Origin: Paenibacillus tianmuensis
Lineage (GTDB): Bacteria > Bacillota > Bacilli > Paenibacillales > NBRC-103111
Assembly (NCBI RefSeq): GCF_900100345.1
Contig: NZ_FMTT01000006.1
Coordinates: 2,737 to 66,736 of the forward strand
DNA length: 64,000 nt
Direction of reading: 5' to 3'
Shown: positions 1-64,000 of the stretch, one piece after another
How positions within the stretch are numbered: the stretch's first letter is position 1
How the letters are laid out: each line of letters starts with the position of its first letter
Notes under the pieces: model-generated
Told to the model about the DNA's origin: nothing
Database searches by the model: none
What the model saw: the letters and a program-made list of their open reading frames with translations, nothing else
Position numbers and translations under genes: made by a program

Positions 1-64
1 GGGCACCGTCTCCGCTGCTGGCGAGCTGGGCACCGTCTCCGCTGCTGGCGAGCCGGGCACCGTC
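1..64 (-). repeat. 27-bp in-frame tandem repeat
   Basis: Two full copies (1-27 and 28-54) and the start of a third (55-64) lie inside the DUF7666-like gene. The copies differ only at the last base. Each encodes nine residues (Q/R-LASSGDGA). The array continues beyond the window edge, so its length is unknown. Confidence 0.85.
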
Positions 65-418
65 GTCCGAATTAGGTTCAAGCTTGCTCGGATCAGACCA
101 ACATTTGCTCCAAAGGAAGTCAAAACTAGCTTTGATGAATCCTGGAAGATCAAGTTTCGCACCGATCTCAATTTTATTTGTTGCGGACTTGTCGTCTTTG
201 GTCCGCACATCTCCGAGCGCCTCAACACTAGCGAAATCTGTTACTTCGCCATTCTCATCCACCAGAGGATAGTAGTTCAAAACATCCAGCGGGTTCTCGC
301 AGAAATGGAAGCCACGCCCACATACTTCTGGTGCCCCGGTTTGCTCAAATGTCTTTCCTTCTGAATATTGAAATCCACGACAAACGAGACCTTTTTCAAA
401 TGCCTTAAATCCTTTCAA
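1..418 (-). CDS. DUF7666-like phage protein with tandem repeats (partial)
   Basis: The reading frame starts at a TTG codon (418-416), six bases after a good GGAGGG site at 430-425, and runs off the window edge, so the C-terminus is missing. About 125 residues of unique sequence come first, with motifs such as GRGFHFCENPLDVLNYYP. They are followed by repeats of the nonapeptide QLASSGDGA, encoded by a perfect 27-bp DNA repeat. This layout (a globular domain, then GDGA/SSG-type repeats) resembles the DUF7666 family found in prophages of Firmicutes. Function is unknown; the repeat tail may form a beta-helix or fibre. It has no ATG, and an ORF finder that requires ATG would miss it. It is the last gene of the leftward early operon of the prophage. 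Confidence 0.65.
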   Translation of the reverse strand, partial: MKGFKAFEKGLVCRGFQYSEGKTFEQTGAPEVCGRGFHFCENPLDVLNYYPLVDENGEVTDFASVEALGDVRTKDDKSATNKIEIGAKLDLPGFIKASFDFLWSKCWSDPSKLEPNSDDGARLASSGDGAQLASSGDGA

Positions 419-444
419 ATTAAACCCTCCCGTTTTTTAGCCAT

Positions 445-567
445 TCATGATAAAATGGCTTTGAGTAGTTTGATCAGTCGGCCCGCCAGCCGGCTGTTTT
501 TCTTTTGATAGAATTTACTCCGCTGCTCCGGAGTCAAGTACTTCGATACTTTGACTTTGACCTTCAT
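445..567 (-). CDS. small basic phage protein, 40 aa
   Basis: A 40-codon frame begins at ATG 567-565 and stops at TGA 447-445, 26 bases before the next gene. It is very basic (KVKVKV near the start, LTPEQRSKFYQKK in the middle). A GGGGAGG sequence lies at 586-580, twelve bases before the ATG, which is rather far. The frame overlaps the end of the preceding 49-residue gene in another phase. The composition looks protein-like and it fills an otherwise empty spot in the leftward operon, but no family was recognised. Confidence 0.35.
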   Translation of the reverse strand: MKVKVKVSKYLTPEQRSKFYQKKNSRLAGRLIKLLKAILS

Positions 568-664
568 GGATTTGCATTGCCTCCCCGATTGTTAGCTTTT
601 GCCGGAAGTAACTTTCCGGCAGATCACCGTCGCACGCCCAATTGATGAGTGGATTATCGCCCAT
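515..664 (-). CDS. small phage hypothetical protein, 49 aa
   Basis: The longest frame opens at 712 inside the upstream excisionase-like gene, but a strong GGGAGGAGG site lies just before the internal ATG at 664. That start places the gene eight bases after the upstream stop, so 664 is preferred. The product begins MGDNPLINWACDGDLPESYF, is acidic and has no recognised domain. It sits in the leftward early operon between a helix-turn-helix protein and the DUF7666-like gene. Confidence 0.5.
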   Translation of the reverse strand: MGDNPLINWACDGDLPESYFRQKLTIGEAMQIHEGQSQSIEVLDSGAAE

Positions 665-672
665 GTCGCTGT

Positions 673-864
673 TCACCTCCTCCCAATGGAGCTTTCTAAT
701 TTTTTGATCCACTCTGAATACGCTTCTTTCCGAATACGTCGGCTGTTACCTGACTTAAAGCTCGGCAGATCCCCGCTAGTGCAACGTTGATAGACTGTGT
801 TCGGATGCCAGCCCATCAATTCGGCGACTTGTTTAACGGTAAGGATTTCAGGCAAGTTGTTCAT
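673..864 (-). CDS. excisionase-family DNA-binding protein
   Basis: This 63-residue protein is almost entirely a MerR/excisionase-type winged helix-turn-helix: TVKQVAELMGWHPNTVYQRC gives the recognition helix, and SFKSGNSRRIRKEAYSEWIKK gives the wing and the following helix. Proteins of this kind act as excisionases (recombination directionality factors) or small phage regulators. It overlaps the end of the ORF6N antirepressor by four bases (ATGA), showing translational coupling. An integrase is encoded at the other end of the same module, so a role in excision is plausible but not shown. Confidence 0.75.
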   Translation of the reverse strand: MNNLPEILTVKQVAELMGWHPNTVYQRCTSGDLPSFKSGNSRRIRKEAYSEWIKKLESSIGRR

Positions 865-1652
865 GATGCAATATCTCCGGTATCAACCTTATTCTGAACG
901 GACATTTCCTTAACAATTGCAAAGTAAATCTCCGTCAGTCGGGCATCGTCGAAAATCACATCCAGTTTGCTAACCTTGTCGATCTTGGACTTCGCCACCC
1001 CTTCAAGCGCCATTTTCTTCCTCTTGTTCGTCTGACGAATTGAAAGATTACATTCGGCCCGGCTTTCAAGTCGCTGGTAGCTGTCCATACGCACGTCCTG
1101 ATACGAACTGCCGCCGCCGAGGGACTGCGCAATTTTGTTCAGCAGGGCCGTGACCTTCTTCCGCCCGTCAATGGGATTGAGTCCCATGATTTCTACCGCA
1201 TCGTCGATTTTCTTTTCCATGACCGTGATCCGCTTTGCTTGCTCAGCTTGCTTCTGCTCCAGTTCGACCGCTTGATTAGCCATCGCCGCTATGATCTCCG
1301 TCGTAGTCATGACGGGTAGGGCTTGTTTAATGTAGTAATCGTCGACAAGCGCTTCATATGCCGACCATGCCGCATCAGTGTTCAGTGATTTGGCGTGCAT
1401 CCACGCGCCTTTTTCGGTCCAGAGGTAGAGCACAGCGGCTTTTTTTGAACTGTCCTCAATTTGAAGACGGTCCAGAAACTCGCGTTTCTCATCGCCTTGA
1501 AGAGCAATAAAGTGCTTGCCTTCGGTGTAACGGTCTTGATTACGGTTGAAGTTTTGGCTGATGATTTTCGACTCCGTCCCATAAGATTCCGCCAGTTGTG
1601 CCGTCAGCAGCACGCGCTGGTTGTTGTGGTTGATTACTGTTAGCTGTTTCAT
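861..1652 (-). CDS. phage antirepressor, ORF6N/ORF6C type
   Basis: The 263-residue product has an N-terminal ORF6N (KilA-N-related) DNA-binding domain at about residues 5-105, with typical blocks such as GKHFIALQGDEKREFL and LYLWTEKGAWMHAKSLNTDAAW. A central coiled coil (about 125-160) and a C-terminal ORF6C-like region follow. In temperate phages such proteins antagonise the repressor or control the early genes. It is translationally coupled by four-base ATGA overlaps to the XRE gene upstream and the excisionase-like gene downstream. Confidence 0.8.
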   Translation of the reverse strand: MKQLTVINHNNQRVLLTAQLAESYGTESKIISQNFNRNQDRYTEGKHFIALQGDEKREFLDRLQIEDSSKKAAVLYLWTEKGAWMHAKSLNTDAAWSAYEALVDDYYIKQALPVMTTTEIIAAMANQAVELEQKQAEQAKRITVMEKKIDDAVEIMGLNPIDGRKKVTALLNKIAQSLGGGSSYQDVRMDSYQRLESRAECNLSIRQTNKRKKMALEGVAKSKIDKVSKLDVIFDDARLTEIYFAIVKEMSVQNKVDTGDIAS

Positions 1653-1849
1653 TTCGAGATTACCTCGCTTTCCATCTCAAGCATTTTTGCAATTAGCGGC
1701 TTTTGCTTTTCACCAGGTCGTGTCCCTTTGAAAATTTCTGACACATAAGTGACGGACACGCCGAGTTCCTGCGCTACATCCTTCATTTTGATGTTTTTCT
1801 GAAACATGATCTTCCTCGCCTCAGCACCGAATTCAGTGTAATGCGGCAT
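1649..1849 (-). CDS. XRE-family regulator (Cro-like)
   Basis: The 66-residue protein is a single helix-turn-helix domain: IKMKDVAQELGVSVTYVSEIFKG marks helices 2 and 3. It is the first gene of the leftward operon and faces the repressor gene at 2115, which is the usual place of a Cro or early regulator opposite a CI-type repressor. It overlaps the antirepressor by four bases. Its operators probably lie in 1860-2114. Confidence 0.8.
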   Translation of the reverse strand: MPHYTEFGAEARKIMFQKNIKMKDVAQELGVSVTYVSEIFKGTRPGEKQKPLIAKMLEMESEVISK

Positions 1850-2114
1850 CTCTTAACCTCCTTCTCCTAATGTTTGTAAAAAATACAGCTTAATCATTGA
1901 CAATCGGCTGAAAATATTCTATTATCGGAAAGAAGGCATAACCAAATAAACGTCGTTGGGGAACGATTTTTAAAATTGGGTATCAAACCCTCTGGTTTTT
2001 TGTTGCCTTTTTTGCCATTGATTAAGCTGTTAATGAGATTATAGCGTTAAATTTGCAGACAGTCAATAATATTGCGTTAAATTTTACGTATTTTATTTTC
2101 GGGAGTGAATTATC
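1850..2114. promoter_or_regulatory. divergent lysogeny control region
   Basis: This 265-base A+T-rich gap separates the leftward Cro-like operon from the rightward repressor operon. It holds an exact 12-bp inverted pair, ACAGCTTAATCA at 1885-1896 and TGATTAAGCTGT at 2019-2030, and two direct copies of GCGTTAAATTT close to the repressor start (about 2045-2085). These are candidate operators for the two facing XRE proteins. Assignment of each site to a protein is inference. Confidence 0.55.
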
Positions 2115-2852
2115 TTGTTAGAAAATATACAGAAACTGTGCAAAGAGAGAGGAATTAAGGTATCGCACCTTGAGAAAGAGCTTGGCTTCGGGCGCGGAGC
2201 TATGTATAAATGGGATGTAAATTCGCCGTCCATTGATAAAGTCCAGAAAGTGGCTGATTACTTCAAAGTATCAATGGACCGAATTTTATACGGATTTGAT
2301 TATACGGAATTTGTGAATATGGTTAATTATGTAAAAGAAAACAGAACTATAGAACAGTTTTCAAAAGAAACAGGTGTCGATCTAAATGAGCTGTATAAAA
2401 TCTGTCTAGGATTAACATTCAACCCCCCTAGCTTAGAGGTTGTGGAAAAAATAGCATCAAGCAATCCCGTTGATTTTATCGTCAGCAGAGACGACTTATT
2501 GGAAGCCGCAGGTTATGTTAACGAGCGGCGAGGAGGCGGAAACACAAGGAAGATGATTGACGTCTTAAGTGACCAATTTGAAAAAGCTGGTTTTTCAGTC
2601 AGATTCGAGAATGAAGATCACTATGAAAAAGTTTACATTGATCATGAAGACCAGACCGTCCAAAGCATGTTTCTCCATGAGTTTATTGATATAGGGGAAT
2701 CCATCCTTGAAGCTCTTAAAGAAAAATATAAAAAATATGAGCCCAAAACCATCGCGGCCCACCATGATGGGGAAGACTGGACAGAGGAAGAACTTGAAGA
2801 TATCAAACAATTCAAGGAATTTGTGAGGTCAAAACGAAAACAACAGGAGTGA
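2115..2852 (+). CDS. ImmR-like repressor, XRE family
   Basis: The 245-residue protein has an N-terminal XRE helix-turn-helix (about residues 2-60, including GIKVSHLEKELGFGRGAMYKW) and a second weaker helix-turn-helix-like segment at about 70-125. The C-terminus is charged and ends KRKQQE. Translation starts at TTG 2115, after GGGAGTG. It lies four bases before an ImmA-type protease gene, the arrangement of ImmR/ImmA pairs in ICEBs1 and related phages, where the protease inactivates the repressor on induction. Its operators would be in the region just upstream. Confidence 0.8.
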   Translation: MLENIQKLCKERGIKVSHLEKELGFGRGAMYKWDVNSPSIDKVQKVADYFKVSMDRILYGFDYTEFVNMVNYVKENRTIEQFSKETGVDLNELYKICLGLTFNPPSLEVVEKIASSNPVDFIVSRDDLLEAAGYVNERRGGGNTRKMIDVLSDQFEKAGFSVRFENEDHYEKVYIDHEDQTVQSMFLHEFIDIGESILEALKEKYKKYEPKTIAAHHDGEDWTEEELEDIKQFKEFVRSKRKQQE

Positions 2853-2856
2853 CGCT

Positions 2857-3327
2857 ATGACGTATGAAAGCCTGCTTAACGAGGCAGCGCAACATGGAAT
2901 AGACATCTATGAAATGCCCATGACACCAAGAAACAAGGGGTTATATTCAGATAAGGTAATTTGGATAAACAAGTATACGCCCACTAAAGTCGAAAAGGCT
3001 TGCATTCTTGCGGAAGAGCTTGGACATTTCCATACGTCCAGCGGCAACATTCTGGATTTGACCGATATCAGAAATCGTAAGCAAGAGCTGCGAGCTCGAC
3101 AGTGGGCTTATTACAAACTCATTCCGTTGAGTCGTATCGTAGATGCATACAAGGACTATGTTAAAGGGCGCTACGAAATCGCTGATTACTTGGACGTGAC
3201 GGAAGAATTTTTACAGGCAGCGATGGACCAGTACCGTGATAGATATGGGTTATGTACTATACTCGATGGGCGGTACATTATATATTTTGATCCTTTAGGC
3301 GTTGCTGAATTGTTTATAGACACCTAA
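2857..3327 (+). CDS. ImmA/IrrE-family metallopeptidase
   Basis: The 156-residue product carries the zinc-protease signature of this family in the form ILAEELGHFHTSSGNI (about residues 50-65), where E-E-L-G-H replaces the commoner H-E-L-G-H; that replacement is frequent in phage ImmA proteins. It should cleave the adjacent ImmR-like repressor after DNA damage or a quorum signal and so derepress the element. It follows the repressor gene by four bases and is presumably co-transcribed. Confidence 0.85.
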   Translation: MTYESLLNEAAQHGIDIYEMPMTPRNKGLYSDKVIWINKYTPTKVEKACILAEELGHFHTSSGNILDLTDIRNRKQELRARQWAYYKLIPLSRIVDAYKDYVKGRYEIADYLDVTEEFLQAAMDQYRDRYGLCTILDGRYIIYFDPLGVAELFIDT

Positions 3328-3403
3328 CTTTGCGCTTCCCAGCCGCAAGGCTGTTTACTTATACACTTGAAACCAAACATATGTTCGAAAGGGGAGTGTG
3401 GGC

Positions 3404-4588
3404 ATGATCGGTTCATTCCGTCGCCGTAACTGCAAATGTAAAAAGAAGCGCTGCACATGTGGGTCAAAGTGGACATACCGTTACCACATCGTCGACCCAA
3501 AGACAGGTAAGCGGAAACAGAAAGAAACACGCGGATTTGATACGAAGGAAGAAGCGGAGGCAGAAGCCAAACGCATACTCGTGGAGCTTCAAAACGGCAC
3601 ATATATCGAGGAAAAAGATATAACGTTCCAAGACTTCGCTTCCCAATGGCTGGATTTATACTCAAAGTCGGGCAGAGTCAAGCAAAGTACGATTGATATA
3701 CGAAAGGAAAAACTCAAGATATTAGAAGACCACTTCGCGCAAATCAAGATGAAGGATATTACGCGGCTGATGTATCAGGAGTTTTTGAATAGCCTTCAGG
3801 AAAAGTATGCCCGGAAAACGATAGCCAGTATCCATGAAGTTGGAAGTCTAATCTTTAAAAAGGCTGTTGAACTGGAGATCATCGCGAAAAACATCATCGA
3901 GTACGCTGAGATCCCAACTAAAAAACTCACGGTTGAAGAACTAGAGGGACAAATCAAAGTCCCGCGATATCTGGAAAAAGAAGAACTGAAACAGTTCTTG
4001 GAAGCAGCTAAACTTTCTAACCGAGCAACTGACTATCCGATGTTCGTTACGCTTGCCTATACTGGGTTGCGTGTTGGTGAATTATGCGCCTTAAAGTGGA
4101 AGGATATTGACTTTTCCGAACAAACAATCAGCATTACGAAAACCCTTTACAACAAAAATAATAAGTCGGGCGAACATGCCTTGCACACCCCTAAAACGAA
4201 AAGCTCCATACGTACCCTTGACGTGGATGAAATCGTACTCACTGCACTAGAGCAGCATAAAAAGAGCCAGAAAGTAGTAAGTCTGGAAGACCGAAAAAAC
4301 GATTTCGTTTTTGTGGACAGACAGGGGAATCCTGTCTCGACAGCGTATGTTCAAAAACGGATGCGCTCCCTGCTCAAGCACGCTAAGATTGATCTGCATC
4401 TTACCCCGCACTCCTTGCGGCATACACACACATCTTTGCTTGCGGAAGCTGGCGTAAGTCTGGAAGTCATACAGAACAGGCTTGGTCACCAGGACGAAAA
4501 AATAACACGGGCTATTTACCTTCACATAACCAAACCAAAAAGAAAAGAAGCCTCCCAAAAGTTCTCGGAACTAATGAGAGGCATTTAA
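3404..4588 (+). CDS. int: tyrosine-recombinase integrase
   Basis: The 394-residue protein is a phage/ICE integrase. Arm-binding and core-binding domains occupy about residues 20-170. The catalytic domain contains TGLRVGELCALKW (first Arg), HSLRHTHTSLL (His and second Arg) and the tyrosine in RLGHQDEKITRAIYLH. ATG 3404 is preferred to the in-frame GTG 3398 because GGGGAG at 3391-3396 is seven bases upstream. The N-terminus has an unusual cysteine cluster (CKCKKKRCTCG), perhaps a zinc-binding knuckle. It is the last gene before the housekeeping ileS region, so one attachment site should be just downstream. Confidence 0.9.
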   Translation: MIGSFRRRNCKCKKKRCTCGSKWTYRYHIVDPKTGKRKQKETRGFDTKEEAEAEAKRILVELQNGTYIEEKDITFQDFASQWLDLYSKSGRVKQSTIDIRKEKLKILEDHFAQIKMKDITRLMYQEFLNSLQEKYARKTIASIHEVGSLIFKKAVELEIIAKNIIEYAEIPTKKLTVEELEGQIKVPRYLEKEELKQFLEAAKLSNRATDYPMFVTLAYTGLRVGELCALKWKDIDFSEQTISITKTLYNKNNKSGEHALHTPKTKSSIRTLDVDEIVLTALEQHKKSQKVVSLEDRKNDFVFVDRQGNPVSTAYVQKRMRSLLKHAKIDLHLTPHSLRHTHTSLLAEAGVSLEVIQNRLGHQDEKITRAIYLHITKPKRKEASQKFSELMRGI

Positions 4589-4862
4589 TATCAACACGAT
4601 GTGGGCAAATTGTGGGCAAATCAAAATTTCAGGAATAAAAACCCTTGATATATCAATAAAAATCACCATTTGTATTCGAGGAGCATCCTCAAATATCCTT
4701 TTTTTCCGTATGATGCTGCTCATTATAACCGATTAACGGTACCCGGTGACATCCGCCGGTTTTCCTGCATTCTGCACCAAAAGGCACAAAGCGTCAAGAC
4801 GTCTCGCATCTTGATGCTTTGTACCGTAGATGTCCCCTCTGCTTCAAGCAAAAGCAGTTGGA
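4589..4862. other. element/chromosome junction with direct repeats
   Basis: No gene is seen. Just after the integrase are two copies of GTGGGCAAAT (4601-4610 and 4612-4621), possible integrase arm sites or part of an attachment site. The base composition changes from A+T-rich to the G+C-rich ileS region within this gap. The matching attachment site would be outside the window, so the boundary cannot be proved here. Confidence 0.4.
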
Positions 4863-7800
4863 TTATTCAATACGCAGGCCGATCGTCCGCTCCCCTAACG
4901 AAACGGATTCCATCCCTGTTTCCTTGGCATACCGGACGCCGGACAGCAGCACATTGTCCCGCAGCACATGATCGAACCGCTCCAGCGCTTCCTTCAACTG
5001 CGGATCGACGTCGAGCACAAGCGCGACGCGCTTTTCGATCGGCAGCTCCAGCTTTTTGCGGTAATCCTGAACGGCGCGGACGACCTCCCGAACAAGCCCT
5101 TCCTGCTCCAGCTCCTCGGTGATCGCCGTATTTAAAGCAACGGTGATTCCGTAGCCGGACGCCGAAGCGAAGCCGGCTTTGGCTTGTTTGTCCACGAGCA
5201 GCTCGTCGAGCGTAAGATGAAGCGTTTCTCCGTCAACCGTCACTTCCAGGAAGCCCGCGTTGACGGCTTGCTTCGCTTCCGCGGCGGACAGCTGCTTCAG
5301 ACGGCTCTGCACCGGACCGACGAATTTGCCGTATTTTTTGCCTGCCACTTTCAGGTTCAGCTTCAAGCTGAAGTCCACGAACCCGCTGTCGCTTTGCTCG
5401 ATGCGGATGTCTTTGACGTTGATCTCCTCTTTGACGATATCCGCGTACCGGCTCAGCTCGAAGTCCCGGTCCAGCGAAACGATCAGCTCCGCCAGCGGCT
5501 GGCGGGTTTTGATCCCGGTTTCGTTCCGGACGCTGCGTGCCAGCTCGACAATTTGCCGCGCGGTTTCCATGTCCCGCTCCAGCGTCGGGTCCACCGCAGA
5601 ATCGTTCGCCTTCGGGTAATCCGCGAGATGAACGCTTCCCTCGCTGCCAAGATTGCCGTGGATATCTTCGGCGATGAGCGGCGCATAGGGCGCGATCATG
5701 GCGGCAACCGTCAAGAGCGCTTCGCGGAGCGTCTGGTACGCGGACACTTTATCCTCGGTCATGCCGCTGGCCCAGAAACGGTCGCGGGAGCGGCGGATAT
5801 ACCAGTTGCTCAGCTCGTCGACAAACGCCTCGATCTGCTTCGCCGGATTCAGGAAGTCGTTGTCGTCCAGCCCTTTCACGACCTGACGTAAGGTGCTGTT
5901 CAGCCGCGATAAAATCCAGCGGTCCAGCTCGTTCGCGGAGGTACGTGTCGGGTGCTCCTCCGGCTTATAACCGTCGATCGCCGCGTACAGCGCATAAAAC
6001 GCATGCGCATTATGGAGCGTGTCGATCACCTTCGATTTCGCTTCGGCGACGATTTGCTTGGAGAACCGCTTGCTGTTCCACGGCGCGCTGTCGGCCAGTA
6101 GCGCCCAACGGAACGCGTCGGTGCCGAACTCCTCGATGATTTCCCAAGGATCGATGCCGTTGCCCTTGCTCTTGGACATCTTCTGCCCGTTCTCGTCCAG
6201 CACGTGTCCGGTCGAAATGACAGCTTTGTAAGGCGACTGCCCGTTGTACAGCGTCGAGACGGCCAGCAGGCTGAAGAACCAGCCCCGCGTCTGATCGATC
6301 CCTTCGCAGATCATATCCGCCGGGTACTGCTCCTGGAACTGCTGCTCGTCGCCGAACGGGTGATGGTACTGCGCGAACGGCATCGAGCCGCTGTCGAACC
6401 AGACGTCGATCACTTCCGGGGTTCTCTCCATCGTGCCGCCGCAGGCGCAGCGCAGCTTCACTTCATCGACGTACGGCTTGTGCAGCTCCAGACTCTCGTC
6501 AAGTGGCTGAATCGCCCGCTCCCGCAGCTCCTTCCGGCTTCCCGGCGCATGCTCTTCTCCGCAATCCCCGCACACCCAGACGTTCAGCGGCGTCCCCCAG
6601 TAGCGGTTGCGGCTGATGTTCCAATCGACGAGCTCTTCGAGAAACTTGCCGAAGCGCCCTTCGCGGAGGTGGGAAGGATACCAGTTGATGTTCCGGTTGT
6701 TCTCGATCAATTGGTCCTTGACCGCCGTCGTCCGGATGAACCAGCTTTCCATCGCATAGTACAGCAGCGGCGATTTGCAGCGCCAGCAGAACGGGTAGCT
6801 GTGCTCGTAACGCTCTTTGGAGAACAGCAGGCCGCGCTCGGACAAGCTTTTCACGATATCGACGTCGCAATCTTTGACGAAGCGTCCGGCAAATTCCGTC
6901 ACCTGCTCGGTGTAGCGTCCGGCCAGATTCACGAGGTTGACGTAATCCAGTCCGTGCTTGCGGGTCGTACGATAGTCGTCGTCCCCGTGCGCGGGAGCCG
7001 TATGGACGATACCGGTCCCGCTCGTATCGCTCACGTAGTCGGCATCGACGACGATATGCCCTTTGCCCGGACGAATATAGCCGAAAGGCGGCTCGTAAGG
7101 GGTGCCGACGAACTCCGATCCCTTATGCACCGACACGATTTCGTAGTCCGCCTTGAACACGTTCTCGGCGAGCTTCTCCGCGACGACGTACACTTCGCCG
7201 TTATACTTTACCTTCGCATAGTCGATGTCTTTATTCACGGCAAGCGCTACGTTGGACGGCAGCGTCCACGGGGTAGTCGTCCAGGCGAGGAAGATTTCGT
7301 CCCCGCGCTTGCTTTTGAATTTTACGGTTGCGCTCAAGTCCTTGACATCCTCATAGCCTTGCGCCACTTCGTGGGAGCTGAGCGTCGTTTGACAGTCCGG
7401 ACAGTACGGGCTGACCCGGTGGCCTTTATACAACAGCCCTTTGCCGTGGATCGCGGACAAAAGGTGCCAGACGCTCTCGATATATTCGTTGGTCAGCGTC
7501 ACATACGGATGGTCCATATCCGTCCAATACGCAATCGCCTCGGTCAGCTCCCGCCACTGCTTCTCGTATTCGAACACGCTGCTTTTGCATTGTTCCACAA
7601 ATTCGGCCACGCCGTATTTCTCAATCTCCTGCTTGCCCGAGATGCCGAGCTGCTTCTCGACGCCCAGCTCGACCGGGAGACCATGCGTGTCCCAGCCGGC
7701 TTTGCGGACGACGCGGTAGCCGGACATCGTTTTGTAGCGGCAAATAAAATCTTTCACGACGCGCCCGAGCACATGCCCGATATGCGGCGAGCCGTTGGCT

Positions 7801-7943
7801 GTCGGCGGCCCTTCGTAGAATACGAAATTCGGCCGTCCGGTCCGGTTTTCGATCGATTTGCGGTGCGTTTCGTCCCGTTTCCACTGCTCCAGCACGCGAA
7901 GCTCGCGGACTCTCGCTTTTTCTTTCACGTCGACTTTTCTCAC
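4863..7943 (-). CDS. ileS: isoleucyl-tRNA synthetase, long (type 2-like) form
   Basis: The roughly 1026-residue class I synthetase attaches isoleucine to tRNA-Ile. It shows the HIGH motif (SPHIGHVLGR, about residue 57), the editing domain, zinc knuckles (CPDC, CWRC, CGDC), DQTRGWF and the KMSKS loop (QKMSKSKGNG). The length and the KSKGNGIDPWE block fit the eukaryote-like IleS of about 1030 residues, a group known for mupirocin resistance, rather than the 920-residue Bacillus form. The GTG at 7943 is spaced better from AAAGG than the in-frame ATG at 7952, which abuts it. Expression is controlled by the T-box leader upstream. Confidence 0.93.
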   Translation of the reverse strand: MRKVDVKEKARVRELRVLEQWKRDETHRKSIENRTGRPNFVFYEGPPTANGSPHIGHVLGRVVKDFICRYKTMSGYRVVRKAGWDTHGLPVELGVEKQLGISGKQEIEKYGVAEFVEQCKSSVFEYEKQWRELTEAIAYWTDMDHPYVTLTNEYIESVWHLLSAIHGKGLLYKGHRVSPYCPDCQTTLSSHEVAQGYEDVKDLSATVKFKSKRGDEIFLAWTTTPWTLPSNVALAVNKDIDYAKVKYNGEVYVVAEKLAENVFKADYEIVSVHKGSEFVGTPYEPPFGYIRPGKGHIVVDADYVSDTSGTGIVHTAPAHGDDDYRTTRKHGLDYVNLVNLAGRYTEQVTEFAGRFVKDCDVDIVKSLSERGLLFSKERYEHSYPFCWRCKSPLLYYAMESWFIRTTAVKDQLIENNRNINWYPSHLREGRFGKFLEELVDWNISRNRYWGTPLNVWVCGDCGEEHAPGSRKELRERAIQPLDESLELHKPYVDEVKLRCACGGTMERTPEVIDVWFDSGSMPFAQYHHPFGDEQQFQEQYPADMICEGIDQTRGWFFSLLAVSTLYNGQSPYKAVISTGHVLDENGQKMSKSKGNGIDPWEIIEEFGTDAFRWALLADSAPWNSKRFSKQIVAEAKSKVIDTLHNAHAFYALYAAIDGYKPEEHPTRTSANELDRWILSRLNSTLRQVVKGLDDNDFLNPAKQIEAFVDELSNWYIRRSRDRFWASGMTEDKVSAYQTLREALLTVAAMIAPYAPLIAEDIHGNLGSEGSVHLADYPKANDSAVDPTLERDMETARQIVELARSVRNETGIKTRQPLAELIVSLDRDFELSRYADIVKEEINVKDIRIEQSDSGFVDFSLKLNLKVAGKKYGKFVGPVQSRLKQLSAAEAKQAVNAGFLEVTVDGETLHLTLDELLVDKQAKAGFASASGYGITVALNTAITEELEQEGLVREVVRAVQDYRKKLELPIEKRVALVLDVDPQLKEALERFDHVLRDNVLLSGVRYAKETGMESVSLGERTIGLRIE

Positions 7944-7967
7944 AGGTCTCATCCTTTCTTCTTGAAA

Positions 7968-8256
7968 AACAAAAAATCCCGCCCCGTAAGGGACGAGATT
8001 CGTTCTCGCGCTACCACCCTTGTTCCGCAGCGATCATCATGAAACATGATCCCGCGGCACCTCCACGACGTACCATCATACGCGTCCCTTATAACGGCGG
8101 GACCCCGGGGCTGCTTACTGAAGCTTCAGCATTCCTTCTCAGAGAGGATGTTCGGCTAATTCTTGAACGTTGGCTTTCAGCACAAGGCCAACTCTCTGGG
8201 GAACAAGGGATTAGCGTACTCGTTCTCGACAATGAATTTAACAGGCGATTCAATTA
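7968..8256 (-). ncRNA. T-box leader of ileS
   Basis: The leader contains the conserved T-box sequence AGGGTGGTAGCGCG (complement of 8007-8020), the Stem I distal elements around GAGAGTTGG and GCTGAAAGCC, and an intrinsic terminator (TCTCGTCCC pairing with GGGGCGGGA, then six T) at 7971-8000. A candidate specifier codon AUC (complement of 8147-8149) sits on the 3' side of Stem I. Uncharged tRNA-Ile would pair with the specifier and T-box to prevent termination. Confidence 0.9.
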
Positions 8257-8261
8257 CTACA

Positions 8262-8290
8262 GTTGTACACCAGTTTCGACCAAATGTCAA
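8262..8290 (-). promoter_or_regulatory. sigma-A promoter of the ileS T-box operon
   Basis: On the minus strand TTGACA (8290-8285) is followed after exactly 17 bases by TACAAC (8267-8262). The site lies directly upstream of the T-box leader, with transcription expected to begin near 8255. Confidence 0.75.
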
Positions 8291-8345
8291 CGGCGCTAAT
8301 CGCGCGGGCGCGAACAAATGGGACAAATTCATTCGTCCCGCCCCG

Positions 8346-9644
8346 TTACCGCCAATCGGCCAAATGCGCCATTACCTGCCGAGCCGCTTCCTTTTCCTTC
8401 TTCAGCACGCCTTCCTGTTCGGCCTTATCCAGCAAACGGAGAATTTCACCGCGATCCGGTTCGCCCTCCGGAGCTTCCCCTTTCGCGAACAGCTGCCCGA
8501 GTGCGGACAGCACCGTCTGCCGCATGGCCTCATGCCCGTCCAGCCAGCGGCAGACGTCCTCCCAGTGCGGCGCGGATGACGCGAACAGCGAGTCCCACCC
8601 CCCGAACGGAAACGAAACGCGGGACTCCATCCACCGAATGACGTCCCGGCTGTGGAAATACCACAGCAAGCGGTTGGCGCTGTAGCCGTCGATTTTGCTA
8701 AGATGCGCCCACTGGGCCAATACCCGCTCCAGTCCTTCGCGCTCCGGCAGGCAGGATGCAGACAAATACGCTCTGCTGTCGTTCGACACTTCAACCGGAG
8801 GCTGATCCGACCACAGCGAACGCACCCAATCCGCCGCCGCTTCGCCGACGGTTCCCCCTATATAGCCGAGCACCCGATCCCGGTTAGCCGGGTGCGTCTC
8901 CTCCTCAAGTCTGGACAGCCATGCGTCCAGCACATCGGCGGGCTCGTAGCGAGCAAGCGCTTCGCGCACTCCCTCATTCTCCGCTTTATGGAACGTAATA
9001 TAGTCGAGAAGGAGAGGCAACTCCTTCGCCGCCTCTTCCAGCGTAAGCGTCAAATAGCGATCCAGCCAAGCTTTCCATGCCTTCGCTTCCGGCCCCTCAA
9101 CATCCAGACCGTCCGGACCGCAGAACGGCTCGTACTCCCACTCCTCGGCGCCGACGAAAGCCAGCTCCGTAACCCGCTCCACAAATTCAGTGAATGAGGG
9201 AGCGAGCCGCTGAAACTCGACCGTCTCATGTCCCCAGTTGACGACAGGCGGATCGTCCGGATCGCCTTCAAGATCGAGCAGCACATAGTCCCCGTTGCCG
9301 GCCACATGAAAAACGAGATAACGTTTCTCCTCCTCCAGCTCGTCGTCGCCGAAATACGGCCATTCGAACGCATCGAGACTCCACCCCAGCTCTCCGGACG
9401 ATGCAAAAGGGGACCACGTCTCCTTGTCGAAATACCAGTAAATTGCAACTTTTCCGGCTCCTTCGGCAATGATCTGGCGCACGGTCGACGGCAGTCCGAT
9501 TCCGAGGCGCGTCTCCGTTTCCCGCACGTGTTCCTCGTCCACATCCGGCTCGACGCCCCGTACGCACACCGTGGCGCCCTGCGCTTCAAGGCGCTTCAGC
9601 AGCGTGTCCCAGCGCCCGATCCATCCTTTGACTCTCTCCCTCAT
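8346..9644 (-). CDS. SMI1/KNR4 (SUKH) family protein
   Basis: The 432-residue protein has an N-terminal SUKH domain at about residues 20-160 with the family's block around VEPDVDEEHVRETETRLGIG, then GWSLDAFEWP and GDYVLLDLEGD. The remaining 270 residues are helical, rich in Glu and Trp, and unassigned. SUKH proteins serve as immunity proteins against polymorphic toxins, or in other regulatory roles. The start overlaps the end of the ankyrin gene by four bases, so the two are translationally coupled. No toxin gene is seen nearby. Confidence 0.75.
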   Translation of the reverse strand: MRERVKGWIGRWDTLLKRLEAQGATVCVRGVEPDVDEEHVRETETRLGIGLPSTVRQIIAEGAGKVAIYWYFDKETWSPFASSGELGWSLDAFEWPYFGDDELEEEKRYLVFHVAGNGDYVLLDLEGDPDDPPVVNWGHETVEFQRLAPSFTEFVERVTELAFVGAEEWEYEPFCGPDGLDVEGPEAKAWKAWLDRYLTLTLEEAAKELPLLLDYITFHKAENEGVREALARYEPADVLDAWLSRLEEETHPANRDRVLGYIGGTVGEAAADWVRSLWSDQPPVEVSNDSRAYLSASCLPEREGLERVLAQWAHLSKIDGYSANRLLWYFHSRDVIRWMESRVSFPFGGWDSLFASSAPHWEDVCRWLDGHEAMRQTVLSALGQLFAKGEAPEGEPDRGEILRLLDKAEQEGVLKKEKEAARQVMAHLADWR

Positions 9645-10354
9645 TCTTCTGCTTTCTCCTCTAGGTAATTTTCAATTTGTGGAAATCGCTTCAGCATATA
9701 ACGGATCAACGCGATGTACTGCCGCTCGTCATCGTCCTCTCCCTCGTGCTCCAGCCAGTCGTCCCCGTCGGCGAGGTCGTATATTTCGTAAGCCGTCGCT
9801 TCCCGGCACTCCGGGTGCCGTAGAATCGCCTCGATCGGCTCCAAGTCGTCATCCCAGTTAAATTCCAGCACATAAGCGTGCAGAAGCTCCGGCGTGTTCA
9901 ACAGATGCAGCCGGGCCATGCGCTCCTCAGTCTCGGTATAGAGCAGAGTATCGACAATTTCGCGTTCCGCCTCCGTCAGCGTTAACCGGATGGCCCCTTT
10001 TGTGCCAAGCAAAAGATCGGCAATTTCCGGTTGATTTCTCGCCTTAAACCAAGGCGTATGCGCAATGCCCTTCGGATGGTCCAGTTCGATGCTATGCGCG
10101 ATCAGCAGCTCCACCGCCTGCTTATTGCCGAATTTGATCGCTTTTTCCAGTACCGTTAAGCCGAGCTTGTCTTCCAGCTGCGGATCGGCTCCCTTGGTGA
10201 GCAAAAACGCAAACATCTCCATCGGCGCTTTTTGCGTAATGATGTAGTGCAGCGGAGTGCGGCCGGACTTGTCCTGTCCGTTCACATCGTCTGCTAACGC
10301 TGCGGCTTCGAGCGCCTCCATCGACCGGTTTTTGATCGCTTCAAAAAGTAGCAT
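9641..10354 (-). CDS. ankyrin-repeat protein
   Basis: The 237-residue product begins with ankyrin repeats: DKSGRTPLHYIITQKAPMEM and DKLGLTVLEKAIKFGNKQAV are clear units within residues 28-120. The C-terminal half is acidic (GDDWLEHEGEDDDE) and unassigned. Ankyrin repeats bind proteins. Coupling to a SUKH gene suggests a shared role, possibly immunity, but that is inference. A GAGGGGG ribosome binding site precedes ATG 10354. Confidence 0.8.
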   Translation of the reverse strand: MLLFEAIKNRSMEALEAAALADDVNGQDKSGRTPLHYIITQKAPMEMFAFLLTKGADPQLEDKLGLTVLEKAIKFGNKQAVELLIAHSIELDHPKGIAHTPWFKARNQPEIADLLLGTKGAIRLTLTEAEREIVDTLLYTETEERMARLHLLNTPELLHAYVLEFNWDDDLEPIEAILRHPECREATAYEIYDLADGDDWLEHEGEDDDERQYIALIRYMLKRFPQIENYLEEKAEE

Positions 10355-10384
10355 AATATCCCCCTCGTTGATCCTCGTTATTTT

Positions 10385-11368
10385 CTAACTGCTCCCGATT
10401 TCCAGAATCGGTTCGTCTTTCAAATAGTTTTCAAAGTAGCTTTTCGCCACTCTGGGGATAAGCTCGGATAACGACGCATGCTCCGCAGGATTGTTGGCGA
10501 GAAAAGCGAAATTTCGCAGAATCGCCCAGACGAAAAATAGGTCGAGACTGTTCGCATCGATCTCCCGTAGCTGACGTTCCTCCCGGTAGGCGGACAAAAA
10601 TTCGCGTCGGTTCTCCGGCGAAAGATGCAAAAACGTTTGGGCCACGTCAAACAGGTAAAAGCCGTAGCCGCACGAGGAGAAATCGATGGGCCTCGGACTG
10701 CCCTGATCGAAAACATAATTGCTTTCGTGCAGGTCCGAGTGAATCAGTCCCCACGCGGGCTTGGCCACCGTTTGCCGCTGCAGCCCGACGACGATTTTAT
10801 GCGCGGTCCGATCGAGGCAAGCATACGCTTCGCCCGAAATGACGTTCAGCTCCAGCAGCCGCTTTAACGGACCGGGCAGCGACAACACGTTGTCCGTATC
10901 GTACACCGGGCGGGTGAACCCTGCGGGAGCGCTCCACTCCATCGCATGCCGATGCAGCGCGGCCATGAGCTGCGCCAGGCTCCGAGCTTCTCCGGGTGTC
11001 GGCTCCCTGTCCAGCAGTTCGCCATTCACCCATTGATACAGCGTGACGACGACGCTTTCCCCGGATGCGTTGACGGCGACCTCTGCGGTCAGCCCGTTGT
11101 CCCGGTTTCTGATCGGAGAAGGCACCGTCAAGGTCGTATCCGCAGCTAACGCTTCGAGCCAAAGCAGCTCCGATTCGACAGTCTTTTTGGAATGGTTTCC
11201 CTTTGTAGCATAATGCAGCTTCATCAGATAGTTCAAGTTTTCCTGCTTCGTCTTCACCTGAAAGGTCACATTATCGCTCTTCCCCAAGTAAACAAGCCGC
11301 TCCCCATAAACCGGGAATTGCTTTAATGCTTCTCTCGCGATACTCTCGTCGTCCCAATGGAAAAACAT
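10385..11368 (-). CDS. phosphotransferase (APH) family protein
   Basis: The 327-residue protein is an aminoglycoside-phosphotransferase/choline-kinase-like enzyme. The catalytic loop reads LIHSDLHESNYVF and the metal-binding aspartate follows in RPIDFSSCGYGFYLFDVA, at about residues 205-235. An N-terminal kinase lobe precedes it. Such proteins phosphorylate small molecules such as homoserine or antibiotics, or act as spore-coat CotS-like proteins; the substrate cannot be told. It ends about 30 bases before the ankyrin gene and may share its transcript. Confidence 0.8.
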   Translation of the reverse strand: MFFHWDDESIAREALKQFPVYGERLVYLGKSDNVTFQVKTKQENLNYLMKLHYATKGNHSKKTVESELLWLEALAADTTLTVPSPIRNRDNGLTAEVAVNASGESVVVTLYQWVNGELLDREPTPGEARSLAQLMAALHRHAMEWSAPAGFTRPVYDTDNVLSLPGPLKRLLELNVISGEAYACLDRTAHKIVVGLQRQTVAKPAWGLIHSDLHESNYVFDQGSPRPIDFSSCGYGFYLFDVAQTFLHLSPENRREFLSAYREERQLREIDANSLDLFFVWAILRNFAFLANNPAEHASLSELIPRVAKSYFENYLKDEPILEIGSS

Positions 11369-11420
11369 AATGATCCCTCCTGCAAGCTTCCGTTGGTCTA
11401 TCCTGCATCCTACAAAAAAA

Positions 11421-11452
11421 GGAGGCCGGCTGCAGAACGAACCGACGCTCCT
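11421..11452 (-). terminator. intrinsic terminator after the secreted protein gene
   Basis: On the minus strand a GGAG...CGG / CCGG...CTCC hairpin is followed by seven T (11420-11414). It ends transcription from the gene at 12019-11462. Confidence 0.7.
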
Positions 11453-11461
11453 CTATGGGAC

Positions 11462-12019
11462 TTACTTCTCTGCTTTGGTCGCTGCCGCTTCGGCTGCCGT
11501 TGGCACAGCGGCCAGCTCGAACGTCTGATTGCCGTTCACCTCGATGTTTTGAACCGCTCCGTTCGTATTCACCCAGCCTCTCGAAAGCAGCGAGGCTTTG
11601 CCCGAGTTGACGGAGATTTTCCCCAGATACACGCGATCTTTGCAATTGAGATGGTTGCCAAAGTTAATATGGTACAGCCCTGTGGCATAGCCTTTCAGCG
11701 TAAAAGGCTTGCCGGGGATGATCGTGGAGCCGATCTCCTGGTAGGATGTGCCTTCTGTCGTAAACTTGCCGCCGTCCTGTTGATAAAAGGACACCGTAAT
11801 ATCCGCAGGCGTGCTGCCGGCATTGGATAATTGGAACGAAAAGTCCAGAGACTTATCCGCGCTGCAATAATTGTTCGTCGGAATTTGGAAGGCGATTTCT
11901 TCAGGCAGCGCCTGCTGCTGTCCCGCCGTTCGGGACGGTCCTTCCGCAATAGCCGGAGCCATGATCATCAGACTTAGCGCCATGGCAGGCAGTAATACTT
12001 TGTTAAGCTTGCTTTTCAT
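11462..12019 (-). CDS. secreted protein of unknown function
   Basis: ATG 12019 is chosen over 12040 because AAAGGAG lies eight bases before it. The product (185 aa) has a signal peptide of about 25 residues (KSKLNKVLLPAMALSLMIM, then an AIA-type cleavage site). The mature part is beta-rich with blocks such as DFSFQLSNAGSTPADITVSF and two cysteines (YCSADK and LNCKDRVYLG), and it ends in an alanine-rich tail. It resembles an extracellular immunoglobulin-like or filament-associated fold, but no family was recognised. It has its own terminator. Confidence 0.7.
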   Translation of the reverse strand: MKSKLNKVLLPAMALSLMIMAPAIAEGPSRTAGQQQALPEEIAFQIPTNNYCSADKSLDFSFQLSNAGSTPADITVSFYQQDGGKFTTEGTSYQEIGSTIIPGKPFTLKGYATGLYHINFGNHLNCKDRVYLGKISVNSGKASLLSRGWVNTNGAVQNIEVNGNQTFELAAVPTAAEAAATKAEK

Positions 12020-12118
12020 TTGCCGTACTCCTTTTGTCAAGTCATTCCTCTTCTACTTTAATGGAGCCCGCCCCGATTGTCCAGAGGGATTCCTTCCAGC
12101 ATATGGGCAGCAAAAAAA

Positions 12119-12155
12119 GCCTCCGGCGCCCCGTGAGGAGTTTAAGCCGAAGGCT
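12119..12155 (-). terminator. intrinsic terminator after the haem monooxygenase gene
   Basis: AAGCCTTCGGC and GCCGGAGGCTT pair on the minus strand and are followed by seven T. It lies about 40 bases past the stop of the monooxygenase gene. Confidence 0.8.
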
Positions 12156-12192
12156 TCGTTTCCGAATCGATAGAACGGACGGAGCGGGCCCG

Positions 12193-12528
12193 TCACGCTT
12201 GCGCTTGCTGCTGATACGGTCCTTTGACCGTTTTCACTTCATAGTTTCCGTGGCTCGAGCTGAGGATGTGCTCCGGCTTCGGCTTGCCTCTTGCTTGTCT
12301 GTGACCTTCGAGATGAATCTCGCTGGTCTCCCATTTCTTCCACGCTTCCTCAGACTCCCAGCGAATCATCACAATGACCTCTTCGTCGCCTTTTCTTGCC
12401 TTCTTGACAAGGACGCTTAAATCGATGAAGCCTTCGGATTTTTCAATGGCGCCCTCTCCGCTGAAGCGCTGAACGACCAGATCCGAGGTTCCTTCTTTGA
12501 CGATAATCGTTTTCATTTCAATAAACAC
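12193..12528 (-). CDS. haem-degrading monooxygenase (HmoA/IsdG-like)
   Basis: The 111-residue product is a ferredoxin-like ABM-fold protein. VIVMIRWESEEAWKKWETSE followed by HLEGHRQ matches the substrate-pocket region of bacillary HmoA/HmoB. These enzymes open haem to release iron. GTG 12528 is the start because GGGGAG is seven bases upstream. A Fur box lies 40 bases before the start, so the gene should be induced by iron limitation. Confidence 0.8.
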   Translation of the reverse strand: MFIEMKTIIVKEGTSDLVVQRFSGEGAIEKSEGFIDLSVLVKKARKGDEEVIVMIRWESEEAWKKWETSEIHLEGHRQARGKPKPEHILSSSHGNYEVKTVKGPYQQQAQA

Positions 12529-12567
12529 GAAATCACTCCCCTAGATAAACTTACCATTTTATAATAT

Positions 12568-12582
12568 TGATAAAGATTATCA
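12568..12582. promoter_or_regulatory. Fur box of the haem monooxygenase gene
   Basis: TGATAAAGATTATCA fits the Bacillus 7-1-7 Fur consensus TGATAATNATTATCA with one mismatch. It lies just upstream of the monooxygenase gene and four bases from the end of the preceding germination permease gene. Confidence 0.8.
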
Positions 12583-12585
12583 TTG

Positions 12586-13686
12586 TCAATGAACTGACGT
12601 CTTCCGGTACCGATCGGCAGCAGCAACAAGCATCCATAACAAAAACGGAAAGACGACGGCAAAGCCTGCTCCAAGTTTGCCCATCCAACCGATCATTTTG
12701 TCGTTGTCACGGAACGTCGGCTGATAAAAGATGTAAGACACAACGAGCAGCAGCAAAAACACGAACAGATGCGGCCGATGGTCCGGCTTGCCCAGCATCC
12801 AGCTCGTGGCGTATACGCTGCAGTACGTAAAAGGTATCCACGTCAAAGAGATAAGCAAAAGATAAAAGGCGAGGAACACGATTTCAAATCGTTCGATGAA
12901 GGGAAATTCGACCACCTTCAGCAAGCTGATCACCGGTTCGTTGTATTGCAAGATCTCGTCCGGGCTGTAAAACACCAACGAAGTAAGGTCCAGCAGCAAG
13001 TAGACAAGCAGGGCCAGCGTATTGGCGGCAATCACCCCAAGAGCCGCCCGGTCTTTCTTTTGCAGAAACGGATACAGCACAAACGTCATTTCAAAGCCTA
13101 AAAAAGTGAACACCATCTCCGGCGTACCCTTCAGCACCGGTCCCCACCCTTCCTTAAGCACGGGAAGCAGATGAAGCCATTCGGCGTCACTAAGCACGTC
13201 GATAAAAATCAGAGGCATCCAACAGCAAATCAAAACAACGAACCCCGCAAATCTGCCATGGACCCGGACTCCGCTGCGGGCAATGAGCCAGAATGGAATC
13301 ATCAGCAGAGCGACGAGCATGAGCTCCGACGTTTGCGGCAGCAGCCATGCTTTGACGTAGATCACCGTCCGGGAGAAAACGACGTACGTGAAATAAGCAA
13401 AATAGAGAGCGACGACGATCGCGCCGGCACCCCCCGCCCATTTGCCCCAATAATTCGTCAGCAGATCAAGCAGCGTCCCGTCCGGGCAACGCTTCATGGC
13501 TTGGATGATGACCAAGCTGGCAGCCGTAATCAGAACCCAGCCCAAGATGACCGATATCCAGCTGTCCGTCCCCGCATACCGGGTCACATTCGCAGGAAAC
13601 GGGAGGACGCCGATGCCAATTTCCGAGGCGAAAATGAGAAATACATATTGCCAAGTCGTAATTTCGTTAAAAGCATATTTTTTCAT
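12586..13686 (-). CDS. germinant receptor permease subunit B (GerAB family)
   Basis: The 366-residue integral membrane protein has about ten hydrophobic segments and belongs to the spore-germination permease branch of the APC superfamily. Typical blocks are EIGIGVLPFPANV at the start and EMVFTFLGFEMTFVLYPF in the middle. In the spore inner membrane the B subunit binds the germinant. GGAGG precedes the ATG by eight bases. It is the last of three consecutive B genes of one operon and is 98 bases from the second. Confidence 0.9.
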   Translation of the reverse strand: MKKYAFNEITTWQYVFLIFASEIGIGVLPFPANVTRYAGTDSWISVILGWVLITAASLVIIQAMKRCPDGTLLDLLTNYWGKWAGGAGAIVVALYFAYFTYVVFSRTVIYVKAWLLPQTSELMLVALLMIPFWLIARSGVRVHGRFAGFVVLICCWMPLIFIDVLSDAEWLHLLPVLKEGWGPVLKGTPEMVFTFLGFEMTFVLYPFLQKKDRAALGVIAANTLALLVYLLLDLTSLVFYSPDEILQYNEPVISLLKVVEFPFIERFEIVFLAFYLLLISLTWIPFTYCSVYATSWMLGKPDHRPHLFVFLLLLVVSYIFYQPTFRDNDKMIGWMGKLGAGFAVVFPFLLWMLVAAADRYRKTSVH

Positions 13687-13784
13687 CCGCGAAGCCTCCG
13701 AGTTGGACGATCCTGAATGATTAAGATATCCAATTCAAGGAATTATATGCAGTCGCTTACCGCTGCGGCGCATGGCTTCCCGGC

Positions 13785-14900
13785 TCACCTGCCATTTTTG
13801 GTATGACGATTCGTCCTTCGGCCCCGAATCGCCGCAACCGGCAGCAAAACCGCCGGCCACAAGGCATACGTCAACGAAAATAACGGCCACACTTTAAAAT
13901 CCCATACGTGCTCGTAGCCCACATTCGGATAAATGAGCAGCGCAAAAGGCACAAGGCACAGGCCTGCGGACAAATTGAGCGAGCGATAATCATCCACCTG
14001 AACCATTTGTGCCAAGCCCGTTACGGCAGCGTAGTAGCTGACTACCGCTTGATAAAATATGGCCAACAGCCATAACAAGACAAGCAGCGCTTCGATGCGT
14101 TCGAAGAAATGGCTGATGTTGATTTTCATCGTCAGGTTATAGGTAGGATACGCCTCGATGGCCGTCCGGTCGGGTCCGAGCACCATAACCGTCAACGCGG
14201 TTACAGCCGTCAAAATCGCGCCTGAGCTTAGAACGGCGGTATATAGCGCTTTACCGCACGCTTCGGGACGGGTCACATGCTTCGGATAGATCATCAGCAG
14301 CGAAATCCACGGGAAGTAGGCGAAGCTGACGAACGTAAACGAAGCCCGTGCGAGCGGCCCGGGTCCCGATTCCAGAACCGGCAGCAGGTTCCCGGTCCGG
14401 GCTTCCGGCAGCAGCGATAACATGACGACAGCAAGCGCGAGCATAAAGATCAGAAAAGACGTTTCCGCAGACCGGGCCAAGGTCCCAAGCCCCAGATGCG
14501 TCCCGTATAGCATGACGGCAGCATAAAGAATCATCAGGACCGGCCGGGGGGTTTCCGTGAACAGATTGATCGTCAAAAAGTTGCCAACATACCAGATTAA
14601 AGCAGCCGCGGAGTAAAAGTTGAAGAAGAGGTAACCAAGCTTAAAGATGCGGCCTGCCGTTCTTCCAAGCAGATGCGTGCTCATCTCCGGCAAGGTCATG
14701 CCCGGCAACCGTCCCGCCAAGGCATCATACAGCGCGACGAGCGCCAACCCTCCCAGAGTGCCTAAAGCGGCGCCCAGCCAGGCATCCTGCTTCAGCTCAT
14801 CGGCCAGTCCCGATGAAATGACTAGCAGCGTGGAACCTAACGAGAACAAGATCGTCAGGACCGTAAATTGATATACCGATATTTTCCGTTGACCGTCCAT
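13785..14900 (-). CDS. germinant receptor permease subunit B (GerAB family)
   Basis: This 371-residue polytopic membrane protein starts DGQRKISVYQFTVLTILFSLG and has the family's ten-segment pattern, with SFTFVSFAYFPWISLLMIYP in the centre. It is the middle of three tandem B genes, ten bases after the preceding one. It differs strongly from its neighbours, so the duplication is not recent, and the three proteins may have different germinant specificities. Confidence 0.9.
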   Translation of the reverse strand: MDGQRKISVYQFTVLTILFSLGSTLLVISSGLADELKQDAWLGAALGTLGGLALVALYDALAGRLPGMTLPEMSTHLLGRTAGRIFKLGYLFFNFYSAAALIWYVGNFLTINLFTETPRPVLMILYAAVMLYGTHLGLGTLARSAETSFLIFMLALAVVMLSLLPEARTGNLLPVLESGPGPLARASFTFVSFAYFPWISLLMIYPKHVTRPEACGKALYTAVLSSGAILTAVTALTVMVLGPDRTAIEAYPTYNLTMKINISHFFERIEALLVLLWLLAIFYQAVVSYYAAVTGLAQMVQVDDYRSLNLSAGLCLVPFALLIYPNVGYEHVWDFKVWPLFSLTYALWPAVLLPVAAIRGRRTNRHTKNGR

Positions 14901-14909
14901 TCCTTCACC

Positions 14910-16004
14910 TCATCTCTTCCCGGGCGACCTGCGCATCCAAGCCGCTCCGAGCATTAGCAAAGGGAGAAACAATCCGAAGGTAAGCATGTAAGGGGTCCAG
15001 AACTTCGTTGCAAAATGGTCAAAATACGGCCGGTTCGGAACGAACACCAGAGCCAGCACAACGGAAATCATGGCGAGCGGCAGCGTGACCGGACGATATT
15101 TCGGCAGCTTCACGATCTGCGCTATCCCATAGGAAGCGGCATAGTAGCAGACGGATATTTTTACAAACACGGAGATAAACCAAATAAACGCCATGATGGC
15201 CTCGATCCGTTCCAATAACTTGCCGACAGCAACCTTCTGCGCCAGCACATAGCTCGGATAGGCCAACAAAGCGGTCATATCACTGCCCATCACCAGAATG
15301 GAAACCGTGGAAAACACGGTAAGCATCATCGTGCCGACAGCCAAGCCCGTCGCATAAGCCTTCGCCCCCTTACTCGGATTGCGGATCAAAGGAAACAGCA
15401 TGAGCAGGATGACGCTTTCCTCCAAATTGCCGAAAAATCTTAAATTCCCTTCCAGAATCGGTTTCAAGCCCTCGCTTAACACCGGCTGGGCATGCTCCAG
15501 CTTGATCTGCGGAGAAATAAACAAGACCAGCATCAGGTAAAGCAGCACAAACAAAGGAAACGCCATTTCGGATGATCGAACCAGCGCCACCGCTCCCTGC
15601 CGCACACCAAGTACGATGACGCCGGTGAACAGCAGAATGACAACCTCGATCGGAGTCTCCGGCATCATCTGCGTCGTGATGAAGTCTCCGATTTCAAACA
15701 GCATGATGGAAATATCGACCAGAATAAAGCTGACGAAGAAGCAGGCCGCGACCGTTCCTGCCCACCGGCCGAAGACGGAGCGGCATAGATCGATCAACGT
15801 CGCCGGAAAGTGGCGTTTGGCCAGCGTCGTGTACAGCCAGGCAATCGCCAAGCCCTCAACGCATCCGATCCCGGCTGCCAGCCAGGCATCCTGTTTGGCG
15901 GAGGAAGCCAGCCACGAAGGCACGTACAACAGCGCATCCCCGACGACAAATAAAATCACAAGCAGCGTAAATTGATGGGTCTCGATCTTATCGTTCTCGA
16001 ACAT
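14910..16004 (-). CDS. germinant receptor permease subunit B (GerAB family)
   Basis: The 364-residue protein begins ENDKIETHQFTLLVILFVVG, very like the next B protein in layout, and has ten predicted membrane segments. The central block reads LRFFGNLEESVILLMLFPLI. It is the first of three consecutive B genes and follows the small D-like gene. It should sit in the spore inner membrane and bind a germinant together with the A and C subunits encoded upstream. Confidence 0.9.
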   Translation of the reverse strand: MFENDKIETHQFTLLVILFVVGDALLYVPSWLASSAKQDAWLAAGIGCVEGLAIAWLYTTLAKRHFPATLIDLCRSVFGRWAGTVAACFFVSFILVDISIMLFEIGDFITTQMMPETPIEVVILLFTGVIVLGVRQGAVALVRSSEMAFPLFVLLYLMLVLFISPQIKLEHAQPVLSEGLKPILEGNLRFFGNLEESVILLMLFPLIRNPSKGAKAYATGLAVGTMMLTVFSTVSILVMGSDMTALLAYPSYVLAQKVAVGKLLERIEAIMAFIWFISVFVKISVCYYAASYGIAQIVKLPKYRPVTLPLAMISVVLALVFVPNRPYFDHFATKFWTPYMLTFGLFLPLLMLGAAWMRRSPGKR

Positions 16005-16043
16005 ACGGTTCCACCTGCCATTTCCTCGACAGACGATTTGAGC

Positions 16044-16277
16044 TTAAGCCGAATTTCCGTAGATGAGATTGCTCAGCGGCTTATACAGCACGGAGATCCA
16101 GTCCAGCGGATTGGGGATGTCGAGCCGCAGCACTTCCGCCACCCCCAGACTTGTTCCGACAAGACACAGCAGGAAAAATGTCCATAGCTCTCTTTTCAGC
16201 TTTCGCTCCATCAAGGAACGCCATTCGATCGCAACAATTGCGGCGGCGGCCAATAAGACGAGCAGCACCTTCCACAT
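16044..16277 (-). CDS. two-segment membrane protein, Ger D-subunit-like
   Basis: The 77-residue protein has two hydrophobic segments (WKVLLVLLAAAAIVAIEW and WTFFLLCLVGTSLGVAEVL) joined by a short basic loop. Small two-helix D proteins are encoded in many ger operons and modify receptor activity, and position and size fit that role here. AAGGAGG precedes the start. It lies between the C and first B genes. Assignment rests on context and topology. Confidence 0.7.
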   Translation of the reverse strand: MWKVLLVLLAAAAIVAIEWRSLMERKLKRELWTFFLLCLVGTSLGVAEVLRLDIPNPLDWISVLYKPLSNLIYGNSA

Positions 16278-16292
16278 GATGAACGCTCCTCC

Positions 16293-17498
16293 TTATTTTA
16301 TTTTGTCGATGAACGATTGTCCCACCTTGCCCGTTCTGCGCAGCTTGACGTCGATCCGGGTCTCGACTTTGGCGCTCATGAAATACCGGTCCCAATCGTC
16401 TTTCAGCCGATTCCAGTTCCGGGGATCGTACCGGCGAATCGCCTCGCCGAATCCGAAGATGTCGGAACGGCTGCTCTGCCGGGCTTTGCGAACCGCCTGC
16501 TGGATGTAGCCTTCAATTTTCCGCTCCGCCCTGCGTTCGAACGCATAGATCGTCTCCGGCTTGGATAAATATTCCTTGCATGAGACTTCGCCGATATTGC
16601 CCTCGGCATGGACTTCGACGGTAATCACCGGTTCCCCGCGGGGCGCGCTTCCTTTCAAGCTCGTTTGGCTTCGAAGAATTTCGACCGTCACCCTTCCCCC
16701 CGAATCGCATGGAACATCCGTCACCGTAGCGTCGACACGGTTGGTAATATAACTGAAGCCCCGGCTTTCATCCTCATTCAGCCAGCCGACCAGCTTGTCG
16801 TTTTTGAACACCCCAATGCTGGAAAACCGGAAATAGCTTGGAGGGTTGACGCTTTTTAAATTCGCATCCGTCTGGCCATGGCGAGGGTTCCCGTTCAATT
16901 GCAAACCGGTGATCACTCCTTCCTTGCCTGCTTTCATCAGATCCGTAATAAACTCGTCCAACGTAATGGCAATGGTGGGAGACCAGTTTTTTTCGGAGAT
17001 TTCCAAGCTTTTCAGCAAGGCGTTGGCAGGCGACTGCTCGATCGGTACCACTTGGCTCATCACTTCCCTGGCTTCGACGCCTTTGGTGACGATAAGGAAA
17101 AAATCCGGCCGAATTTCATGGTCGCGCACAAACAGATCAAGGATGTCCCGAAGCCCTTCCCGCGCAAGCGTTTCGCTAAATACAAGGACCCGGATATGAG
17201 AAAAATACAGCTTGCGGGGAAGCTCGGTCGTCAACCGGCGAATGCCTTCAAAGACCGAGTCCGCCTTCATATATTGCGTCGTCACCGGCAAACTTGCCCC
17301 GCCCCCGCCTCCTCCCGGAGATTCGCTCCCTTGTCCCATATTGAGCACTTGGATCGACAGCAAGTATTGGTTATCGATCTTATCGATGCCGACGCCTGTA
17401 ACGATTGCCAGCTCGTTCAGCTCGCGACGGCTCCAGCAGCCCGTGGTCAAGACGAGCAGCAGGCATAAAACGCAAACCACCGACACGTTACGCCTCAT
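16293..17498 (-). CDS. germinant receptor lipoprotein subunit C (GerAC family)
   Basis: The 401-residue product has a lipoprotein signal with lipobox LTTGCWS, followed by RRELNELAIVTGVGIDK, the standard start of Ger(x)C proteins. The C-terminal domain includes KARQSSRSDIFGFGEAIRRY. The protein is anchored to the outer face of the spore inner membrane and completes the receptor. It follows the A gene by three bases. Confidence 0.93.
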   Translation of the reverse strand: MRRNVSVVCVLCLLLVLTTGCWSRRELNELAIVTGVGIDKIDNQYLLSIQVLNMGQGSESPGGGGGGASLPVTTQYMKADSVFEGIRRLTTELPRKLYFSHIRVLVFSETLAREGLRDILDLFVRDHEIRPDFFLIVTKGVEAREVMSQVVPIEQSPANALLKSLEISEKNWSPTIAITLDEFITDLMKAGKEGVITGLQLNGNPRHGQTDANLKSVNPPSYFRFSSIGVFKNDKLVGWLNEDESRGFSYITNRVDATVTDVPCDSGGRVTVEILRSQTSLKGSAPRGEPVITVEVHAEGNIGEVSCKEYLSKPETIYAFERRAERKIEGYIQQAVRKARQSSRSDIFGFGEAIRRYDPRNWNRLKDDWDRYFMSAKVETRIDVKLRRTGKVGQSFIDKIK

Positions 17499-17501
17499 CG
17501 T

Positions 17502-19133
17502 TTACCTCTCCCGCCTCTCCCGCTGATGATGCGTATCCGACTCAGACGGGACCGTATTTTGCCGAACCGGGTTCGGACTCTGCATCAGGACCGGCCGTTT
17601 TCGCATCGCGGACAACGGGAACCGGAATATGGAGTCTTTCATATCGCTTGGAATGAACGGGGCAAAAGGCGCCATATATGGAACTCCGAACGAACGCAGA
17701 CTGCACAAATGCAAATTAAGCGCAATCAGTCCGATGAATACGCCGAAAAGGCCGAACGAAGCGGCCAGCCCCATCAGGGCGAAGCGCAAAATCCGGATCG
17801 GTATGGACATCGCGAACGAAGGAAAGGCAAAGCTGGCAATCGCCGTAATCGAGACGACGATAACCATGGCCGGGGATACCAGTCCGGCCATGACCGACGC
17901 TTCCCCTAGCACAAGCGCCCCTACAATGGAAATGGCGGGGCCGATCGCTCGGGGCATCCGGATACCCGCCTCACGGAGAAGCTCGAACGTAAACTCCATC
18001 AGGAACGCTTCGATGGCCGCCGGAAAAGGTACCCTTTCCCGTTGTGCCGCGATGCTGGTCATCAGCGTGGTCGGCAGCATCTCTTGATGAAAGGTCGTAA
18101 TGGAAATAAATAAAGCGGGAGCGAGCAGCGCAATCATCAGGGAAATGTATCGGAGCATGCGAATAATCCCATAATCCGACCGGTGATAGTAATCTTCGGG
18201 AGATTGAAAAAATTGGGCGAATACGACCGGCACGATCAGAACAAACGGCGTCCCGTCCACCATGATCGCCACCCGGCCCTCCAAAAGATTCGCCGCGACC
18301 GAATCGGGGCGTTCCGTATTGTACACCGTCGGAAACGGGGTAATCGTTTTCTCTTGAATCAGCTCCTCGATATTGCCGCTCTCAAAAATACCGTCGATAT
18401 CGATGCGGTCCAGCCTGCTGCGCACTTCCTCAATCGCGCTGTCGTTGGCAATGCCTTTGATGTACATCAAAGCGACTTTTGTCTTCGTCACCCGGCCGAT
18501 CGACCGGGACTCGACCCATAGCTTCGGGTCTTTGATTTTGCGCCGGATTAAGGCAATGTTGGTGCCCAGACATTCCGAGAACGATTCCCGGGGCCCGCGT
18601 ACCACGGATTGTACGGAAGCCTCCTGGACGCCGCGATCTTCCCAGCCCTTCGTATCAGCGGACAGTCCTTTGCCGAACCCGTCGATCAGAATGATCATAT
18701 TGCCGGACAGCAGATTGTCGAACAACGCATGAAAGTTGTCGATTTCCGTTACCGAACTGAGCGTTAAGGTAAAGTCTTCAAGCATTTGCAGTGGAGCCCA
18801 AGGGGCCTCCGCTCCGTTCAATTCCTGGAATAGCGCCGGATCGCGGGCATGCAGCATGAACGACTCCAGGAACCGGGTAATGATTTCTTTGTCCGTCAGC
18901 CCGTCGGTATGAATGACCGCCGCCTTCGTCGTGCCTGAAGCGCCGATGCGAATCGTCCGTATGATCAGATCCGGGCTATTTCCCGTCGTGCCCCGAATGT
19001 GCTCTAAATTAAGCTCCATGTCCGGGCTTAAGGGCTCGGCTTCCTGCGGCGGCGACTCGATCCGGCTCGCGTCCCGCTTTGCCGCTGCGCTGCGTCCGGA
19101 CCTTCCAGCTCTGTTTGATTTGAAGAAACGCAT
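17502..19133 (-). CDS. germinant receptor subunit A (GerAA family)
   Basis: The 543-residue protein has a hydrophilic N-terminal domain of about 300 residues, with the family block NTERPDSVAANLLEGRVAIM, and then five to six membrane segments (MIALLAPALFISITTFHQEM, RAIGPAISIVGALVLGEAS). A subunits are thought to form the ion channel of the receptor. ATG 19133 directly abuts GGAGG, but AGGTGA six bases upstream can serve as ribosome binding site. It is the first gene of an A-C-D-B-B-B operon with a sigma-G-like promoter at 19177-19206. Confidence 0.92.
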   Translation of the reverse strand: MRFFKSNRAGRSGRSAAAKRDASRIESPPQEAEPLSPDMELNLEHIRGTTGNSPDLIIRTIRIGASGTTKAAVIHTDGLTDKEIITRFLESFMLHARDPALFQELNGAEAPWAPLQMLEDFTLTLSSVTEIDNFHALFDNLLSGNMIILIDGFGKGLSADTKGWEDRGVQEASVQSVVRGPRESFSECLGTNIALIRRKIKDPKLWVESRSIGRVTKTKVALMYIKGIANDSAIEEVRSRLDRIDIDGIFESGNIEELIQEKTITPFPTVYNTERPDSVAANLLEGRVAIMVDGTPFVLIVPVVFAQFFQSPEDYYHRSDYGIIRMLRYISLMIALLAPALFISITTFHQEMLPTTLMTSIAAQRERVPFPAAIEAFLMEFTFELLREAGIRMPRAIGPAISIVGALVLGEASVMAGLVSPAMVIVVSITAIASFAFPSFAMSIPIRILRFALMGLAASFGLFGVFIGLIALNLHLCSLRSFGVPYMAPFAPFIPSDMKDSIFRFPLSAMRKRPVLMQSPNPVRQNTVPSESDTHHQRERRER

Positions 19134-19176
19134 CCTCCGTCACCTGCATTTTTGTAAGTGGCTCTGCTTCTACTGA

Positions 19177-19206
19177 TACATTGCTCAAATTTGGTAAAAA
19201 GTATTC
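19177..19206 (-). promoter_or_regulatory. sigma-G-like promoter of the first ger operon
   Basis: On the minus strand GAATA (19206-19202) and CAATGTA (19183-19177) are separated by 18 bases. This compares with the forespore sigma-G consensus GHATR-N18-CATNHTA, with two mismatches in the -10 element. It lies 44 bases before the gerA-type start, as expected for a forespore-expressed receptor operon. Confidence 0.6.
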
Positions 19207-19310
19207 ATGTGGTAGATGTAATCGAACAAACGTTCTCTTGCTACCGACTTCCAAAATACGGTACACTAAGACCTAGTGGCTCGAATAGCCGAAAGGTCCG
19301 TCAAGCCATC

Positions 19311-19349
19311 AAAAAAAGGCCTGTGGGAAAGCATCCCCGGCCTTTTTTT
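19311..19349. terminator. bidirectional intrinsic terminator
   Basis: AAAAAAAGGCC and GGCCTTTTTTT form a hairpin with T runs on both strands. On the minus strand it ends the zinc-ribbon gene before the ger promoter. Confidence 0.8.
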
Positions 19350-19370
19350 CGTTCATTAATATCTCCAATC

Positions 19371-19739
19371 CTACACCTTGACCGACAGCTTCTGCAGCAG
19401 AACCTCTCCTTCGGTCTTGAACGTTTGTTTCGCCTCCAGAAACGCTTCGACTTCGCTCAGCTTCGCCGGCCGGTACCCCGGTCCGTCGCAGCCGCAGGAA
19501 TGATAGCTGAAGCCGTGAGCATACAGGACCTCGACTTTTTTCCACTGTTTACTATCTTTCTGCTTGGGCGCTTGAAAGTCGTGTCCCATATCGTTCATAA
19601 CTTCGCCGCATTGCGGACATTTGTATTGTCTGTTCGCCGCTTCGATTTTGCCCAGTTCATAATCGGGCCTTTGCTTAAACACTTTGCGGCACGAAAAACA
19701 AGCGTAAATATTTTTGTACGTTATCGCATAACGGCACAT
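19371..19739 (-). CDS. zinc-ribbon protein of unknown function
   Basis: ATG 19739 is preferred because GGAGG lies nine bases upstream. The product (122 aa) starts CRYAITYKNIYACFSCRKVFK and contains two CxxC pairs (CFSC and CPQC), then MNDMGHDFQAP and a second Cys-rich part (HSCGCDGPGYRPAKLSEVE). The cysteine pairs suggest a zinc ribbon. Proteins like this are common in Bacillales without known function. It is monocistronic. Confidence 0.75.
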   Translation of the reverse strand: MCRYAITYKNIYACFSCRKVFKQRPDYELGKIEAANRQYKCPQCGEVMNDMGHDFQAPKQKDSKQWKKVEVLYAHGFSYHSCGCDGPGYRPAKLSEVEAFLEAKQTFKTEGEVLLQKLSVKV

Positions 19740-19793
19740 CGCCATCCACCTCCGGTAACTTCCTTTCCATTTTACCGTTTCCAGCAAATTTTG

Positions 19794-20654
19794 TCATGAG
19801 GGGACTTCCGCTTGGAGCAAAAGAAGCTGGTACGTGGCTGAAATCCCTTCGGGGGCCGGAAACCGCTTTTCGTATTCCCGAAACATACCGGCGAATAAGG
19901 AACGCCAGCCAAGGCCTCGCGAAGCGTCGGCCGCCGATGCGCTGGCTCCCGTCGCTTTGACCGAGTGCAGAAATTCGCTGACGGAGGTATAGCCTTCGGT
20001 CCGGATGACGCTCTCATCCCGAGCCTCCGCAAAGCCCGCATGTTGAAGCAGGGTCCGCCACTCGCCGGCAGAGGGAAACGCAAGGCCGTGCCGCTGCGGC
20101 TCCAGACCGCGGGAGCGATAAACGGCGGCAAACGATTCGTGCAGCTCGCGGAACGTCTCCGGACCGAAGGTCGTGAACGTCAATAGACCGCCGGGACGCA
20201 GCCGCCGCCGCAGATGCCTCAGCGTTTCCTGCGGGCTGGCCAGCCATTGAAAGCAAGCGTTCGAGACGATGAGATCGAACGACAACAGCTCCGCTTGGGC
20301 GGCCCACACTTCGGCATCCGCCAGACGGAAGTTTACGGGGAGCCGTTGGTTTGCGGCCGTCGATGAAGCCTTGGAGCGGATGCGCCGTTCCGCCGCTTCC
20401 AGCATGGCTGGCGCGATATCCAGCGCGGTAATGACCGCATCGGGCCAATCGCGCAGCAGCATCTCGGTCAGCAGACCGGTGCCGCAGCCGATTTCCAGCA
20501 GATGCGGCCGTGTTTCCCCGGTTCCCTGCTTCCGGCGGGCCAGCGACCGGACAAGCTCGTCTGCCATGACGCGTTGTACGCGTGCATGCGCGTCGTAGGA
20601 TGCCTTGGCAGAGCGGTCAAACCGGCGGCGAATCGTATGCGGCCTGTACTCCAT
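19794..20654 (-). CDS. bioC: malonyl-ACP O-methyltransferase BioC
   Basis: The 286-residue SAM-dependent methyltransferase has motif I LLEIGCGTGLLTE at about residue 55 and FDLIVSNACFQWLASP, the motif IV region typical of BioC. It methylates malonyl-ACP to start pimelate synthesis. ATG 20654 follows GGAGG by seven bases; longer frames upstream are chance. It is the last gene of the biotin operon and overlaps the BioH-like gene by 38 bases. Confidence 0.9.
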   Translation of the reverse strand: MEYRPHTIRRRFDRSAKASYDAHARVQRVMADELVRSLARRKQGTGETRPHLLEIGCGTGLLTEMLLRDWPDAVITALDIAPAMLEAAERRIRSKASSTAANQRLPVNFRLADAEVWAAQAELLSFDLIVSNACFQWLASPQETLRHLRRRLRPGGLLTFTTFGPETFRELHESFAAVYRSRGLEPQRHGLAFPSAGEWRTLLQHAGFAEARDESVIRTEGYTSVSEFLHSVKATGASASAADASRGLGWRSLFAGMFREYEKRFPAPEGISATYQLLLLQAEVPS

Positions 20655-21480
20655 GCCACCACCTCCTGATCGCTTCGGCGATAGCTGCCTCCCGCGCAAG
20701 AAACGGGATATGCCCGCCGCCTTCGACCGGCAGGATCTCCGCCTGCGGCAGCCGTTCATACAGCTCCTCCGCCGCACCGTACGGGCACACCTTGTCCTCT
20801 TTGCCGTGGACAAGAAGCGTCGGACAAACGATCTCCCGCAGATCCGGCACATGATTCGCGGTCCGCAGAAGCTGAATGCCAGCGAGCAGCGCTGCGGTCG
20901 GCCAGCTTCCTGTCCGGGGTAGCTGCGGGAGGAGGCCCGCTTTCTTTTCCCCATCCGAGAGCAGCCGTTCGCGGAACTGGGCTTCCACGGCCAGACGGTC
21001 CTTGGCGATGGCCGCCGCCATGTGCCGGAGAACCGCGTCCGGCCAGCCGCGGTCCGACTCTTCCCTAGGGCGGACGAACCGCGCAGTTGCGCCGAAAAGC
21101 ACTAGCGCGTCCGCGAATCCCCGTGCGGCGAGACGCAGCGCAAGCAATCCGCCGAGCGACCAGCCGGCGATCAGGAGTTTTCTGCTTCTGCGGGAGGTCA
21201 TCGGAAGCCGCTGGAGGGAACCGTCCCACTCGGCGATCCAAGCGACGGCAGCCGCTTCAGCCTGAGCTATCATCTGCTCCGGCGTTTCGGCGCAGCTCAG
21301 CCTTACTGGGACATGAATGAACTCCGGCAGATGCGATTGAAGCTCCGCGAATACCGTTTCCGGCATGCTCCATCCGGCCAGCCATAAGATAACGGCACCG
21401 CGCGGCTTTGTGGTTTTTGGCGTTCCGGCCGATGCGCCGAGCGCCGCTCTGTTCGCGAAGATGCGAATCGGGTCCGTCAT
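20617..21480 (-). CDS. alpha/beta hydrolase, BioH-like pimeloyl-ACP methyl ester esterase
   Basis: The 287-residue alpha/beta hydrolase has the nucleophile elbow GWSLGG (about residue 105), the acid in VHGKEDKVCP and the catalytic His in GGGHIPF. In the biotin pathway such an enzyme removes the methyl group added by BioC. Placement between bioF and bioC supports that role, although the protein may be closer to BioG/BioV-type replacements than to true BioH. It is coupled to bioF by a four-base overlap. Confidence 0.8.
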   Translation of the reverse strand: MTDPIRIFANRAALGASAGTPKTTKPRGAVILWLAGWSMPETVFAELQSHLPEFIHVPVRLSCAETPEQMIAQAEAAAVAWIAEWDGSLQRLPMTSRRSRKLLIAGWSLGGLLALRLAARGFADALVLFGATARFVRPREESDRGWPDAVLRHMAAAIAKDRLAVEAQFRERLLSDGEKKAGLLPQLPRTGSWPTAALLAGIQLLRTANHVPDLREIVCPTLLVHGKEDKVCPYGAAEELYERLPQAEILPVEGGGHIPFLAREAAIAEAIRRWWHGVQAAYDSPPV

Positions 21481-22655
21481 CGCGCCAGCACCCCCAGCCG
21501 ATGAGCGACCTGTTCGATGCGGCGGGCGGCATCGGCCAGGTCGTCCGGAGTATGCGCGGCGGATAAGGAAAAGCGGATGCGCGCCGTTCCGTCCGGGACC
21601 GTCGGGGGACGGACGGCAACGGCGGCAATGCCTCCCGCTTCCAGCGCAGAGCTGAAATGCAGGGCAGTCGCGTTATCTCCGACGATAACCGGGACGATCG
21701 GCGAATCTCCGGGCCCGACTTGGAATCCTGCCTTGCGCAGTAAGGAACGAAACTGCCGACTGGACGCAGCAAGCCGTTCGCGCCGCCACTGATCCGTTTG
21801 CACCAGATTCAGAGCTTCCGCAATCCCGGCTAACACGGACGGAGGCAGCGCCGTCGAGTAGATGACCGGCCTCGCCTTATTGACCAGCCAACGGATGAGC
21901 GTACGGCTGCCGGAAACGTAGGCGCCGTAGACGCCAAACGCTTTGCTAAAGGTTCCCACGTGCACGTCTACGCCGCTCTGCAACCCCAGCGCATGACACA
22001 GCCCTTCGCCTCGCGCTCCATATACGCCTCCGCTGTGAGCTTCGTCGACCATGAGGATGGCTCCGTATTCCCGCTTCAGCGCAACTAACTCCGCCAACAG
22101 CGCTTGGTCGCCGTCCATCGAGAAAACCGCGTCCGTGACGATCAGCTTGCGTCTTGCATCGCGGTGCTTGTGCAATAACCGGCGCAAATGCTCCATGTCA
22201 TTGTGGCGGTATCGGGCGTGATCGGCGCGGCTTAGCCCGATGCCGTCCACGATGCTCGCGTGATTCAGCCGGTCGCTGAACACGACATCTCCGCGGCCTG
22301 CAAGCGCCTGTATGACGCCGAGGTTCGCCATATACCCGTTGGCAAAAACAAGCGTGGCCTCGCTTTGCTGCCAATCCGCGAGGGCCTCTTCCAATCGGCC
22401 GTAGGGAGGCCGGTTGCCGGTGATGAGACGCGATGCGCCGGAACCGACTCCTTCGGAGAGAAGCCCGCGGTTCATGGCGACAGCAATAGCCGGATGGCAT
22501 GCCAACCCAAGGTAATCGTTCGAGGACAGATCAAGCAGCGTTTTTTGTCCGCGCAACATATACCCTTGGCGGCCGGGTACCGGGGCGCTGGTCTGCAGCG
22601 AGCGGTTGAGCGACTGATCTTCCAGCTTCTGAAGCTCGTCTTCGATCCATTTCAT
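21477..22655 (-). CDS. bioF: 8-amino-7-oxononanoate synthase
   Basis: The 392-residue PLP enzyme condenses pimeloyl thioester with L-alanine. Motifs include DLSSNDYLGLACHP near residue 42, MVDEAHSGGVYG and the PLP lysine in GTFSKAFGVYGAYV (about residue 245). It is the fourth gene of the bio operon and twelve bases after bioB. Confidence 0.95.
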   Translation of the reverse strand: MKWIEDELQKLEDQSLNRSLQTSAPVPGRQGYMLRGQKTLLDLSSNDYLGLACHPAIAVAMNRGLLSEGVGSGASRLITGNRPPYGRLEEALADWQQSEATLVFANGYMANLGVIQALAGRGDVVFSDRLNHASIVDGIGLSRADHARYRHNDMEHLRRLLHKHRDARRKLIVTDAVFSMDGDQALLAELVALKREYGAILMVDEAHSGGVYGARGEGLCHALGLQSGVDVHVGTFSKAFGVYGAYVSGSRTLIRWLVNKARPVIYSTALPPSVLAGIAEALNLVQTDQWRRERLAASSRQFRSLLRKAGFQVGPGDSPIVPVIVGDNATALHFSSALEAGGIAAVAVRPPTVPDGTARIRFSLSAAHTPDDLADAARRIEQVAHRLGVLAR

Positions 22656-22667
22656 GCCACCACCGCC

Positions 22668-23690
22668 TTATAGGGCACAGACTTCAATCTCGAAGCCCAA
22701 ATCCTCGATCATTTGATAGTCAGCCGCAGCCTCCTGCCCTTTCGTCGTCAAATAGTCGCCGACGAACAGCGAATTGGCGGCGTACAGGCCAAGCGGCTGC
22801 AGCGTCCGGAGATTGACCTCACGGCCGCCCGCTACGCGGATTTCCTTGGATGGGCAGATCAACCGGAACAACGCCAGCACCTTGAGCGCCTTCAACGCGG
22901 GAGTACGCCCCGCTTTTTCCAGCGGAGTCCCCGGAATGGCGTTCAAGAAGTTGACCGGAATCGAGTCGGCATCAAGCTCCCGGAGCGCATAAGCCATCTC
23001 CACGATTTCGCGGTTCGTTTCGCCCATGCCGATAATTACGCCGGAGCAAGGAGACAGGCCGTAATGCTTCACCTTTTCTACGCTTTCGACCCGTTGATCG
23101 TAGGTATGGGTATTCGTGATGGAAGGGTAGTTCGCTCTGCTCGTGTTCAAGTTATGATTGTAGCGGTGTACGCCCGCTTCCGCGAGGCGTTCGGCCTGAT
23201 CGTCCTTCAGAAGGCCGAGGCACGCGCAAATCTTGAGCGGCATCGTCGCGCGGATTTCCTTGACTGCTTCGACGACCTGATCCAATTCTTTGTCCGTCGG
23301 GCCTTTGCCGGATGCGACGATGCAGTAGGTTCCCGCTTGGCGGGCCATCGCTTCGCGCGCCCCGGCCAGCAGCGTGGCTTTTTCCAGCAGCGGGTACTTG
23401 GCAATTGGCGCCGAGGATACGATAGATTGGGCACAGTAGCCGCAGTCCTCGGGGCAAAGGCCGCTTTTGGCGTTAATAATCATGTTCAGCTTGACTTTCT
23501 TCCCGTAAAAATGTTTGCGTACCCGAAAAACGGCTTGCAGCAGCGGCAGCACTTCGTCGTCATCGGCCTCAAGCACGGCAAGCCCTTCTTCGACGGACAA
23601 GCGTTCTTCATTCAGCGCTTTTTGAGCCAATGCCTGCCAATCCGCAGCCGTTTCGGGTATTCCGGGTATTCCAGACACGTTTGCCTTCAT
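22668..23690 (-). CDS. bioB: biotin synthase
   Basis: The 340-residue radical SAM enzyme inserts sulfur into dethiobiotin. The 4Fe-4S motif is GLCPEDCGYCAQS at about residue 75. Typical later blocks are NHNLNT, GMGE and NFLNAIPGTPLE. It lies 18 bases after bioD in the operon. Confidence 0.96.
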   Translation of the reverse strand: MKANVSGIPGIPETAADWQALAQKALNEERLSVEEGLAVLEADDDEVLPLLQAVFRVRKHFYGKKVKLNMIINAKSGLCPEDCGYCAQSIVSSAPIAKYPLLEKATLLAGAREAMARQAGTYCIVASGKGPTDKELDQVVEAVKEIRATMPLKICACLGLLKDDQAERLAEAGVHRYNHNLNTSRANYPSITNTHTYDQRVESVEKVKHYGLSPCSGVIIGMGETNREIVEMAYALRELDADSIPVNFLNAIPGTPLEKAGRTPALKALKVLALFRLICPSKEIRVAGGREVNLRTLQPLGLYAANSLFVGDYLTTKGQEAAADYQMIEDLGFEIEVCAL

Positions 23691-23708
23691 CCTTATCTCC
23701 CTCTCCTC

Positions 23709-24503
23709 CTATTGACTTCTTGCGTTTTCCAACATTTGTCGGATCGGCGAAATGTCGATATGCCGCTTCACGGCTCGTACGAGTTTCTCCATCGTGGCTT
23801 CGCCGCATATCCACGGGAATCGCCCAAGCACGCGGAGGCCGCCGTAGCGCTCAATCAGCTCCGCATTCGCAGCGGTGCTTGGGTCGTCGCGCGATGTTGC
23901 GGGATCGACCTCGTTCATCACAACGCCTGCGACTGGAATCCCCCGCTGCCGCAGCAGCGCAGCGGTTAACAGCGTATGATTGACCGTGCCCAGGCCGCAG
24001 CGGGCGACGATCAGCGCCGGAACGCCAAGCTCGGCGATAAAATCCGCTACGAGGGTATCGGAGGTTAACGGCACGGCAGCGCCCCCCGCCCCTTCGATCA
24101 GCAGCGCGTCGTAGCGTTCGGCCAATGGTTCTCCTGCCGCCAGAAGCCCGGCTGTCGTCATGGTTACCCCGGCTTGCTTGGCGGCAAGTGCCGGAGCCAG
24201 CGGCGCTGCGAACGTAAACGGTGCGACTTGTTCCGGGCGGTCGGAAATATCGGTTCCGCGCAGCAGCCGTTCGGCGTCGGTGATTCCCTTGCCGAGAAGC
24301 GCCCCGCTCTGGACCGGCTTCCAGACGCCAACGTTCCGCCCTTCGCTGCGAAGCGCAGCGGCGATTGCCGCCGTAATCACCGTCTTGCCGACGCCGGTAT
24401 CCGTGCCCGTGACGAACAATCCGCGCCACCGCTTCCGGTCGGGCGCATTCCAGCCGTGCAGCTTCTCGCTGCCCTGTGCAGACACTACGTGCACCCCGGT
24501 CAC
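23709..24503 (-). CDS. bioD: dethiobiotin synthetase
   Basis: The 264-residue ATPase carries the P-loop GTDTGVGKTVITA near residue 33 and the EGAGGAAVPL motif. It forms the ureido ring of dethiobiotin. About 28 extra residues precede the usual start near the P-loop, so a downstream start is possible. It overlaps bioA by four bases. Confidence 0.94.
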   Translation of the reverse strand: MTGVHVVSAQGSEKLHGWNAPDRKRWRGLFVTGTDTGVGKTVITAAIAAALRSEGRNVGVWKPVQSGALLGKGITDAERLLRGTDISDRPEQVAPFTFAAPLAPALAAKQAGVTMTTAGLLAAGEPLAERYDALLIEGAGGAAVPLTSDTLVADFIAELGVPALIVARCGLGTVNHTLLTAALLRQRGIPVAGVVMNEVDPATSRDDPSTAANAELIERYGGLRVLGRFPWICGEATMEKLVRAVKRHIDISPIRQMLENARSQ

Positions 24504-25867
24504 GCTCCCCAGCCTTCCTCGGTGACATCGTAGATCGCGGCCGCCAAAATGTCCGTCATCGCATCCAGCTCCGATTCCGTACTCGCGAGAGGCGGGATCA
24601 AAACGATCACGTTGCCGAGCGGACGGGTCAGCATGCCGAGCTCTCGCGCCCGCATGCAGACGCGGACGCCAACACGGTCCGTCCAGACATACGGCTCGCG
24701 GGACTTTTTATCCTGAACAAGCTCTATCCCGATCATCAGACCTTGCTGCCGGATCTCGCCGACATGCGACCAATCGGCAAGCGGAGCCAATTTCTTCGCC
24801 GCAAATGCGGCCAGTGCATTTACCGTATGTATCCTATTCCGTTCCTCAAGAAGTTGGAGGCTGGCCAGAGCGACGGCGCAGCCAAGCGGATTGCCTGTAT
24901 ACGAGTGACCGTGAAAAAACGTTTTTTGCTCCGAGTAGTCCGCATAAAAAGCAGCATAAATCTCGTCGGTTGCCAGCGTCGCCGCCAGCGGCAGATAGCC
25001 GCCGGTCAATCCTTTGCCGACGACCATCAAGTCGGGCGATACGCCCTCCAAATCGCAGGCAAACATCGCTCCGGTACGGCCGAAGCCGGTCGCCACCTCG
25101 TCGGCGATCAGCAGCACGTCGTGCTTGCGGCACAGCGCGGCAATCTCGCGCAAGCATCCTTGCGGCATGACAATAATGCCGCTCGCTCCTTGCACAACAG
25201 GCTCCACAAGAAGAGCCGCAATCTCGTCCGCCCGCGACTCCAGCAGCTCCCGCAGCGCGGACAGCGTTGCCTCCATCGCGGCGGAAGCCCCACCTTCGGT
25301 GCGGTAAGCATAAGGATACGGAATGACGTAGGAGGAAAAAAGCAGCGGGCGGAAGACGTCGTGGTAAAGCGGAATCGCACCGACGCTAACGGCGCCGAGC
25401 GTGTCCCCGTGATAAGCTTGGTTCATCGTAATAAATTTCGTTTTGCGGCCGCTGCCCCGGTTGTGCCAATACTGGAACGCCATTTTGAGCGCAATCTCCA
25501 CGCCAGTCGCACCGGCATCGGAATAAAACACCTTCGTCAGCCATTCCGGAGCGATGCGCACCAGGTTCGCGGCCAGCTCGATCGCCGGCACGTTGGCCAT
25601 GCCGAGCAGAGTCGAGTGGGCGACTTTCGCCAGTTGAGACGCAACCGCTTCGTTCAACTCGGGAACGTTATGTCCATGCACATTGAGCCAGACCGACGAA
25701 AACCCGTCATAGTAAGCGCGTCCCCGAACATCGTAAAGCATGATGCCTTCGCCCCGTTCGATAATGAGAGGCTCGCCTTTAACATAGTCCTTCATCTGTG
25801 TAAACGGATGCCATAAGTACGCCTTATTCCAAGCCGCAAGCTCTTCGCAGGTTGTGGCCGTTTCCAT
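24500..25867 (-). CDS. bioA: adenosylmethionine-8-amino-7-oxononanoate aminotransferase
   Basis: The 455-residue class III aminotransferase makes 7,8-diaminopelargonate. Motifs are LWHPFTQMKDY near the start, LLIADEVATGFGRTG and the PLP lysine in VVGKGLTGGYLPLAA. It is the first gene of the operon and lies 27 bases downstream of the BirA operator. Confidence 0.96.
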   Translation of the reverse strand: METATTCEELAAWNKAYLWHPFTQMKDYVKGEPLIIERGEGIMLYDVRGRAYYDGFSSVWLNVHGHNVPELNEAVASQLAKVAHSTLLGMANVPAIELAANLVRIAPEWLTKVFYSDAGATGVEIALKMAFQYWHNRGSGRKTKFITMNQAYHGDTLGAVSVGAIPLYHDVFRPLLFSSYVIPYPYAYRTEGGASAAMEATLSALRELLESRADEIAALLVEPVVQGASGIIVMPQGCLREIAALCRKHDVLLIADEVATGFGRTGAMFACDLEGVSPDLMVVGKGLTGGYLPLAATLATDEIYAAFYADYSEQKTFFHGHSYTGNPLGCAVALASLQLLEERNRIHTVNALAAFAAKKLAPLADWSHVGEIRQQGLMIGIELVQDKKSREPYVWTDRVGVRVCMRARELGMLTRPLGNVIVLIPPLASTESELDAMTDILAAAIYDVTEEGWGA

Positions 25868-25894
25868 GACCGTTCACCGCCTCTATCGTTTTTA

Positions 25895-25930
25895 ATTGTT
25901 AACCTAAAAATATAATTCTCGGTTAACAAT
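25895..25930. promoter_or_regulatory. BirA operator of the biotin operon
   Basis: ATTGTTAACC (25895-25904) and GGTTAACAAT (25921-25930) form a perfect inverted repeat separated by 16 bases, the standard operator for the biotin protein ligase/repressor BirA. It sits directly before bioA. Confidence 0.93.
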
Positions 25931-26003
25931 CGATCCTATTCTAGCAAACCGATGACCTCGTGTAAAGCGAGAGACTAGCACTACCTGTAGTCCTGACAAA
26001 ACG

Positions 26004-26038
26004 AAAGGCCCATGGAGGACATTCTTCCATAGGCCTTT
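26004..26038 (-). terminator. intrinsic terminator after the permease gene
   Basis: AAAGGCC-C-ATGGA and TCCAT-A-GGCCTTT form a 12-pair stem just past the permease stop; the minus-strand 3' side continues with a broken T run. Confidence 0.7.
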
Positions 26039-26062
26039 GGGGGGCTTCGATCCAAGCCCTTT

Positions 26063-27478
26063 TTATAAGTTTCTCCCCGTCTGCTCTTGCTTTGGGCGCT
26101 TGTGCCGGTAAAACAGATAGTGAATCAAATAGCAAATGATCGTAAACGGGATTCCGTAGTAAAGGGCGATTTTCTGCTGCTGATCGAAGGCTAGTCCGAC
26201 CAGCGCAACGATGCACAGGATGATCGCAAGAATCGGCACAAAAGGAAATAGCCTGACCCTGTATTTCAGATCGTGAACACTGTTCCCTTCGGCAATAAAA
26301 CGGCGGCGGAACACATATTGCGATAAGGCGACCCCCATCCAAACCATGATTCCGGCGAATCCGGATATGCCGCTCAGCCACAGAAACACGGTGCCGGGGG
26401 CCACGACGCTTGAAATCAAGGCTAACGACGCAATAACGGCGCTGACGATAAGCGCCCGAAACGGCACGCCTTGAGGGGTCAGCTTGCTTAAGTAAGGGCT
26501 GGCCATATTGCTTTTGGAAAGCGCCCACAGCATCCGCGAGGAAGCATACAGCCCGGAGTTGCTCGCCGAGAGCAGAGCCGTCAAAATAACAAAGTTCATA
26601 ATATCGGCGGCAAAAGGAATGCCCATTTTATCGAATACAAGCACAAACGGACTGTCCGTCAAACCTGCCTCCCGCCACGGAATCAGCGAACTGAGGACAA
26701 AGACCGACGCGACGAACAAAAACAAAATTCTCCAAATCGTATTTCTTGTCGCTCTCGGAACCGATTCTTCGGGATTTTCGCTCTCTCCCGCAGCAATGCC
26801 GATAAGCTCCGTTCCCTGATAGCTGAAATTGACGGCGACCATCGTCATGAATACGGGAATAAACCCATGGGGAAACAGCCCCCCGTCATGGGCGAAGCCC
26901 GAGTGGATCGGAGCCGCATTCAAGCCCTCGAAAGGCATCAGTCCCACAATAGCGGCCAGCCCTAACAAGATGAACAGCATGATCGTCGTCACTTTAATGC
27001 TGGAGAACCAAAACTCGGATTCGGCAAAAAGACTCGCGGAAAAGGCGTTTAACAGGAACATCAGCACAATGAACAGCGCGATCCACACCCACGAGGGCAC
27101 GTCGGGGAACCAGCGGGTCATCAGAATCCCGGCGCCGACCCATTCGGAGCCGACGGCGACAATCCAGTTGATCCAATACAACCAGCCGATCGTAAACCCG
27201 GTAGCCGGACCTATAAACTTGGTGGTATAGGCCTGAAAAGAACCCGTCACCGGCATCACGACCGCCAGCTCGGCCAAACACAGCATGACCAGATACATAA
27301 GAAGTCCGCCGGCCAAATAGGCCAGGACGACACCGCCTGGCCCGGCTTGATTGATCAAGTACCCCGTGCTGACAAACAAGCCCGTACCGATGGCCCCGCC
27401 CAGCGAAATCATAAACATATGCCGGCTTTTCATGGAACGTTTGAGACGGTTGTCCTTTTCCTCGATGGCACCAGCCAT
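26063..27478 (-). CDS. amino-acid permease, MmuP-like (S-methylmethionine)
   Basis: The roughly 471-residue twelve-segment APC permease starts its conserved part at KSRHMFMISLGGAIGTGLF. The central blocks YQGTELIGIAAGESENPEE and SPFVLVFDKMGIPFAADI, and the end VPILAIILCIVALVGLAFD, closely follow what is known of E. coli MmuP, so S-methylmethionine is the likely substrate; lysine or another amino acid remains possible. Three in-frame ATGs exist (27583, 27508, 27478). 27478 fits homologue length and has GGAAATGGGG upstream. It has its own terminator. Confidence 0.8.
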   Translation of the reverse strand: MAGAIEEKDNRLKRSMKSRHMFMISLGGAIGTGLFVSTGYLINQAGPGGVVLAYLAGGLLMYLVMLCLAELAVVMPVTGSFQAYTTKFIGPATGFTIGWLYWINWIVAVGSEWVGAGILMTRWFPDVPSWVWIALFIVLMFLLNAFSASLFAESEFWFSSIKVTTIMLFILLGLAAIVGLMPFEGLNAAPIHSGFAHDGGLFPHGFIPVFMTMVAVNFSYQGTELIGIAAGESENPEESVPRATRNTIWRILFLFVASVFVLSSLIPWREAGLTDSPFVLVFDKMGIPFAADIMNFVILTALLSASNSGLYASSRMLWALSKSNMASPYLSKLTPQGVPFRALIVSAVIASLALISSVVAPGTVFLWLSGISGFAGIMVWMGVALSQYVFRRRFIAEGNSVHDLKYRVRLFPFVPILAIILCIVALVGLAFDQQQKIALYYGIPFTIICYLIHYLFYRHKRPKQEQTGRNL

Positions 27479-27755
27479 ATGACGATACCCCATTTCCAAC
27501 AATGTCATTTTACAGAAAACGCTTACAATTATTTTGTAGAATTGACCGTTTTCGAAGACGGCCCGCTGCATTTCTATAGACATGACCTAAACAGAGATAT
27601 GAAAATAAAATTTTGTAATTTTTTACTATTATACTATAATCCATCATTATGTCAATATTTTGCATATCTAAGCCATTCGGTTTTACCGATGCTCGATAAA
27701 CAACAATAGCCCGCTCCATCCTTAGGGTTAGGAGGGGTCAGGCCATTGCTTGGAT

Positions 27756-28745
27756 CTAATGGGCTTTTTGCACAATATCGTTGCCTAGCTGCTCCAGAAG
27801 CGCTTTCTTACCCAGGGCATAAAATGCCTCGTTATAGTTTTGCTTGCTTGTCAAGCGGTAGACGCGCCCGTTTTTGACCGCTTTCAGACCGCTCCACAGC
27901 TTGCTTTCCTGCAGCACGTTGTTTTCGCTGGCGGTCAACAGAATCAGATGATCGGGGTTCAGATTCGACAGCCCTTCCAGACTGGTCACCTTTCCTCCCC
28001 ATGGGTCCGGCTCCGGCGTCCCCGGAGCTTGGGGAAGCTGCATATCCCGGAAAATCATATCCGCGACGCCCGTTTTCGAATATATCCGGATTTCTTTGGC
28101 CGTTGCCTCGATCACCGCGAAGGTTTCGTCCTTCGTGACCGCCGTAATTTTCTCGCGCAGCCGCTTGGCCTGTTCGTCGTACGCTTTCATCCAGGCCTCC
28201 ATTTCCTTCGTTCTATCCAACACTCCGGCGACGAAGGCGAAACGCTTCCGGAACGCATTGAAGCCGTACGGGACCCGGACGGTCGGCGCGATTTTGCTTA
28301 ATTGATCGTAAATTTTATCCTGCGTCGGGCCGGCAAAAATCAGATCCGGATTGGCCGAAGCGATCGCTTCGACACTAACCTCGGTTTGAAACCAACCGGT
28401 CTTGATTGTATCGGCTTTCAGCTTTTGCTTCAAAATCGGCGTAAGCTCCTTCGGGTTACCCATCTCGGTATTTCCGGTCGCGATCGGCTGAAAGCTCAGG
28501 ACCAGCAGCTCTTCGGTCGAGCCGGATACATCCGCGATCCGCAGCGGACGGGCTGGGATTTCGACCTCCCCTTTGGCGTCTTTGACTTTGCGGGTTTGCG
28601 CTTCCGGACTCTTTCCCGCTTGGCCGGATTGGGCAGCAGTTACGCCGCTGTCTGCCCCGCTCCCCGTACTGCCGCCGCAACCGAACAAGGCGAGCGCCAT
28701 CGCGATCAGCATAAAACCGGCAATCCCTTTTCTGAAAGAAATCAT
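27756..28745 (-). CDS. iron-siderophore ABC transporter binding lipoprotein
   Basis: The 329-residue product has a lipoprotein signal (lipobox LALFGCGG), a serine/glycine linker and a FecB/FhuD-type periplasmic-binding fold, with blocks such as VSVEAIASANPDLIFAG and LEGLSNLNPDHLILLTAS. It should present a ferric siderophore to an ABC permease encoded elsewhere, since none is adjacent. GGAGAGGGAG precedes the ATG. A perfect Fur box is 23 bases upstream, so iron limitation should induce it. Confidence 0.9.
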   Translation of the reverse strand: MISFRKGIAGFMLIAMALALFGCGGSTGSGADSGVTAAQSGQAGKSPEAQTRKVKDAKGEVEIPARPLRIADVSGSTEELLVLSFQPIATGNTEMGNPKELTPILKQKLKADTIKTGWFQTEVSVEAIASANPDLIFAGPTQDKIYDQLSKIAPTVRVPYGFNAFRKRFAFVAGVLDRTKEMEAWMKAYDEQAKRLREKITAVTKDETFAVIEATAKEIRIYSKTGVADMIFRDMQLPQAPGTPEPDPWGGKVTSLEGLSNLNPDHLILLTASENNVLQESKLWSGLKAVKNGRVYRLTSKQNYNEAFYALGKKALLEQLGNDIVQKAH

Positions 28746-28767
28746 TTGTTGTCTCCCTCTCCTGTAT

Positions 28768-28782
28768 TGATAATGATTATCA
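28768..28782. promoter_or_regulatory. Fur box of the siderophore-binding protein gene
   Basis: TGATAATGATTATCA is an exact 7-1-7 Fur palindrome immediately before the binding-protein gene. Confidence 0.92.
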
Positions 28783-28878
28783 TTTAGTCATGATACTCGT
28801 CCTTGGACACGAGCACTACCGACGGAGGGATAGGATTGCGGTGTGGCGGATTTTTTGCGGCGAAACAACGAAAAAAAA

Positions 28879-28902
28879 CGCCGGGACGGGTCGTCCTGGC
28901 GT
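28879..28902 (-). terminator. intrinsic terminator after the AraC gene
   Basis: On the minus strand ACGCCAGGAC pairs with GTCCCGGCGT (one mismatch), followed by eight T. It ends the regulator transcript before the Fur box of the next gene. Confidence 0.8.
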
Positions 28903-28958
28903 CAATTCGATTCGCGCCTGCTTGGATGATGCTGCGATTTCCAGCGAATGGCCCACGG

Positions 28959-29945
28959 TTAATCAAGCTCGGCCCGCCTGCGAATGAATTCGGAAGGATT
29001 GATCCCGAACTTGCCCCGGAACGATTCGGAAAAATGGCTCACATTCGCATAACCGACGATGCTGGCTGCGCGGCTTACGTTGGCGGCGCCGTTTTGCAGC
29101 AGCGTCATGGCTTGTTCCAGCCGATTGTCGCGCAAATAACCGAAAACGGTCGTGCCGTACATTTCCTTAAACCCGATCTTGAGCTTGAAATCGTTCAAGC
29201 GGACCATCCGCGATAGTTCAAGAAGCGAAGGAGGACAATCCATGCGCCCAAGCAAAATTTCTCCGGCTTGCCGGACTTTGTCCAAGTCGCTCTTAGACAG
29301 CCGGGCCTTCCTCGTCTGCTGCTCCCGATCGAACAGAAACGTCTCGAAGTAGATGGAAAGCAGCTCCAGCGCCTTGCTTTCCATATAAAGCTTCCGGGCC
29401 GGGGCACGGTCCGTGCGTTCGAGCATTTGAGATATGATATAGGAAGCCCTCGGATCAATGGGCTTCTGGAACTTGCGGAAAGCGCCCCCGCCGATCAGTC
29501 CGGCAAAATTGACGCTTCGCCCTTCGGATTCGTCTGCCATGAAGTCGTTGAATAGCGAGACAGGGATGCCGATAGCCAATGATCGTACCGGGTCGCGCTT
29601 GTCGTATTCGAACGAAGCCCGGAAGCCTTGCATGAATTGCAAAGCGCAGCTTCCGGCAGCAAGCTCGTGTCGTTCGCCCGACACGCTAACCTCTCCCTTG
29701 CCCTGCAAGCAAAAGCTGAGCTCGACCATAGCTCCGCCGGAAGCGACTTGGATGGTCCGGTCCTTGAGCAGCCGGAAATCCGATAACACGATTTCCATAC
29801 TGGAGCGGGTGACGAGGCGCCGGATCACACCGTCGCCCACAGGCTCGGACAACGGCATCCGTTCCGTCCGTCCCGGAAGGGCGCGGGATAGCCGCATCCC
29901 ATGAAAGTATTGATCAAAAATGTCATGAAAACGGGTCGATTCCAT
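28959..29945 (-). CDS. AraC-family regulator of iron uptake
   Basis: The 328-residue protein has an N-terminal cupin-like sensor region (about 30-200) and a C-terminal pair of AraC helix-turn-helices (about 230-325: LLELSRMVRLNDFKLKIGFK and AASIVGYANVSHFSESFRGK), ending FGINPSEFIRR. The layout is that of PchR-type regulators that sense a ferric siderophore and activate its uptake. A Fur box overlaps its promoter region, and the siderophore-binding protein gene is immediately downstream on the same strand. Confidence 0.88.
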   Translation of the reverse strand: MESTRFHDIFDQYFHGMRLSRALPGRTERMPLSEPVGDGVIRRLVTRSSMEIVLSDFRLLKDRTIQVASGGAMVELSFCLQGKGEVSVSGERHELAAGSCALQFMQGFRASFEYDKRDPVRSLAIGIPVSLFNDFMADESEGRSVNFAGLIGGGAFRKFQKPIDPRASYIISQMLERTDRAPARKLYMESKALELLSIYFETFLFDREQQTRKARLSKSDLDKVRQAGEILLGRMDCPPSLLELSRMVRLNDFKLKIGFKEMYGTTVFGYLRDNRLEQAMTLLQNGAANVSRAASIVGYANVSHFSESFRGKFGINPSEFIRRRAELD

Positions 29946-29991
29946 AGAAGCTACTCCTGCTGATCTCTATTCTGTACAGACCATTTTTGAA

Positions 29992-30006
29992 TGATAATGA
30001 TTCTCA
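29992..30006. promoter_or_regulatory. Fur box of the AraC regulator gene
   Basis: TGATAATGATTCTCA matches the 7-1-7 Fur consensus at 14 of 15 positions and lies about 46 bases before the regulator start. Confidence 0.85.
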
Positions 30007-30076
30007 TATATTTCATTATAGGACAAACCCGGGTGACGGGCAATCTACGCTATGGCGGCAGCCTTATGGTTCCTTC

Positions 30077-30730
30077 CTATTTGTCCGAGCCGTACACTTC
30101 AAATTCGTAGAGCGAGTACCCGTAGGACGTGCCTCTTGCCGTGCCGTACATCCGGACATAACGGGCATCCTGCGCGGCAAACGCGATCTCTTCCACTCCT
30201 CCCTTCCCCTTTTTCTTCGAATATACGTCCGTCCAATTCACCGGCGAGCCGCTATCGTTCGACACCTGAATTTTGTAGTTTTTGCCGTAAGCGGCTTCCC
30301 AGTTCAGCTTTACTTTATGGATGCTGTACGTCTTCCCGAGATTGACATAAATCCATTGCGGGTCGTTTTCTTCCTTGCTCGCCCAGCGGGTGGAGGGATC
30401 GCCGTCGAACGCTTTGGACGCTTCGTAGCCGCTTCCTTCCAGCGAGCTGGCCTCGCCTGCTTTCCCCTTCGCAAGATCGGCTTCCGTAGAAGGACCGTCA
30501 CTCGTCGGAATCCACCAGTTGCCGGAAATGAAGAGCATCGATAATAGATTAAAGGAATCGCTAAAATAGCCTTCTTTCTTGTTTTTCATCCAATCCCAGC
30601 CCGCATTGATCCATGCCTGATGGCTGCTGTTCGTCGTGGACGCGGCGATGAACGGTGAGACGAACACGGCCGTCGCATAGCTTGCCTTTTCGTTTACGGT
30701 GCCGTCAAGCTTGTAGCCGTCTTTGATATT
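30077..30730 (-). pseudogene. GH8 glycosidase remnant with F5/8-type C domain
   Basis: The readable part begins abruptly at NNIKDGYKLDGTVNEKASYA, which looks like the last 80 residues of a glycoside hydrolase family 8 enzyme (chitosanase/endoglucanase), and continues into a discoidin/CBM32-like carbohydrate-binding domain (ASKAFDGDPSTRWASKEEN, DARYVRMYGTARG). The catalytic N-terminal half and signal peptide are absent. Upstream sequence in the same frame (to 30877) has no family character and no good ribosome binding site. It appears to be a truncated gene left after a deletion or recombination. Confidence 0.7.
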
Positions 30731-30930
30731 GTTCGGGTGTGATCGGTTCACCCGTGTTCCAGCGGAGAGGCATGAGCAAAAAGAACCTGAAACAAACTTA
30801 CAGGTTCTGTGCCGGTCCACGGAATGAACGTCCTTCATCGTATGTAATTTTATATATCTAATTACAATATATAACAATTTATTGCAAAAGTCTTATGTTT
30901 TTTATATTTTCTCCAAGCGAGGGATTGCCT

Positions 30931-32166
30931 TTATGGTCCGGGCGGATTGCGATGCTCAATGACTTTGGAACCGCTCGCTCCGTACTCCGCCACGATCGTT
31001 TTGGCGTGTACGCGAACCTCGGCTTGACTGAATTTTTGGTCCCACTGGGATTTGACTTTATCCCATGTTTTCGGCTCATGAATGCGCAGTTCTTTGCCAA
31101 AACCGATCACGTCGGCTTTGTACTGCTTCTGAATTTTTTTCAGTGTCTGGCGGATGTTCTGTTCCAATTGCTTCGCCGCGTACTGCCCCTGACGCTTCAG
31201 GAAACGGTCGTTGAAGCTTTTCTCATTCATCACCCAGCTTTCGCTTAGCCGGCCCCGGGATTCGATCTGAATCTCGAACGAAAGGTTCTCCCCGTCCACG
31301 CGCGGCACAATGTCGCTTTTATACGATAAGATTTCATACAGGTTTTTTTGCCCGGTTTCCTCGTCGGTGAATTTGACGACGCCTCCCCGTACTTGTCCCG
31401 TGATCAGCGTAATGCTGCCCAACTCATCTTCATCGAGAAAGCCGACCAGCTTTCCGCTCTGTCCGTGAACGATTCCGGCCCCGGCAAATTTAATCTCCCC
31501 TCCCCCTTTGACGATCGCTTGCAGCAAAAAACTCGACTTGCTCTGCAGGTACGTCAGCAGCTTGGCCAAAGATACCGGAGGTAGGATGCGGGTCGATTTG
31601 TATTGATTGTCGACCATTTTCAAGATGCGGAACGCCGGAATTTCCTTCGTCCCTTTCAGCTCGAACGTTTCCCTCGCCAATCCGCGGGCGACGAACACCA
31701 GGGCGCTCGGTCTAAATTCCGACTCGCGGTACATCAGATCCATAAAATTCCGGATCGGTGTCGTACGAAGCAACTCGTCGCCGATCACCAGCGTCTTGAA
31801 ATGCTGGGCGAATATCGGCCGTTCCGTCCGGAGCGAAATTTCCCGGGTCGACTCCAATAACAAATCGCCGGTTTCCGTAAAATTTTCGTATCTCTTTTTC
31901 TCAGGGGAACCACCGCCCCCGCGGCCTTGCCCGCCCCCGGAGCTGGAAGTGAAAACCTGATACGTAATCGAGATCAAATCGTCTTTTTTGCGCGCCGCCC
32001 CATTTTTGTTCAGTGCCGTCTCAACCTTCGTTTCATGAGCTTTATCCAGCGCGATTCCGGCCACAAGACTAAGGTCGTCAATCTCCCGCTGACTCCAGCA
32101 GCCCGTCAGAAGCGGTATCACCAGCAGCAGAGCCAGGATCGCGAGCATCCTATTTCGTCGTTTCAA
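30931..32166 (-). CDS. germinant receptor lipoprotein subunit C (GerAC family)
   Basis: The 411-residue product has lipobox LLTGCWS followed by QREIDDLSLVAGIALDK and the Ger(x)C C-terminal domain (QKQYKADVIGFGKELRIHEP). A glycine-rich insertion (GGGQGRGGGG) lies near residue 78. It overlaps the B gene by four bases, so the two are coupled. The matching A subunit is not next to it but 7 kb away at 40399-42018. Confidence 0.92.
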   Translation of the reverse strand: MKRRNRMLAILALLLVIPLLTGCWSQREIDDLSLVAGIALDKAHETKVETALNKNGAARKKDDLISITYQVFTSSSGGGQGRGGGGSPEKKRYENFTETGDLLLESTREISLRTERPIFAQHFKTLVIGDELLRTTPIRNFMDLMYRESEFRPSALVFVARGLARETFELKGTKEIPAFRILKMVDNQYKSTRILPPVSLAKLLTYLQSKSSFLLQAIVKGGGEIKFAGAGIVHGQSGKLVGFLDEDELGSITLITGQVRGGVVKFTDEETGQKNLYEILSYKSDIVPRVDGENLSFEIQIESRGRLSESWVMNEKSFNDRFLKRQGQYAAKQLEQNIRQTLKKIQKQYKADVIGFGKELRIHEPKTWDKVKSQWDQKFSQAEVRVHAKTIVAEYGASGSKVIEHRNPPGP

Positions 32167-33257
32167 GACCGGGCCCCCTTCCTGCCCGGGAGAACGTACA
32201 GAACCGCGGGCACCAGGATAAACAGAACTAACGATGACAAGCCTAACATTTCCCCCAGCTTAAACAATTCGTTCGTATCCGCAGGCGCTAAAGAGATCAT
32301 ATAAATGACCGTCAGCAAGACAAAAATGACCGTCCGATGATTCACCTTCCAGCTTTGGGCAATACCAAGCGCTCCGAGAAAATAAGACAACGTAAAGGTG
32401 GTAAAAATCTGCATCAGCCAGATGACGAGCAGCAGCGTCTCGAAGCGCTCGAAGAAAATTCCCCTGAACTCGAAGCTCCGGAAAAGCGAGATGGTCGGCC
32501 AGGTGCGGGTAATCACACCGTCCACCGATAACGTTCCTATGACAATGACGCAGGTGACGACGTAGAAGAACACCGGGATGAGCACCCCGATCAGCACCGC
32601 TTTGACCGCCTTTTCCGGATGCTTCATAAAAGCAGGAACGACGAGCATGATCTCGACGGACGTGTAGGATAGTACAGTCGTTTTCAGCCCGCGCAGCACG
32701 GGCATGATGCCGTGACCCAGTACGGGCCGCATATTGTTGGGCTCGAATACGCTGAGGCCCATGAAAGCGATCAAGATCAGAATGACGGTCGTGATCGGAA
32801 AGATCACTTCGAAGAGCCGGGCGACCGGATTGATTCCGCCCAATATCAAATAAACCCCCACCCACATAAAAGCGAACGTAATCGCCCAAGAAGGCGTGCC
32901 CTCCAGCAGGAACAGCCGGGTAACGTCGAGCACCGCCCGAAGTTGAAAAGAGGCCATAAATATGAAATATAAAGCCGTAAAAAAACTGAGCGCGATCCCA
33001 AGCCACTTGCCGACGAGCAGCCGGTTATATTGATAGTAGGTTTGGCCCGGGAAGCGTTGGGACAATTTTACAATCAAAGTTCCGACCGCAACCGTGATCA
33101 GTCCGCTCAGGATGAGCGAAATCCAGACATCTGGCGTTTGCGCCGCCTCTACTGAGGTACGGGGCAGCGTCAGAATGCTTACGCCCAGCATATAATTGGA
33201 GATTAGCACGGCTGCTTGCATGGTTGTGATACGGTCCTCGGGCGGCAAAAAAGCCAC
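32163..33257 (-). CDS. germinant receptor permease subunit B (GerAB family)
   Basis: The 364-residue membrane protein has about ten segments and the family blocks DRITTMQAAVLISNYMLGVS (start) and LKTTVLSYTSVEIMLVVPAF (centre). It starts at GTG 33257, six bases after GGGGGG. A sigma-G-like promoter lies 90 bases upstream. Together with the C gene it forms one half of a split receptor locus. Confidence 0.92.
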   Translation of the reverse strand: MAFLPPEDRITTMQAAVLISNYMLGVSILTLPRTSVEAAQTPDVWISLILSGLITVAVGTLIVKLSQRFPGQTYYQYNRLLVGKWLGIALSFFTALYFIFMASFQLRAVLDVTRLFLLEGTPSWAITFAFMWVGVYLILGGINPVARLFEVIFPITTVILILIAFMGLSVFEPNNMRPVLGHGIMPVLRGLKTTVLSYTSVEIMLVVPAFMKHPEKAVKAVLIGVLIPVFFYVVTCVIVIGTLSVDGVITRTWPTISLFRSFEFRGIFFERFETLLLVIWLMQIFTTFTLSYFLGALGIAQSWKVNHRTVIFVLLTVIYMISLAPADTNELFKLGEMLGLSSLVLFILVPAVLYVLPGRKGARS

Positions 33258-33347
33258 GACAGGCCCCCCTTCCGAAGTAATGGCGCCTCATTTGTCTCCG
33301 AAACGGTGTTTTGAACACGGTACCACATTCTGCTCCAGAGTCCATAA

Positions 33348-33377
33348 TATGGTGCACATTCCGTTCCAACGTTATGC
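33348..33377 (-). promoter_or_regulatory. sigma-G-like promoter of gerB-gerC
   Basis: On the minus strand GCATA (33377-33373) and CACCATA (33354-33348) are 18 bases apart, one mismatch from the forespore consensus GHATR-N18-CATNHTA. The same two boxes at the same spacing precede gerA at 42037-42066, including identical flanks (GCATAAC and CACCATA followed by W-TATGG). Confidence 0.65.
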
Positions 33378-33520
33378 AAGAACGGCAGGCCGGACCTCAC
33401 GGTACCCAGCTTTCGATAAAATGTAACAAAACGCGGGCAAACCCCGTTGTTTTTAAAGAATAGGATGTCTATCCTTAAATGGACGATAGTTGCAAAATGT
33501 CAGGAAAAAGGGGAGATAAC

Positions 33521-34045
33521 ATGAGCAAACCACGCAATTTTACCGCATGGATCACAGTTTTTTCGATCATCCTTATCGGAGTGATCGCCGCTTTGTTTTT
33601 TATGCCGAAATACGAAGGGACGGTCGGCTTCGACGTGACGGTGCTTCCTCTGCTGAACGCCGTCTTTAACTGCTTTACCTTTGCTTTCTTGCTGCTTTCA
33701 CTTTATTTCGTTAAGAAGAAAAACATCGCGGCGCACCGGAACTTTGTGCTTCTTGCTTTTGTGACCACGGCGTTATTCCTCGTTTCGTACGTCATTTACC
33801 ATTTTCTGACCGAGCCGACGAAATTCGGAGGAAGCCTATGGCTGAAATACGTTTACTTGTTTGTCCTGATCACCCACGTGCTGCTGGCGATCGTGAACGT
33901 CCCTATGGCCTTAATCACCGTAACCCGGGGCTTCAGTATGAACATCGCGGCGCACCGGAAAATCGCCCGTTGGACGATGCCCATTTGGCTGTATGTAAGC
34001 TCTACCGGAGTTCTTGTGTACCTGTTAATTTCACCTTACTATTAA
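33521..34045 (+). CDS. DUF420 membrane protein (CtaM/YozB-like)
   Basis: ATG 33521 is chosen because AAAGGGGAG is five bases upstream. The 174-residue product has five hydrophobic segments with conserved histidines (KKKNIAAHRNFVL, LITHVLLAIVNVP, NIAAHRKIARWTMPIWLYVS). The family includes CtaM, needed for haem-A-type oxidase assembly. It is convergent with the TOMM operon and shares its terminator. It is divergent from gerB-gerC and probably unrelated to either. Confidence 0.85.
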   Translation: MSKPRNFTAWITVFSIILIGVIAALFFMPKYEGTVGFDVTVLPLLNAVFNCFTFAFLLLSLYFVKKKNIAAHRNFVLLAFVTTALFLVSYVIYHFLTEPTKFGGSLWLKYVYLFVLITHVLLAIVNVPMALITVTRGFSMNIAAHRKIARWTMPIWLYVSSTGVLVYLLISPYY

Positions 34046-34047
34046 CG

Positions 34048-34093
34048 AAAAAAAGACAGCATGCCCGAATGTGACTTCGAGCTGCTGTCTTTT
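34048..34093. terminator. bidirectional terminator between ctaM-like gene and TOMM operon
   Basis: AAAAGACAGCA (34051-34061) and TGCTGTCTTTT (34083-34093) form an 11-pair stem with A/T runs on both sides, placed between two convergent genes. Confidence 0.85.
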
Positions 34094-34102
34094 GCCGTTC
34101 TC

Positions 34103-35698
34103 TCAGGAGTATAGTCCGCCCTCCAGCCGGGAGCTGGGTCTGCAAGCTCCTAGCGGCACTTGGATGAGACTAGTAACGCCCTCCGCTTCCATCTTATATA
34201 TTTTGTCGCAATCGGCCGGGTTAAAGCTGAGGAGCGGATGCCCGTTAAGCCCAAGAGCGACCCCCGCGATCAATAGTCGCTGAACAAGCATTCCCGCTTC
34301 CATCTGCTGAATGCGGTACCCCCGGAAACCGAGCGCATCCGCATAGTGATTCCTGTCCGCGGCCACATGCAGGCAAAGCGGTGTCTGAAACAGATTCACG
34401 TTGCCTAGCGTTATTCCTTCCTGCAGCAGCATCCTATAGTCTCCCGGACGGATCATCCGCAGCTCGTGAGCCAGGGCATCGTAACGGTAAGCGCCGTCGG
34501 GAATGCCTTCAAGGCCGTACAAGCAGCCATAAATGGATACCCGCTTCCTGGACTCGTGGCCTGCCGTATCCAAATCGTTCGTATAAGGGAACGAGGCCGT
34601 TGCCTCGTGCAGTAAAGCGGCGGCCTGATGAGCATCAACCGTGTTAAAAACAAAGTCCAAGTGCGGCGAATACCGTTTGCGGACGACCGAAGCCAGATCA
34701 AACGACAGCCTTTGCGCCCGGGGCAGTGCAACCGTCTCCCCACCGCCGGTCATCGTACCTCCGATATTCGCGGCATCGAGCGGACCGAACGATTCCGTTG
34801 TTTCCATCAACGAAGCTTCGTTCATGCGAAGCAGCAGCGGGTACTCTGTGGTGCGAAGCGAGCGGACGTAATGCTCGTGCCGGACTACAGGCAGTGCTGC
34901 GCACAATTGGCGGGAAGTCAAGACTCCCGCTTCAGCTCCGCTGCCATAGAACCAGCTGCCGGAAGGCTGTAGCGATAAGGGGATGACCGCATACACGCTC
35001 TCCTCCTGCTCGGTAAGGCCAAGCAAATGGTTAACGGCCCGGTCGAGAAAACGGAAGTACACCCCTGTATGATATCCGAAGCGTTTGGCTGTTTCCAGCA
35101 GCTGTCCGATGAGCGCGCCGGCGTCAAGCCCTTGCAGACGATAACCGAAGTTATTGTATTTATAGAAGTTTTTCCAGAATACAGTGGACACGAACACGGC
35201 GCCGAAGCAAGCCGAAAGGTCGCAGCGGTCCCCCAGCCCTCGGGTCAGATAAGCATCAAAATCGCCAAGTCGCAGCAGCACGAGACGATGATGCGCCGTA
35301 TCGTAATGATAGATCCCGACAGGCAAATCGTCCGTTTTCAAGTATACATACATTTCGCTCGGATACAGGGAGCCGCCGGAAGGCGCGAACCGCCGGAGCG
35401 AGTGGAATACGTTCGCTCCTCCCTCCAGCCCGCCGTAATCCATGTAAAAGACAGACTGGCTCAGCTGTGCAAGCCCATAAACATACCAGAGAAAATGACC
35501 GATATCGCGAATTTCCGCTCGATCTGGCACAGGCCTTCCTTCAAGGGTCAGCGGCACTTCCGAAGAGAGCGCAAAGGTCGGTAAGCCGCGGTACAGCTTA
35601 TAAGCGAGCGGAGCATTGTACCAATCGGGTTCGAAGTCCGGCGGCTTGGAATGATCGGGATCGTAATGCAGCTTATGCAAAAAAGACTTAAGGCTCAC
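34103..35698 (-). CDS. SagB-family azoline dehydrogenase
   Basis: The 531-residue product contains two nitroreductase-like domains: residues about 60-270, with PSGGSLYPSEMYVYLK, and about 310-520, with YGCLYGLEGIPDGAYRYD. This duplicated layout is typical of SagB/ThcOx proteins of TOMM clusters. The FMN enzyme oxidises azolines in the modified peptide to thiazoles and oxazoles. It starts at GTG after GGGGAG and is the last gene of the operon, 24 bases after the YcaO gene. Confidence 0.88.
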   Translation of the reverse strand: MSLKSFLHKLHYDPDHSKPPDFEPDWYNAPLAYKLYRGLPTFALSSEVPLTLEGRPVPDRAEIRDIGHFLWYVYGLAQLSQSVFYMDYGGLEGGANVFHSLRRFAPSGGSLYPSEMYVYLKTDDLPVGIYHYDTAHHRLVLLRLGDFDAYLTRGLGDRCDLSACFGAVFVSTVFWKNFYKYNNFGYRLQGLDAGALIGQLLETAKRFGYHTGVYFRFLDRAVNHLLGLTEQEESVYAVIPLSLQPSGSWFYGSGAEAGVLTSRQLCAALPVVRHEHYVRSLRTTEYPLLLRMNEASLMETTESFGPLDAANIGGTMTGGGETVALPRAQRLSFDLASVVRKRYSPHLDFVFNTVDAHQAAALLHEATASFPYTNDLDTAGHESRKRVSIYGCLYGLEGIPDGAYRYDALAHELRMIRPGDYRMLLQEGITLGNVNLFQTPLCLHVAADRNHYADALGFRGYRIQQMEAGMLVQRLLIAGVALGLNGHPLLSFNPADCDKIYKMEAEGVTSLIQVPLGACRPSSRLEGGLYS

Positions 35699-35722
35699 GG
35701 CACTCTCCCCTCTCGTCGTCCC

Positions 35723-37666
35723 TTACGGAAACGGATGGGGATGCGGATTGAGCTGTTCGACCGTGAGCGGCTGCTTCGTATAGCCGAGCTGCGCCGGAAC
35801 CTTCAGTACCCGCTCCAGCCCTGTAACACGCGTCAAATGATGACCGAACGTCATCGGCAGCATCCCCGGAATCAGCACTTTGACGCAGGTTAACCCATTT
35901 CGCTTCAGTTCGGGTGAGGTCTGATCGACTACGATCACATCCAGATTCAAGGAGCGGAATTTTTCCAAGATCATCTTCAAGTCGTCTGCAAGATCCGTAT
36001 GCAAACTTTGCGGCGGGAACGCCTCCCGAAACGTCAGCGGAGGTCCGGGCTTCTTCCACAAGAAATCCAAACGCTTCTCCATCTGCGGCAAGCCGTACAG
36101 CATAGAGTGATGCTCCATCTCTCTCACTTGGAAAGGGTCCTCTGCCATCCGTTCGCTTTCCTGCCGGTTGGCTTCGAATCGATCATCCAGCGAGAGCATC
36201 ATGCCGGCCAGTTCAAAGATCGCGCTTTTCAGCGCCCGGATCGGGTCGAGATGGGCTCCCGCCGCACAGATGAGGTTCATCCCGCGCGGTTTCAGGTTTT
36301 TCGCGTAGGTCCAGATGCACGGAATGCCATGCTCCATCGTCGCATCGAATACGTGCAGCTCATAACCGGCCACCGCCCTCATCCGGTCGATCATCAGATT
36401 TAATTCGCGATCGCCGGCGGAATAGGGGTCGACACGGGAAAGTGGAAGCTGCGCGTACCAAGTCAGCAGGAACGAGTCGCGCTCCAGCACCTCCATAATC
36501 CCGTGGAAAATCGCCTCCTCCATGCTGCCGCCCAAAGCGCATCCGTTGGACGTTTCATAGACAACGCCGTTTCCGCAGCCGAGACTGTAATAAGCGAGCA
36601 GCTCCGGTACCAGAATGGGACGATTGTGTATGATGGAGCGGCCCCAGACCCAGTCGATCTCGCGGTTGGGATCAAAACGCCGGAAAGGGAAATCAGGCCG
36701 CGCATACTGCTTTTCCGCGTGGACTCCTACTTCGAGCGGATTTAACGCATGATCGGCGATCTCGCGGTAGCTTTTGCGAATCTTCGTCCATTTGCCTCGC
36801 GGGACCACGCCGCAATGACGCTCCAAGCCTTCCAGTATCGCCGTCAGCTCACTATCCGCATAGGAGAGCGTCCGCCCCGAGCTCGGTTCGTCGCCGGTAA
36901 AAAATGGAAGATTTACGGTGATATCGGCGAACGGCGACAAGCCGTCCTTCATTTTGCCATTGATGAGCCCGGTCCGGAAATCCAAATAATCGCGGGTAAG
37001 CACCTGCTTCAGTTCATCGATCGAACGGCAGCGGAAGCTGTTCGGATGGATCTTCGGACTTGACCCGAGCGAAAAATTAGCCAGTTCCTCCGAATCTTCC
37101 GGCAATTCGCCGCAAACCGGGCACATTGGATCGTGTAAAAAGAGGTGGCGTGAAGTCTTCAAGGTTTTCAGATTCACGAGCAGGATACGTCCTTCCAATT
37201 GGGGCTGTCCGCCGAGAAGTACGCGCCGGGCTTCCGTGGCCAAGAGCGTCGCCGCCTGTGTCAGTCCCGTGCGGGAAGCCCAGACGTCCTGCGGGATTCC
37301 TCCGCGTTCGACAAGCTGCTGCTGCAGCACACGAAGCTCCTTGCGGTCGCCAGTGGCCATAAGCCGCCGCATATCCGCGCATCTGGAGCATCCCTGAACG
37401 CCTGGCCGGACCAACGGTCCGATTATCGCCTCCCCAAAAGACACGAAACCCCGCAGCCACGGTACTTTGGCAGACTGAAGAACCTCCTCCGCTCTGTCCT
37501 GCACGGCAGGGAGCCAGCCATCCTGCGCAAGGATAACCAGATCAGCCGAACGGAATTCCTTTTCCTCCAGCTCGCCCGTACGGATCACCCAAAAGGCAGA
37601 ATTCAGTTCAGCGCATATCAAATCCGCCAGCACGCCTTTGCCGATTACGGCTACAACACTGCTCAT
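35723..37666 (-). CDS. TOMM cyclodehydratase, YcaO/SagD family
   Basis: The 647-residue protein has an N-terminal ThiF/ocin-like part with a four-cysteine zinc site (C93, C96, C182, C185 in CSRC and CPVC) and a YcaO domain from about residue 250. The C-terminus is NPHPHPFP, the PxPxP signature of azoline-forming YcaO enzymes. It uses ATP to cyclise Cys, and possibly Ser/Thr, on the precursor. Its start overlaps the E1-like gene by four bases. Confidence 0.92.
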   Translation of the reverse strand: MSSVVAVIGKGVLADLICAELNSAFWVIRTGELEEKEFRSADLVILAQDGWLPAVQDRAEEVLQSAKVPWLRGFVSFGEAIIGPLVRPGVQGCSRCADMRRLMATGDRKELRVLQQQLVERGGIPQDVWASRTGLTQAATLLATEARRVLLGGQPQLEGRILLVNLKTLKTSRHLFLHDPMCPVCGELPEDSEELANFSLGSSPKIHPNSFRCRSIDELKQVLTRDYLDFRTGLINGKMKDGLSPFADITVNLPFFTGDEPSSGRTLSYADSELTAILEGLERHCGVVPRGKWTKIRKSYREIADHALNPLEVGVHAEKQYARPDFPFRRFDPNREIDWVWGRSIIHNRPILVPELLAYYSLGCGNGVVYETSNGCALGGSMEEAIFHGIMEVLERDSFLLTWYAQLPLSRVDPYSAGDRELNLMIDRMRAVAGYELHVFDATMEHGIPCIWTYAKNLKPRGMNLICAAGAHLDPIRALKSAIFELAGMMLSLDDRFEANRQESERMAEDPFQVREMEHHSMLYGLPQMEKRLDFLWKKPGPPLTFREAFPPQSLHTDLADDLKMILEKFRSLNLDVIVVDQTSPELKRNGLTCVKVLIPGMLPMTFGHHLTRVTGLERVLKVPAQLGYTKQPLTVEQLNPHPHPFP

Positions 37667-39636
37667 GTCGAAACCTCCTCTCCCAGCGCAACGCCCAGGA
37701 CGTGAATGGGCCCTTTATTCAAGAAAGGATCGAGCCTGTAATCAAATACATGCAGCCGTCTGCCGTGCTGCTTCAGCTGTTGTATGGCGGAGGCCAGTAC
37801 GCCAGCTTGCGGCGTTTCTTCGCAGGCCGGGATGGTCAGGCTGCGCGGCCTTACCATTTTCGGAGCCCGGCTTGGAACCGAAGCAATCCGGACTTGAAAC
37901 CGGGGCGCTTGACTTTGAACCTCCGACAGCGCTTGAAGCAGAGCCCTTCGAAGCGCAAGGGTGATATTCAAATCGACGCCCGAGTACCATCTTCCGCCGA
38001 TATCCGCACGAACCACCGGGAAGCCGAACAGCTCTTCCTCCAGAAGGAGGTCCGGCTCCCCCTGCAGCGTAGACAAGGATTTCAAATAATAACGGACCCG
38101 CTCGTCATCCACCATACTCAGCTGCACCGGAGTGACAAGCGGCTTTCGACCGGTCCGCCGAATGTCCAGCTCTTCCGCCAGACACTTTCGCAAGCCCCGG
38201 CATACAGCTTCCGTCAGCGTCTCACCCGCCCCGATGCCGACATATTCGGATACACGCAGACCCGTTGCGCCCGTTTCCGACGGCGAAGACGACTGCCCCA
38301 TACGTTCGGCCAACCGGGACGTATAAGCTTCCAATCCGGCAAGCGCCGATTCCCGTCTTGCTTCCTCATGCGTCAATCCTGTACCGACTATGGAAGGAAG
38401 CAGTTCAACCGGCCCGTCCGAGAGCGGGTCCGCCACCTGAACCCGGCATTGCGCAAGCGGCAGCTGCTTTAAGTCGCCTTCGTCCCATTCGTAAAAAATG
38501 CCCGTATCCGGCGAGGTTATCCGTTCACAATAATCCAGTAACGGGCTGTGCCTTCCGCTCTGCGGCGCCGGGCCCGGATCCTGCATCAACCGCGGCTCAA
38601 TATCCGGAATGCGTTCAATCCGGTTGCAGCCGACCACCATCGGGTGAGCCACAAACGAATACCAGTCCCCTTCCAGCGTCTCCAGGTTCAGTAAATATAC
38701 CGCCTGATTTCGCAGCGGATCGGCAGCTCCCGTCACCGTTTTGAACAGTTCGAACACGATCACATTCGACAGCAAAGCCCCGGCGTGGACAGAAAACCCA
38801 TGCTGCTGCGGATCTTGACGTAGAACAGGCTGATGAATGCGCCGCAGCGCCGACTCCCAACCATTCCCATCTTCCGGCCGCTCAAGAGGCCCTGCCAAAC
38901 CGGCTTGCTGCAAGCAAATTGCGGGAAGGAATAGTTTTCTCTCCGCTTTGCAGGCCGCTTGGACGATCCGAAGCTCTTCAATATCCCCCTCCTGCGATAC
39001 GTACATGATCGAATCGAACGGTTTCAGGACCTCCTGCCAAGCGGAAACGTCCCGTCTGGGGTAAGGCACTTCCTGAATATGTACCTCCGGATCGGATTTC
39101 CGGGCATGCTCCCCCAGTTCCTTCAGCCGCTCACGGTTGGTTGGCAATGAATCGCCAATGACCACTCCGATTCGGGATAACCCGGATTCCAGCAAAGCCG
39201 CCACCAATGAAACCATGAACGGACCGGAACCAATCGCCAACACCTTCTCTTGGCGATATTGCTCAAAGCGGTGCGCGCCGGAGCCTCCAAAATTGCTCAG
39301 AAATTCAATTTGCGAGCCGAACTTCTCAAGAATCGTTTCCGATAGCCGGTGGGGATGGTCTCCGCTTACATCCCGGGCGAAGCCGTTTTGGATCAATAAA
39401 GCGGCAATATCGAACACGTGGCCTTTGTGCGGCTCTGGCAACCCGTCCGTCAATTCCATAAGCGTGTACTTCCCGTTAAATACCGGTACCAGCTTCTCGA
39501 CCCAACGATCAATGGACTCGCCTTCCAACCGGAACGAGCCCATGTTGTTTCTAAAATAGACCGCGCCGTTCCGATCGGGGATAAAAAAGGTGTCCCCGTT
39601 CATTTTCGGACGCACGGAAGCATCGAATGTGGTCAT
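37663..39636 (-). CDS. thiazole-bacteriocin maturation protein, ThiF/E1-like
   Basis: The 657-residue protein starts with a peptide-clasp-like region (about 1-90, including NGKYTLMELTDGL and ALLIQNGF), as in leader-recognition domains, and then a Rossmann-type E1 fold (VLAIGSGPFMVSLVAALLES at about residue 132). The C-terminal third is helical and unassigned. It resembles the putative thiazole-containing bacteriocin maturation family of Bacillus heterocycloanthracin clusters, where it would bind the leader and present the substrate to the YcaO protein. AAGGAGG precedes the start. Confidence 0.88.
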   Translation of the reverse strand: MTTFDASVRPKMNGDTFFIPDRNGAVYFRNNMGSFRLEGESIDRWVEKLVPVFNGKYTLMELTDGLPEPHKGHVFDIAALLIQNGFARDVSGDHPHRLSETILEKFGSQIEFLSNFGGSGAHRFEQYRQEKVLAIGSGPFMVSLVAALLESGLSRIGVVIGDSLPTNRERLKELGEHARKSDPEVHIQEVPYPRRDVSAWQEVLKPFDSIMYVSQEGDIEELRIVQAACKAERKLFLPAICLQQAGLAGPLERPEDGNGWESALRRIHQPVLRQDPQQHGFSVHAGALLSNVIVFELFKTVTGAADPLRNQAVYLLNLETLEGDWYSFVAHPMVVGCNRIERIPDIEPRLMQDPGPAPQSGRHSPLLDYCERITSPDTGIFYEWDEGDLKQLPLAQCRVQVADPLSDGPVELLPSIVGTGLTHEEARRESALAGLEAYTSRLAERMGQSSSPSETGATGLRVSEYVGIGAGETLTEAVCRGLRKCLAEELDIRRTGRKPLVTPVQLSMVDDERVRYYLKSLSTLQGEPDLLLEEELFGFPVVRADIGGRWYSGVDLNITLALRRALLQALSEVQSQAPRFQVRIASVPSRAPKMVRPRSLTIPACEETPQAGVLASAIQQLKQHGRRLHVFDYRLDPFLNKGPIHVLGVALGEEVST

Positions 39637-39742
39637 CTCACTCCTCCTTATCCTTACTTTTGGTCAATCCGGCCGGATGTTCACTGTTATCTTATGTATT
39701 GTCGTTTGTCCTTCTTGTCAATTATTTTCAAGGGGCCGTTCC

Positions 39743-39783
39743 AGCCCCTGCGGTTTGGATCAAAGGCCGCATGTGCAGGGGCT
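39743..39783 (-). promoter_or_regulatory. hairpin between TOMM precursor and modification genes
   Basis: AGCCCCTGC (39743-39751) and GCAGGGGCT (39775-39783) form a perfect nine-pair stem. No T run follows on the minus strand, so it is not a strong terminator. It may act as a partial terminator or as an RNA-stabilising or processing site that gives more precursor than enzyme. Confidence 0.55.
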
Positions 39784-39812
39784 GATACTACCAGGGGAGT
39801 CCCGTTAATGAC

Positions 39813-40106
39813 TTAACCGCAACGATGTCCGCAACGATGTCCGCAACGTCCTCCGCAAGCGCAGCCTCCGCCTCCGCAGCCGCAACCTCCTCCGCAACCT
39901 CCTCCGCAGCCGCAACCCCCGCCGCAGAAACAGCTGCAGAAGCAGCGGAAGCAACCGCAGCCGCATGGACAACGGAAACAACCGCAGCCACCTCCACATA
40001 GACGAGAATCGGCTTCGTATTGGCCTTGATGTTGTAAAGGCGTTACCTGACCTGCATTGTATGCTGCGACTTGCAATTGTTGAAGCTCATTCTGAAATTC
40101 ACTCAT
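39813..40106 (-). CDS. heterocycloanthracin-like TOMM precursor peptide
   Basis: ATG 40106 is chosen because GGAGGG lies ten bases upstream; a longer frame to 40268 has no such support. The 97-residue peptide has a leader (SEFQNELQQLQVAAYNAGQV, then TPLQHQGQYEADSR) and a core from residue 37 to 97 with 21 cysteines, mostly as CG, CGGG, CFRC and CGHR units, one serine and no threonine. Leader and Cys-repeat core match the heterocycloanthracin/sonorensin bacteriocin family. The core should be converted to many thiazoles by the downstream enzymes. No dedicated exporter or leader peptidase is nearby. Confidence 0.9.
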   Translation of the reverse strand: MSEFQNELQQLQVAAYNAGQVTPLQHQGQYEADSRLCGGGCGCFRCPCGCGCFRCFCSCFCGGGCGCGGGCGGGCGCGGGGCACGGRCGHRCGHRCG

Positions 40107-40244
40107 GTTGAACATTCCCTCCGTCAAATTAATTTGTATGCCGGCTCGCGCCGGAGACTGACCAGAGATAGAAAGGGAAGGGCCCGGGCAAGGAGCATGC
40201 GGCCGGGTGATCGCGCTTTCTCTGCTCTCGACAGAACATACAAC

Positions 40245-40272
40245 ATTTTTATGAATTTTGATCCGCATGTGT
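40245..40272 (-). promoter_or_regulatory. possible sigma-K-type promoter of the TOMM operon
   Basis: On the minus strand AC (40272-40271) is followed after 17 bases by CATAAAAAT (40253-40245), compared with the mother-cell sigma-K pattern AC-N17-CATANNNTA. The last two positions do not fit. It lies 139 bases before the precursor start. This is a weak match. Confidence 0.25.
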
Positions 40273-40351
40273 TACGGGGTGCCAAGCTTTATTCCCAATC
40301 ATTTTTCAATAATGGTTAAAAGTAGGTTTTCATATCGGATAACAACGAATA

Positions 40352-40377
40352 ACCCGGACGACTTATGTCACCCGGGT
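40352..40377 (-). terminator. possible terminator after gerA
   Basis: ACCCGG and CCGGGT can pair across a 14-base loop 22 bases past the gerA stop, with only a short T-rich tail on the minus strand. It would separate gerA transcription from the TOMM precursor. Confidence 0.4.
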
Positions 40378-40398
40378 GATCTAACGAACCCAACCTTT

Positions 40399-42018
40399 TT
40401 ATCCACGGCGCTTCGGCTGTTTGACCTGCATGGTCTTCGGGCGGCGCGTCATTAAAGAAAGCGGCGCGCGCAGGACGAAGTCCTTCCAATCGCTGAGCCG
40501 GTAAGGAGCCGCGGGGCTCAAGTAAGGAATGCCGAAGCTCTTCAGTTTGGCCAAATGGCTGCATATCAGCAGGAAGAACAGGATGACCCCATACAGTCCG
40601 AAGATGGCCGCCGAAAACATCGTACCGAAGCGTATGATCCGCAGAGCAATTCCTGCGCTGTATTGAGGGATGGCAAACGAAGAAATCGCCGTAATGGCAA
40701 CGACGATGACCATGATGGGGCTGACGATGCCGGCTTGTACCGCCGCTTCCCCAATGACCAGGCCGCCGACAATGCCGATGGTCTGACCGATAGGCTTCGG
40801 CAAGCGTAAACCGGCCTCCCGCAAAATTTCGATCGATACTTCCATGATCAACGCTTCGATTAACGAAGGGAAGGGCACGCCTTCTCTTGAGCCGGCGATG
40901 GATACCGCCAATTTGGTTGGAATCAGCCCTTGATGGAACGAGATGAACGAAATGTAGAGCGCGGGCCCGAGCGTGGAAATCAATGCTGCGATATAGCGCA
41001 GCACGCGCACGAGCGTGCCCGGGATCCAGCGCTCGTAATAATCCTCCGGGGATTGCAGCAGCATGCTGATGCTTACCGGGACGATCAGCGCAAACGGGGA
41101 GCCGTCCAGCAGAATCGCCACTCTGCCTTCCATCAGCGCGCTGTTCACCCGATCCGGCCGTTCCGTATTTTGCACTTGGGGAAACAGCGTAAGATGGTTA
41201 TCCTCGATAAACTGTTCGATATATCCGGAATCGGGAACGTCGTCCATATCGATCCGGTCGATGCGCTTCCGGACCTCCTGCACCAAAGCGTCATTGGCAA
41301 TGTCGCCGTTGTAAGCAATTGCTACCGTTTTGGGAGCTTTACGCCCCACCACCGTATAAGCGATACATAGGGTGTGACTCCCGCCAAGCTGGCGCAGCAG
41401 CGCGGTATTATCCGCCAGGCTTTCATTGAAGCTGACGCGCGGCCCTCGGACCAAAGCCTCCGAGGCCGGTTCGCCGAGGCTGCGTTTTTTCTCGTTCCCG
41501 GTGGCCAACACGAAGACATTCGGGCAGCCGTCGATCAAGAGACCAGCATTCCCTTTCCATAAGCCGGGCAGCAGATCGCGCAGGTTCCCTGCTTCGCCCA
41601 GCTCGCTCACGGACAAGATCCGATTTTTGATGTGTGGCGGCACTTCCTCCGCGCAGTTTGGTATCGTAAAGTCCGACATCAGAGCGGATAAAATGTGCGT
41701 ATCGATGTAGTTTTTGTCCGCAAGCTCCTTCACCAGAATCAAGGCAGCCTTCGTACGCGAGCCGCCCATTTCAAACGTCCGGATCAAGATGTCATCATTG
41801 CGGCCTAATCTGTCTTGAAGTTCCGGCAAGTCCTTTTCGAACTTTCCGGTAAAGACGTATAACCGCTCTTCGGAGGCGGGTTTACTGCTGCTGCGGATCG
41901 TCAACACCGATTTCAACCAAGCTCCCAGCTTGTACACACCATAGGGCGCCACACTGCACAGGATGGCCTGCAAAATAATTTCCCAATTCGTCATATGAGT
42001 CGAAATAAATTTCCACAT
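40399..42018 (-). CDS. germinant receptor subunit A (GerAA family)
   Basis: The product (539 aa from ATG 42018) has the hydrophilic N-terminal domain with NTERPDRVNSALMEGRVAIL, then membrane segments (ALISTLGPALYISFISFHQG, KPIGQTIGIVGGLVIGEAAV). The frame is open to 42048, but that start would lie inside the promoter found at 42037-42066, so 42018, eight bases after GGGGGG, is chosen. An extra hydrophobic stretch near the N-terminus (WEIILQAILCSVAPYGVYKL) is unusual. Its B and C partners are at 30931-33257, beyond the TOMM cluster. Confidence 0.9.
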   Translation of the reverse strand: MWKFISTHMTNWEIILQAILCSVAPYGVYKLGAWLKSVLTIRSSSKPASEERLYVFTGKFEKDLPELQDRLGRNDDILIRTFEMGGSRTKAALILVKELADKNYIDTHILSALMSDFTIPNCAEEVPPHIKNRILSVSELGEAGNLRDLLPGLWKGNAGLLIDGCPNVFVLATGNEKKRSLGEPASEALVRGPRVSFNESLADNTALLRQLGGSHTLCIAYTVVGRKAPKTVAIAYNGDIANDALVQEVRKRIDRIDMDDVPDSGYIEQFIEDNHLTLFPQVQNTERPDRVNSALMEGRVAILLDGSPFALIVPVSISMLLQSPEDYYERWIPGTLVRVLRYIAALISTLGPALYISFISFHQGLIPTKLAVSIAGSREGVPFPSLIEALIMEVSIEILREAGLRLPKPIGQTIGIVGGLVIGEAAVQAGIVSPIMVIVVAITAISSFAIPQYSAGIALRIIRFGTMFSAAIFGLYGVILFFLLICSHLAKLKSFGIPYLSPAAPYRLSDWKDFVLRAPLSLMTRRPKTMQVKQPKRRG

Positions 42019-42036
42019 GCCTGTCGCCCCCCATAT

Positions 42037-42066
42037 TATGGTGAGCAAACCGTAATCTTGTTATGC
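42037..42066 (-). promoter_or_regulatory. sigma-G-like promoter of gerA
   Basis: On the minus strand GCATA (42066-42062) and CACCATA (42043-42037) are 18 bases apart. The boxes and their flanks are the same as in the gerB-gerC promoter at 33348-33377. Confidence 0.65.
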
Positions 42067-42143
42067 GAGGGTGACGGCTGCACAACAAAAATCCACCTAT
42101 GTTCCCATAGATGGATCATGTATTTGAAAATAGAAAAGTTCGA

Positions 42144-42794
42144 TCATTCCGGCTGCCGATTTCCCCATGTCTCATGATAGATGAGGTCCTGCAAAGAGCG
42201 GCGCTTCTCCCATTGGGCCGTCTCCAGAATCGGCTTCTCCGGGTAGTTTTCCGTATACCCGACCGACAGCAGCGCGACCGGCTCGATATGCGGCGGAATG
42301 CCCAGAATTTCGCGCACGTCGTTTTTCTTGTAGAAGCTTACCCATCCCATAGCAAGCCCTTCCACACAGGCGGCCAGCCACATATTTTGGATCGCGCAGG
42401 CGACGGACAGCATGTCGGTCTCGGGAATCGAATTCCGGCCGAGCACATGGGCGCCTCCCCGGGTAGGATCGCATGTAATGCAGATCGTCAGCGGCGCCTG
42501 CTTCAGTCCTTCCACCTTGAGGCTTAAGAATTGGTCCTGTCGCTGGCCTTCGTAATGGATCGCCAGCGCCCTTCTTTCCTTGTCCGCGGCCCAGGCCAGC
42601 TTTTCTTTCAGCGGCTCCGAAGTCACCAGGATAAAGTTCCAAGGCTGCATGAAGCCGACGGACGGCGCATGGTGGCCGGCGTGAAGCACGTTCGTCACCG
42701 CTTCCTCCGGAATCGGGTCCGGCAGGAAGGAGCGGACATCCCTTCGCGTATAGATGACTTTGTATAACGCTTCCTTTTCCTGCTCCGTAAACAT
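42144..42794 (-). CDS. bluB: 5,6-dimethylbenzimidazole synthase BluB
   Basis: ATG 42794 follows GGGAGG by six bases; the longer frame upstream overlaps thiC and is chance. The 216-residue flavin-destroying enzyme belongs to the nitroreductase fold. Blocks RRDVRSFLPDPIPEEAV, HHAPSVGFMQPWNFIL, GGAHVLGRNSIPETDML and GWVSFYKKNDVREILGIPPH are those of BluB, which cleaves FMN to the lower ligand of cobalamin. It follows thiC by 19 bases and so should be under TPP-riboswitch control. Confidence 0.9.
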   Translation of the reverse strand: MFTEQEKEALYKVIYTRRDVRSFLPDPIPEEAVTNVLHAGHHAPSVGFMQPWNFILVTSEPLKEKLAWAADKERRALAIHYEGQRQDQFLSLKVEGLKQAPLTICITCDPTRGGAHVLGRNSIPETDMLSVACAIQNMWLAACVEGLAMGWVSFYKKNDVREILGIPPHIEPVALLSVGYTENYPEKPILETAQWEKRRSLQDLIYHETWGNRQPE

Positions 42795-42813
42795 ACGATC
42801 CCTCCCAAGGCGA

Positions 42814-44795
<1,982 letters not shown>

Positions 44796-44858
44796 TGAAG
44801 TTGTCAGTACAAGAATAACCTGCGGACCGATAGAAATCAACAGGTAATCTAAATTTTT

Positions 44859-45728
44859 CTAAAATGCCGGAACGACCGCCACGCCGTACTTGTCTTCGAT
44901 AAACTTCTTCACTTCCGGCGCCGTCAAAGCGGCGTCAAGCTTTTTCACTTCGTCCCGCGTCTCGTCTCCCTTGCGAACGACGATGACATTGGCGTAAGGC
45001 GATTTGGAATCTTCCCGGAACAAGGCCGATTTTGGATCAATTTTGGCTTCCAGCACGAGGTTCGTATTAATAATCGCGCCTTCCAGATCGGGAAGCGACC
45101 GGGGCAAGGTTGCGGAATCGGCTTCGACGAATTTCAGCTTTTTCGGATTGCCCGCGATGTCCTTGGGCGTCGCTTCATATGTCGTCAGGCCGTCCTTGAG
45201 CTTGATCAGCCCTTGCTGCTGCAGCAGTGCCAGCGCGCGGTATTCGTTGGACGGGTTGTTCGGAATGCCGATCCGCGCCCCTTCCTTGATCTCGTCCTTC
45301 GATTTCAGCTTGCTCGAATAGAACCCGATCGGCTCCACGTGAACCTTGGTCGTGACGGCAAAATCATAGCCCTTCTCGCCCTTGACCGAATCCAGATAAG
45401 GAACGTGCTGAAAGTAGTTCGCGTCGATCTGCTTGTCTTTCAGCGCAGGATTCAACTGCCCTTCGTCGTCATAGACGACCACTTCGAGGTTGACCCCTTG
45501 CTCCTTCAGCTTCGGCTTGACGAAGTTCAAAATTTCCGCATGCGGCACGGCGGCCGCGCCGATTTTCAGCGTCGTTTCTTTCGTCGGCTTGGCCGTGCTG
45601 GCTGCAGTGCCTTGCGCCGCAGACTTCGTGTCCGGGGCCTGCGCGGTGCCGCCCGAGGCGCAGCCCGAAACGATGGCACCGATAACAACCAAGATGGATG
45701 CGAGAGAGAAAAGACCTTTTTTTCCCAT
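44859..45728 (-). CDS. metQ: methionine-binding lipoprotein MetQ
   Basis: The 289-residue NlpA-family lipoprotein has lipobox AIVSGCASG and an alanine/threonine linker. Blocks such as LKIGAAAVPHAEILNFVKP, DANYFQHVPYLD and GARIGIPNNPSNEYRALALL are typical. It binds methionine (or the D-form or sulfoxide) for the MetNI transporter encoded upstream, 58 bases away. Confidence 0.94.
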   Translation of the reverse strand: MGKKGLFSLASILVVIGAIVSGCASGGTAQAPDTKSAAQGTAASTAKPTKETTLKIGAAAVPHAEILNFVKPKLKEQGVNLEVVVYDDEGQLNPALKDKQIDANYFQHVPYLDSVKGEKGYDFAVTTKVHVEPIGFYSSKLKSKDEIKEGARIGIPNNPSNEYRALALLQQQGLIKLKDGLTTYEATPKDIAGNPKKLKFVEADSATLPRSLPDLEGAIINTNLVLEAKIDPKSALFREDSKSPYANVIVVRKGDETRDEVKKLDAALTAPEVKKFIEDKYGVAVVPAF

Positions 45729-45786
45729 ACCTACGCCTACTTTCTATAATTAAAATGACGTTCCTTCACAAACGCGATGTCCGCGC

Positions 45787-46455
45787 TCAATCCAGCTTGT
45801 AACGCTTCTTGTCGATCGATTTGGCGATGTAGTCGCCCGACCATTGGATGAGCTGAACCAAAACGATGATGAGCAGAACGGTTGCGATCAGAACGTCCTC
45901 GCGGAACCGTTGGTACCCGAAGCGTATGGCCAGGCTGCCCAGACCGCCCGCTCCGATTGCGCCGGCCACGGCGGTGAATTCCGTAATCGCAATGACCGCA
46001 ATCGTCATCGCGCGGACAAGCGCCGGCAGCGCTTCGGGAATCAGCACCCTGAAAATGATCGTGAACGGCGAGGCGCCGACCGCTTTGGCGGCCTCGATCT
46101 TGCCCGCGCTCACTTCCTTGAGCGAATTCTCAATCACCCGGCCCAGAAAGGGCGCCGCGCCGATCGAGAGCGACACGATGGCGGCCGTCGGACCGAGCGA
46201 GGTGCCAACGATCAGCCGGGAGAGCGGCAGCAGCAGAATGATCAGAATAATAAAAGGCAGCGAACGGACGCTGTTGATGACCGTGCCGAAGATTTTGTGC
46301 AGCAGCGGCGCTTCCAGAATACCGCCCTTCTCCGTCACGACAAGCGTAATGCCCAGCGCAATGCCGAGCACAAGCGCGAAGACGGAAGACCAGAGCACCA
46401 TGTAGACCGTCTCACCAAGTCCCTGCAGCAGCAGCTCGATCAGATCGTCTTTCAT
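45787..46455 (-). CDS. metI: methionine ABC transporter permease MetI
   Basis: The 222-residue permease has five membrane segments and the EAA-type loop KAVGASPFTIIFRVLIPEALP that contacts the ATPase. It is the second gene of the operon and overlaps metN by four bases. Confidence 0.94.
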   Translation of the reverse strand: MKDDLIELLLQGLGETVYMVLWSSVFALVLGIALGITLVVTEKGGILEAPLLHKIFGTVINSVRSLPFIILIILLLPLSRLIVGTSLGPTAAIVSLSIGAAPFLGRVIENSLKEVSAGKIEAAKAVGASPFTIIFRVLIPEALPALVRAMTIAVIAITEFTAVAGAIGAGGLGSLAIRFGYQRFREDVLIATVLLIIVLVQLIQWSGDYIAKSIDKKRYKLD

Positions 46456-47237
46456 ATTCCCGCTCCCACTCCTTCCATCACATATCGGCTGTCGCGGTAA
46501 TGCTCCAGAATGCGGACGAATCTGCGCGCCGTATCGCTCTCGGGATTCAGAAACAGCTTGTCAACCGGCCCGGTCTCGACGATTTTGCCGTTCTCGATCA
46601 CCGCCATGCTGCGGCAAATATGCTGCAATACGTCCAGCTCATGCGTGATCAGGACAACGGTCAGCTTAAGCTGACGATTGATGTCCCTCAGCAGCTCCAG
46701 AATGGAGTAGGTCGTCTGCGGATCGAGCGCCGACGTCGCTTCGTCGCTGAGCAGCACGTCGGGCTCGTTCACGAGCGCTCTCGCGATGCCGACCCGCTGC
46801 TTCTGGCCGCCGCTGAGCTGCGACGGATAGGCGTTCTCTTTATCGCCAAGGCCGACAAGGTCGAGAATTTCCCGGACCCGCCCGCGGATGTGCGCTTTCG
46901 GATGCCCGGCGACCTGAAGAGGAAACGCGACATTCTGGTACACCGTCTTCGCGTCCAGCAGGTTAAACTGCTGAAAAATCATTCCGATTTTTTGCCGGGC
47001 CAGCCGCAACTCCTTCCCGTTCAAGTCCGTAATGACCGTACCCTCGATCTCGATGCTGCCGGAATCCGGCTCCTCCAACCGGTTGAGGCAGCGGATCAAC
47101 GTCGATTTGCCCGCGCCACTGAAGCCGATAATGCCGAAAATATCCCCCTTTTCGATCTGCAAGTTGACATTCTGAAGCGCAGGAAATGCGCCTGACGACG
47201 TTTTGTACGATTTGCTAAGATTGCGAATGACGATCAT
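46452..47237 (-). CDS. metN: methionine ABC transporter ATPase MetN (short form)
   Basis: The 261-residue ATPase has Walker A GFSGAGKSTL, signature LSGGQKQRVGIARAL and Walker B DVLLSDEATSALD. Usual MetN proteins are about 340 residues because of a C-terminal NIL/ACT domain that senses methionine; here the protein ends soon after the ATPase domain, so feedback inhibition by that domain should be absent. It is the first gene of metNIQ and follows an attenuator-like leader. Confidence 0.92.
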   Translation of the reverse strand: MIVIRNLSKSYKTSSGAFPALQNVNLQIEKGDIFGIIGFSGAGKSTLIRCLNRLEEPDSGSIEIEGTVITDLNGKELRLARQKIGMIFQQFNLLDAKTVYQNVAFPLQVAGHPKAHIRGRVREILDLVGLGDKENAYPSQLSGGQKQRVGIARALVNEPDVLLSDEATSALDPQTTYSILELLRDINRQLKLTVVLITHELDVLQHICRSMAVIENGKIVETGPVDKLFLNPESDTARRFVRILEHYRDSRYVMEGVGAGI

Positions 47238-47267
47238 TCCTTCACCTGCTTTTCAGGATAAAAATAA

Positions 47268-47312
47268 AAAAACCAAGCGTCGCCCCGCTGCCATAGCTCG
47301 GGGAAAGCTTAG
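47268..47312 (-). terminator. leader terminator/attenuator of metNIQ
   Basis: On the minus strand CTAAGC-TTT-CCCCG pairs with CGGGG-CGA-CGCTTGG and is followed by a T run, 25-30 bases before metN. A terminator in front of the first gene implies attenuation. No SAM-I, T-box or other known aptamer was recognised upstream of it. Confidence 0.65.
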
Positions 47313-47385
47313 TTTCCAGTGGACTGGTCAACTCATCGTGCATGTTGTCGTTTTTTAATTCCGACTATACCGATTATATTTATTT

Positions 47386-47414
47386 AATTTAAAGGATGGA
47401 CTGGGTGCTGTCAA
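47386..47414 (-). promoter_or_regulatory. candidate promoter of metNIQ
   Basis: On the minus strand TTGACA (47414-47409) and TAAATT (47391-47386) are 17 bases apart, about 150 bases before metN and upstream of the attenuator. The -35 box is perfect; the -10 box is weak. Confidence 0.5.
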
Positions 47415-47528
47415 GAACTTTTAGCACGGAACTTATCCTCGGAAACGAACTTGACGGGGTGAGAAGATCATGCTAAATTATAACAAATTAAATCCATTGA
47501 TTAACTTGGATATATGGAGGTATGGCCT

Positions 47529-48881
47529 GTGACCCGAACAAGACAAATCAAACTGTCCGCCTATTTGGTCGGCACCGGCATGCATGTCGCTTCGTGGCGG
47601 CATCCTGAAGCCCAACCCGATGCGAGTATCGACATCGATTATTACAAGCGGCTCGCGCAGCTTGCCGAAGGCGGAAAATTCGATATCGCCTTTATCGCCG
47701 ACAGTCTCGCGATCAACGAAGCGTCTCATCCGAATATTTTGAACCGCTACGAACCGATCACGCTCATTACCGCGCTGGCGGGCGCCACTTCGAAGATCGG
47801 TGTCGTCGCCACCGCTTCCACCTCGTATATCGAGCCGTTCAATCTGGCCCGCCTCTTCATGTCGGCTGATCATATCAGCAAAGGCCGGGTCGGCTGGAAT
47901 ATCGTCACGACCCGGGACTTGTCCGGAAATACGGCGCTCAACTTCGGAGGCAAGGAGCATTATGAGCACTCGCTGCGCTATAAGCGCGCGGAGGAGTTCC
48001 TCGAAGTCGTCAAAGGACTGTGGGATTCGTGGGAGGACGACGCTTTTGTCCGCGACAAGGAGAGCGGTCAATTTTTCGACCGGAGCAAGCTGCATTGCAT
48101 CAACTACCAAGGCGAGTTTTTCGCCGTGCAAGGTCCGCTCAACATCGGCCGGTCCCCGCAGGGCCATCCCGTCCTCGTGCAGGCCGGCAATTCCGAATCC
48201 GGGCAAAGCTTTGCCGCAGGCACGGCGGAGGTCGTGTTTTCCATCAAATACGATATCGACGATGCGAAGCAGTTTTACCGTTCCTTCAAAAGCAAGGTCA
48301 CTGCTGCGGGAAGGTCGGCCGACGACGTGTACATTTTGCAGGGCATCTCTCCGGTCATCGCCGAAACGGAGGAAGCAGCCCAGCGGAAGCTGAAGCAGTT
48401 GGAGTCCTGCATTACCGAGGAGACGGGTATCGGCTTCTTATCCGACTATTTCAAAAGCGTCGATTTTACGGGAGCCACCCTCGGTTCGAGAGCGGCGGAC
48501 TTCGGGCTGGACCGGCTGCCGGAGACGAAATCCGATTACATCAAGCACCGGCCCGTCATTGCGCGGGAAAACCCTACGCTGCGGGAGGTTTATTCTCTGC
48601 TGACCGGTTCGTTCAGCAGCGAGCATTTCGTCGGCACGCCGGAGAAAATTGCGGACACGCTGGAAACCTGGTTTACGGAAAGAGCCGCCGACGGCTTTAT
48701 GCTGATGGCGCCCCTGCTTCCGCAAGGCTTGGAAGATTTCGTGGAACACGTCGTCCCCCTGCTGCAGCAAAGAGGGCTGTTCCGTACAGAGTACGAGGGC
48801 AGTACGCTGAGAGACCATTTTCACCTGCCGAAGCCGCAGAATCGGTTCGCCGCTGCCAGAGCGGAGCAGGCGCAGCTTTAG
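47529..48881 (+). CDS. FMN-dependent monooxygenase, NtaA/SnaA/DszA family
   Basis: The 450-residue product is a luciferase-like (LLM class) flavin monooxygenase of the two-component DszA/NtaA group, with blocks RQIKLSAYLVGTGMH, LARLFMSADHISKGRVGWNI and GRSPQGHPVLVQAGNSESGQ. GTG 47529 is the start because GGAGG lies eight bases upstream, while the ATG at 47514 overlaps that site. Enzymes of this group oxidise aminopolycarboxylates or organosulfur compounds using reduced FMN from a partner. Divergence from metNIQ suggests a role in sulfur scavenging. Confidence 0.85.
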   Translation: MTRTRQIKLSAYLVGTGMHVASWRHPEAQPDASIDIDYYKRLAQLAEGGKFDIAFIADSLAINEASHPNILNRYEPITLITALAGATSKIGVVATASTSYIEPFNLARLFMSADHISKGRVGWNIVTTRDLSGNTALNFGGKEHYEHSLRYKRAEEFLEVVKGLWDSWEDDAFVRDKESGQFFDRSKLHCINYQGEFFAVQGPLNIGRSPQGHPVLVQAGNSESGQSFAAGTAEVVFSIKYDIDDAKQFYRSFKSKVTAAGRSADDVYILQGISPVIAETEEAAQRKLKQLESCITEETGIGFLSDYFKSVDFTGATLGSRAADFGLDRLPETKSDYIKHRPVIARENPTLREVYSLLTGSFSSEHFVGTPEKIADTLETWFTERAADGFMLMAPLLPQGLEDFVEHVVPLLQQRGLFRTEYEGSTLRDHFHLPKPQNRFAAARAEQAQL

Positions 48882-48894
48882 ATTGCAGGAATAG

Positions 48895-48943
48895 CGAAAG
48901 ACCGGGCCTCTTCACCTGTGAAGGAAGGAGTTCCGGTCTTTCG
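48895..48943. terminator. intrinsic terminator after the monooxygenase gene
   Basis: CGAAAGACCGG and CCGGTCTTTCG form an 11-pair stem between two convergent genes. Confidence 0.75.
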
Positions 48944-48990
48944 TTTGATGCATGGCGGCCGTTGTCTTGTCGGATAAGGAGATTATCCGT

Positions 48991-49644
48991 TTACATTTGC
49001 AACATACTGAGCTTGTCCTTCACCTGCTCGACTAGCTTCCGGGCGTCTTCTTGATTGTTCACCACGTCGGTCAAGTCCATATCGACGATTAATACGTCGG
49101 ACTGATTGTAATATTTCATCAGCCACTCGTCGTATCCTTTCCACAAATACCGATAATACTCGACAAGCGATTCGTCCTGCTCGAATTCGCGTCCGCGCTG
49201 CGAAATGCGCTGCAGTACCGTCTCGAACGTACCCTTCAAATAAACCATCAGATCAGGAGCCTTCTTCGGCAGCTCCTCCAGCTCTTCCAGCATATTGTTC
49301 GCAAGGTTCTCGTACACCTGAAACTCCAGATCGTTGATACGTCCGAGCTCGTGGTTTACTTTTGCAAAATACCAGTCTTCGTAGATGCTCCGGTCCAGGA
49401 CGTTGCGGTTGCTCCGCAGCGCTTTCTTGATCGACTTAAACCGGCTGTCCAAAAAATACAGCTGGAGTAAAAACGGGTATCGGTGCTTCTCGATCTCTTC
49501 CTTCGATGCCGTATAGAAAAGCGGTAAAATCGGATTATCGTCCACGCTCTCGTAAAACACTTCCGATCCGAGCTCCCGCCCAAGCAATTCGGCTACGGAC
49601 GTTTTCCCCAGACCGATCATCCCCCCGACAACAATCACTGACAT
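48991..49644 (-). CDS. deoxynucleoside kinase (dAK/dCK type)
   Basis: The 217-residue kinase has P-loop GGMIGLGKTSVAELLG, VLDRSIYEDWYFAK (the D/E-R-S motif) and the lid RGREFEQDESLVEYY. It phosphorylates deoxyadenosine/deoxycytidine or deoxyguanosine for salvage; the exact base cannot be told from sequence. It stands alone. Confidence 0.88.
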   Translation of the reverse strand: MSVIVVGGMIGLGKTSVAELLGRELGSEVFYESVDDNPILPLFYTASKEEIEKHRYPFLLQLYFLDSRFKSIKKALRSNRNVLDRSIYEDWYFAKVNHELGRINDLEFQVYENLANNMLEELEELPKKAPDLMVYLKGTFETVLQRISQRGREFEQDESLVEYYRYLWKGYDEWLMKYYNQSDVLIVDMDLTDVVNNQEDARKLVEQVKDKLSMLQM

Positions 49645-49789
49645 TGTCCCCTTTCTCCTTACGCCGCTTCTGTGAAGCTTATCATTTTAACAATACTTAA
49701 CTCATGGCTTAAAACAACTGCTCTATTATAGCAGGAAAGCCCGGCTTTGTCTCAAATTACAACGGTTGGGCGTTCGCATCCAAAGAAAA

Positions 49790-49810
49790 AAGCGGTCATG
49801 TCGACCGCTT
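49790..49810 (-). terminator. intrinsic terminator of the peptidase gene
   Basis: AAGCGGTC and GACCGCTT form a tight hairpin followed by six T on the minus strand, eight bases past the peptidase stop. Confidence 0.85.
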
Positions 49811-49817
49811 CCATAGC

Positions 49818-51614
49818 TTAGCCTTCTTCTGTTAAAGCGAGGAACTGCTTCACATCTTCGATAGAAAGATCGACCGCCTGCTGCCAAAACTCCGGCTGCT
49901 CCAAGTCCACCCCCAAATGCTTGCTCGCCAGCTGCTCGACCGTCAAGCGGCCGGTGTCCTGAAGCAAGGCAATGTACCGCGCCTCGAACGATTCGCCTTC
50001 CCGGCGCGCAAGCGAGTAGATGCCCGAGGAAAACAGGAAGCCGAACGTGTACGGGAAATTGTAAAACGGCACGGAGGTCCGGTAAAAGTGCGACTTCGCC
50101 GCCCAGAAATGCGGGTGGTACTCGCTCAGAGCGTCGCAGAACGCGTCTTTTTGAGCCTCGATCATCAGCTCGTTCAACCGGTCCGGGCTGACGAGTCCGA
50201 CCTTGCGCTCCTCGTAGAACCGCGTCTCGAACAGGAACCGCGCATGAATGTCCATGAAAAAGGTGACGGCCCGCTGGATTTTATCATTCAGCAAGAACAG
50301 CTTTTGCTCCCGCGTCTCCGCCTGCTTCAACGCAGCGTCGCTGACGATCAATTCGGCAAAGGTCGAAGCCGTCTCCGCCACGTTCATCGCGTAGCGCTGA
50401 GTCATCGGCGGAAGCTCGTTCATCACATGCTGGTGAAACGCATGGCCGAGCTCGTGCGCCAGCGTCGACAAGTTCCCCGCCCCGGAGTAAGTCATGAAGA
50501 TCCGGCTCTGCTTGCTGACCGGGAACGAGGTGCAGAAGCCTCCGGGCCGTTTGCCCGGGCGGTCCTCCGCCTCCACCCACCGCTCCTCGAACGCACGCAC
50601 GGTAAAGTCGGCGAGCTGCGGCGAGAACCGGCGGAACTGCTCCTCGATCATCACGGCAGCCTCGTCGTAGGAGATGTTCGTGTCCTTGCCTTCAAGCGGC
50701 GCATACAGATCGGACCAAGCCAGGCGCTCCACCCCCATCAGCTTGGCGAGCCGCCCCAGATAAGCGATAAAGACCGGCTTGTTCTTCTCGATCACTTCCC
50801 ACATGGTCAGCAGCGTTTTCCTGGTCATCCGGTTGTTTTCCAGCGGCTCTCGAAGCACCGAATCCCAGCCCCGATGCTTGTACAGCTGGAGGCGAAAGCC
50901 TGCAATATGGTTCAACGTATCGGCGCAAAAATCTTCCTGAGCCGTCCATGTTTCCTCCCATTGCCGGAACAGGCGTCCCCGTTCCTGACGATCCTGCTCT
51001 TTAAACATCTGGTTGAAAAACTGCCCGACTGAGAGCATGACCGTATTCCCGTCCTTCTCATACGGAAACCGGATCTGCTTCACGATCGTGTTGTACAAGG
51101 CGCTCCAGCCATGATAGCCGTCCACAGCAAGGTCGTTCACTAACGTTTCTTGCTCCAGCGGCAGCTTGTCTTTTACCTGCGTCCGGCGTTCCTCCAGATT
51201 GAAGGCGAGGGCTGTCATCGCTTCGCTGCCGACCCACTGGGCGAATACGGAGTCCGGCATCTCCGCAAGCAGCACGTCGAAGCGCGTCATGGCGGACTGG
51301 TAGTTCGCCTGAATGCCGTCCAGCCGACCGCCTAGCCGAACGGCCCCCCGGTCTGCCTGATTTTGCGCGGACAGGCAGATGATGAAGGCTGCTGCTTGAC
51401 GCAGCCGTTTTTGCAAGTCCTGCAGCAGCTCCACGAAGCCCTGCAATGCGGCGGCAGCTTCTGCGGTTTGCGGCGACGGCAGAGCGTCCAGCTCGCTGCG
51501 AAAGCGGTTCGTGTCGGCTTCAAGCGCATTCAAATATTGCGCGAAATCGGAAGAGTCGCTGCCTCCCGAGAAAAAAACGTCCAGATCCCAAGTTTGCCGC
51601 AATGATCGGTTCAT
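49818..51614 (-). CDS. M3-family oligoendopeptidase (PepF-like)
   Basis: ATG 51614 follows AAAGGGG by nine bases, which removes 22 spurious residues. The 598-residue zinc peptidase has the HExxH motif in LAHELGHAFHQHV (about residue 390) and the third ligand region NVAETASTFAELIV. It degrades short peptides in the cytosol. It belongs to the M3B pepF/M3 clade; pepF homologues also act in sporulation and peptide turnover. Confidence 0.9.
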   Translation of the reverse strand: MNRSLRQTWDLDVFFSGGSDSSDFAQYLNALEADTNRFRSELDALPSPQTAEAAAALQGFVELLQDLQKRLRQAAAFIICLSAQNQADRGAVRLGGRLDGIQANYQSAMTRFDVLLAEMPDSVFAQWVGSEAMTALAFNLEERRTQVKDKLPLEQETLVNDLAVDGYHGWSALYNTIVKQIRFPYEKDGNTVMLSVGQFFNQMFKEQDRQERGRLFRQWEETWTAQEDFCADTLNHIAGFRLQLYKHRGWDSVLREPLENNRMTRKTLLTMWEVIEKNKPVFIAYLGRLAKLMGVERLAWSDLYAPLEGKDTNISYDEAAVMIEEQFRRFSPQLADFTVRAFEERWVEAEDRPGKRPGGFCTSFPVSKQSRIFMTYSGAGNLSTLAHELGHAFHQHVMNELPPMTQRYAMNVAETASTFAELIVSDAALKQAETREQKLFLLNDKIQRAVTFFMDIHARFLFETRFYEERKVGLVSPDRLNELMIEAQKDAFCDALSEYHPHFWAAKSHFYRTSVPFYNFPYTFGFLFSSGIYSLARREGESFEARYIALLQDTGRLTVEQLASKHLGVDLEQPEFWQQAVDLSIEDVKQFLALTEEG

Positions 51615-51818
51615 CCAGGGGAACCCCTTTCGGATAAGAGTATATAAACGGATAATGACGCGAAAAAATGCGCACTTCATGTTATTCTACAAACGGTCAA
51701 TTATCCCTTCCGAAAACCCTCCACTCAGCTGTACGCGGCGTTGCCCGGCCTGAAAGTGGAGAACGGCTGCGAATCATTTTAGAAAACAACGACTTGAGGC
51801 AGACCGCGAGGACATACC

Positions 51819-51992
51819 ATGAGATTCGGAACGAAAACGAGACTGGACCGTCTTCAGACGCTCCTCCAATCCATCGCCGACGAGCAGCAGCAAAAAGAAG
51901 CCCTGCATCTTCTGGAATCGCTCAAACGGGATATCGATGAAAATTACGCAGAAATCCGCAAACCGATCCGCCTTTATGAGAAAGATCAATGA
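51819..51992 (+). CDS. small coiled-coil protein, 57 aa
   Basis: The frame runs from ATG 51819 to TGA 51990-51992, with CGAGG seven bases before the start. The product begins RFGTKTRLDRLQTLLQSIAD and is highly charged and helical (DEQQQKEALHLLESLKRDID), as in small coiled-coil proteins. It overlaps the tail of the convergent APS-kinase gene by seven bases. No family was recognised; it is shorter than 60 codons and easily missed. Confidence 0.45.
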   Translation: MRFGTKTRLDRLQTLLQSIADEQQQKEALHLLESLKRDIDENYAEIRKPIRLYEKDQ

Positions 51993-52525
51993 CCGCCCAA
52001 CGAGCGCAGCGCCAGCATAATTTTCTCCACGTTATGCGTCAGGGAATGCTCATTTGTATGAATCGTAAGCTCCGCATGCTCCGGGGGCTCGTAGGCGTCG
52101 GATATGCCGGTAAAATTCGGAATAAGCCCGAGCCGCGCCTTGGCATACAGCCCTTTGACGTCCCGCTGCTCGCATACCTCCAGCGGACACTCTACATAAA
52201 TTTCCATGAACCGCGGCAATACCGACCTCGCGTAAGCTCTCATGCTGCGGTACGGCGTGATAGCCGACACGAGCACGATTGCGCCACTACCGGCGTGTGT
52301 TTTCGCAAGCTCGACAATCCGGCGGATATGCTCAAGCCGATCGGCGGGCGTGAATCCCAGATCGCTGGACAGCGTCTTGCGCAGCTCGTCTCCGTCCAGC
52401 CATTCGACCCGGCGTCCCTGTTCGCGCAGAACGGATGCCGCCTCCCGCGCCGTCGTCGTCTTCCCTGAGCCGGACAGCCCGGTAAACCAGAGGACCGCCC
52501 CTTCCTTTTCGTTCAAAAACCGCAT
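51986..52525 (-). CDS. cysC: adenylylsulfate kinase (CysC-like)
   Basis: ATG 52525 follows GAAGGAGG by seven bases. The 179-residue protein has P-loop WFTGLSGSGKTTTA, DGDELRKTLSSDLGF, DRLEHIRRI and EVCEQRDVKGLYAKARLG, all typical of APS kinase, which turns APS into PAPS. No ATP sulfurylase or PAPS reductase gene is near. It is the last gene of the STM4011-4015-like operon, overlapping the radical SAM gene by 13 bases, so it may act in that pathway rather than in sulfate assimilation. Confidence 0.88.
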   Translation of the reverse strand: MRFLNEKEGAVLWFTGLSGSGKTTTAREAASVLREQGRRVEWLDGDELRKTLSSDLGFTPADRLEHIRRIVELAKTHAGSGAIVLVSAITPYRSMRAYARSVLPRFMEIYVECPLEVCEQRDVKGLYAKARLGLIPNFTGISDAYEPPEHAELTIHTNEHSLTHNVEKIMLALRSLGGH

Positions 52526-53415
52526 GGCGACGCCTCCTTCGCGACATATCGCGCATCCGCGCCGGGAACTCGTTCCAATATTCCTTTTCCGTAAATCGAC
52601 TCCATCGACAGCTCCGGCATATGCACGTAGCCGATGTAACAGCCGCACGTTTTCATCCGACACGGTCTTTCCGCGGATAATCGTTCCAAGCCGTCGCGGT
52701 ACAAATTCCCGATCACTCTCCGGTCCTTATAGCAGCGTTTGACCAGCCCCGAGCCCGTAACGAAAAACACGCGGCTTCCCGTGGCGCAAGGCTTCCCCAT
52801 GCTGTCATAATCCCGCGCGTTCCACTCAAAATAAGGGTCAATCTCGCGAAAGGCCGCCTTTTCCTCGGGCGAATAATACGCCGGCTGGTCCTTGTACGCG
52901 TTCACCCACAAGTAAACATCCTGAGGCAGCGTACGGCGCAGCGAACGGATCGGCTCAAGGTAGCTTTTGATCCCGACGGAGCCGACGCTGAAGGATATCC
53001 CTTTGTCGTAAAGCTGCGCGCACTGGGCCAGAAACGACGCTTCGCTCGTTTGACCGGGATGGTATGTGACCCAGAACGCCGCCTTTTCCTTGTTCAGCCC
53101 GTTCGTCCAGTCCAGCTTGACGGACAAGTTCGTCTGGATCGCCACTTTGTCAACGTGCTCCAGATGGGACAGCTCCGTTAACGCCTCGCGGTACCATCGG
53201 TGGACCAGCGCCTCGCCGTACGGATTGAAGAAGAGGGACAGACGCCTGCCGTCTGCCCCCTGCTCCCGAACCCATGACACAAATCGCTCCAGCTGCGCCT
53301 TGTCCTTCGCCAGCGTCTCGCGGCTGTCCGTCGTTTTGCTGAACGGACAATACGGACAATCGTAGTTGCAGGAGGATAACGCGCCCCGGTAATATAACGT
53401 CGTGCTTACACGCAT
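52513..53415 (-). CDS. STM4011-family radical SAM protein
   Basis: The 300-residue protein has the radical SAM motif CNYDCPYC at residues 17-24 and a C-terminal cysteine group (CRMKTCGCYIGYVH, about 255-268) that may hold an auxiliary cluster. Other features are LFFNPYGEALVHRWYREALT and FEWNARDYDSMGKPCATGSR. Order and content of the operon match the uncharacterised STM4011 family. It overlaps the STM4012-like gene by ten bases. Substrate is unknown. Confidence 0.85.
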   Translation of the reverse strand: MRVSTTLYYRGALSSCNYDCPYCPFSKTTDSRETLAKDKAQLERFVSWVREQGADGRRLSLFFNPYGEALVHRWYREALTELSHLEHVDKVAIQTNLSVKLDWTNGLNKEKAAFWVTYHPGQTSEASFLAQCAQLYDKGISFSVGSVGIKSYLEPIRSLRRTLPQDVYLWVNAYKDQPAYYSPEEKAAFREIDPYFEWNARDYDSMGKPCATGSRVFFVTGSGLVKRCYKDRRVIGNLYRDGLERLSAERPCRMKTCGCYIGYVHMPELSMESIYGKGILERVPGADARYVAKEASPCGF

Positions 53416-54752
53416 ACGAATTCCTCCATCCGCTCCCTGACCTCCGGCGAGATCAGCCAGTCGCCGATCGCATCGGAGTAGGCCATGCCTTCGTCCGTCA
53501 GGCGCATCGTACCGTCTTCCAACACAGCGAACCCGGCAGCCAGCAGCCGGTTCAGCTCGGGACGGCTGGCGAACGGATCGCTGCCGAACCTCGCTTCATA
53601 AGCGCGCCGCTCCAGCCCTTCGCGGTGGAGCAGCGCCTTGATAACGAAACGGCGCTGCTGCTCGGCCAGGTTCAAGACGTAGCCGTAATCGGCCGTATCG
53701 TAGCTTGACGCAGAGACGTAGTCGGCGATAATGCTTTGAGTCGCCTTGTAGCTTACGCCGTAGCGGGAAGCGTAATGCACTTCCCCCGTGTACGAACGCG
53801 CGCCGCAGCCGAGACCGACCATCCCTTCCTCCTGACAGCCGTAAGGCAGCAGGCTCTTCCCGGACTTCGCGTCCGGCTTGGCGAAACGCCGCATTGAGAA
53901 CGCTTCGTAGCCTTTCTCCTTCAAGCGCTCGAAAGCGGCTCGGTACATATCCAGCCGGTGATCCTGCCCTTTGCGACGCAGCTCCTCCGGCTTCAAGATC
54001 GTATTCTCGCGCGTATACAGCGGGTAAATGAAAATTTCCTCCGGCTCATATTCCATCGCCCGATCCAGCGAATACAACCACGACTCCACCGTCTGGCCCG
54101 GCAGCCCGTAAATCAGATCGAGATTAAGCACGGCAAAGTCGTACCGTTTCAGCACTTCGAGCGCGCGCATCACTTCGCCCGGCTTTTGCGGGCGGTAGAT
54201 CGCAGCGGCTTCGGCTTCGATGAAGCTTTGTATGCCCATACTCACCCGGTCGACCTTCCGTTCCTTCAGCAGCTTCATTCGCGCGTCGGTCACGGTATCC
54301 GGGGACGTCTCGACGGAGATCGAGGCACGGTCCGGATCGAGCCCCATCACCTGCTCCGCAATATCAAACAAACGTTCGAGAAGCCGCTCGTTCAGCAGCG
54401 TCGGCGTCCCGCCGCCGATCGCAAAGCGGGAGAATGGCCGGTGAGAAACCATGGGCGCCCACTGCCTCGCCTGACGCTCCAATGCAGCGACATACTGCTC
54501 GTGCGCGTCGACGCTCCGGTCGGGCAGCGTAAATAGATTGCAGAACCCGCACCGGGCCGCGCAGAACGGAATGTGCATATATAAAAAGAACGACTCCCCG
54601 CTCTCCCGCTTCCACAGCTCATGCAGCGGCAGCGGCGGATTCAGTTCGCGATAGGCCGTTTTATGCGGATAGGAGTACAAGTAAGACCGGTATGGCGATG
54701 CGGCGATTTGCTCCGACCAGCGCCGGATGTCTTCTGATTCCCGGAATTCCAC
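53406..54752 (-). CDS. STM4012-family radical SAM protein (HemN/HemW-like)
   Basis: The 448-residue product has YMHIPFCAARCGFCNLFT, the CxxxCxxC site of HemN-like enzymes with a phenylalanine before the last cysteine, followed by AIGGGTPTLL and NLDLIYGLPGQTVESW. It resembles HemW but lies in the STM401x operon, and it carries YGCQEEGMVGLGCGARSYTG in place of the usual HemW C-terminal pattern. It probably acts on a dedicated substrate of this pathway. Confidence 0.85.
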   Translation of the reverse strand: MEFRESEDIRRWSEQIAASPYRSYLYSYPHKTAYRELNPPLPLHELWKRESGESFFLYMHIPFCAARCGFCNLFTLPDRSVDAHEQYVAALERQARQWAPMVSHRPFSRFAIGGGTPTLLNERLLERLFDIAEQVMGLDPDRASISVETSPDTVTDARMKLLKERKVDRVSMGIQSFIEAEAAAIYRPQKPGEVMRALEVLKRYDFAVLNLDLIYGLPGQTVESWLYSLDRAMEYEPEEIFIYPLYTRENTILKPEELRRKGQDHRLDMYRAAFERLKEKGYEAFSMRRFAKPDAKSGKSLLPYGCQEEGMVGLGCGARSYTGEVHYASRYGVSYKATQSIIADYVSASSYDTADYGYVLNLAEQQRRFVIKALLHREGLERRAYEARFGSDPFASRPELNRLLAAGFAVLEDGTMRLTDEGMAYSDAIGDWLISPEVRERMEEFVCV

Positions 54753-54782
54753 TTGATGTCCCTCCTTCGATAGCTTTTATGT

Positions 54783-55568
54783 CTACAAAATAAACTCCCG
54801 GTACGGCACGTTCCATACGACCTCGTGCGCAAGCCGGTGGCCGTGATAGCCGTCCTCGCCGTAAGCGGTCCCGTGGTCGGAGGAGACGATGCAGAACGTC
54901 TTGCCCCGCGCGCGCATCGCCTCGAACAGCCTTCCAAGCTGTCCGTCCACATAGCGCAGTGCCGCCCGTTGGGTATCCACCGAATCGCGCTTGGCGCCGG
55001 GCACGAAATAATGGTTCGGACCGTGAATGGCGCTCACGTTCGTGAAGAGAAACAGCCTCTGGTCCGGGTCGGCCGAGCCGATCAGCTTCAGCGCATGATT
55101 CACCTGATGCTCGGTGGAGCGCGGATTCGTTACGCCGAACGTCTGGCGCCAGTAACTCTCTTGAAAATACGACGGTAACACTTTCGCCAGCGGCACTTTT
55201 TTCGTAAAAAAAATAACGCCGCCGATGCAGATCGTCCGGTATCCTTCCTTAGCAAGGCCAGAAACGATGTCGGGCGTATCGAACAGCCATGTGTTCGGAT
55301 TGGTCTGCAGTCCCGTATTTTTCGAGTGGAACAGCCGGATATGACTGGCTTTGTCCGTATTCGCAGGCGTCGGCAAAAAACCGCCGAAGAACGCGTGATG
55401 CGCGGCATACGTAAAGCTGCCTGGCGTATGACGCTTTTCCCAGCCGCCCGTTCCGCACAGATTGGGGCAGTTCTCTTCCTCCAGCTTCGCCACGTCGTAG
55501 CGAAGCGTGTCAAGCGTCACAAACAAAATGTCGTGCGTGCCGACAATGTCGTTCATATTGATAGTCAT
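54783..55568 (-). CDS. STM4013/SEN3800-family hydrolase (alkaline phosphatase superfamily)
   Basis: The 261-residue protein has the metal site and nucleophile region ILFVTLDTLRYDVAKLEEEN, where the Thr after Asp would be the nucleophile, and the second metal site CIVSSDHGTAYGEDGYHGH. This is the alkaline-phosphatase/sulfatase superfamily without a formylglycine cysteine motif, so a phosphatase or phosphotransferase is more likely than a sulfatase. It lies three bases after the STM4014-like gene. Confidence 0.85.
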   Translation of the reverse strand: MTINMNDIVGTHDILFVTLDTLRYDVAKLEEENCPNLCGTGGWEKRHTPGSFTYAAHHAFFGGFLPTPANTDKASHIRLFHSKNTGLQTNPNTWLFDTPDIVSGLAKEGYRTICIGGVIFFTKKVPLAKVLPSYFQESYWRQTFGVTNPRSTEHQVNHALKLIGSADPDQRLFLFTNVSAIHGPNHYFVPGAKRDSVDTQRAALRYVDGQLGRLFEAMRARGKTFCIVSSDHGTAYGEDGYHGHRLAHEVVWNVPYREFIL

Positions 55569-55571
55569 GCT

Positions 55572-56759
55572 TCATTCATCCTTTAACATGCGGGTCATTT
55601 GCCATTCGTAGGTGTCCATGCCTTCGTAACGAACGTTCAGCAGCAGATCGCCGAACGGATTAATATCGACGATATAAGGACGCAAGGCGCCCTTGGCGAG
55701 AAGCACGTCGATCCCTGCCACAGCGGAACGCGGAAACAGCGAAGCCACCTGCTCCCCGGCCTCGGCCACCGCCTGAACGGTGGCTGCGGGTAGCCCGAGC
55801 TCCTCCAGACCGGCCCGCTCGTTGCGCAGGTGGAGGTTCGTGATCGGCGTGCGACTGAGCCGGGCAACCCGGTGGCACGCTTCGCCGCCGACGACGAGCT
55901 GGCGGATATCGAATGCCCGGCCGTCGTGCGAAGCTTTCTGCACCCACTGCTCGACGTGCATGCCTTGAGCGCCCAGCCAATTGATAATTTCGCGGATGAT
56001 CGGGCGCTCCCGGTATCTGCGAAGACGGCGCGAATTGTAATATACCCGCTCATACCCAAGTCGTTCGAAGCCGATCGTCGTGTCGGCCAGTTCCGCTCCG
56101 GTAGTTGGGTTAATCTGGTAAGCCAGTATCCCGGAGGCCGAAGAGCCGAACGCCAGCTTAACAAAGACGCGCCGCATGCCGGTCCGCTCCATCGCTTCGC
56201 GGAGCTGGTCGTAGCCCCGGATAGAGCCAGCCTCCCCCGGAGCCGGGGGCACCGGCACGCCTCGGGAGCTGAGCAGCCTATGGCAGCGGCGCTTGTCGAA
56301 CATGACCGCGATTTCCTGCGGATCGTTCGTCCAGCGCGCTTCCGGCGCCGTTTCGGCCAAGTCAGCGCGAAGCCCGGACAGCATCCGGCAAAATCCGCGA
56401 AACCATTGCGATGGATAGTAGATGCGTCCCGGTTGTTCGGGCAAATTCCGGGCCGCTTGCGCCGAGATGACCGGCATCGGGAGAAACTCCGGCAATGGGA
56501 ACAGCTCGTCCGCTTGCCCGCCGTCAGCAGCACCGAGCGCGATCAGCTCGCGCTCCACCGGGAAATGCTCGCCGGGCGAGTCCAGCCGGACAAGGACAGG
56601 CTCGCCGCCTGTGATTTCCCGCCAGCGAACGCGGCCCTGCAGCAGATCGAGATACGGCACGATCTGTGCCGGAGACATCCCGAGCCTCCGTCGCGCTTCC
56701 TGCAGCATCGTCATCCTCCGGTTGCCGGGATTGCCAACAACAATCAGCGGACGGGCCAT
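55572..56759 (-). CDS. STM4014-family protein (ATP-grasp-like)
   Basis: The 395-residue protein shows ATP-grasp features of the RimK kind: RRVFVKLAFGSSASGILAY (ATP-binding lysine, about residue 200) and AGIDVLLAKG followed by PYIVDINPFGDLLLNV (Mg-binding residues, about 345-370). ATP-grasp enzymes join a carboxylate to an amine or thiol. Its ATG directly follows the TAA of the upstream LRR gene, so they are translationally coupled. Confidence 0.82.
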   Translation of the reverse strand: MARPLIVVGNPGNRRMTMLQEARRRLGMSPAQIVPYLDLLQGRVRWREITGGEPVLVRLDSPGEHFPVERELIALGAADGGQADELFPLPEFLPMPVISAQAARNLPEQPGRIYYPSQWFRGFCRMLSGLRADLAETAPEARWTNDPQEIAVMFDKRRCHRLLSSRGVPVPPAPGEAGSIRGYDQLREAMERTGMRRVFVKLAFGSSASGILAYQINPTTGAELADTTIGFERLGYERVYYNSRRLRRYRERPIIREIINWLGAQGMHVEQWVQKASHDGRAFDIRQLVVGGEACHRVARLSRTPITNLHLRNERAGLEELGLPAATVQAVAEAGEQVASLFPRSAVAGIDVLLAKGALRPYIVDINPFGDLLLNVRYEGMDTYEWQMTRMLKDE

Positions 56760-57605
56760 TTACTCCGTAACCGCCGGATAACGCCAGTCGTCGTCATCGT
56801 CGATCTCCTGCTGGTCGCTGACATCGACGGACATGCCCGACGCTTGCCAGCGTTTTACCATCTCGTCCGACATGTAGTGATAATTCAGGTCGAGGAACGA
56901 AAGCTTCCGGACGCGTTCGCTCGCCAGCAGCACTTCCGCGCCTTTGTCGCTAAGGGTTCCCAGCGATAAATCGAGCGTATGCAATTGATCGAGGATCGGC
57001 GAATTCGCAATCTCAATCGCGATTTCGTCTTGAATCTCGCTGTCTTTCAGACCGAGGTAAGTCAATTTGAGAAAGCGCCCCGGTTCCATGAGTGGTTTAA
57101 CATCCTCCAAGCCGCCGTCAAAACCGTAATTGTCTACGCCGAGATAAAGCTCCAGCTTTCTCAGCTCCGGCAGCTCGGCGTCTCGAATATCGGCGAGCAC
57201 TTCCTTGCTCAGGCCACCGCAGATAATTACCAATTCTTCCAACCGTTCGTGCTTCAACGGCTTCAAGGACAAGTCAGTGCTACCTTTAATACGGAACGAA
57301 GTAAGCTGCGGAAACGCCTCCAGCAGCGGAGCCAGATTCGTCTGCGTAATCCACGAAATTTCGCATTCCTCCGAGTCCATATCGCCGATAAACAGCTTGC
57401 GCAACGCCGGAAAAGCGTCCTTATGTCCGATCAATGTATCCACGAACGTGTCGGGACCTTCTTCATAGGCCTCTCCCCATGAGCCGATCGTCAGCTCTAC
57501 CACCTCCCGGCTCTCGGGCTTCGCAGCCAATTGCTCGATCAACTGCTCCATGCGCATTCCATCTTCGTGTTCGTCGTGGCTGATTTCCAAACGGACTTCT
57601 GTCAT
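56760..57605 (-). CDS. STM4015-family leucine-rich-repeat protein
   Basis: ATG 57605 follows GGGAGG by seven bases. The 281-residue product is made of LRR units of the ribonuclease-inhibitor type, for example LEELVIICGGLS, LRKLELYLGVDN, LTYLGLKDSEIQ, LHTLDLSLGTLS and LSFLDLNYHYMS over residues 75-260. It has no signal peptide and should be a cytosolic binding or scaffold protein. It is the first gene of the six-gene operon. Confidence 0.82.
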   Translation of the reverse strand: MTEVRLEISHDEHEDGMRMEQLIEQLAAKPESREVVELTIGSWGEAYEEGPDTFVDTLIGHKDAFPALRKLFIGDMDSEECEISWITQTNLAPLLEAFPQLTSFRIKGSTDLSLKPLKHERLEELVIICGGLSKEVLADIRDAELPELRKLELYLGVDNYGFDGGLEDVKPLMEPGRFLKLTYLGLKDSEIQDEIAIEIANSPILDQLHTLDLSLGTLSDKGAEVLLASERVRKLSFLDLNYHYMSDEMVKRWQASGMSVDVSDQQEIDDDDDWRYPAVTE

Positions 57606-57751
57606 CGATAACCCTCCCACAATATGCCATACTCTTTTCTAAACTATCATCTGATTTTTGTTTCGTCAATCCGAATATCCATGCGTTGTGCCGAAGATAA
57701 CGAGTCGAGAGACATTTATACTAAACTTAAGAGAATTTTCTGTAAATTGTA

Positions 57752-57779
57752 TTGACTACGAACAAATGTTTGGTATAAT
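57752..57779 (+). promoter_or_regulatory. sigma-A promoter of the 98-aa protein gene
   Basis: TTGACT (57752-57757) and TATAAT (57774-57779) are 16 bases apart, about 50 bases before the gene. Confidence 0.75.
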
Positions 57780-57827
57780 AGAGATCAAGAACGCATGTTC
57801 CTATTTTCTGAGAGGAGTGTAGATACG

Positions 57828-58124
57828 ATGGTGACGAATGTTAGATTTATCGAACGGGACTACTACAAGAATGTCATGGCCGAAAATGGAGAACAGCTCA
57901 CGGAGCAGCAGATCGAAAAAATTTTGGATGCTTCCGGGTCGTTCTGGGCCGATCTTACTTTTAAATTTTTCGAAAACGGATCGATGATCATTATCGACAA
58001 CCATACCGAGCTACAAGTTCCTCTCAGCAGCCTGAGTGAAGCGGCATGCGAGTTTTACGCCCAGCAGCGAATCAAAATGATTAAAGCCAAGCTTAAAAAT
58101 CAAAAAATTACGGAAGCTTCCTAA
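57828..58124 (+). CDS. conserved small protein of unknown function, 98 aa
   Basis: ATG 57828 is chosen over 57795 because AGAGGAG lies between them, ten bases upstream. The product is acidic in the middle and basic at the end, with a possible beta sheet (FFENGSMIIIDNHTELQVPL) between helices. No family was recognised. It has a strong promoter of its own and lies between the divergent STM401x operon and convergent fabF. Confidence 0.7.
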   Translation: MVTNVRFIERDYYKNVMAENGEQLTEQQIEKILDASGSFWADLTFKFFENGSMIIIDNHTELQVPLSSLSEAACEFYAQQRIKMIKAKLKNQKITEAS

Positions 58125-58232
58125 AAAACTAAGATTAAGTACAAAAGTCCGCGCGTTCTCCGGGGTTGTCCCTTCGTTCCGCAACGGACCTTTATGCTGG
58201 TTATTATTATTGCGTGTTATGCTTGTACTAAG

Positions 58233-59471
58233 TTATTCCGCAAAGGCTTTTAGCACGATGACCGCATTGTGTCCGCCGAATCCGAAGGAATTCGATATGC
58301 CGATCTTCAGGTTGGCTTGACGCGCTTCATTCGGCACATAGTCCAAATCGCAATCCGGGTCCGGCTGTTCCAGATTAATCGTGGGAGGAATGATTCCCTG
58401 CTCCAGGCTCTTGGCCAGAGCAATGGCTTCTACTCCGCCGGCCGCTCCCAGCATGTGGCCGGTCATGGACTTATTGGCGGTGACCGAAATCCGATAGGCA
58501 TGTTCGCCGAACAGCTTCTTGATCGCCATCGTTTCGGACCTGTCCCCCAGTTCCGTACTCGTCGCGTGCGCGCTGATAACCTCCACTTCCTCGGGGTTTA
58601 TAGCCGCTTCGCGAAGCGCCGACTTCATAGCCAGGTAAGCCCCGATCCCCTCCGGATGGGTGGCGACGATATGATAGGCATCAGAACTGGCTCCATAACC
58701 GATCACCTCGGCGTAGATTCGAGCGTTCCGACGCTGTGCATGGGAGAGCGATTCCAGTACCACAATGCCCGCCCCCTCGGCCATGACGAACCCGTCCCGT
58801 CCCCCATCGAACGGACGGCTTGCTCTGGCAGGCTCGTCGTTTTGGCTGGACAAAGCGGTCGCGTTGCCGAAGCTGGCAAGCGATATTTCCGTCACGGCGG
58901 CTTCTGCACCACCGGCAATGATCGCGTCCGCGCCACCTGCCCGAATTAAACGGAATGCTTCGCCGATGGCGGTGTTTCCTATGGAGCATGCCGTTACCGG
59001 AGACAGCGTTGGGCCCAAAGCTCCATATTTTATGCTGATCGTCGCTGCGGCCATATTCGATATCATCATCGGTACCAGCGTCGGACTAACCCGTTCCGGT
59101 CCCCGATCCCGGAGAATACCGTCCTGTTCGAGCAGCGTTTGAATGCCTCCGATGCCTGATCCTACATATACGCCAAGTCGTTCCCGATCGATTTCATCAA
59201 GCGTTAACCCTGAATCCTCCAACGCCTGCTCCGCAGCGGCCAAAGCAAACTGACAAAACCGATCCATCCGCCGCGCTTCTTTGCGGCCGAACCGGGCATC
59301 GGCGTCAAATTCCCGGACGACCCCCGCAATTTTCGTTTTAAAGCGGGAGGTGTCGAACGTATCGATCCGGCTTATCCCCGATTCCCCCCGGCACAAACGA
59401 TTCCAAAAGGTTTCCACTTCATTTCCAAGCGGCGAGATAATCCCCATCCCCGTTAACACGACTCGTTCCAT
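58233..59471 (-). CDS. fabF: 3-oxoacyl-ACP synthase II
   Basis: The 412-residue condensing enzyme elongates fatty acids with malonyl-ACP. The active-site Cys is in TACSIGNTAIGEA (about residue 165), and the two His are in SAHATSTELGD and KSMTGHMLGAAGG. No other fab gene is adjacent; the usual fabH-fabF or acpP-fabF context is missing, so this may be a second, regulated copy. A divergent regulator starts 125 bases upstream. Confidence 0.93.
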   Translation of the reverse strand: MERVVLTGMGIISPLGNEVETFWNRLCRGESGISRIDTFDTSRFKTKIAGVVREFDADARFGRKEARRMDRFCQFALAAAEQALEDSGLTLDEIDRERLGVYVGSGIGGIQTLLEQDGILRDRGPERVSPTLVPMMISNMAAATISIKYGALGPTLSPVTACSIGNTAIGEAFRLIRAGGADAIIAGGAEAAVTEISLASFGNATALSSQNDEPARASRPFDGGRDGFVMAEGAGIVVLESLSHAQRRNARIYAEVIGYGASSDAYHIVATHPEGIGAYLAMKSALREAAINPEEVEVISAHATSTELGDRSETMAIKKLFGEHAYRISVTANKSMTGHMLGAAGGVEAIALAKSLEQGIIPPTINLEQPDPDCDLDYVPNEARQANLKIGISNSFGFGGHNAVIVLKAFAE

Positions 59472-59529
59472 CGTATTTCCTCCCTCTCGTTCATCGGTTA
59501 AGTCCTATGTTGTCATAGTTGTTATCCTA

Positions 59530-59564
59530 TTACAAGTTGTAGTTTATTATAGTATAATAACTAC
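59530..59564 (+). promoter_or_regulatory. promoter and palindromic operator between fabF and its divergent regulator
   Basis: TTACAA (59530-59535) and TATAAT (59553-59558), 17 bases apart, form a promoter for the regulator. Over it lies an imperfect palindrome, GTAGTT...ACTAC, at 59539-59564, a likely autoregulatory operator. Confidence 0.55.
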
Positions 59565-59595
59565 CATGATAACGAAACCAAAAGGCGGAACCGAA

Positions 59596-60459
59596 ATGAA
59601 TCATCAAACGAGGCTTCAGGCGTTATCGGCTTTTTTGAAGGCACAACGGGCTAAAGTGCTTCCGCAAACGGTCGGACTTCCAGTGGGAACCCGCAGACGC
59701 ACCCCGGGCTTAAGACGCGAGGAAGTCGCCCAACTTGCCGGGGTCAGCCCCACGTGGTACACATGGCTTGAGCAAGGACGGGATATCAAAGTGTCTAAAT
59801 CGGTCCTGGACTGCGTCGCCGCCGCCCTGCAATTAACAGTAGACGAGCGGAAATATTTGTTTTCGCTTGCTCTGGAAACCGGGTCGGGCGCCCATACGCT
59901 AATAGAAGAGCTCCCCGAGATCAGCCCTTCGCTGAGAAGAATTTTGCAGGAGCTGCGCTTTTGTCCGACCATTATCTCTGACCGCCGCTGCCATATTGTC
60001 GGCTGGAACGAAGCAGCTTCCCATGTGTTTCTCAATTTCCAACATATTCCCGTCGAACAGCGGAACATGATCCGGCTGCTGTTTACACAAAAAGAATTTC
60101 AGCGTCTCGCCGTCAACTGGGAGCATTTTGTCCGCGGTTTTCTCGCTATTTTCCGGGCGTATTACGGGCAATACGTTGAGGACGAATGGTATGAGCGTTT
60201 TCTTGCGGAGATGAAGGAGGTCCACCCGGATTTCGATCGGCTATGGGAGCAAAGCGAAGTCAGCTCGGCGCCGGAGGTGCTAATCGAATTCAGGCATGCG
60301 AAAGCGGGCAAGATGCTGTTTCACCTTACCTCGCTGCAGGTACAAGGGAGTTCTGACCTGCGGTGCAGTATATATACTCCTGCGCCCGATTCCTCGACGG
60401 AATCGAAGCTAAAGCAGTTGATGGAGCGCAGCTTAAGCTCCCCTGATCGATCAGACTGA
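59596..60459 (+). CDS. XRE/MmyB-family transcriptional regulator
   Basis: The 287-residue regulator has an N-terminal XRE helix-turn-helix (GLRREEVAQLAGVSPTWYTW with LEQGRD, about residues 35-60) and an MmyB-like ligand-binding PAS domain (DRRCHIVGWNEAASHVF, about 130). The family is abundant in Actinobacteria and Bacillales, and some members bind fatty acids. ATG 59596 gives the family's length; the frame upstream is chance. Divergence from fabF suggests it regulates that gene. Confidence 0.85.
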   Translation: MNHQTRLQALSAFLKAQRAKVLPQTVGLPVGTRRRTPGLRREEVAQLAGVSPTWYTWLEQGRDIKVSKSVLDCVAAALQLTVDERKYLFSLALETGSGAHTLIEELPEISPSLRRILQELRFCPTIISDRRCHIVGWNEAASHVFLNFQHIPVEQRNMIRLLFTQKEFQRLAVNWEHFVRGFLAIFRAYYGQYVEDEWYERFLAEMKEVHPDFDRLWEQSEVSSAPEVLIEFRHAKAGKMLFHLTSLQVQGSSDLRCSIYTPAPDSSTESKLKQLMERSLSSPDRSD

Positions 60460-60585
60460 GCCGATCCGGCGGTGGTGAGAATGGCTTCCCGCTCGCCGTT
60501 CCTTATTCCTCCACCATTGCATACTCTGATGATTCTTCGCAAATATGGTACAATGGATACAGCTTAACGACGAAGGAGAACAAGG

Positions 60586-60801
60586 ATGGCGCGCAATCAT
60601 AGATTGGTAACGGATGCGGATTTCCAGGAAGCGATGGAACGCGAAGCATCGATCCGGGTTTTTCAAGACGACCATGTGGTCGGTTCCGGCGGGATCATCA
60701 CCCGTTTCGATAGCGACACGGTCGTGATTCAGTTCGGGGTCAGTGATGTGGCTTATCACCGCAGGGAGTTGTGCGAGTTTTTCGAAATGAGAAAAAGGTA
60801 G
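60586..60801 (+). CDS. conserved small protein of unknown function, 71 aa
   Basis: The 71-residue product has an AAGGAG site seven bases before the ATG and reads as an all-beta small domain (IRVFQDDHVVGSGGIITRFD, then DTVVIQFGVSDVAYHRRELC). It has no signal peptide. Proteins like this occur in Paenibacillaceae without known function. An intrinsic terminator follows at 60810-60848. Confidence 0.72.
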   Translation: MARNHRLVTDADFQEAMEREASIRVFQDDHVVGSGGIITRFDSDTVVIQFGVSDVAYHRRELCEFFEMRKR

Positions 60802-60809
60802 AACACACG

Positions 60810-60848
60810 AAACAGCTCGGAACTTGAACGCAAAGTCCGGGCTGTTTC
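60810..60848 (+). terminator. intrinsic terminator after the 71-aa gene
   Basis: AAACAGCTCGGA and TCCGGGCTGTTT pair (with one mismatch) and are followed by a T-rich tail on the plus strand. Confidence 0.7.
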
Positions 60849-60868
60849 TTTTTGGCGCTTCTGCTTCT

Positions 60869-61387
60869 TTAATGCTCAGGCTTAGACAGACGGATAATGT
60901 CGAACACATTGACCTTGCGTCCCGTCTCGTCGTGGATGAGTACATTCCCTTCAATCTTGTCGATGTAAAGAACCCCGTCCAGATGGTCCATTTCATGTTG
61001 AATGCAGCGCGCAAGGTACCCTTCCGCTTCGAGAACGAACGTCTCGCCTTGCCGGTTCAAACTGCTGATCTTGACTTGATTGGCCCGCTTCACAATACCG
61101 GAATGCCCGGGAAGCGACAGGCAGCCTTCCGTTCCGATCTGCTCTCCGGACATTTCCAGCATCACCGGATTGATAAGCTCAATGAGTCCGTCGCCGCAGT
61201 CCATCACAACTACCCTGCGCAAAAATCCGATCTGCGGCGCAGCAAGTCCCGCCCTACCCTCTGCGGCATACAGCGTATCGACCATATCGTCAAGCAGCTT
61301 AATGATTCTCGAATTTACCTCTTCCACCGGTTTGGCCTTTTTGCGTAGAACCGGGTCGCCGAATGGCAGGATTGTTTTTTCAGCCAT
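60869..61387 (-). CDS. def: peptide deformylase
   Basis: ATG 61387 follows AAAGAGG by ten bases and gives a 172-residue protein. Motif 2 is EGCLSLPG (metal Cys) and motif 3 is QHEMDHLDG (metal His and catalytic Glu). Motif 1 reads RAGLAAPQIG, with Arg in place of the usual first Gly. It removes the formyl group from new proteins. It is probably one of two deformylases, as in Bacillus. Confidence 0.92.
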   Translation of the reverse strand: MAEKTILPFGDPVLRKKAKPVEEVNSRIIKLLDDMVDTLYAAEGRAGLAAPQIGFLRRVVVMDCGDGLIELINPVMLEMSGEQIGTEGCLSLPGHSGIVKRANQVKISSLNRQGETFVLEAEGYLARCIQHEMDHLDGVLYIDKIEGNVLIHDETGRKVNVFDIIRLSKPEH

Positions 61388-61410
61388 AACGTTAATGCCT
61401 CTTTTCTTTT

Positions 61411-61656
61411 TTAAATGGACGCGCTTCTGACTTGCGCCGGCGTATGCACCCACAAGTCGTTCGGGGTACAGTCCAAAGCCGTGCATAAAGCGTCCAGCGT
61501 CTCAGCCTTCATCTGCTTCGGCTGTCCGGTCATCAGGGCGCTGATCGAGGGAGCGGACAGCTCGTAGCCTGCTTTTTCCTTTAACAGCCGGGCCAGCGCA
61601 GCCCCTGTCCAGATGCCCCGCTCCGCCATCATCTTTCTCAACATCCACACCAGCAT
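61411..61656 (-). CDS. XRE-family regulator (autoregulated)
   Basis: ATG 61656 follows AAAGGGG by seven bases, giving 81 residues. The helix-turn-helix includes GAALARLLKEKAGYELSAPS and ISALMTGQPKQMKAETLDAL, followed by a short C-terminal CTALDCTPNDLWVH, as in YozG-like short regulators. Three alternating copies of ATTAGGT lie just upstream at 61693-61719 and are very likely its own operator. It is 23 bases before the deformylase gene and may regulate it. Confidence 0.85.
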   Translation of the reverse strand: MLVWMLRKMMAERGIWTGAALARLLKEKAGYELSAPSISALMTGQPKQMKAETLDALCTALDCTPNDLWVHTPAQVRSASI

Positions 61657-61692
61657 GAGTTTACCCCTTTCCGAACCCAAAGGTTAAGCAGC

Positions 61693-61719
61693 ACCTAATT
61701 TTATTAGGTAATACCTAAT
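61693..61719. promoter_or_regulatory. triple half-site operator
   Basis: ACCTAAT, ATTAGGT and ACCTAAT occur in alternating orientation, each separated by exactly three bases (61693-61699, 61703-61709, 61713-61719). This makes two overlapping perfect palindromes 37 bases before the XRE gene. Confidence 0.8.
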
Positions 61720-61759
61720 ATATCACATCTGCTACTAACAATAAATAGCATGTGTAAAA

Positions 61760-61797
61760 AAGAGGAACCCGCGTCAAAGCTGGCGCAGATCCCTCTT
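61760..61797 (-). terminator. intrinsic terminator after the DUF2087 gene
   Basis: AAGAGG...GCG and CGC...CCTCTT pair on the minus strand and are followed by a T run, about 85 bases past the stop of the DUF2087 gene. Confidence 0.65.
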
Positions 61798-61880
61798 CCT
61801 TATGTTGCTCGCGGCTCTTGCTTTTCCCGGTTGTATCCCTGCTCACCGATTCATGGCCAATTCCTTTTTCTCCCCAACCG

Positions 61881-62633
61881 TTACTTCAGCCAGTACTGGC
61901 TTCCGTCCGGTGTTCTGTCTAAAAAACCGTATTCGATGAGATAACGCCGTAAGGTAACGAAGTCGTCGTGTGCGGCCTTCAAAGATTCATTGACTTCCTT
62001 CTCACTGTAGACATGCCCGCTTTTGAATCGTTTAGCGATCTCTCTCAGCACGACAAGCTTATGCTTTTCCTGCAGATGGAACGTTTTTAATGGCCCATCC
62101 GTACCCTCGGGAAAATATTTCTGCAAAATCTCTTCGATTTCTTCCGCAGTTATGTTGTATCGCTCATCCACCATTTTGGCGGTTCTGTGAGGCTCGACAA
62201 AGGCCGGAGCATACTTGTCCTTTTCCTTCAGCAGCTCCATCATCGCCAAATACACCTTGGACTGGCGTTCTTTTTCCTTCAAAGCAAAGCGGTGATTGCG
62301 GATGGTGGACGCGCTGCCGATGCCCATCTCCTTCTGAACGTCCGCATCGCTCATTCCTTGGTAAAAATGCCGGAGCAAACTGTTTTGATGGTCGGTCAGC
62401 CCGGTCAGCTTTTTATCGAGCCCAATCAAATATTCGAACACGGAGCCATGGGTGTTTTCAATATGAACCCGTGTATAGCGTTCCGCCTCGTAGAGCGTGC
62501 CTTCGTCCGGATAAATAATGCCCTTCTCCACCGTTTTGCCGCAGAGCAAGCAAATATAACAGTCCGTCTCCTCAACGTAACCCCGCTTCAACGCTTCGAG
62601 CGATGCATTCCAAAACTGTTCAGACAGCTGCAT
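61881..62633 (-). CDS. DUF2087-type transcriptional regulator
   Basis: The 250-residue protein has an N-terminal CxxC zinc site (CYICLLCGKTVEKG, then H-I-E-N-T-H), a LuxR-like helix-turn-helix in the centre (LRHFYQGMSDADVQKEMGIG with SASTIRNHR, about 85-115) and a C-terminal DUF2087 winged-helix domain (EEILQKYFPEGTDGPLKTF, VVLREIAKRF, RRYLIEYGFLDRT). Such proteins are found across Bacillales as regulators with unknown signals. It is monocistronic. Confidence 0.85.
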   Translation of the reverse strand: MQLSEQFWNASLEALKRGYVEETDCYICLLCGKTVEKGIIYPDEGTLYEAERYTRVHIENTHGSVFEYLIGLDKKLTGLTDHQNSLLRHFYQGMSDADVQKEMGIGSASTIRNHRFALKEKERQSKVYLAMMELLKEKDKYAPAFVEPHRTAKMVDERYNITAEEIEEILQKYFPEGTDGPLKTFHLQEKHKLVVLREIAKRFKSGHVYSEKEVNESLKAAHDDFVTLRRYLIEYGFLDRTPDGSQYWLK

Positions 62634-62841
62634 AAAACAAACACATCCTCATCTCGTTTACCTTATGATGGACATATTACATTAGCGTTTATATGTATGT
62701 CAACCATTACGGAATGCCTCTGCTCTATCACGTCTGTCTGCAACCCGTCATTGGACAAAACCGCTGAAAATATAGATAATTAGATTGTTATCCAGTTATT
62801 AGCCAATCCCCCAGCCGATGGGGAATAAGTGAGGGAAAACC

Positions 62842-63618
62842 ATGAAGAAGAAGATTGCGGTCTTGTCCGCCACCCTGATCCTGATGGCCGGAGCCGTAAG
62901 CGCCTCCGGATTGAACGGGGATTACAAAGGAAATCCGATCGTGAAAGTAACGTCGAACGGGAAGCCGCTCGAAACGGGCGAAGTGCCTGCCATGATCTAT
63001 GACGGCAACACGCTCGTGCCGATTTCTTTGCTGCGGCAGCTTGAGGCTTCCGTAACATGGGACGGCGACGCTTATCAGGTGGATGTCAAGCTCCCCGAGC
63101 CTCCTGCAACAGCGGACAAATCCGAGGTCACGAAGCAGCAAAGCGATGTAAAGAAGCTTAAGCAATATGCCGCTGCCGCCGAGCTGTACTTGAAATTGCA
63201 GACACTCGGCGAATCGTTGGATTCCGCCCGCACTACCATCCGGTTGACTGCCGATACCATGAATGCAGGGAAAGCGGAGGCCTCCTCCTTAATTACCAAT
63301 GCCAAGACGAGCTACTACAAAGCTAATGAAACGCTAACAAATCTAACTAAGGAAACAACGGATAGCGTCTATGACGATTTCATTAAGCATGGTATCGATT
63401 CGAGCCAGATTAGGTCTATCCTAACCGATTACCAAGAGAGCGCCCGGCATTATCAGCTTGCATTGGATTATCTCGATAAATACATTCGGGACAAAAAAGC
63501 AAGCGATTATAACGAATATTTAAATAACAATGGAAAAGCCGACAATTCCGCCAAAAGCGCAAGAGAAAAATCCTCCAAAGGATACGCCGAATGGTCCAAG
63601 AATGTGCATAACTATTAA
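62842..63618 (+). CDS. secreted copper-amine-oxidase-N (stalk) domain protein
   Basis: The 258-residue product has a signal peptide (KKKIAVLSATLILMAGAVSA) and one stalk domain at about residues 25-85 (KVTSNGKPLETGEVPAMIYD, NTLVPISLLRQLEASVTWD), which binds or anchors to the cell surface in Paenibacillus. A helical coiled part of about 150 residues follows and carries no other domain. GTGAGGG precedes the ATG. An intrinsic terminator follows at 63644-63666. Confidence 0.87.
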   Translation: MKKKIAVLSATLILMAGAVSASGLNGDYKGNPIVKVTSNGKPLETGEVPAMIYDGNTLVPISLLRQLEASVTWDGDAYQVDVKLPEPPATADKSEVTKQQSDVKKLKQYAAAAELYLKLQTLGESLDSARTTIRLTADTMNAGKAEASSLITNAKTSYYKANETLTNLTKETTDSVYDDFIKHGIDSSQIRSILTDYQESARHYQLALDYLDKYIRDKKASDYNEYLNNNGKADNSAKSAREKSSKGYAEWSKNVHNY

Positions 63619-63643
63619 TCTCCGGCTGTCGCATGAAGCATAC

Positions 63644-63666
63644 AAAAGCCCCTTTCCGGGGCTTTT
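63644..63666 (+). terminator. intrinsic terminator after the stalk-domain gene
   Basis: AAAAGCCCC and GGGGCTTTT form a short perfect stem on a five-base loop. Confidence 0.8.
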
Positions 63667-63785
63667 CATCTTTCCAGAGCACCTTGCCGTCAGATGAGAG
63701 ACTCAAGCCTTGATCTTCTCTCAAGTAGCATTGAACCGCATCATTTTATTCATGCAACCCATTCGTTTCTTTACGAGCGCTTTGT

Positions 63786-64000
63786 TCATTTTCTCGATTC
63801 AAAAAACCGCAAAACGATCAGCAAAATCTCGCAAAAAATCTTCCAAATCACAACGGATATCACAAAAGCGACAACGCCGTACAAGACTCCCTTCGGAAGA
63901 TCATTTACCGCCTTGGCCGTGAAAAAGTACCCTTCTTTAACGTTGCCATATAGGTATTCGTCCTATAGATTTCTTCTCCGAATAGGGCGGCTTGATAGGC
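63786..64000 (-). pseudogene. C-terminal end of a membrane-protein gene, apparently frameshifted (partial)
   Basis: Reading the minus strand, residues AYQAALFGEEIYRTNTY enter from the window edge in one frame, while the continuation YGNVKEGYFFTAKAVNDLPK and a hydrophobic segment (GVVAFVISVVIWKIFCEILL) to the stop at 63788-63786 is in another frame. Joining them needs a one-base shift near 63946-63953. Either the gene is broken or the consensus has an error. The product appears to be a membrane protein; no family was recognised. Confidence 0.4.

Follow-up and report, generated by a model that had tools for sequence, protein, structure and literature searches.

A sigma-K-like promoter element precedes heterocycloanthracin/sonorensin-type precursor genes in Paenibacillus and other Bacillota

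Four minus-strand genes on contig NZ_FMTT01000006.1 of Paenibacillus tianmuensis form a compact cluster within the 64,000-nucleotide stretch that we analysed (the window; Table 1). A sequence-only reading of this DNA had placed a 97-residue, 21-cysteine precursor gene first, followed on the same strand by E1/ThiF-like, YcaO and SagB genes, and the coordinates confirm this order. The ThiF-like protein is indeed present, but its gene encodes the leader-binding F protein and not an E1 enzyme; it matches TIGR03693 across residues 1-651 with 632.3 bits (cut-off 561.9). Such F proteins are described in the available portions of two papers as precursor-binding partners of the cyclodehydratase (PMC4603692, PMC7470986). 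The YcaO gene, which shares 4 nt with the F gene, joins the C and D proteins in one polypeptide (TIGR03882 at residues 69-235, 156.8 bits; TIGR03604 at 264-647, 418.8 bits) that terminates in PHPHPFP. The B protein scores 181.5 bits against TIGR03605 (cut-off 78.4) and contains two SagB/nitroreductase stretches and a PF00881 match. As the earlier reading also stated, none of the neighbouring genes within the window could be recognised as coding for an exporter, a protease or an immunity protein. Between gerA and the cluster, the terminator-like hairpin is largely kept in a ten-genome alignment, and the surrounding 1 kb holds three terminator-like sites (mean in shuffles, 1.3). The terminator scan listed none in the precursor/F spacer, and a special RNA structure there was rejected, its folding (z -0.85) being overall no better than that of shuffles.

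Table 1 Features of the cluster and its neighbourhood, numbered from the first nucleotide of the window
Feature	Position	Strand	Size	Basis
gerC-type neighbour gene	30931-32166	-		
gerB-type permease neighbour gene	32163-33257	-		
DUF420 neighbour gene	33479-34045	+		
SagB-type FMN dehydrogenase (B protein) gene	34103-35698	-	531 aa	TIGR03605, PF00881
Fused C-D cyclodehydratase (YcaO) gene	35723-37666	-	647 aa	TIGR03604, TIGR03882, PF02624
TOMM F protein (ocin-ThiF-like) gene	37663-39636	-	657 aa	TIGR03693
Precursor/F spacer with GC-rich 11-bp stem	39637-39812	-		folding versus shuffles
HCA/sonorensin-type precursor gene	39813-40106	-	97 aa	profile match and alignment of relatives
Sigma-K-like promoter GTAACACATGCGGATCAAAATTCATA	40250-40275	-		element common to 21 genus precursors
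Terminator-like hairpin 3' of gerA, between gerA and cluster	40352-40377	-		terminator scan
gerA-type neighbour gene	40399-42048	-		

The precursor contains 21 cysteines and 28 glycines. Its leader ends in ...YEADSR, and the core that follows holds all 21 cysteines, in the CG, CGGG, CFRC and CGHR units described before; we take this core to lack a thiopeptide plan. A profile search of the precursor, as the sequence-only reading had proposed, returned a match with TIGR03601 (E 3.1e-7), although at 30.9 bits it lies under the cut-off of 35. Searching the whole genome gave the window precursor a weak 18 bits, and it was not recovered at genome scale with E 0.001. Among seven relatives, a same-clade precursor (L050, 40.5 bits) and four others passed the cut-off, and two same-clade precursors fell below it (31.3 and 33.7 bits). 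The F protein is encoded in 22 of 25 genus genomes and missing from three; together with the TIGR03601 and TIGR03693 matches, this shows the cluster to be no product of chance. Judged by its marker families (TIGR03693 at 632 bits, fused C-D, SagB), the cluster is of the heterocycloanthracin/sonorensin (HCA) type, in agreement with the earlier TOMM assignment, and it is best explained as one belonging to the Paenibacillus elgii/ehimensis/tyrfis group. The gene set probably makes a thiazole-rich peptide, of a known bacteriocin-like family, from one that is rich in cysteine.

The cluster shares its leader family, Cys/Gly-rich core and F, fused C-D and B set with heterocycloanthracin of the Bacillus cereus group (Haft 2009, TIGR03601). 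Its core differs, however, and its precursor is linked and first in the operon, whereas the B. cereus group precursor lies far from the operon (PMC2674419). Sonorensin, from Bacillus sonorensis MT93, belongs to the same named family; according to the accessible part of PMC4544038 it has been purified and assayed as an antibacterial, whereas the product of the window cluster is not known to have been assayed in this way. Thiopeptide clusters with an ocin-ThiF-like F protein group with HCA through F and the fused cyclodehydratase, as far as the available sections of PMC4603692 and PMC7470986 describe them, but the four genes of the window include no thiopeptide macrocyclisation or dehydratase gene.

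Three features that had been singled out as unusual turned out to be ordinary for the family. Cysteine counts across 21 genus precursors range from 12 to 22, with at least 21 in six of them, as in 15 of 136 precursors from a wider automated set that includes a few false ORFs; 21 cysteines are thus not extreme. Linkage is the rule, a Cys-rich ORF lying directly upstream of the F gene in 78 of 80 named loci (by a loose criterion); in the available part of Cox 2015, whose set is rich in B. cereus-group strains, a 10-kb limit captured 14 of 254 precursors (PMC4603692). The Gly-rich CG/CFRC core is one type among many, with CS repeats in three close relatives and CHNC, CAGV or CFNC in others. Across the 21 genus precursors the leader is conserved and the core variable, and an arginine sits at most 14 residues ahead of the core in 124/136 precursors of the automated set. 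Repeated swapping between CG and CS cores was rejected, because all three CS cores fall together in a single clade of the operon tree and one change is enough to explain them.

F occurs among spore-formers, a restriction confounded by ancestry. SpoIVA is present in all 77 class genomes with F, compared with 266 of 398 class genomes overall, and 189 of the 266 SpoIVA genomes have no F; these counts come from class sampling, the phylum-wide sample being too thin (3/398). F is largely chromosomal, with a match at E 1e-20 in 3 of 72,556 plasmid records. A cluster of this make-up is one of hundreds and its type is already known; what is new here is the promoter signature.

Ahead of the window precursor gene lies an element with a -35 AACA (40273-40270), a 16-nt gap and a -10 CATA (40253-40250). 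The form G(T/G)AACA-N15/16-CATA was found upstream of 21/21 genus precursors, the gap spanning 16 nt for 19 of them and 15 nt for the other two; in L052 the 16-nt gap is counted from GTAACA, an earlier AACA giving 22. In the window's genome this form has a single match, the precursor promoter. That promoter carries the -35 AC and -10 CATA of sigma-K sites within the 15-17 nt spacing. A sigma-K -10 continues as nnnTA, and the window -10, CATAAAAAT, agrees with CATA but not with nnnTA. GerE, whose consensus RWWTRGGYNNYY falls near the -35, has no exact site of that type in the window's clade. The promoter scan listed no sigma-70-type promoter upstream of the window precursor. On sequence grounds, a sigma-K-type promoter, and with it expression of the precursor by the mother cell at a late stage of sporulation, is strongly suggested, and this promoter evidence now favours the sporulation link at which the sequence-only reading had guessed.

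Sigma-K yardsticks share this architecture. Upstream of yabG, ACC-N15/16-CATA is present in 25/25 genus genomes at the spacing of the precursor promoter, and the Bacillus thuringiensis sigma-K promoters of bclA and bclB have N16 spacing in the accessible text of PMC4750369, which also reports that sigK mutation decreased every exosporium gene tested. The HCA precursor resembles these sigma-K/GerE coat and exosporium genes in its -35 AC, 16-nt gap and -10 CATA, whereas their products are structural proteins or a protease and that of the HCA cluster is predicted to be a modified peptide. Judged by its listings, the literature searched, which covered few subscription papers, contains no paper linking HCA to sigma-K or GerE. 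In B. cereus biofilm an HCA member is up, according to the available part of PMC6962202, but sporulation genes are up too, so these data do not discriminate.

We extended the comparison with a loose pattern, G(T/G)(A/G)(A/G)C(A/C)-N15..17-CATA, defined after inspecting a set of 59 upstreams. It precedes 58 of those 59 precursors, a set with 38 named upstreams chosen by hand among the 80 named loci (mainly where the box had not been seen before) and with L239 left out for a wrong start codon. In the 80 named Bacillota loci, 73 of the 78 precursor-like ORFs have it in their upstream region and 56 have the strict form; L189 and L222 have no such ORF, and L177 is doubtful by eye. Upstreams of 894 other long ORFs, called mechanically and in part not genes, yielded eight loose and no strict matches. 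For 30 precursors found with TIGR03601 the counts were 17 loose and six strict (shuffles, 0.4 and 0.045), or 12 and two among the 25 that remain without five repeats of the earlier set (L274, L278, L290, L296, L298). The loose pattern was absent in 13 of the 30, scoring as misses both L289, where the wrong site was read, and L302, whose frame is broken. A near variant is seen in several of the 13, which by eye look Brevibacillus-like. A fuller pattern gave 60 sites in 104 family genomes and one for its reversed control; 57 of the 60 precede a precursor and three do not, and seven of the 57 have no maturation genes within 6 kb downstream. The GerE-type site is exact in 30 of the 59 upstreams, at the same distance in 29 of these, and also emerges in a consensus built from 75 sites that were not selected for GerE; the -10 of this consensus reads CATA(A/T)(A/T)TTG. 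The sigma-K-like element is a candidate family-wide regulatory signature that can be tested, drawn from a sample in which no precursor was shown to belong to the B. cereus group, from which the family's definition came.

We consider it likely that the HCA cluster makes a sigma-K-driven, late mother-cell product that is freed with the spore or laid on it. An ordinary stationary-phase bacteriocin, secreted under another sigma factor, with the box serving an unrelated regulator and with export and immunity encoded elsewhere, seems improbable to us. Sonorensin, a family member, is reported to be antibacterial and to permeabilise membranes (PMC4544038, in the part available), and within the Paenibacillus box GTAACAnnnGCGGA occurs largely at HCA precursors, which is what a site for a dedicated regulator would show. 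However, the -10 CATA and 16-nt gap agree with yabG and with the sigma-K promoters published in the accessible part of PMC4750369, and this alternative is also disfavoured by the lack of a listed sigma-70-type promoter upstream and of recognised genes for export or immunity next to the cluster in the window. A possible, though doubtful, alternative is that the product is a component of the spore envelope rather than an antibiotic: a polyazole, Cys-rich coat peptide acting, for example, as a cross-linker, metal binder or UV absorber. Exosporium genes have the same promoter class (PMC4750369, same part), the cluster is found widely across the genus but rarely on plasmids, and the cores are low-complexity sequences of Cys, Gly and His. 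Against this stand the killing that others report for sonorensin (the available text of PMC4544038), its modification state aside, and the combination of a highly variable core with a conserved leader, which is more like a diversifying natural product.

The flanking gerA, gerB and gerC genes raise the idea that the peptide partners the germination receptor, for instance by inhibiting germination or acting as a signal. In 8 of 10 close genomes, the window's included, gerA flanks the cluster on one side and DUF420-gerB-gerC on the other, and in a ninth (L049) the gerB side is cut off by the contig end; two F-CD clusters of a second type, which have no HCA precursor (L034, L035), likewise sit about 2.7 kb from a ger operon, its gerA about 40% identical. 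Yet G016, whose F protein is 95% identical, has the cluster and DUF420, but the stretch read there contains no homologue of gerA, gerB or gerC, and its best GerA elsewhere is 51% identical. An obligatory tie to the receptor is thereby rejected. Neither do the stretches read of the other 11 genus precursor clusters (L032, L051-L060) contain ger genes, and between gerA and the precursor stands the terminator-like hairpin. We regard a germination partner as very improbable.

For the favoured late mother-cell product, a course of events can be proposed. Late in sporulation, a sigma-K-type promoter would drive the precursor in the mother cell, with GerE assisting in many relatives. As known from the family, the F protein would bind the conserved leader, the fused C-D YcaO enzyme would turn core cysteines into thiazolines, and SagB would oxidise these to thiazoles. 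The conserved arginine at the leader/core border might, speculatively, be cut by a coat-stage protease such as YabG, which cleaves with Arg at P1. The product may then be freed with the spore at lysis or deposited on it, and would most likely act around the spore as an antibacterial. No exporter or self-immunity would be needed, since the mother cell is about to lyse.

The promoter result thus offers a possible reason why the cluster could dispense with exporter and immunity genes. We tentatively extend this to the whole HCA/sonorensin family, whose members could plausibly be late mother-cell (sigma-K/GerE), hypervariable polyazoles of endospore formers rather than ordinary secreted bacteriocins, delivered by the spore or built into it, with the leader removed by an Arg-specific coat-stage protease such as YabG. 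The DNA pattern by itself ties orphan precursors to the family, and the promoter makes the function of the family testable, its timing pointing to late sporangia and spores as the place to find these natural products.

The sequence-only reading had described a precursor followed by three genes on the same strand, an account that proved accurate. Its E1-like gene is better named: the product is a leader-binding, ocin-ThiF-like (F) protein. In the profile check proposed there, this protein exceeded its cut-off (TIGR03693), and the precursor stayed short of the heterocycloanthracin/sonorensin (HCA) model TIGR03601, at 30.9 bits for a cut-off of 35, with a weak 18-bit match in a genome-scale search. 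Among seven relatives' precursors scanned with TIGR03601, one from the same clade (40.5 bits) and four others (38.3–50.6) exceeded the cut-off, and two of the same clade fell below it (31.3 and 33.7). We file the locus as a predicted HCA cluster primarily on its maturation genes because F, a fused cyclodehydratase and a SagB-type dehydrogenase form the set common to all HCA clusters, according to Cox et al. (PMC4603692).

Predicted features of the HCA cluster and the adjoining intergenic region
Feature	Position	Strand	Remarks
Precursor, 97 residues, 21 Cys	39813-40106	minus	First in transcription order
Ocin-ThiF-like (F) protein	37663-39636	minus	Second gene; TIGR03693 above cut-off
Fused C-D YcaO protein	35723-37666	minus	Third gene; TIGR03604 and TIGR03882 above cut-off
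SagB-type dehydrogenase, two domain stretches	34103-35698	minus	Fourth gene; TIGR03605 above cut-off
Terminator-like hairpin between gerA and precursor	40352-40377		Seen in alignment too

As such, the cluster is not very unusual. The 21 cysteines had been called extreme; precursors in the genus carry 12 to 22 (n = 21), and at least 21 occur in 6 of these 21 and in 15 of 136 automatically collected precursors. Linkage of precursor and maturation genes had likewise been singled out. When named genomes were scanned and the best 80 of 318 relatives kept, 78 of these 80 loci had a Cys-rich ORF no more than 1.6 kb upstream of F, by a loose criterion. Precursors in this set are therefore normally linked; unlinked ones were described for the B. 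cereus group (PMC2674419). HCA leaders are conserved and cores diverge widely, with CG, CS, CAGV, CFNC and CHNC repeats; the three CS cores form one clade among ten close genomes. Of the 136 precursors, 124 have an Arg ahead of the core.

Genes for the F protein occur in 22 of 25 genus genomes and 77 of 398 sampled class genomes; at E 1e-20 the protein has matches in 3 of 72,556 plasmid records. Each of the 77 class genomes with F also has spoIVA, versus 266 of 398 overall, a comparison weakened by shared ancestry. Among the best 80 of 318, the nearest named relatives include Paenibacillus sp. MZ04-78.2, at 95% F identity, together with P. tyrfis, P. oleatilyticus, Paenibacillus sp. A3, P. elgii and P. 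ehimensis. Several genus genomes (L034-L038, L032:11489-14997) also encode a shorter second F-like protein with a fused C-D YcaO gene. About 120 residues are missing from its N terminus, the expected place of the leader-binding part, and the stretches read showed neither a SagB homologue nor an HCA-type precursor belonging to it. In one genome (G007) this pair is divergent from an HCA cluster.

Aligning the upstream DNA of ten close precursors revealed a strongly conserved stretch ~150 bp before the start codon. The same promoter-like element precedes all 21 genus precursors found, still present outside the close clade, where F identity to the window's protein is ~45-54%. It reads G(T/G)AACA-N3-GCGGA(G/T)-N6/7-CATA (GAGGA in one precursor), with ACA and CATA 16 nt apart in 19 precursors and 15 nt apart in the other 2. 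Scanning 104 family genomes with GTAACANNNGCGGAKN{6,8}CATA returned 60 occurrences in 51 genomes; the reversed control returned 1. On reading all 60 sites, we found an HCA-type precursor after 57, comprising 17 known genus precursors, 38 of 40 and 2 of 3 further sites. At L129 (G024:C7:22500-29500) the element is followed after 79 bases by a YcaO C-D gene, without an intervening precursor; at L123 neither follows; at L039 (G017), where the genome's F gene is in pieces, no Cys-rich ORF was found. Maturation genes are absent from ~6 kb downstream of seven element-bearing precursors (L124-L128, L133, L138), and L162 is cut off by its contig end. L124-L128 are second, unlinked HCA precursors with the same element, one in each of five genomes closely related to that of the window, where the pattern finds no such second site; in four of the five a long, chemoreceptor-like ORF (by eye) starts ~900 bases downstream.

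The element's outer parts are mostly kept in Bacillaceae, Brevibacillus, Aneurinibacillus and Thermoactinomycetaceae, where its middle differs. A loose form, G(T/G)(A/G)(A/G)C(A/C)-N15..17-CATA, occurs in 58 of 59 hand-picked upstreams (21 genus, 38 named). Precursor-like ORFs, present in 78 of the 80 best named loci, carry the loose form within 300 bp upstream in 73 of 78 cases and a strict form in 56, against 8 and 0 of 894 upstreams of other long ORFs at the same loci. For 30 TIGR03601-found precursors the counts were 17 loose and 6 strict (dinucleotide shuffles, 0.4 and 0.045); omitting five that overlap the set used to write the pattern leaves 12 and 2 of 25. Several misses show a near variant by eye (GAATACCCA..TTCATAAA).

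We read the element as a probable sigma-K-type promoter. As a yardstick we used yabG, which we take to be sigma-K dependent in B. subtilis: it is preceded by ACC-N16-CATA in 23 of 25 genus genomes and by ACC-N15-CATA in the other 2. Many of these yabG promoters hold GCCCAT at a place comparable to that of TACCCA, the inverted half of a GerE-like site, between -35 and -10 in Bacillaceae precursor upstreams (e.g. L176, L182). What we take to be the GerE consensus, RWWTRGGYNNYY, is matched exactly in 30 of the 59 hand-picked upstreams, 29 times 18 nt and once 19 nt before the element; across 75 sites not selected for GerE, the consensus at this position is AAATAGGCATTT. The window's own clade has no exact site, the window's own -10 does not extend to nnnTA, and no sigma-70-type promoter was listed upstream of its precursor. 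In one study, sigK mutation reduced transcription of every exosporium gene tested and GerE bound several exosporium promoters, that of bclA not among them (PMC4750369). C. difficile YabG is reported to be under mother-cell regulators (PMC10681294). In the literature searched, we found no family-wide promoter signature of HCA precursors.

The cluster sits between gerA and DUF420, gerB and gerC, an arrangement complete in 8 of 10 close genomes, the window's own included. In another of the ten (L049) the contig stops next to SagB; in G016 the cluster and DUF420 are retained, the stretch read has no homologue of gerA, gerB or gerC, and the best GerA match elsewhere is 51% identical. For the 11 precursor-bearing genus clusters that are more distant (L032, L051-L060), the stretches read likewise contain no homologue of gerA, gerB or gerC. 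A ger operon is found ~2.7 kb from L034 and L035, two clusters of the second F-CD type that have no HCA precursor. We take the association with the germination receptor to reflect local history and not function. A second gerA-type gene lies ~21 kb off in the window (17559-19028; 46% identity to the first).

At the level of sequence, these comparisons establish which genes are present, that the leader is conserved, and that there is a promoter-like element with the specificity described. By family knowledge, F would bind the leader while C-D and SagB form thiazoles. The promoter suggests a peptide made late, in the mother cell; since that cell lyses, exporter and immunity genes would be dispensable, and the product would depart with the spore or be laid on it. 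Speculatively, a coat-stage protease could cleave at the Arg before the core; for YabG, Arg specificity at P1 is reported (PMC12445089). The peptide may kill competitors, as reported for sonorensin (PMC4544038), or may serve the spore envelope. The family-wide regulatory signature makes a standing question about the HCA family directly testable.
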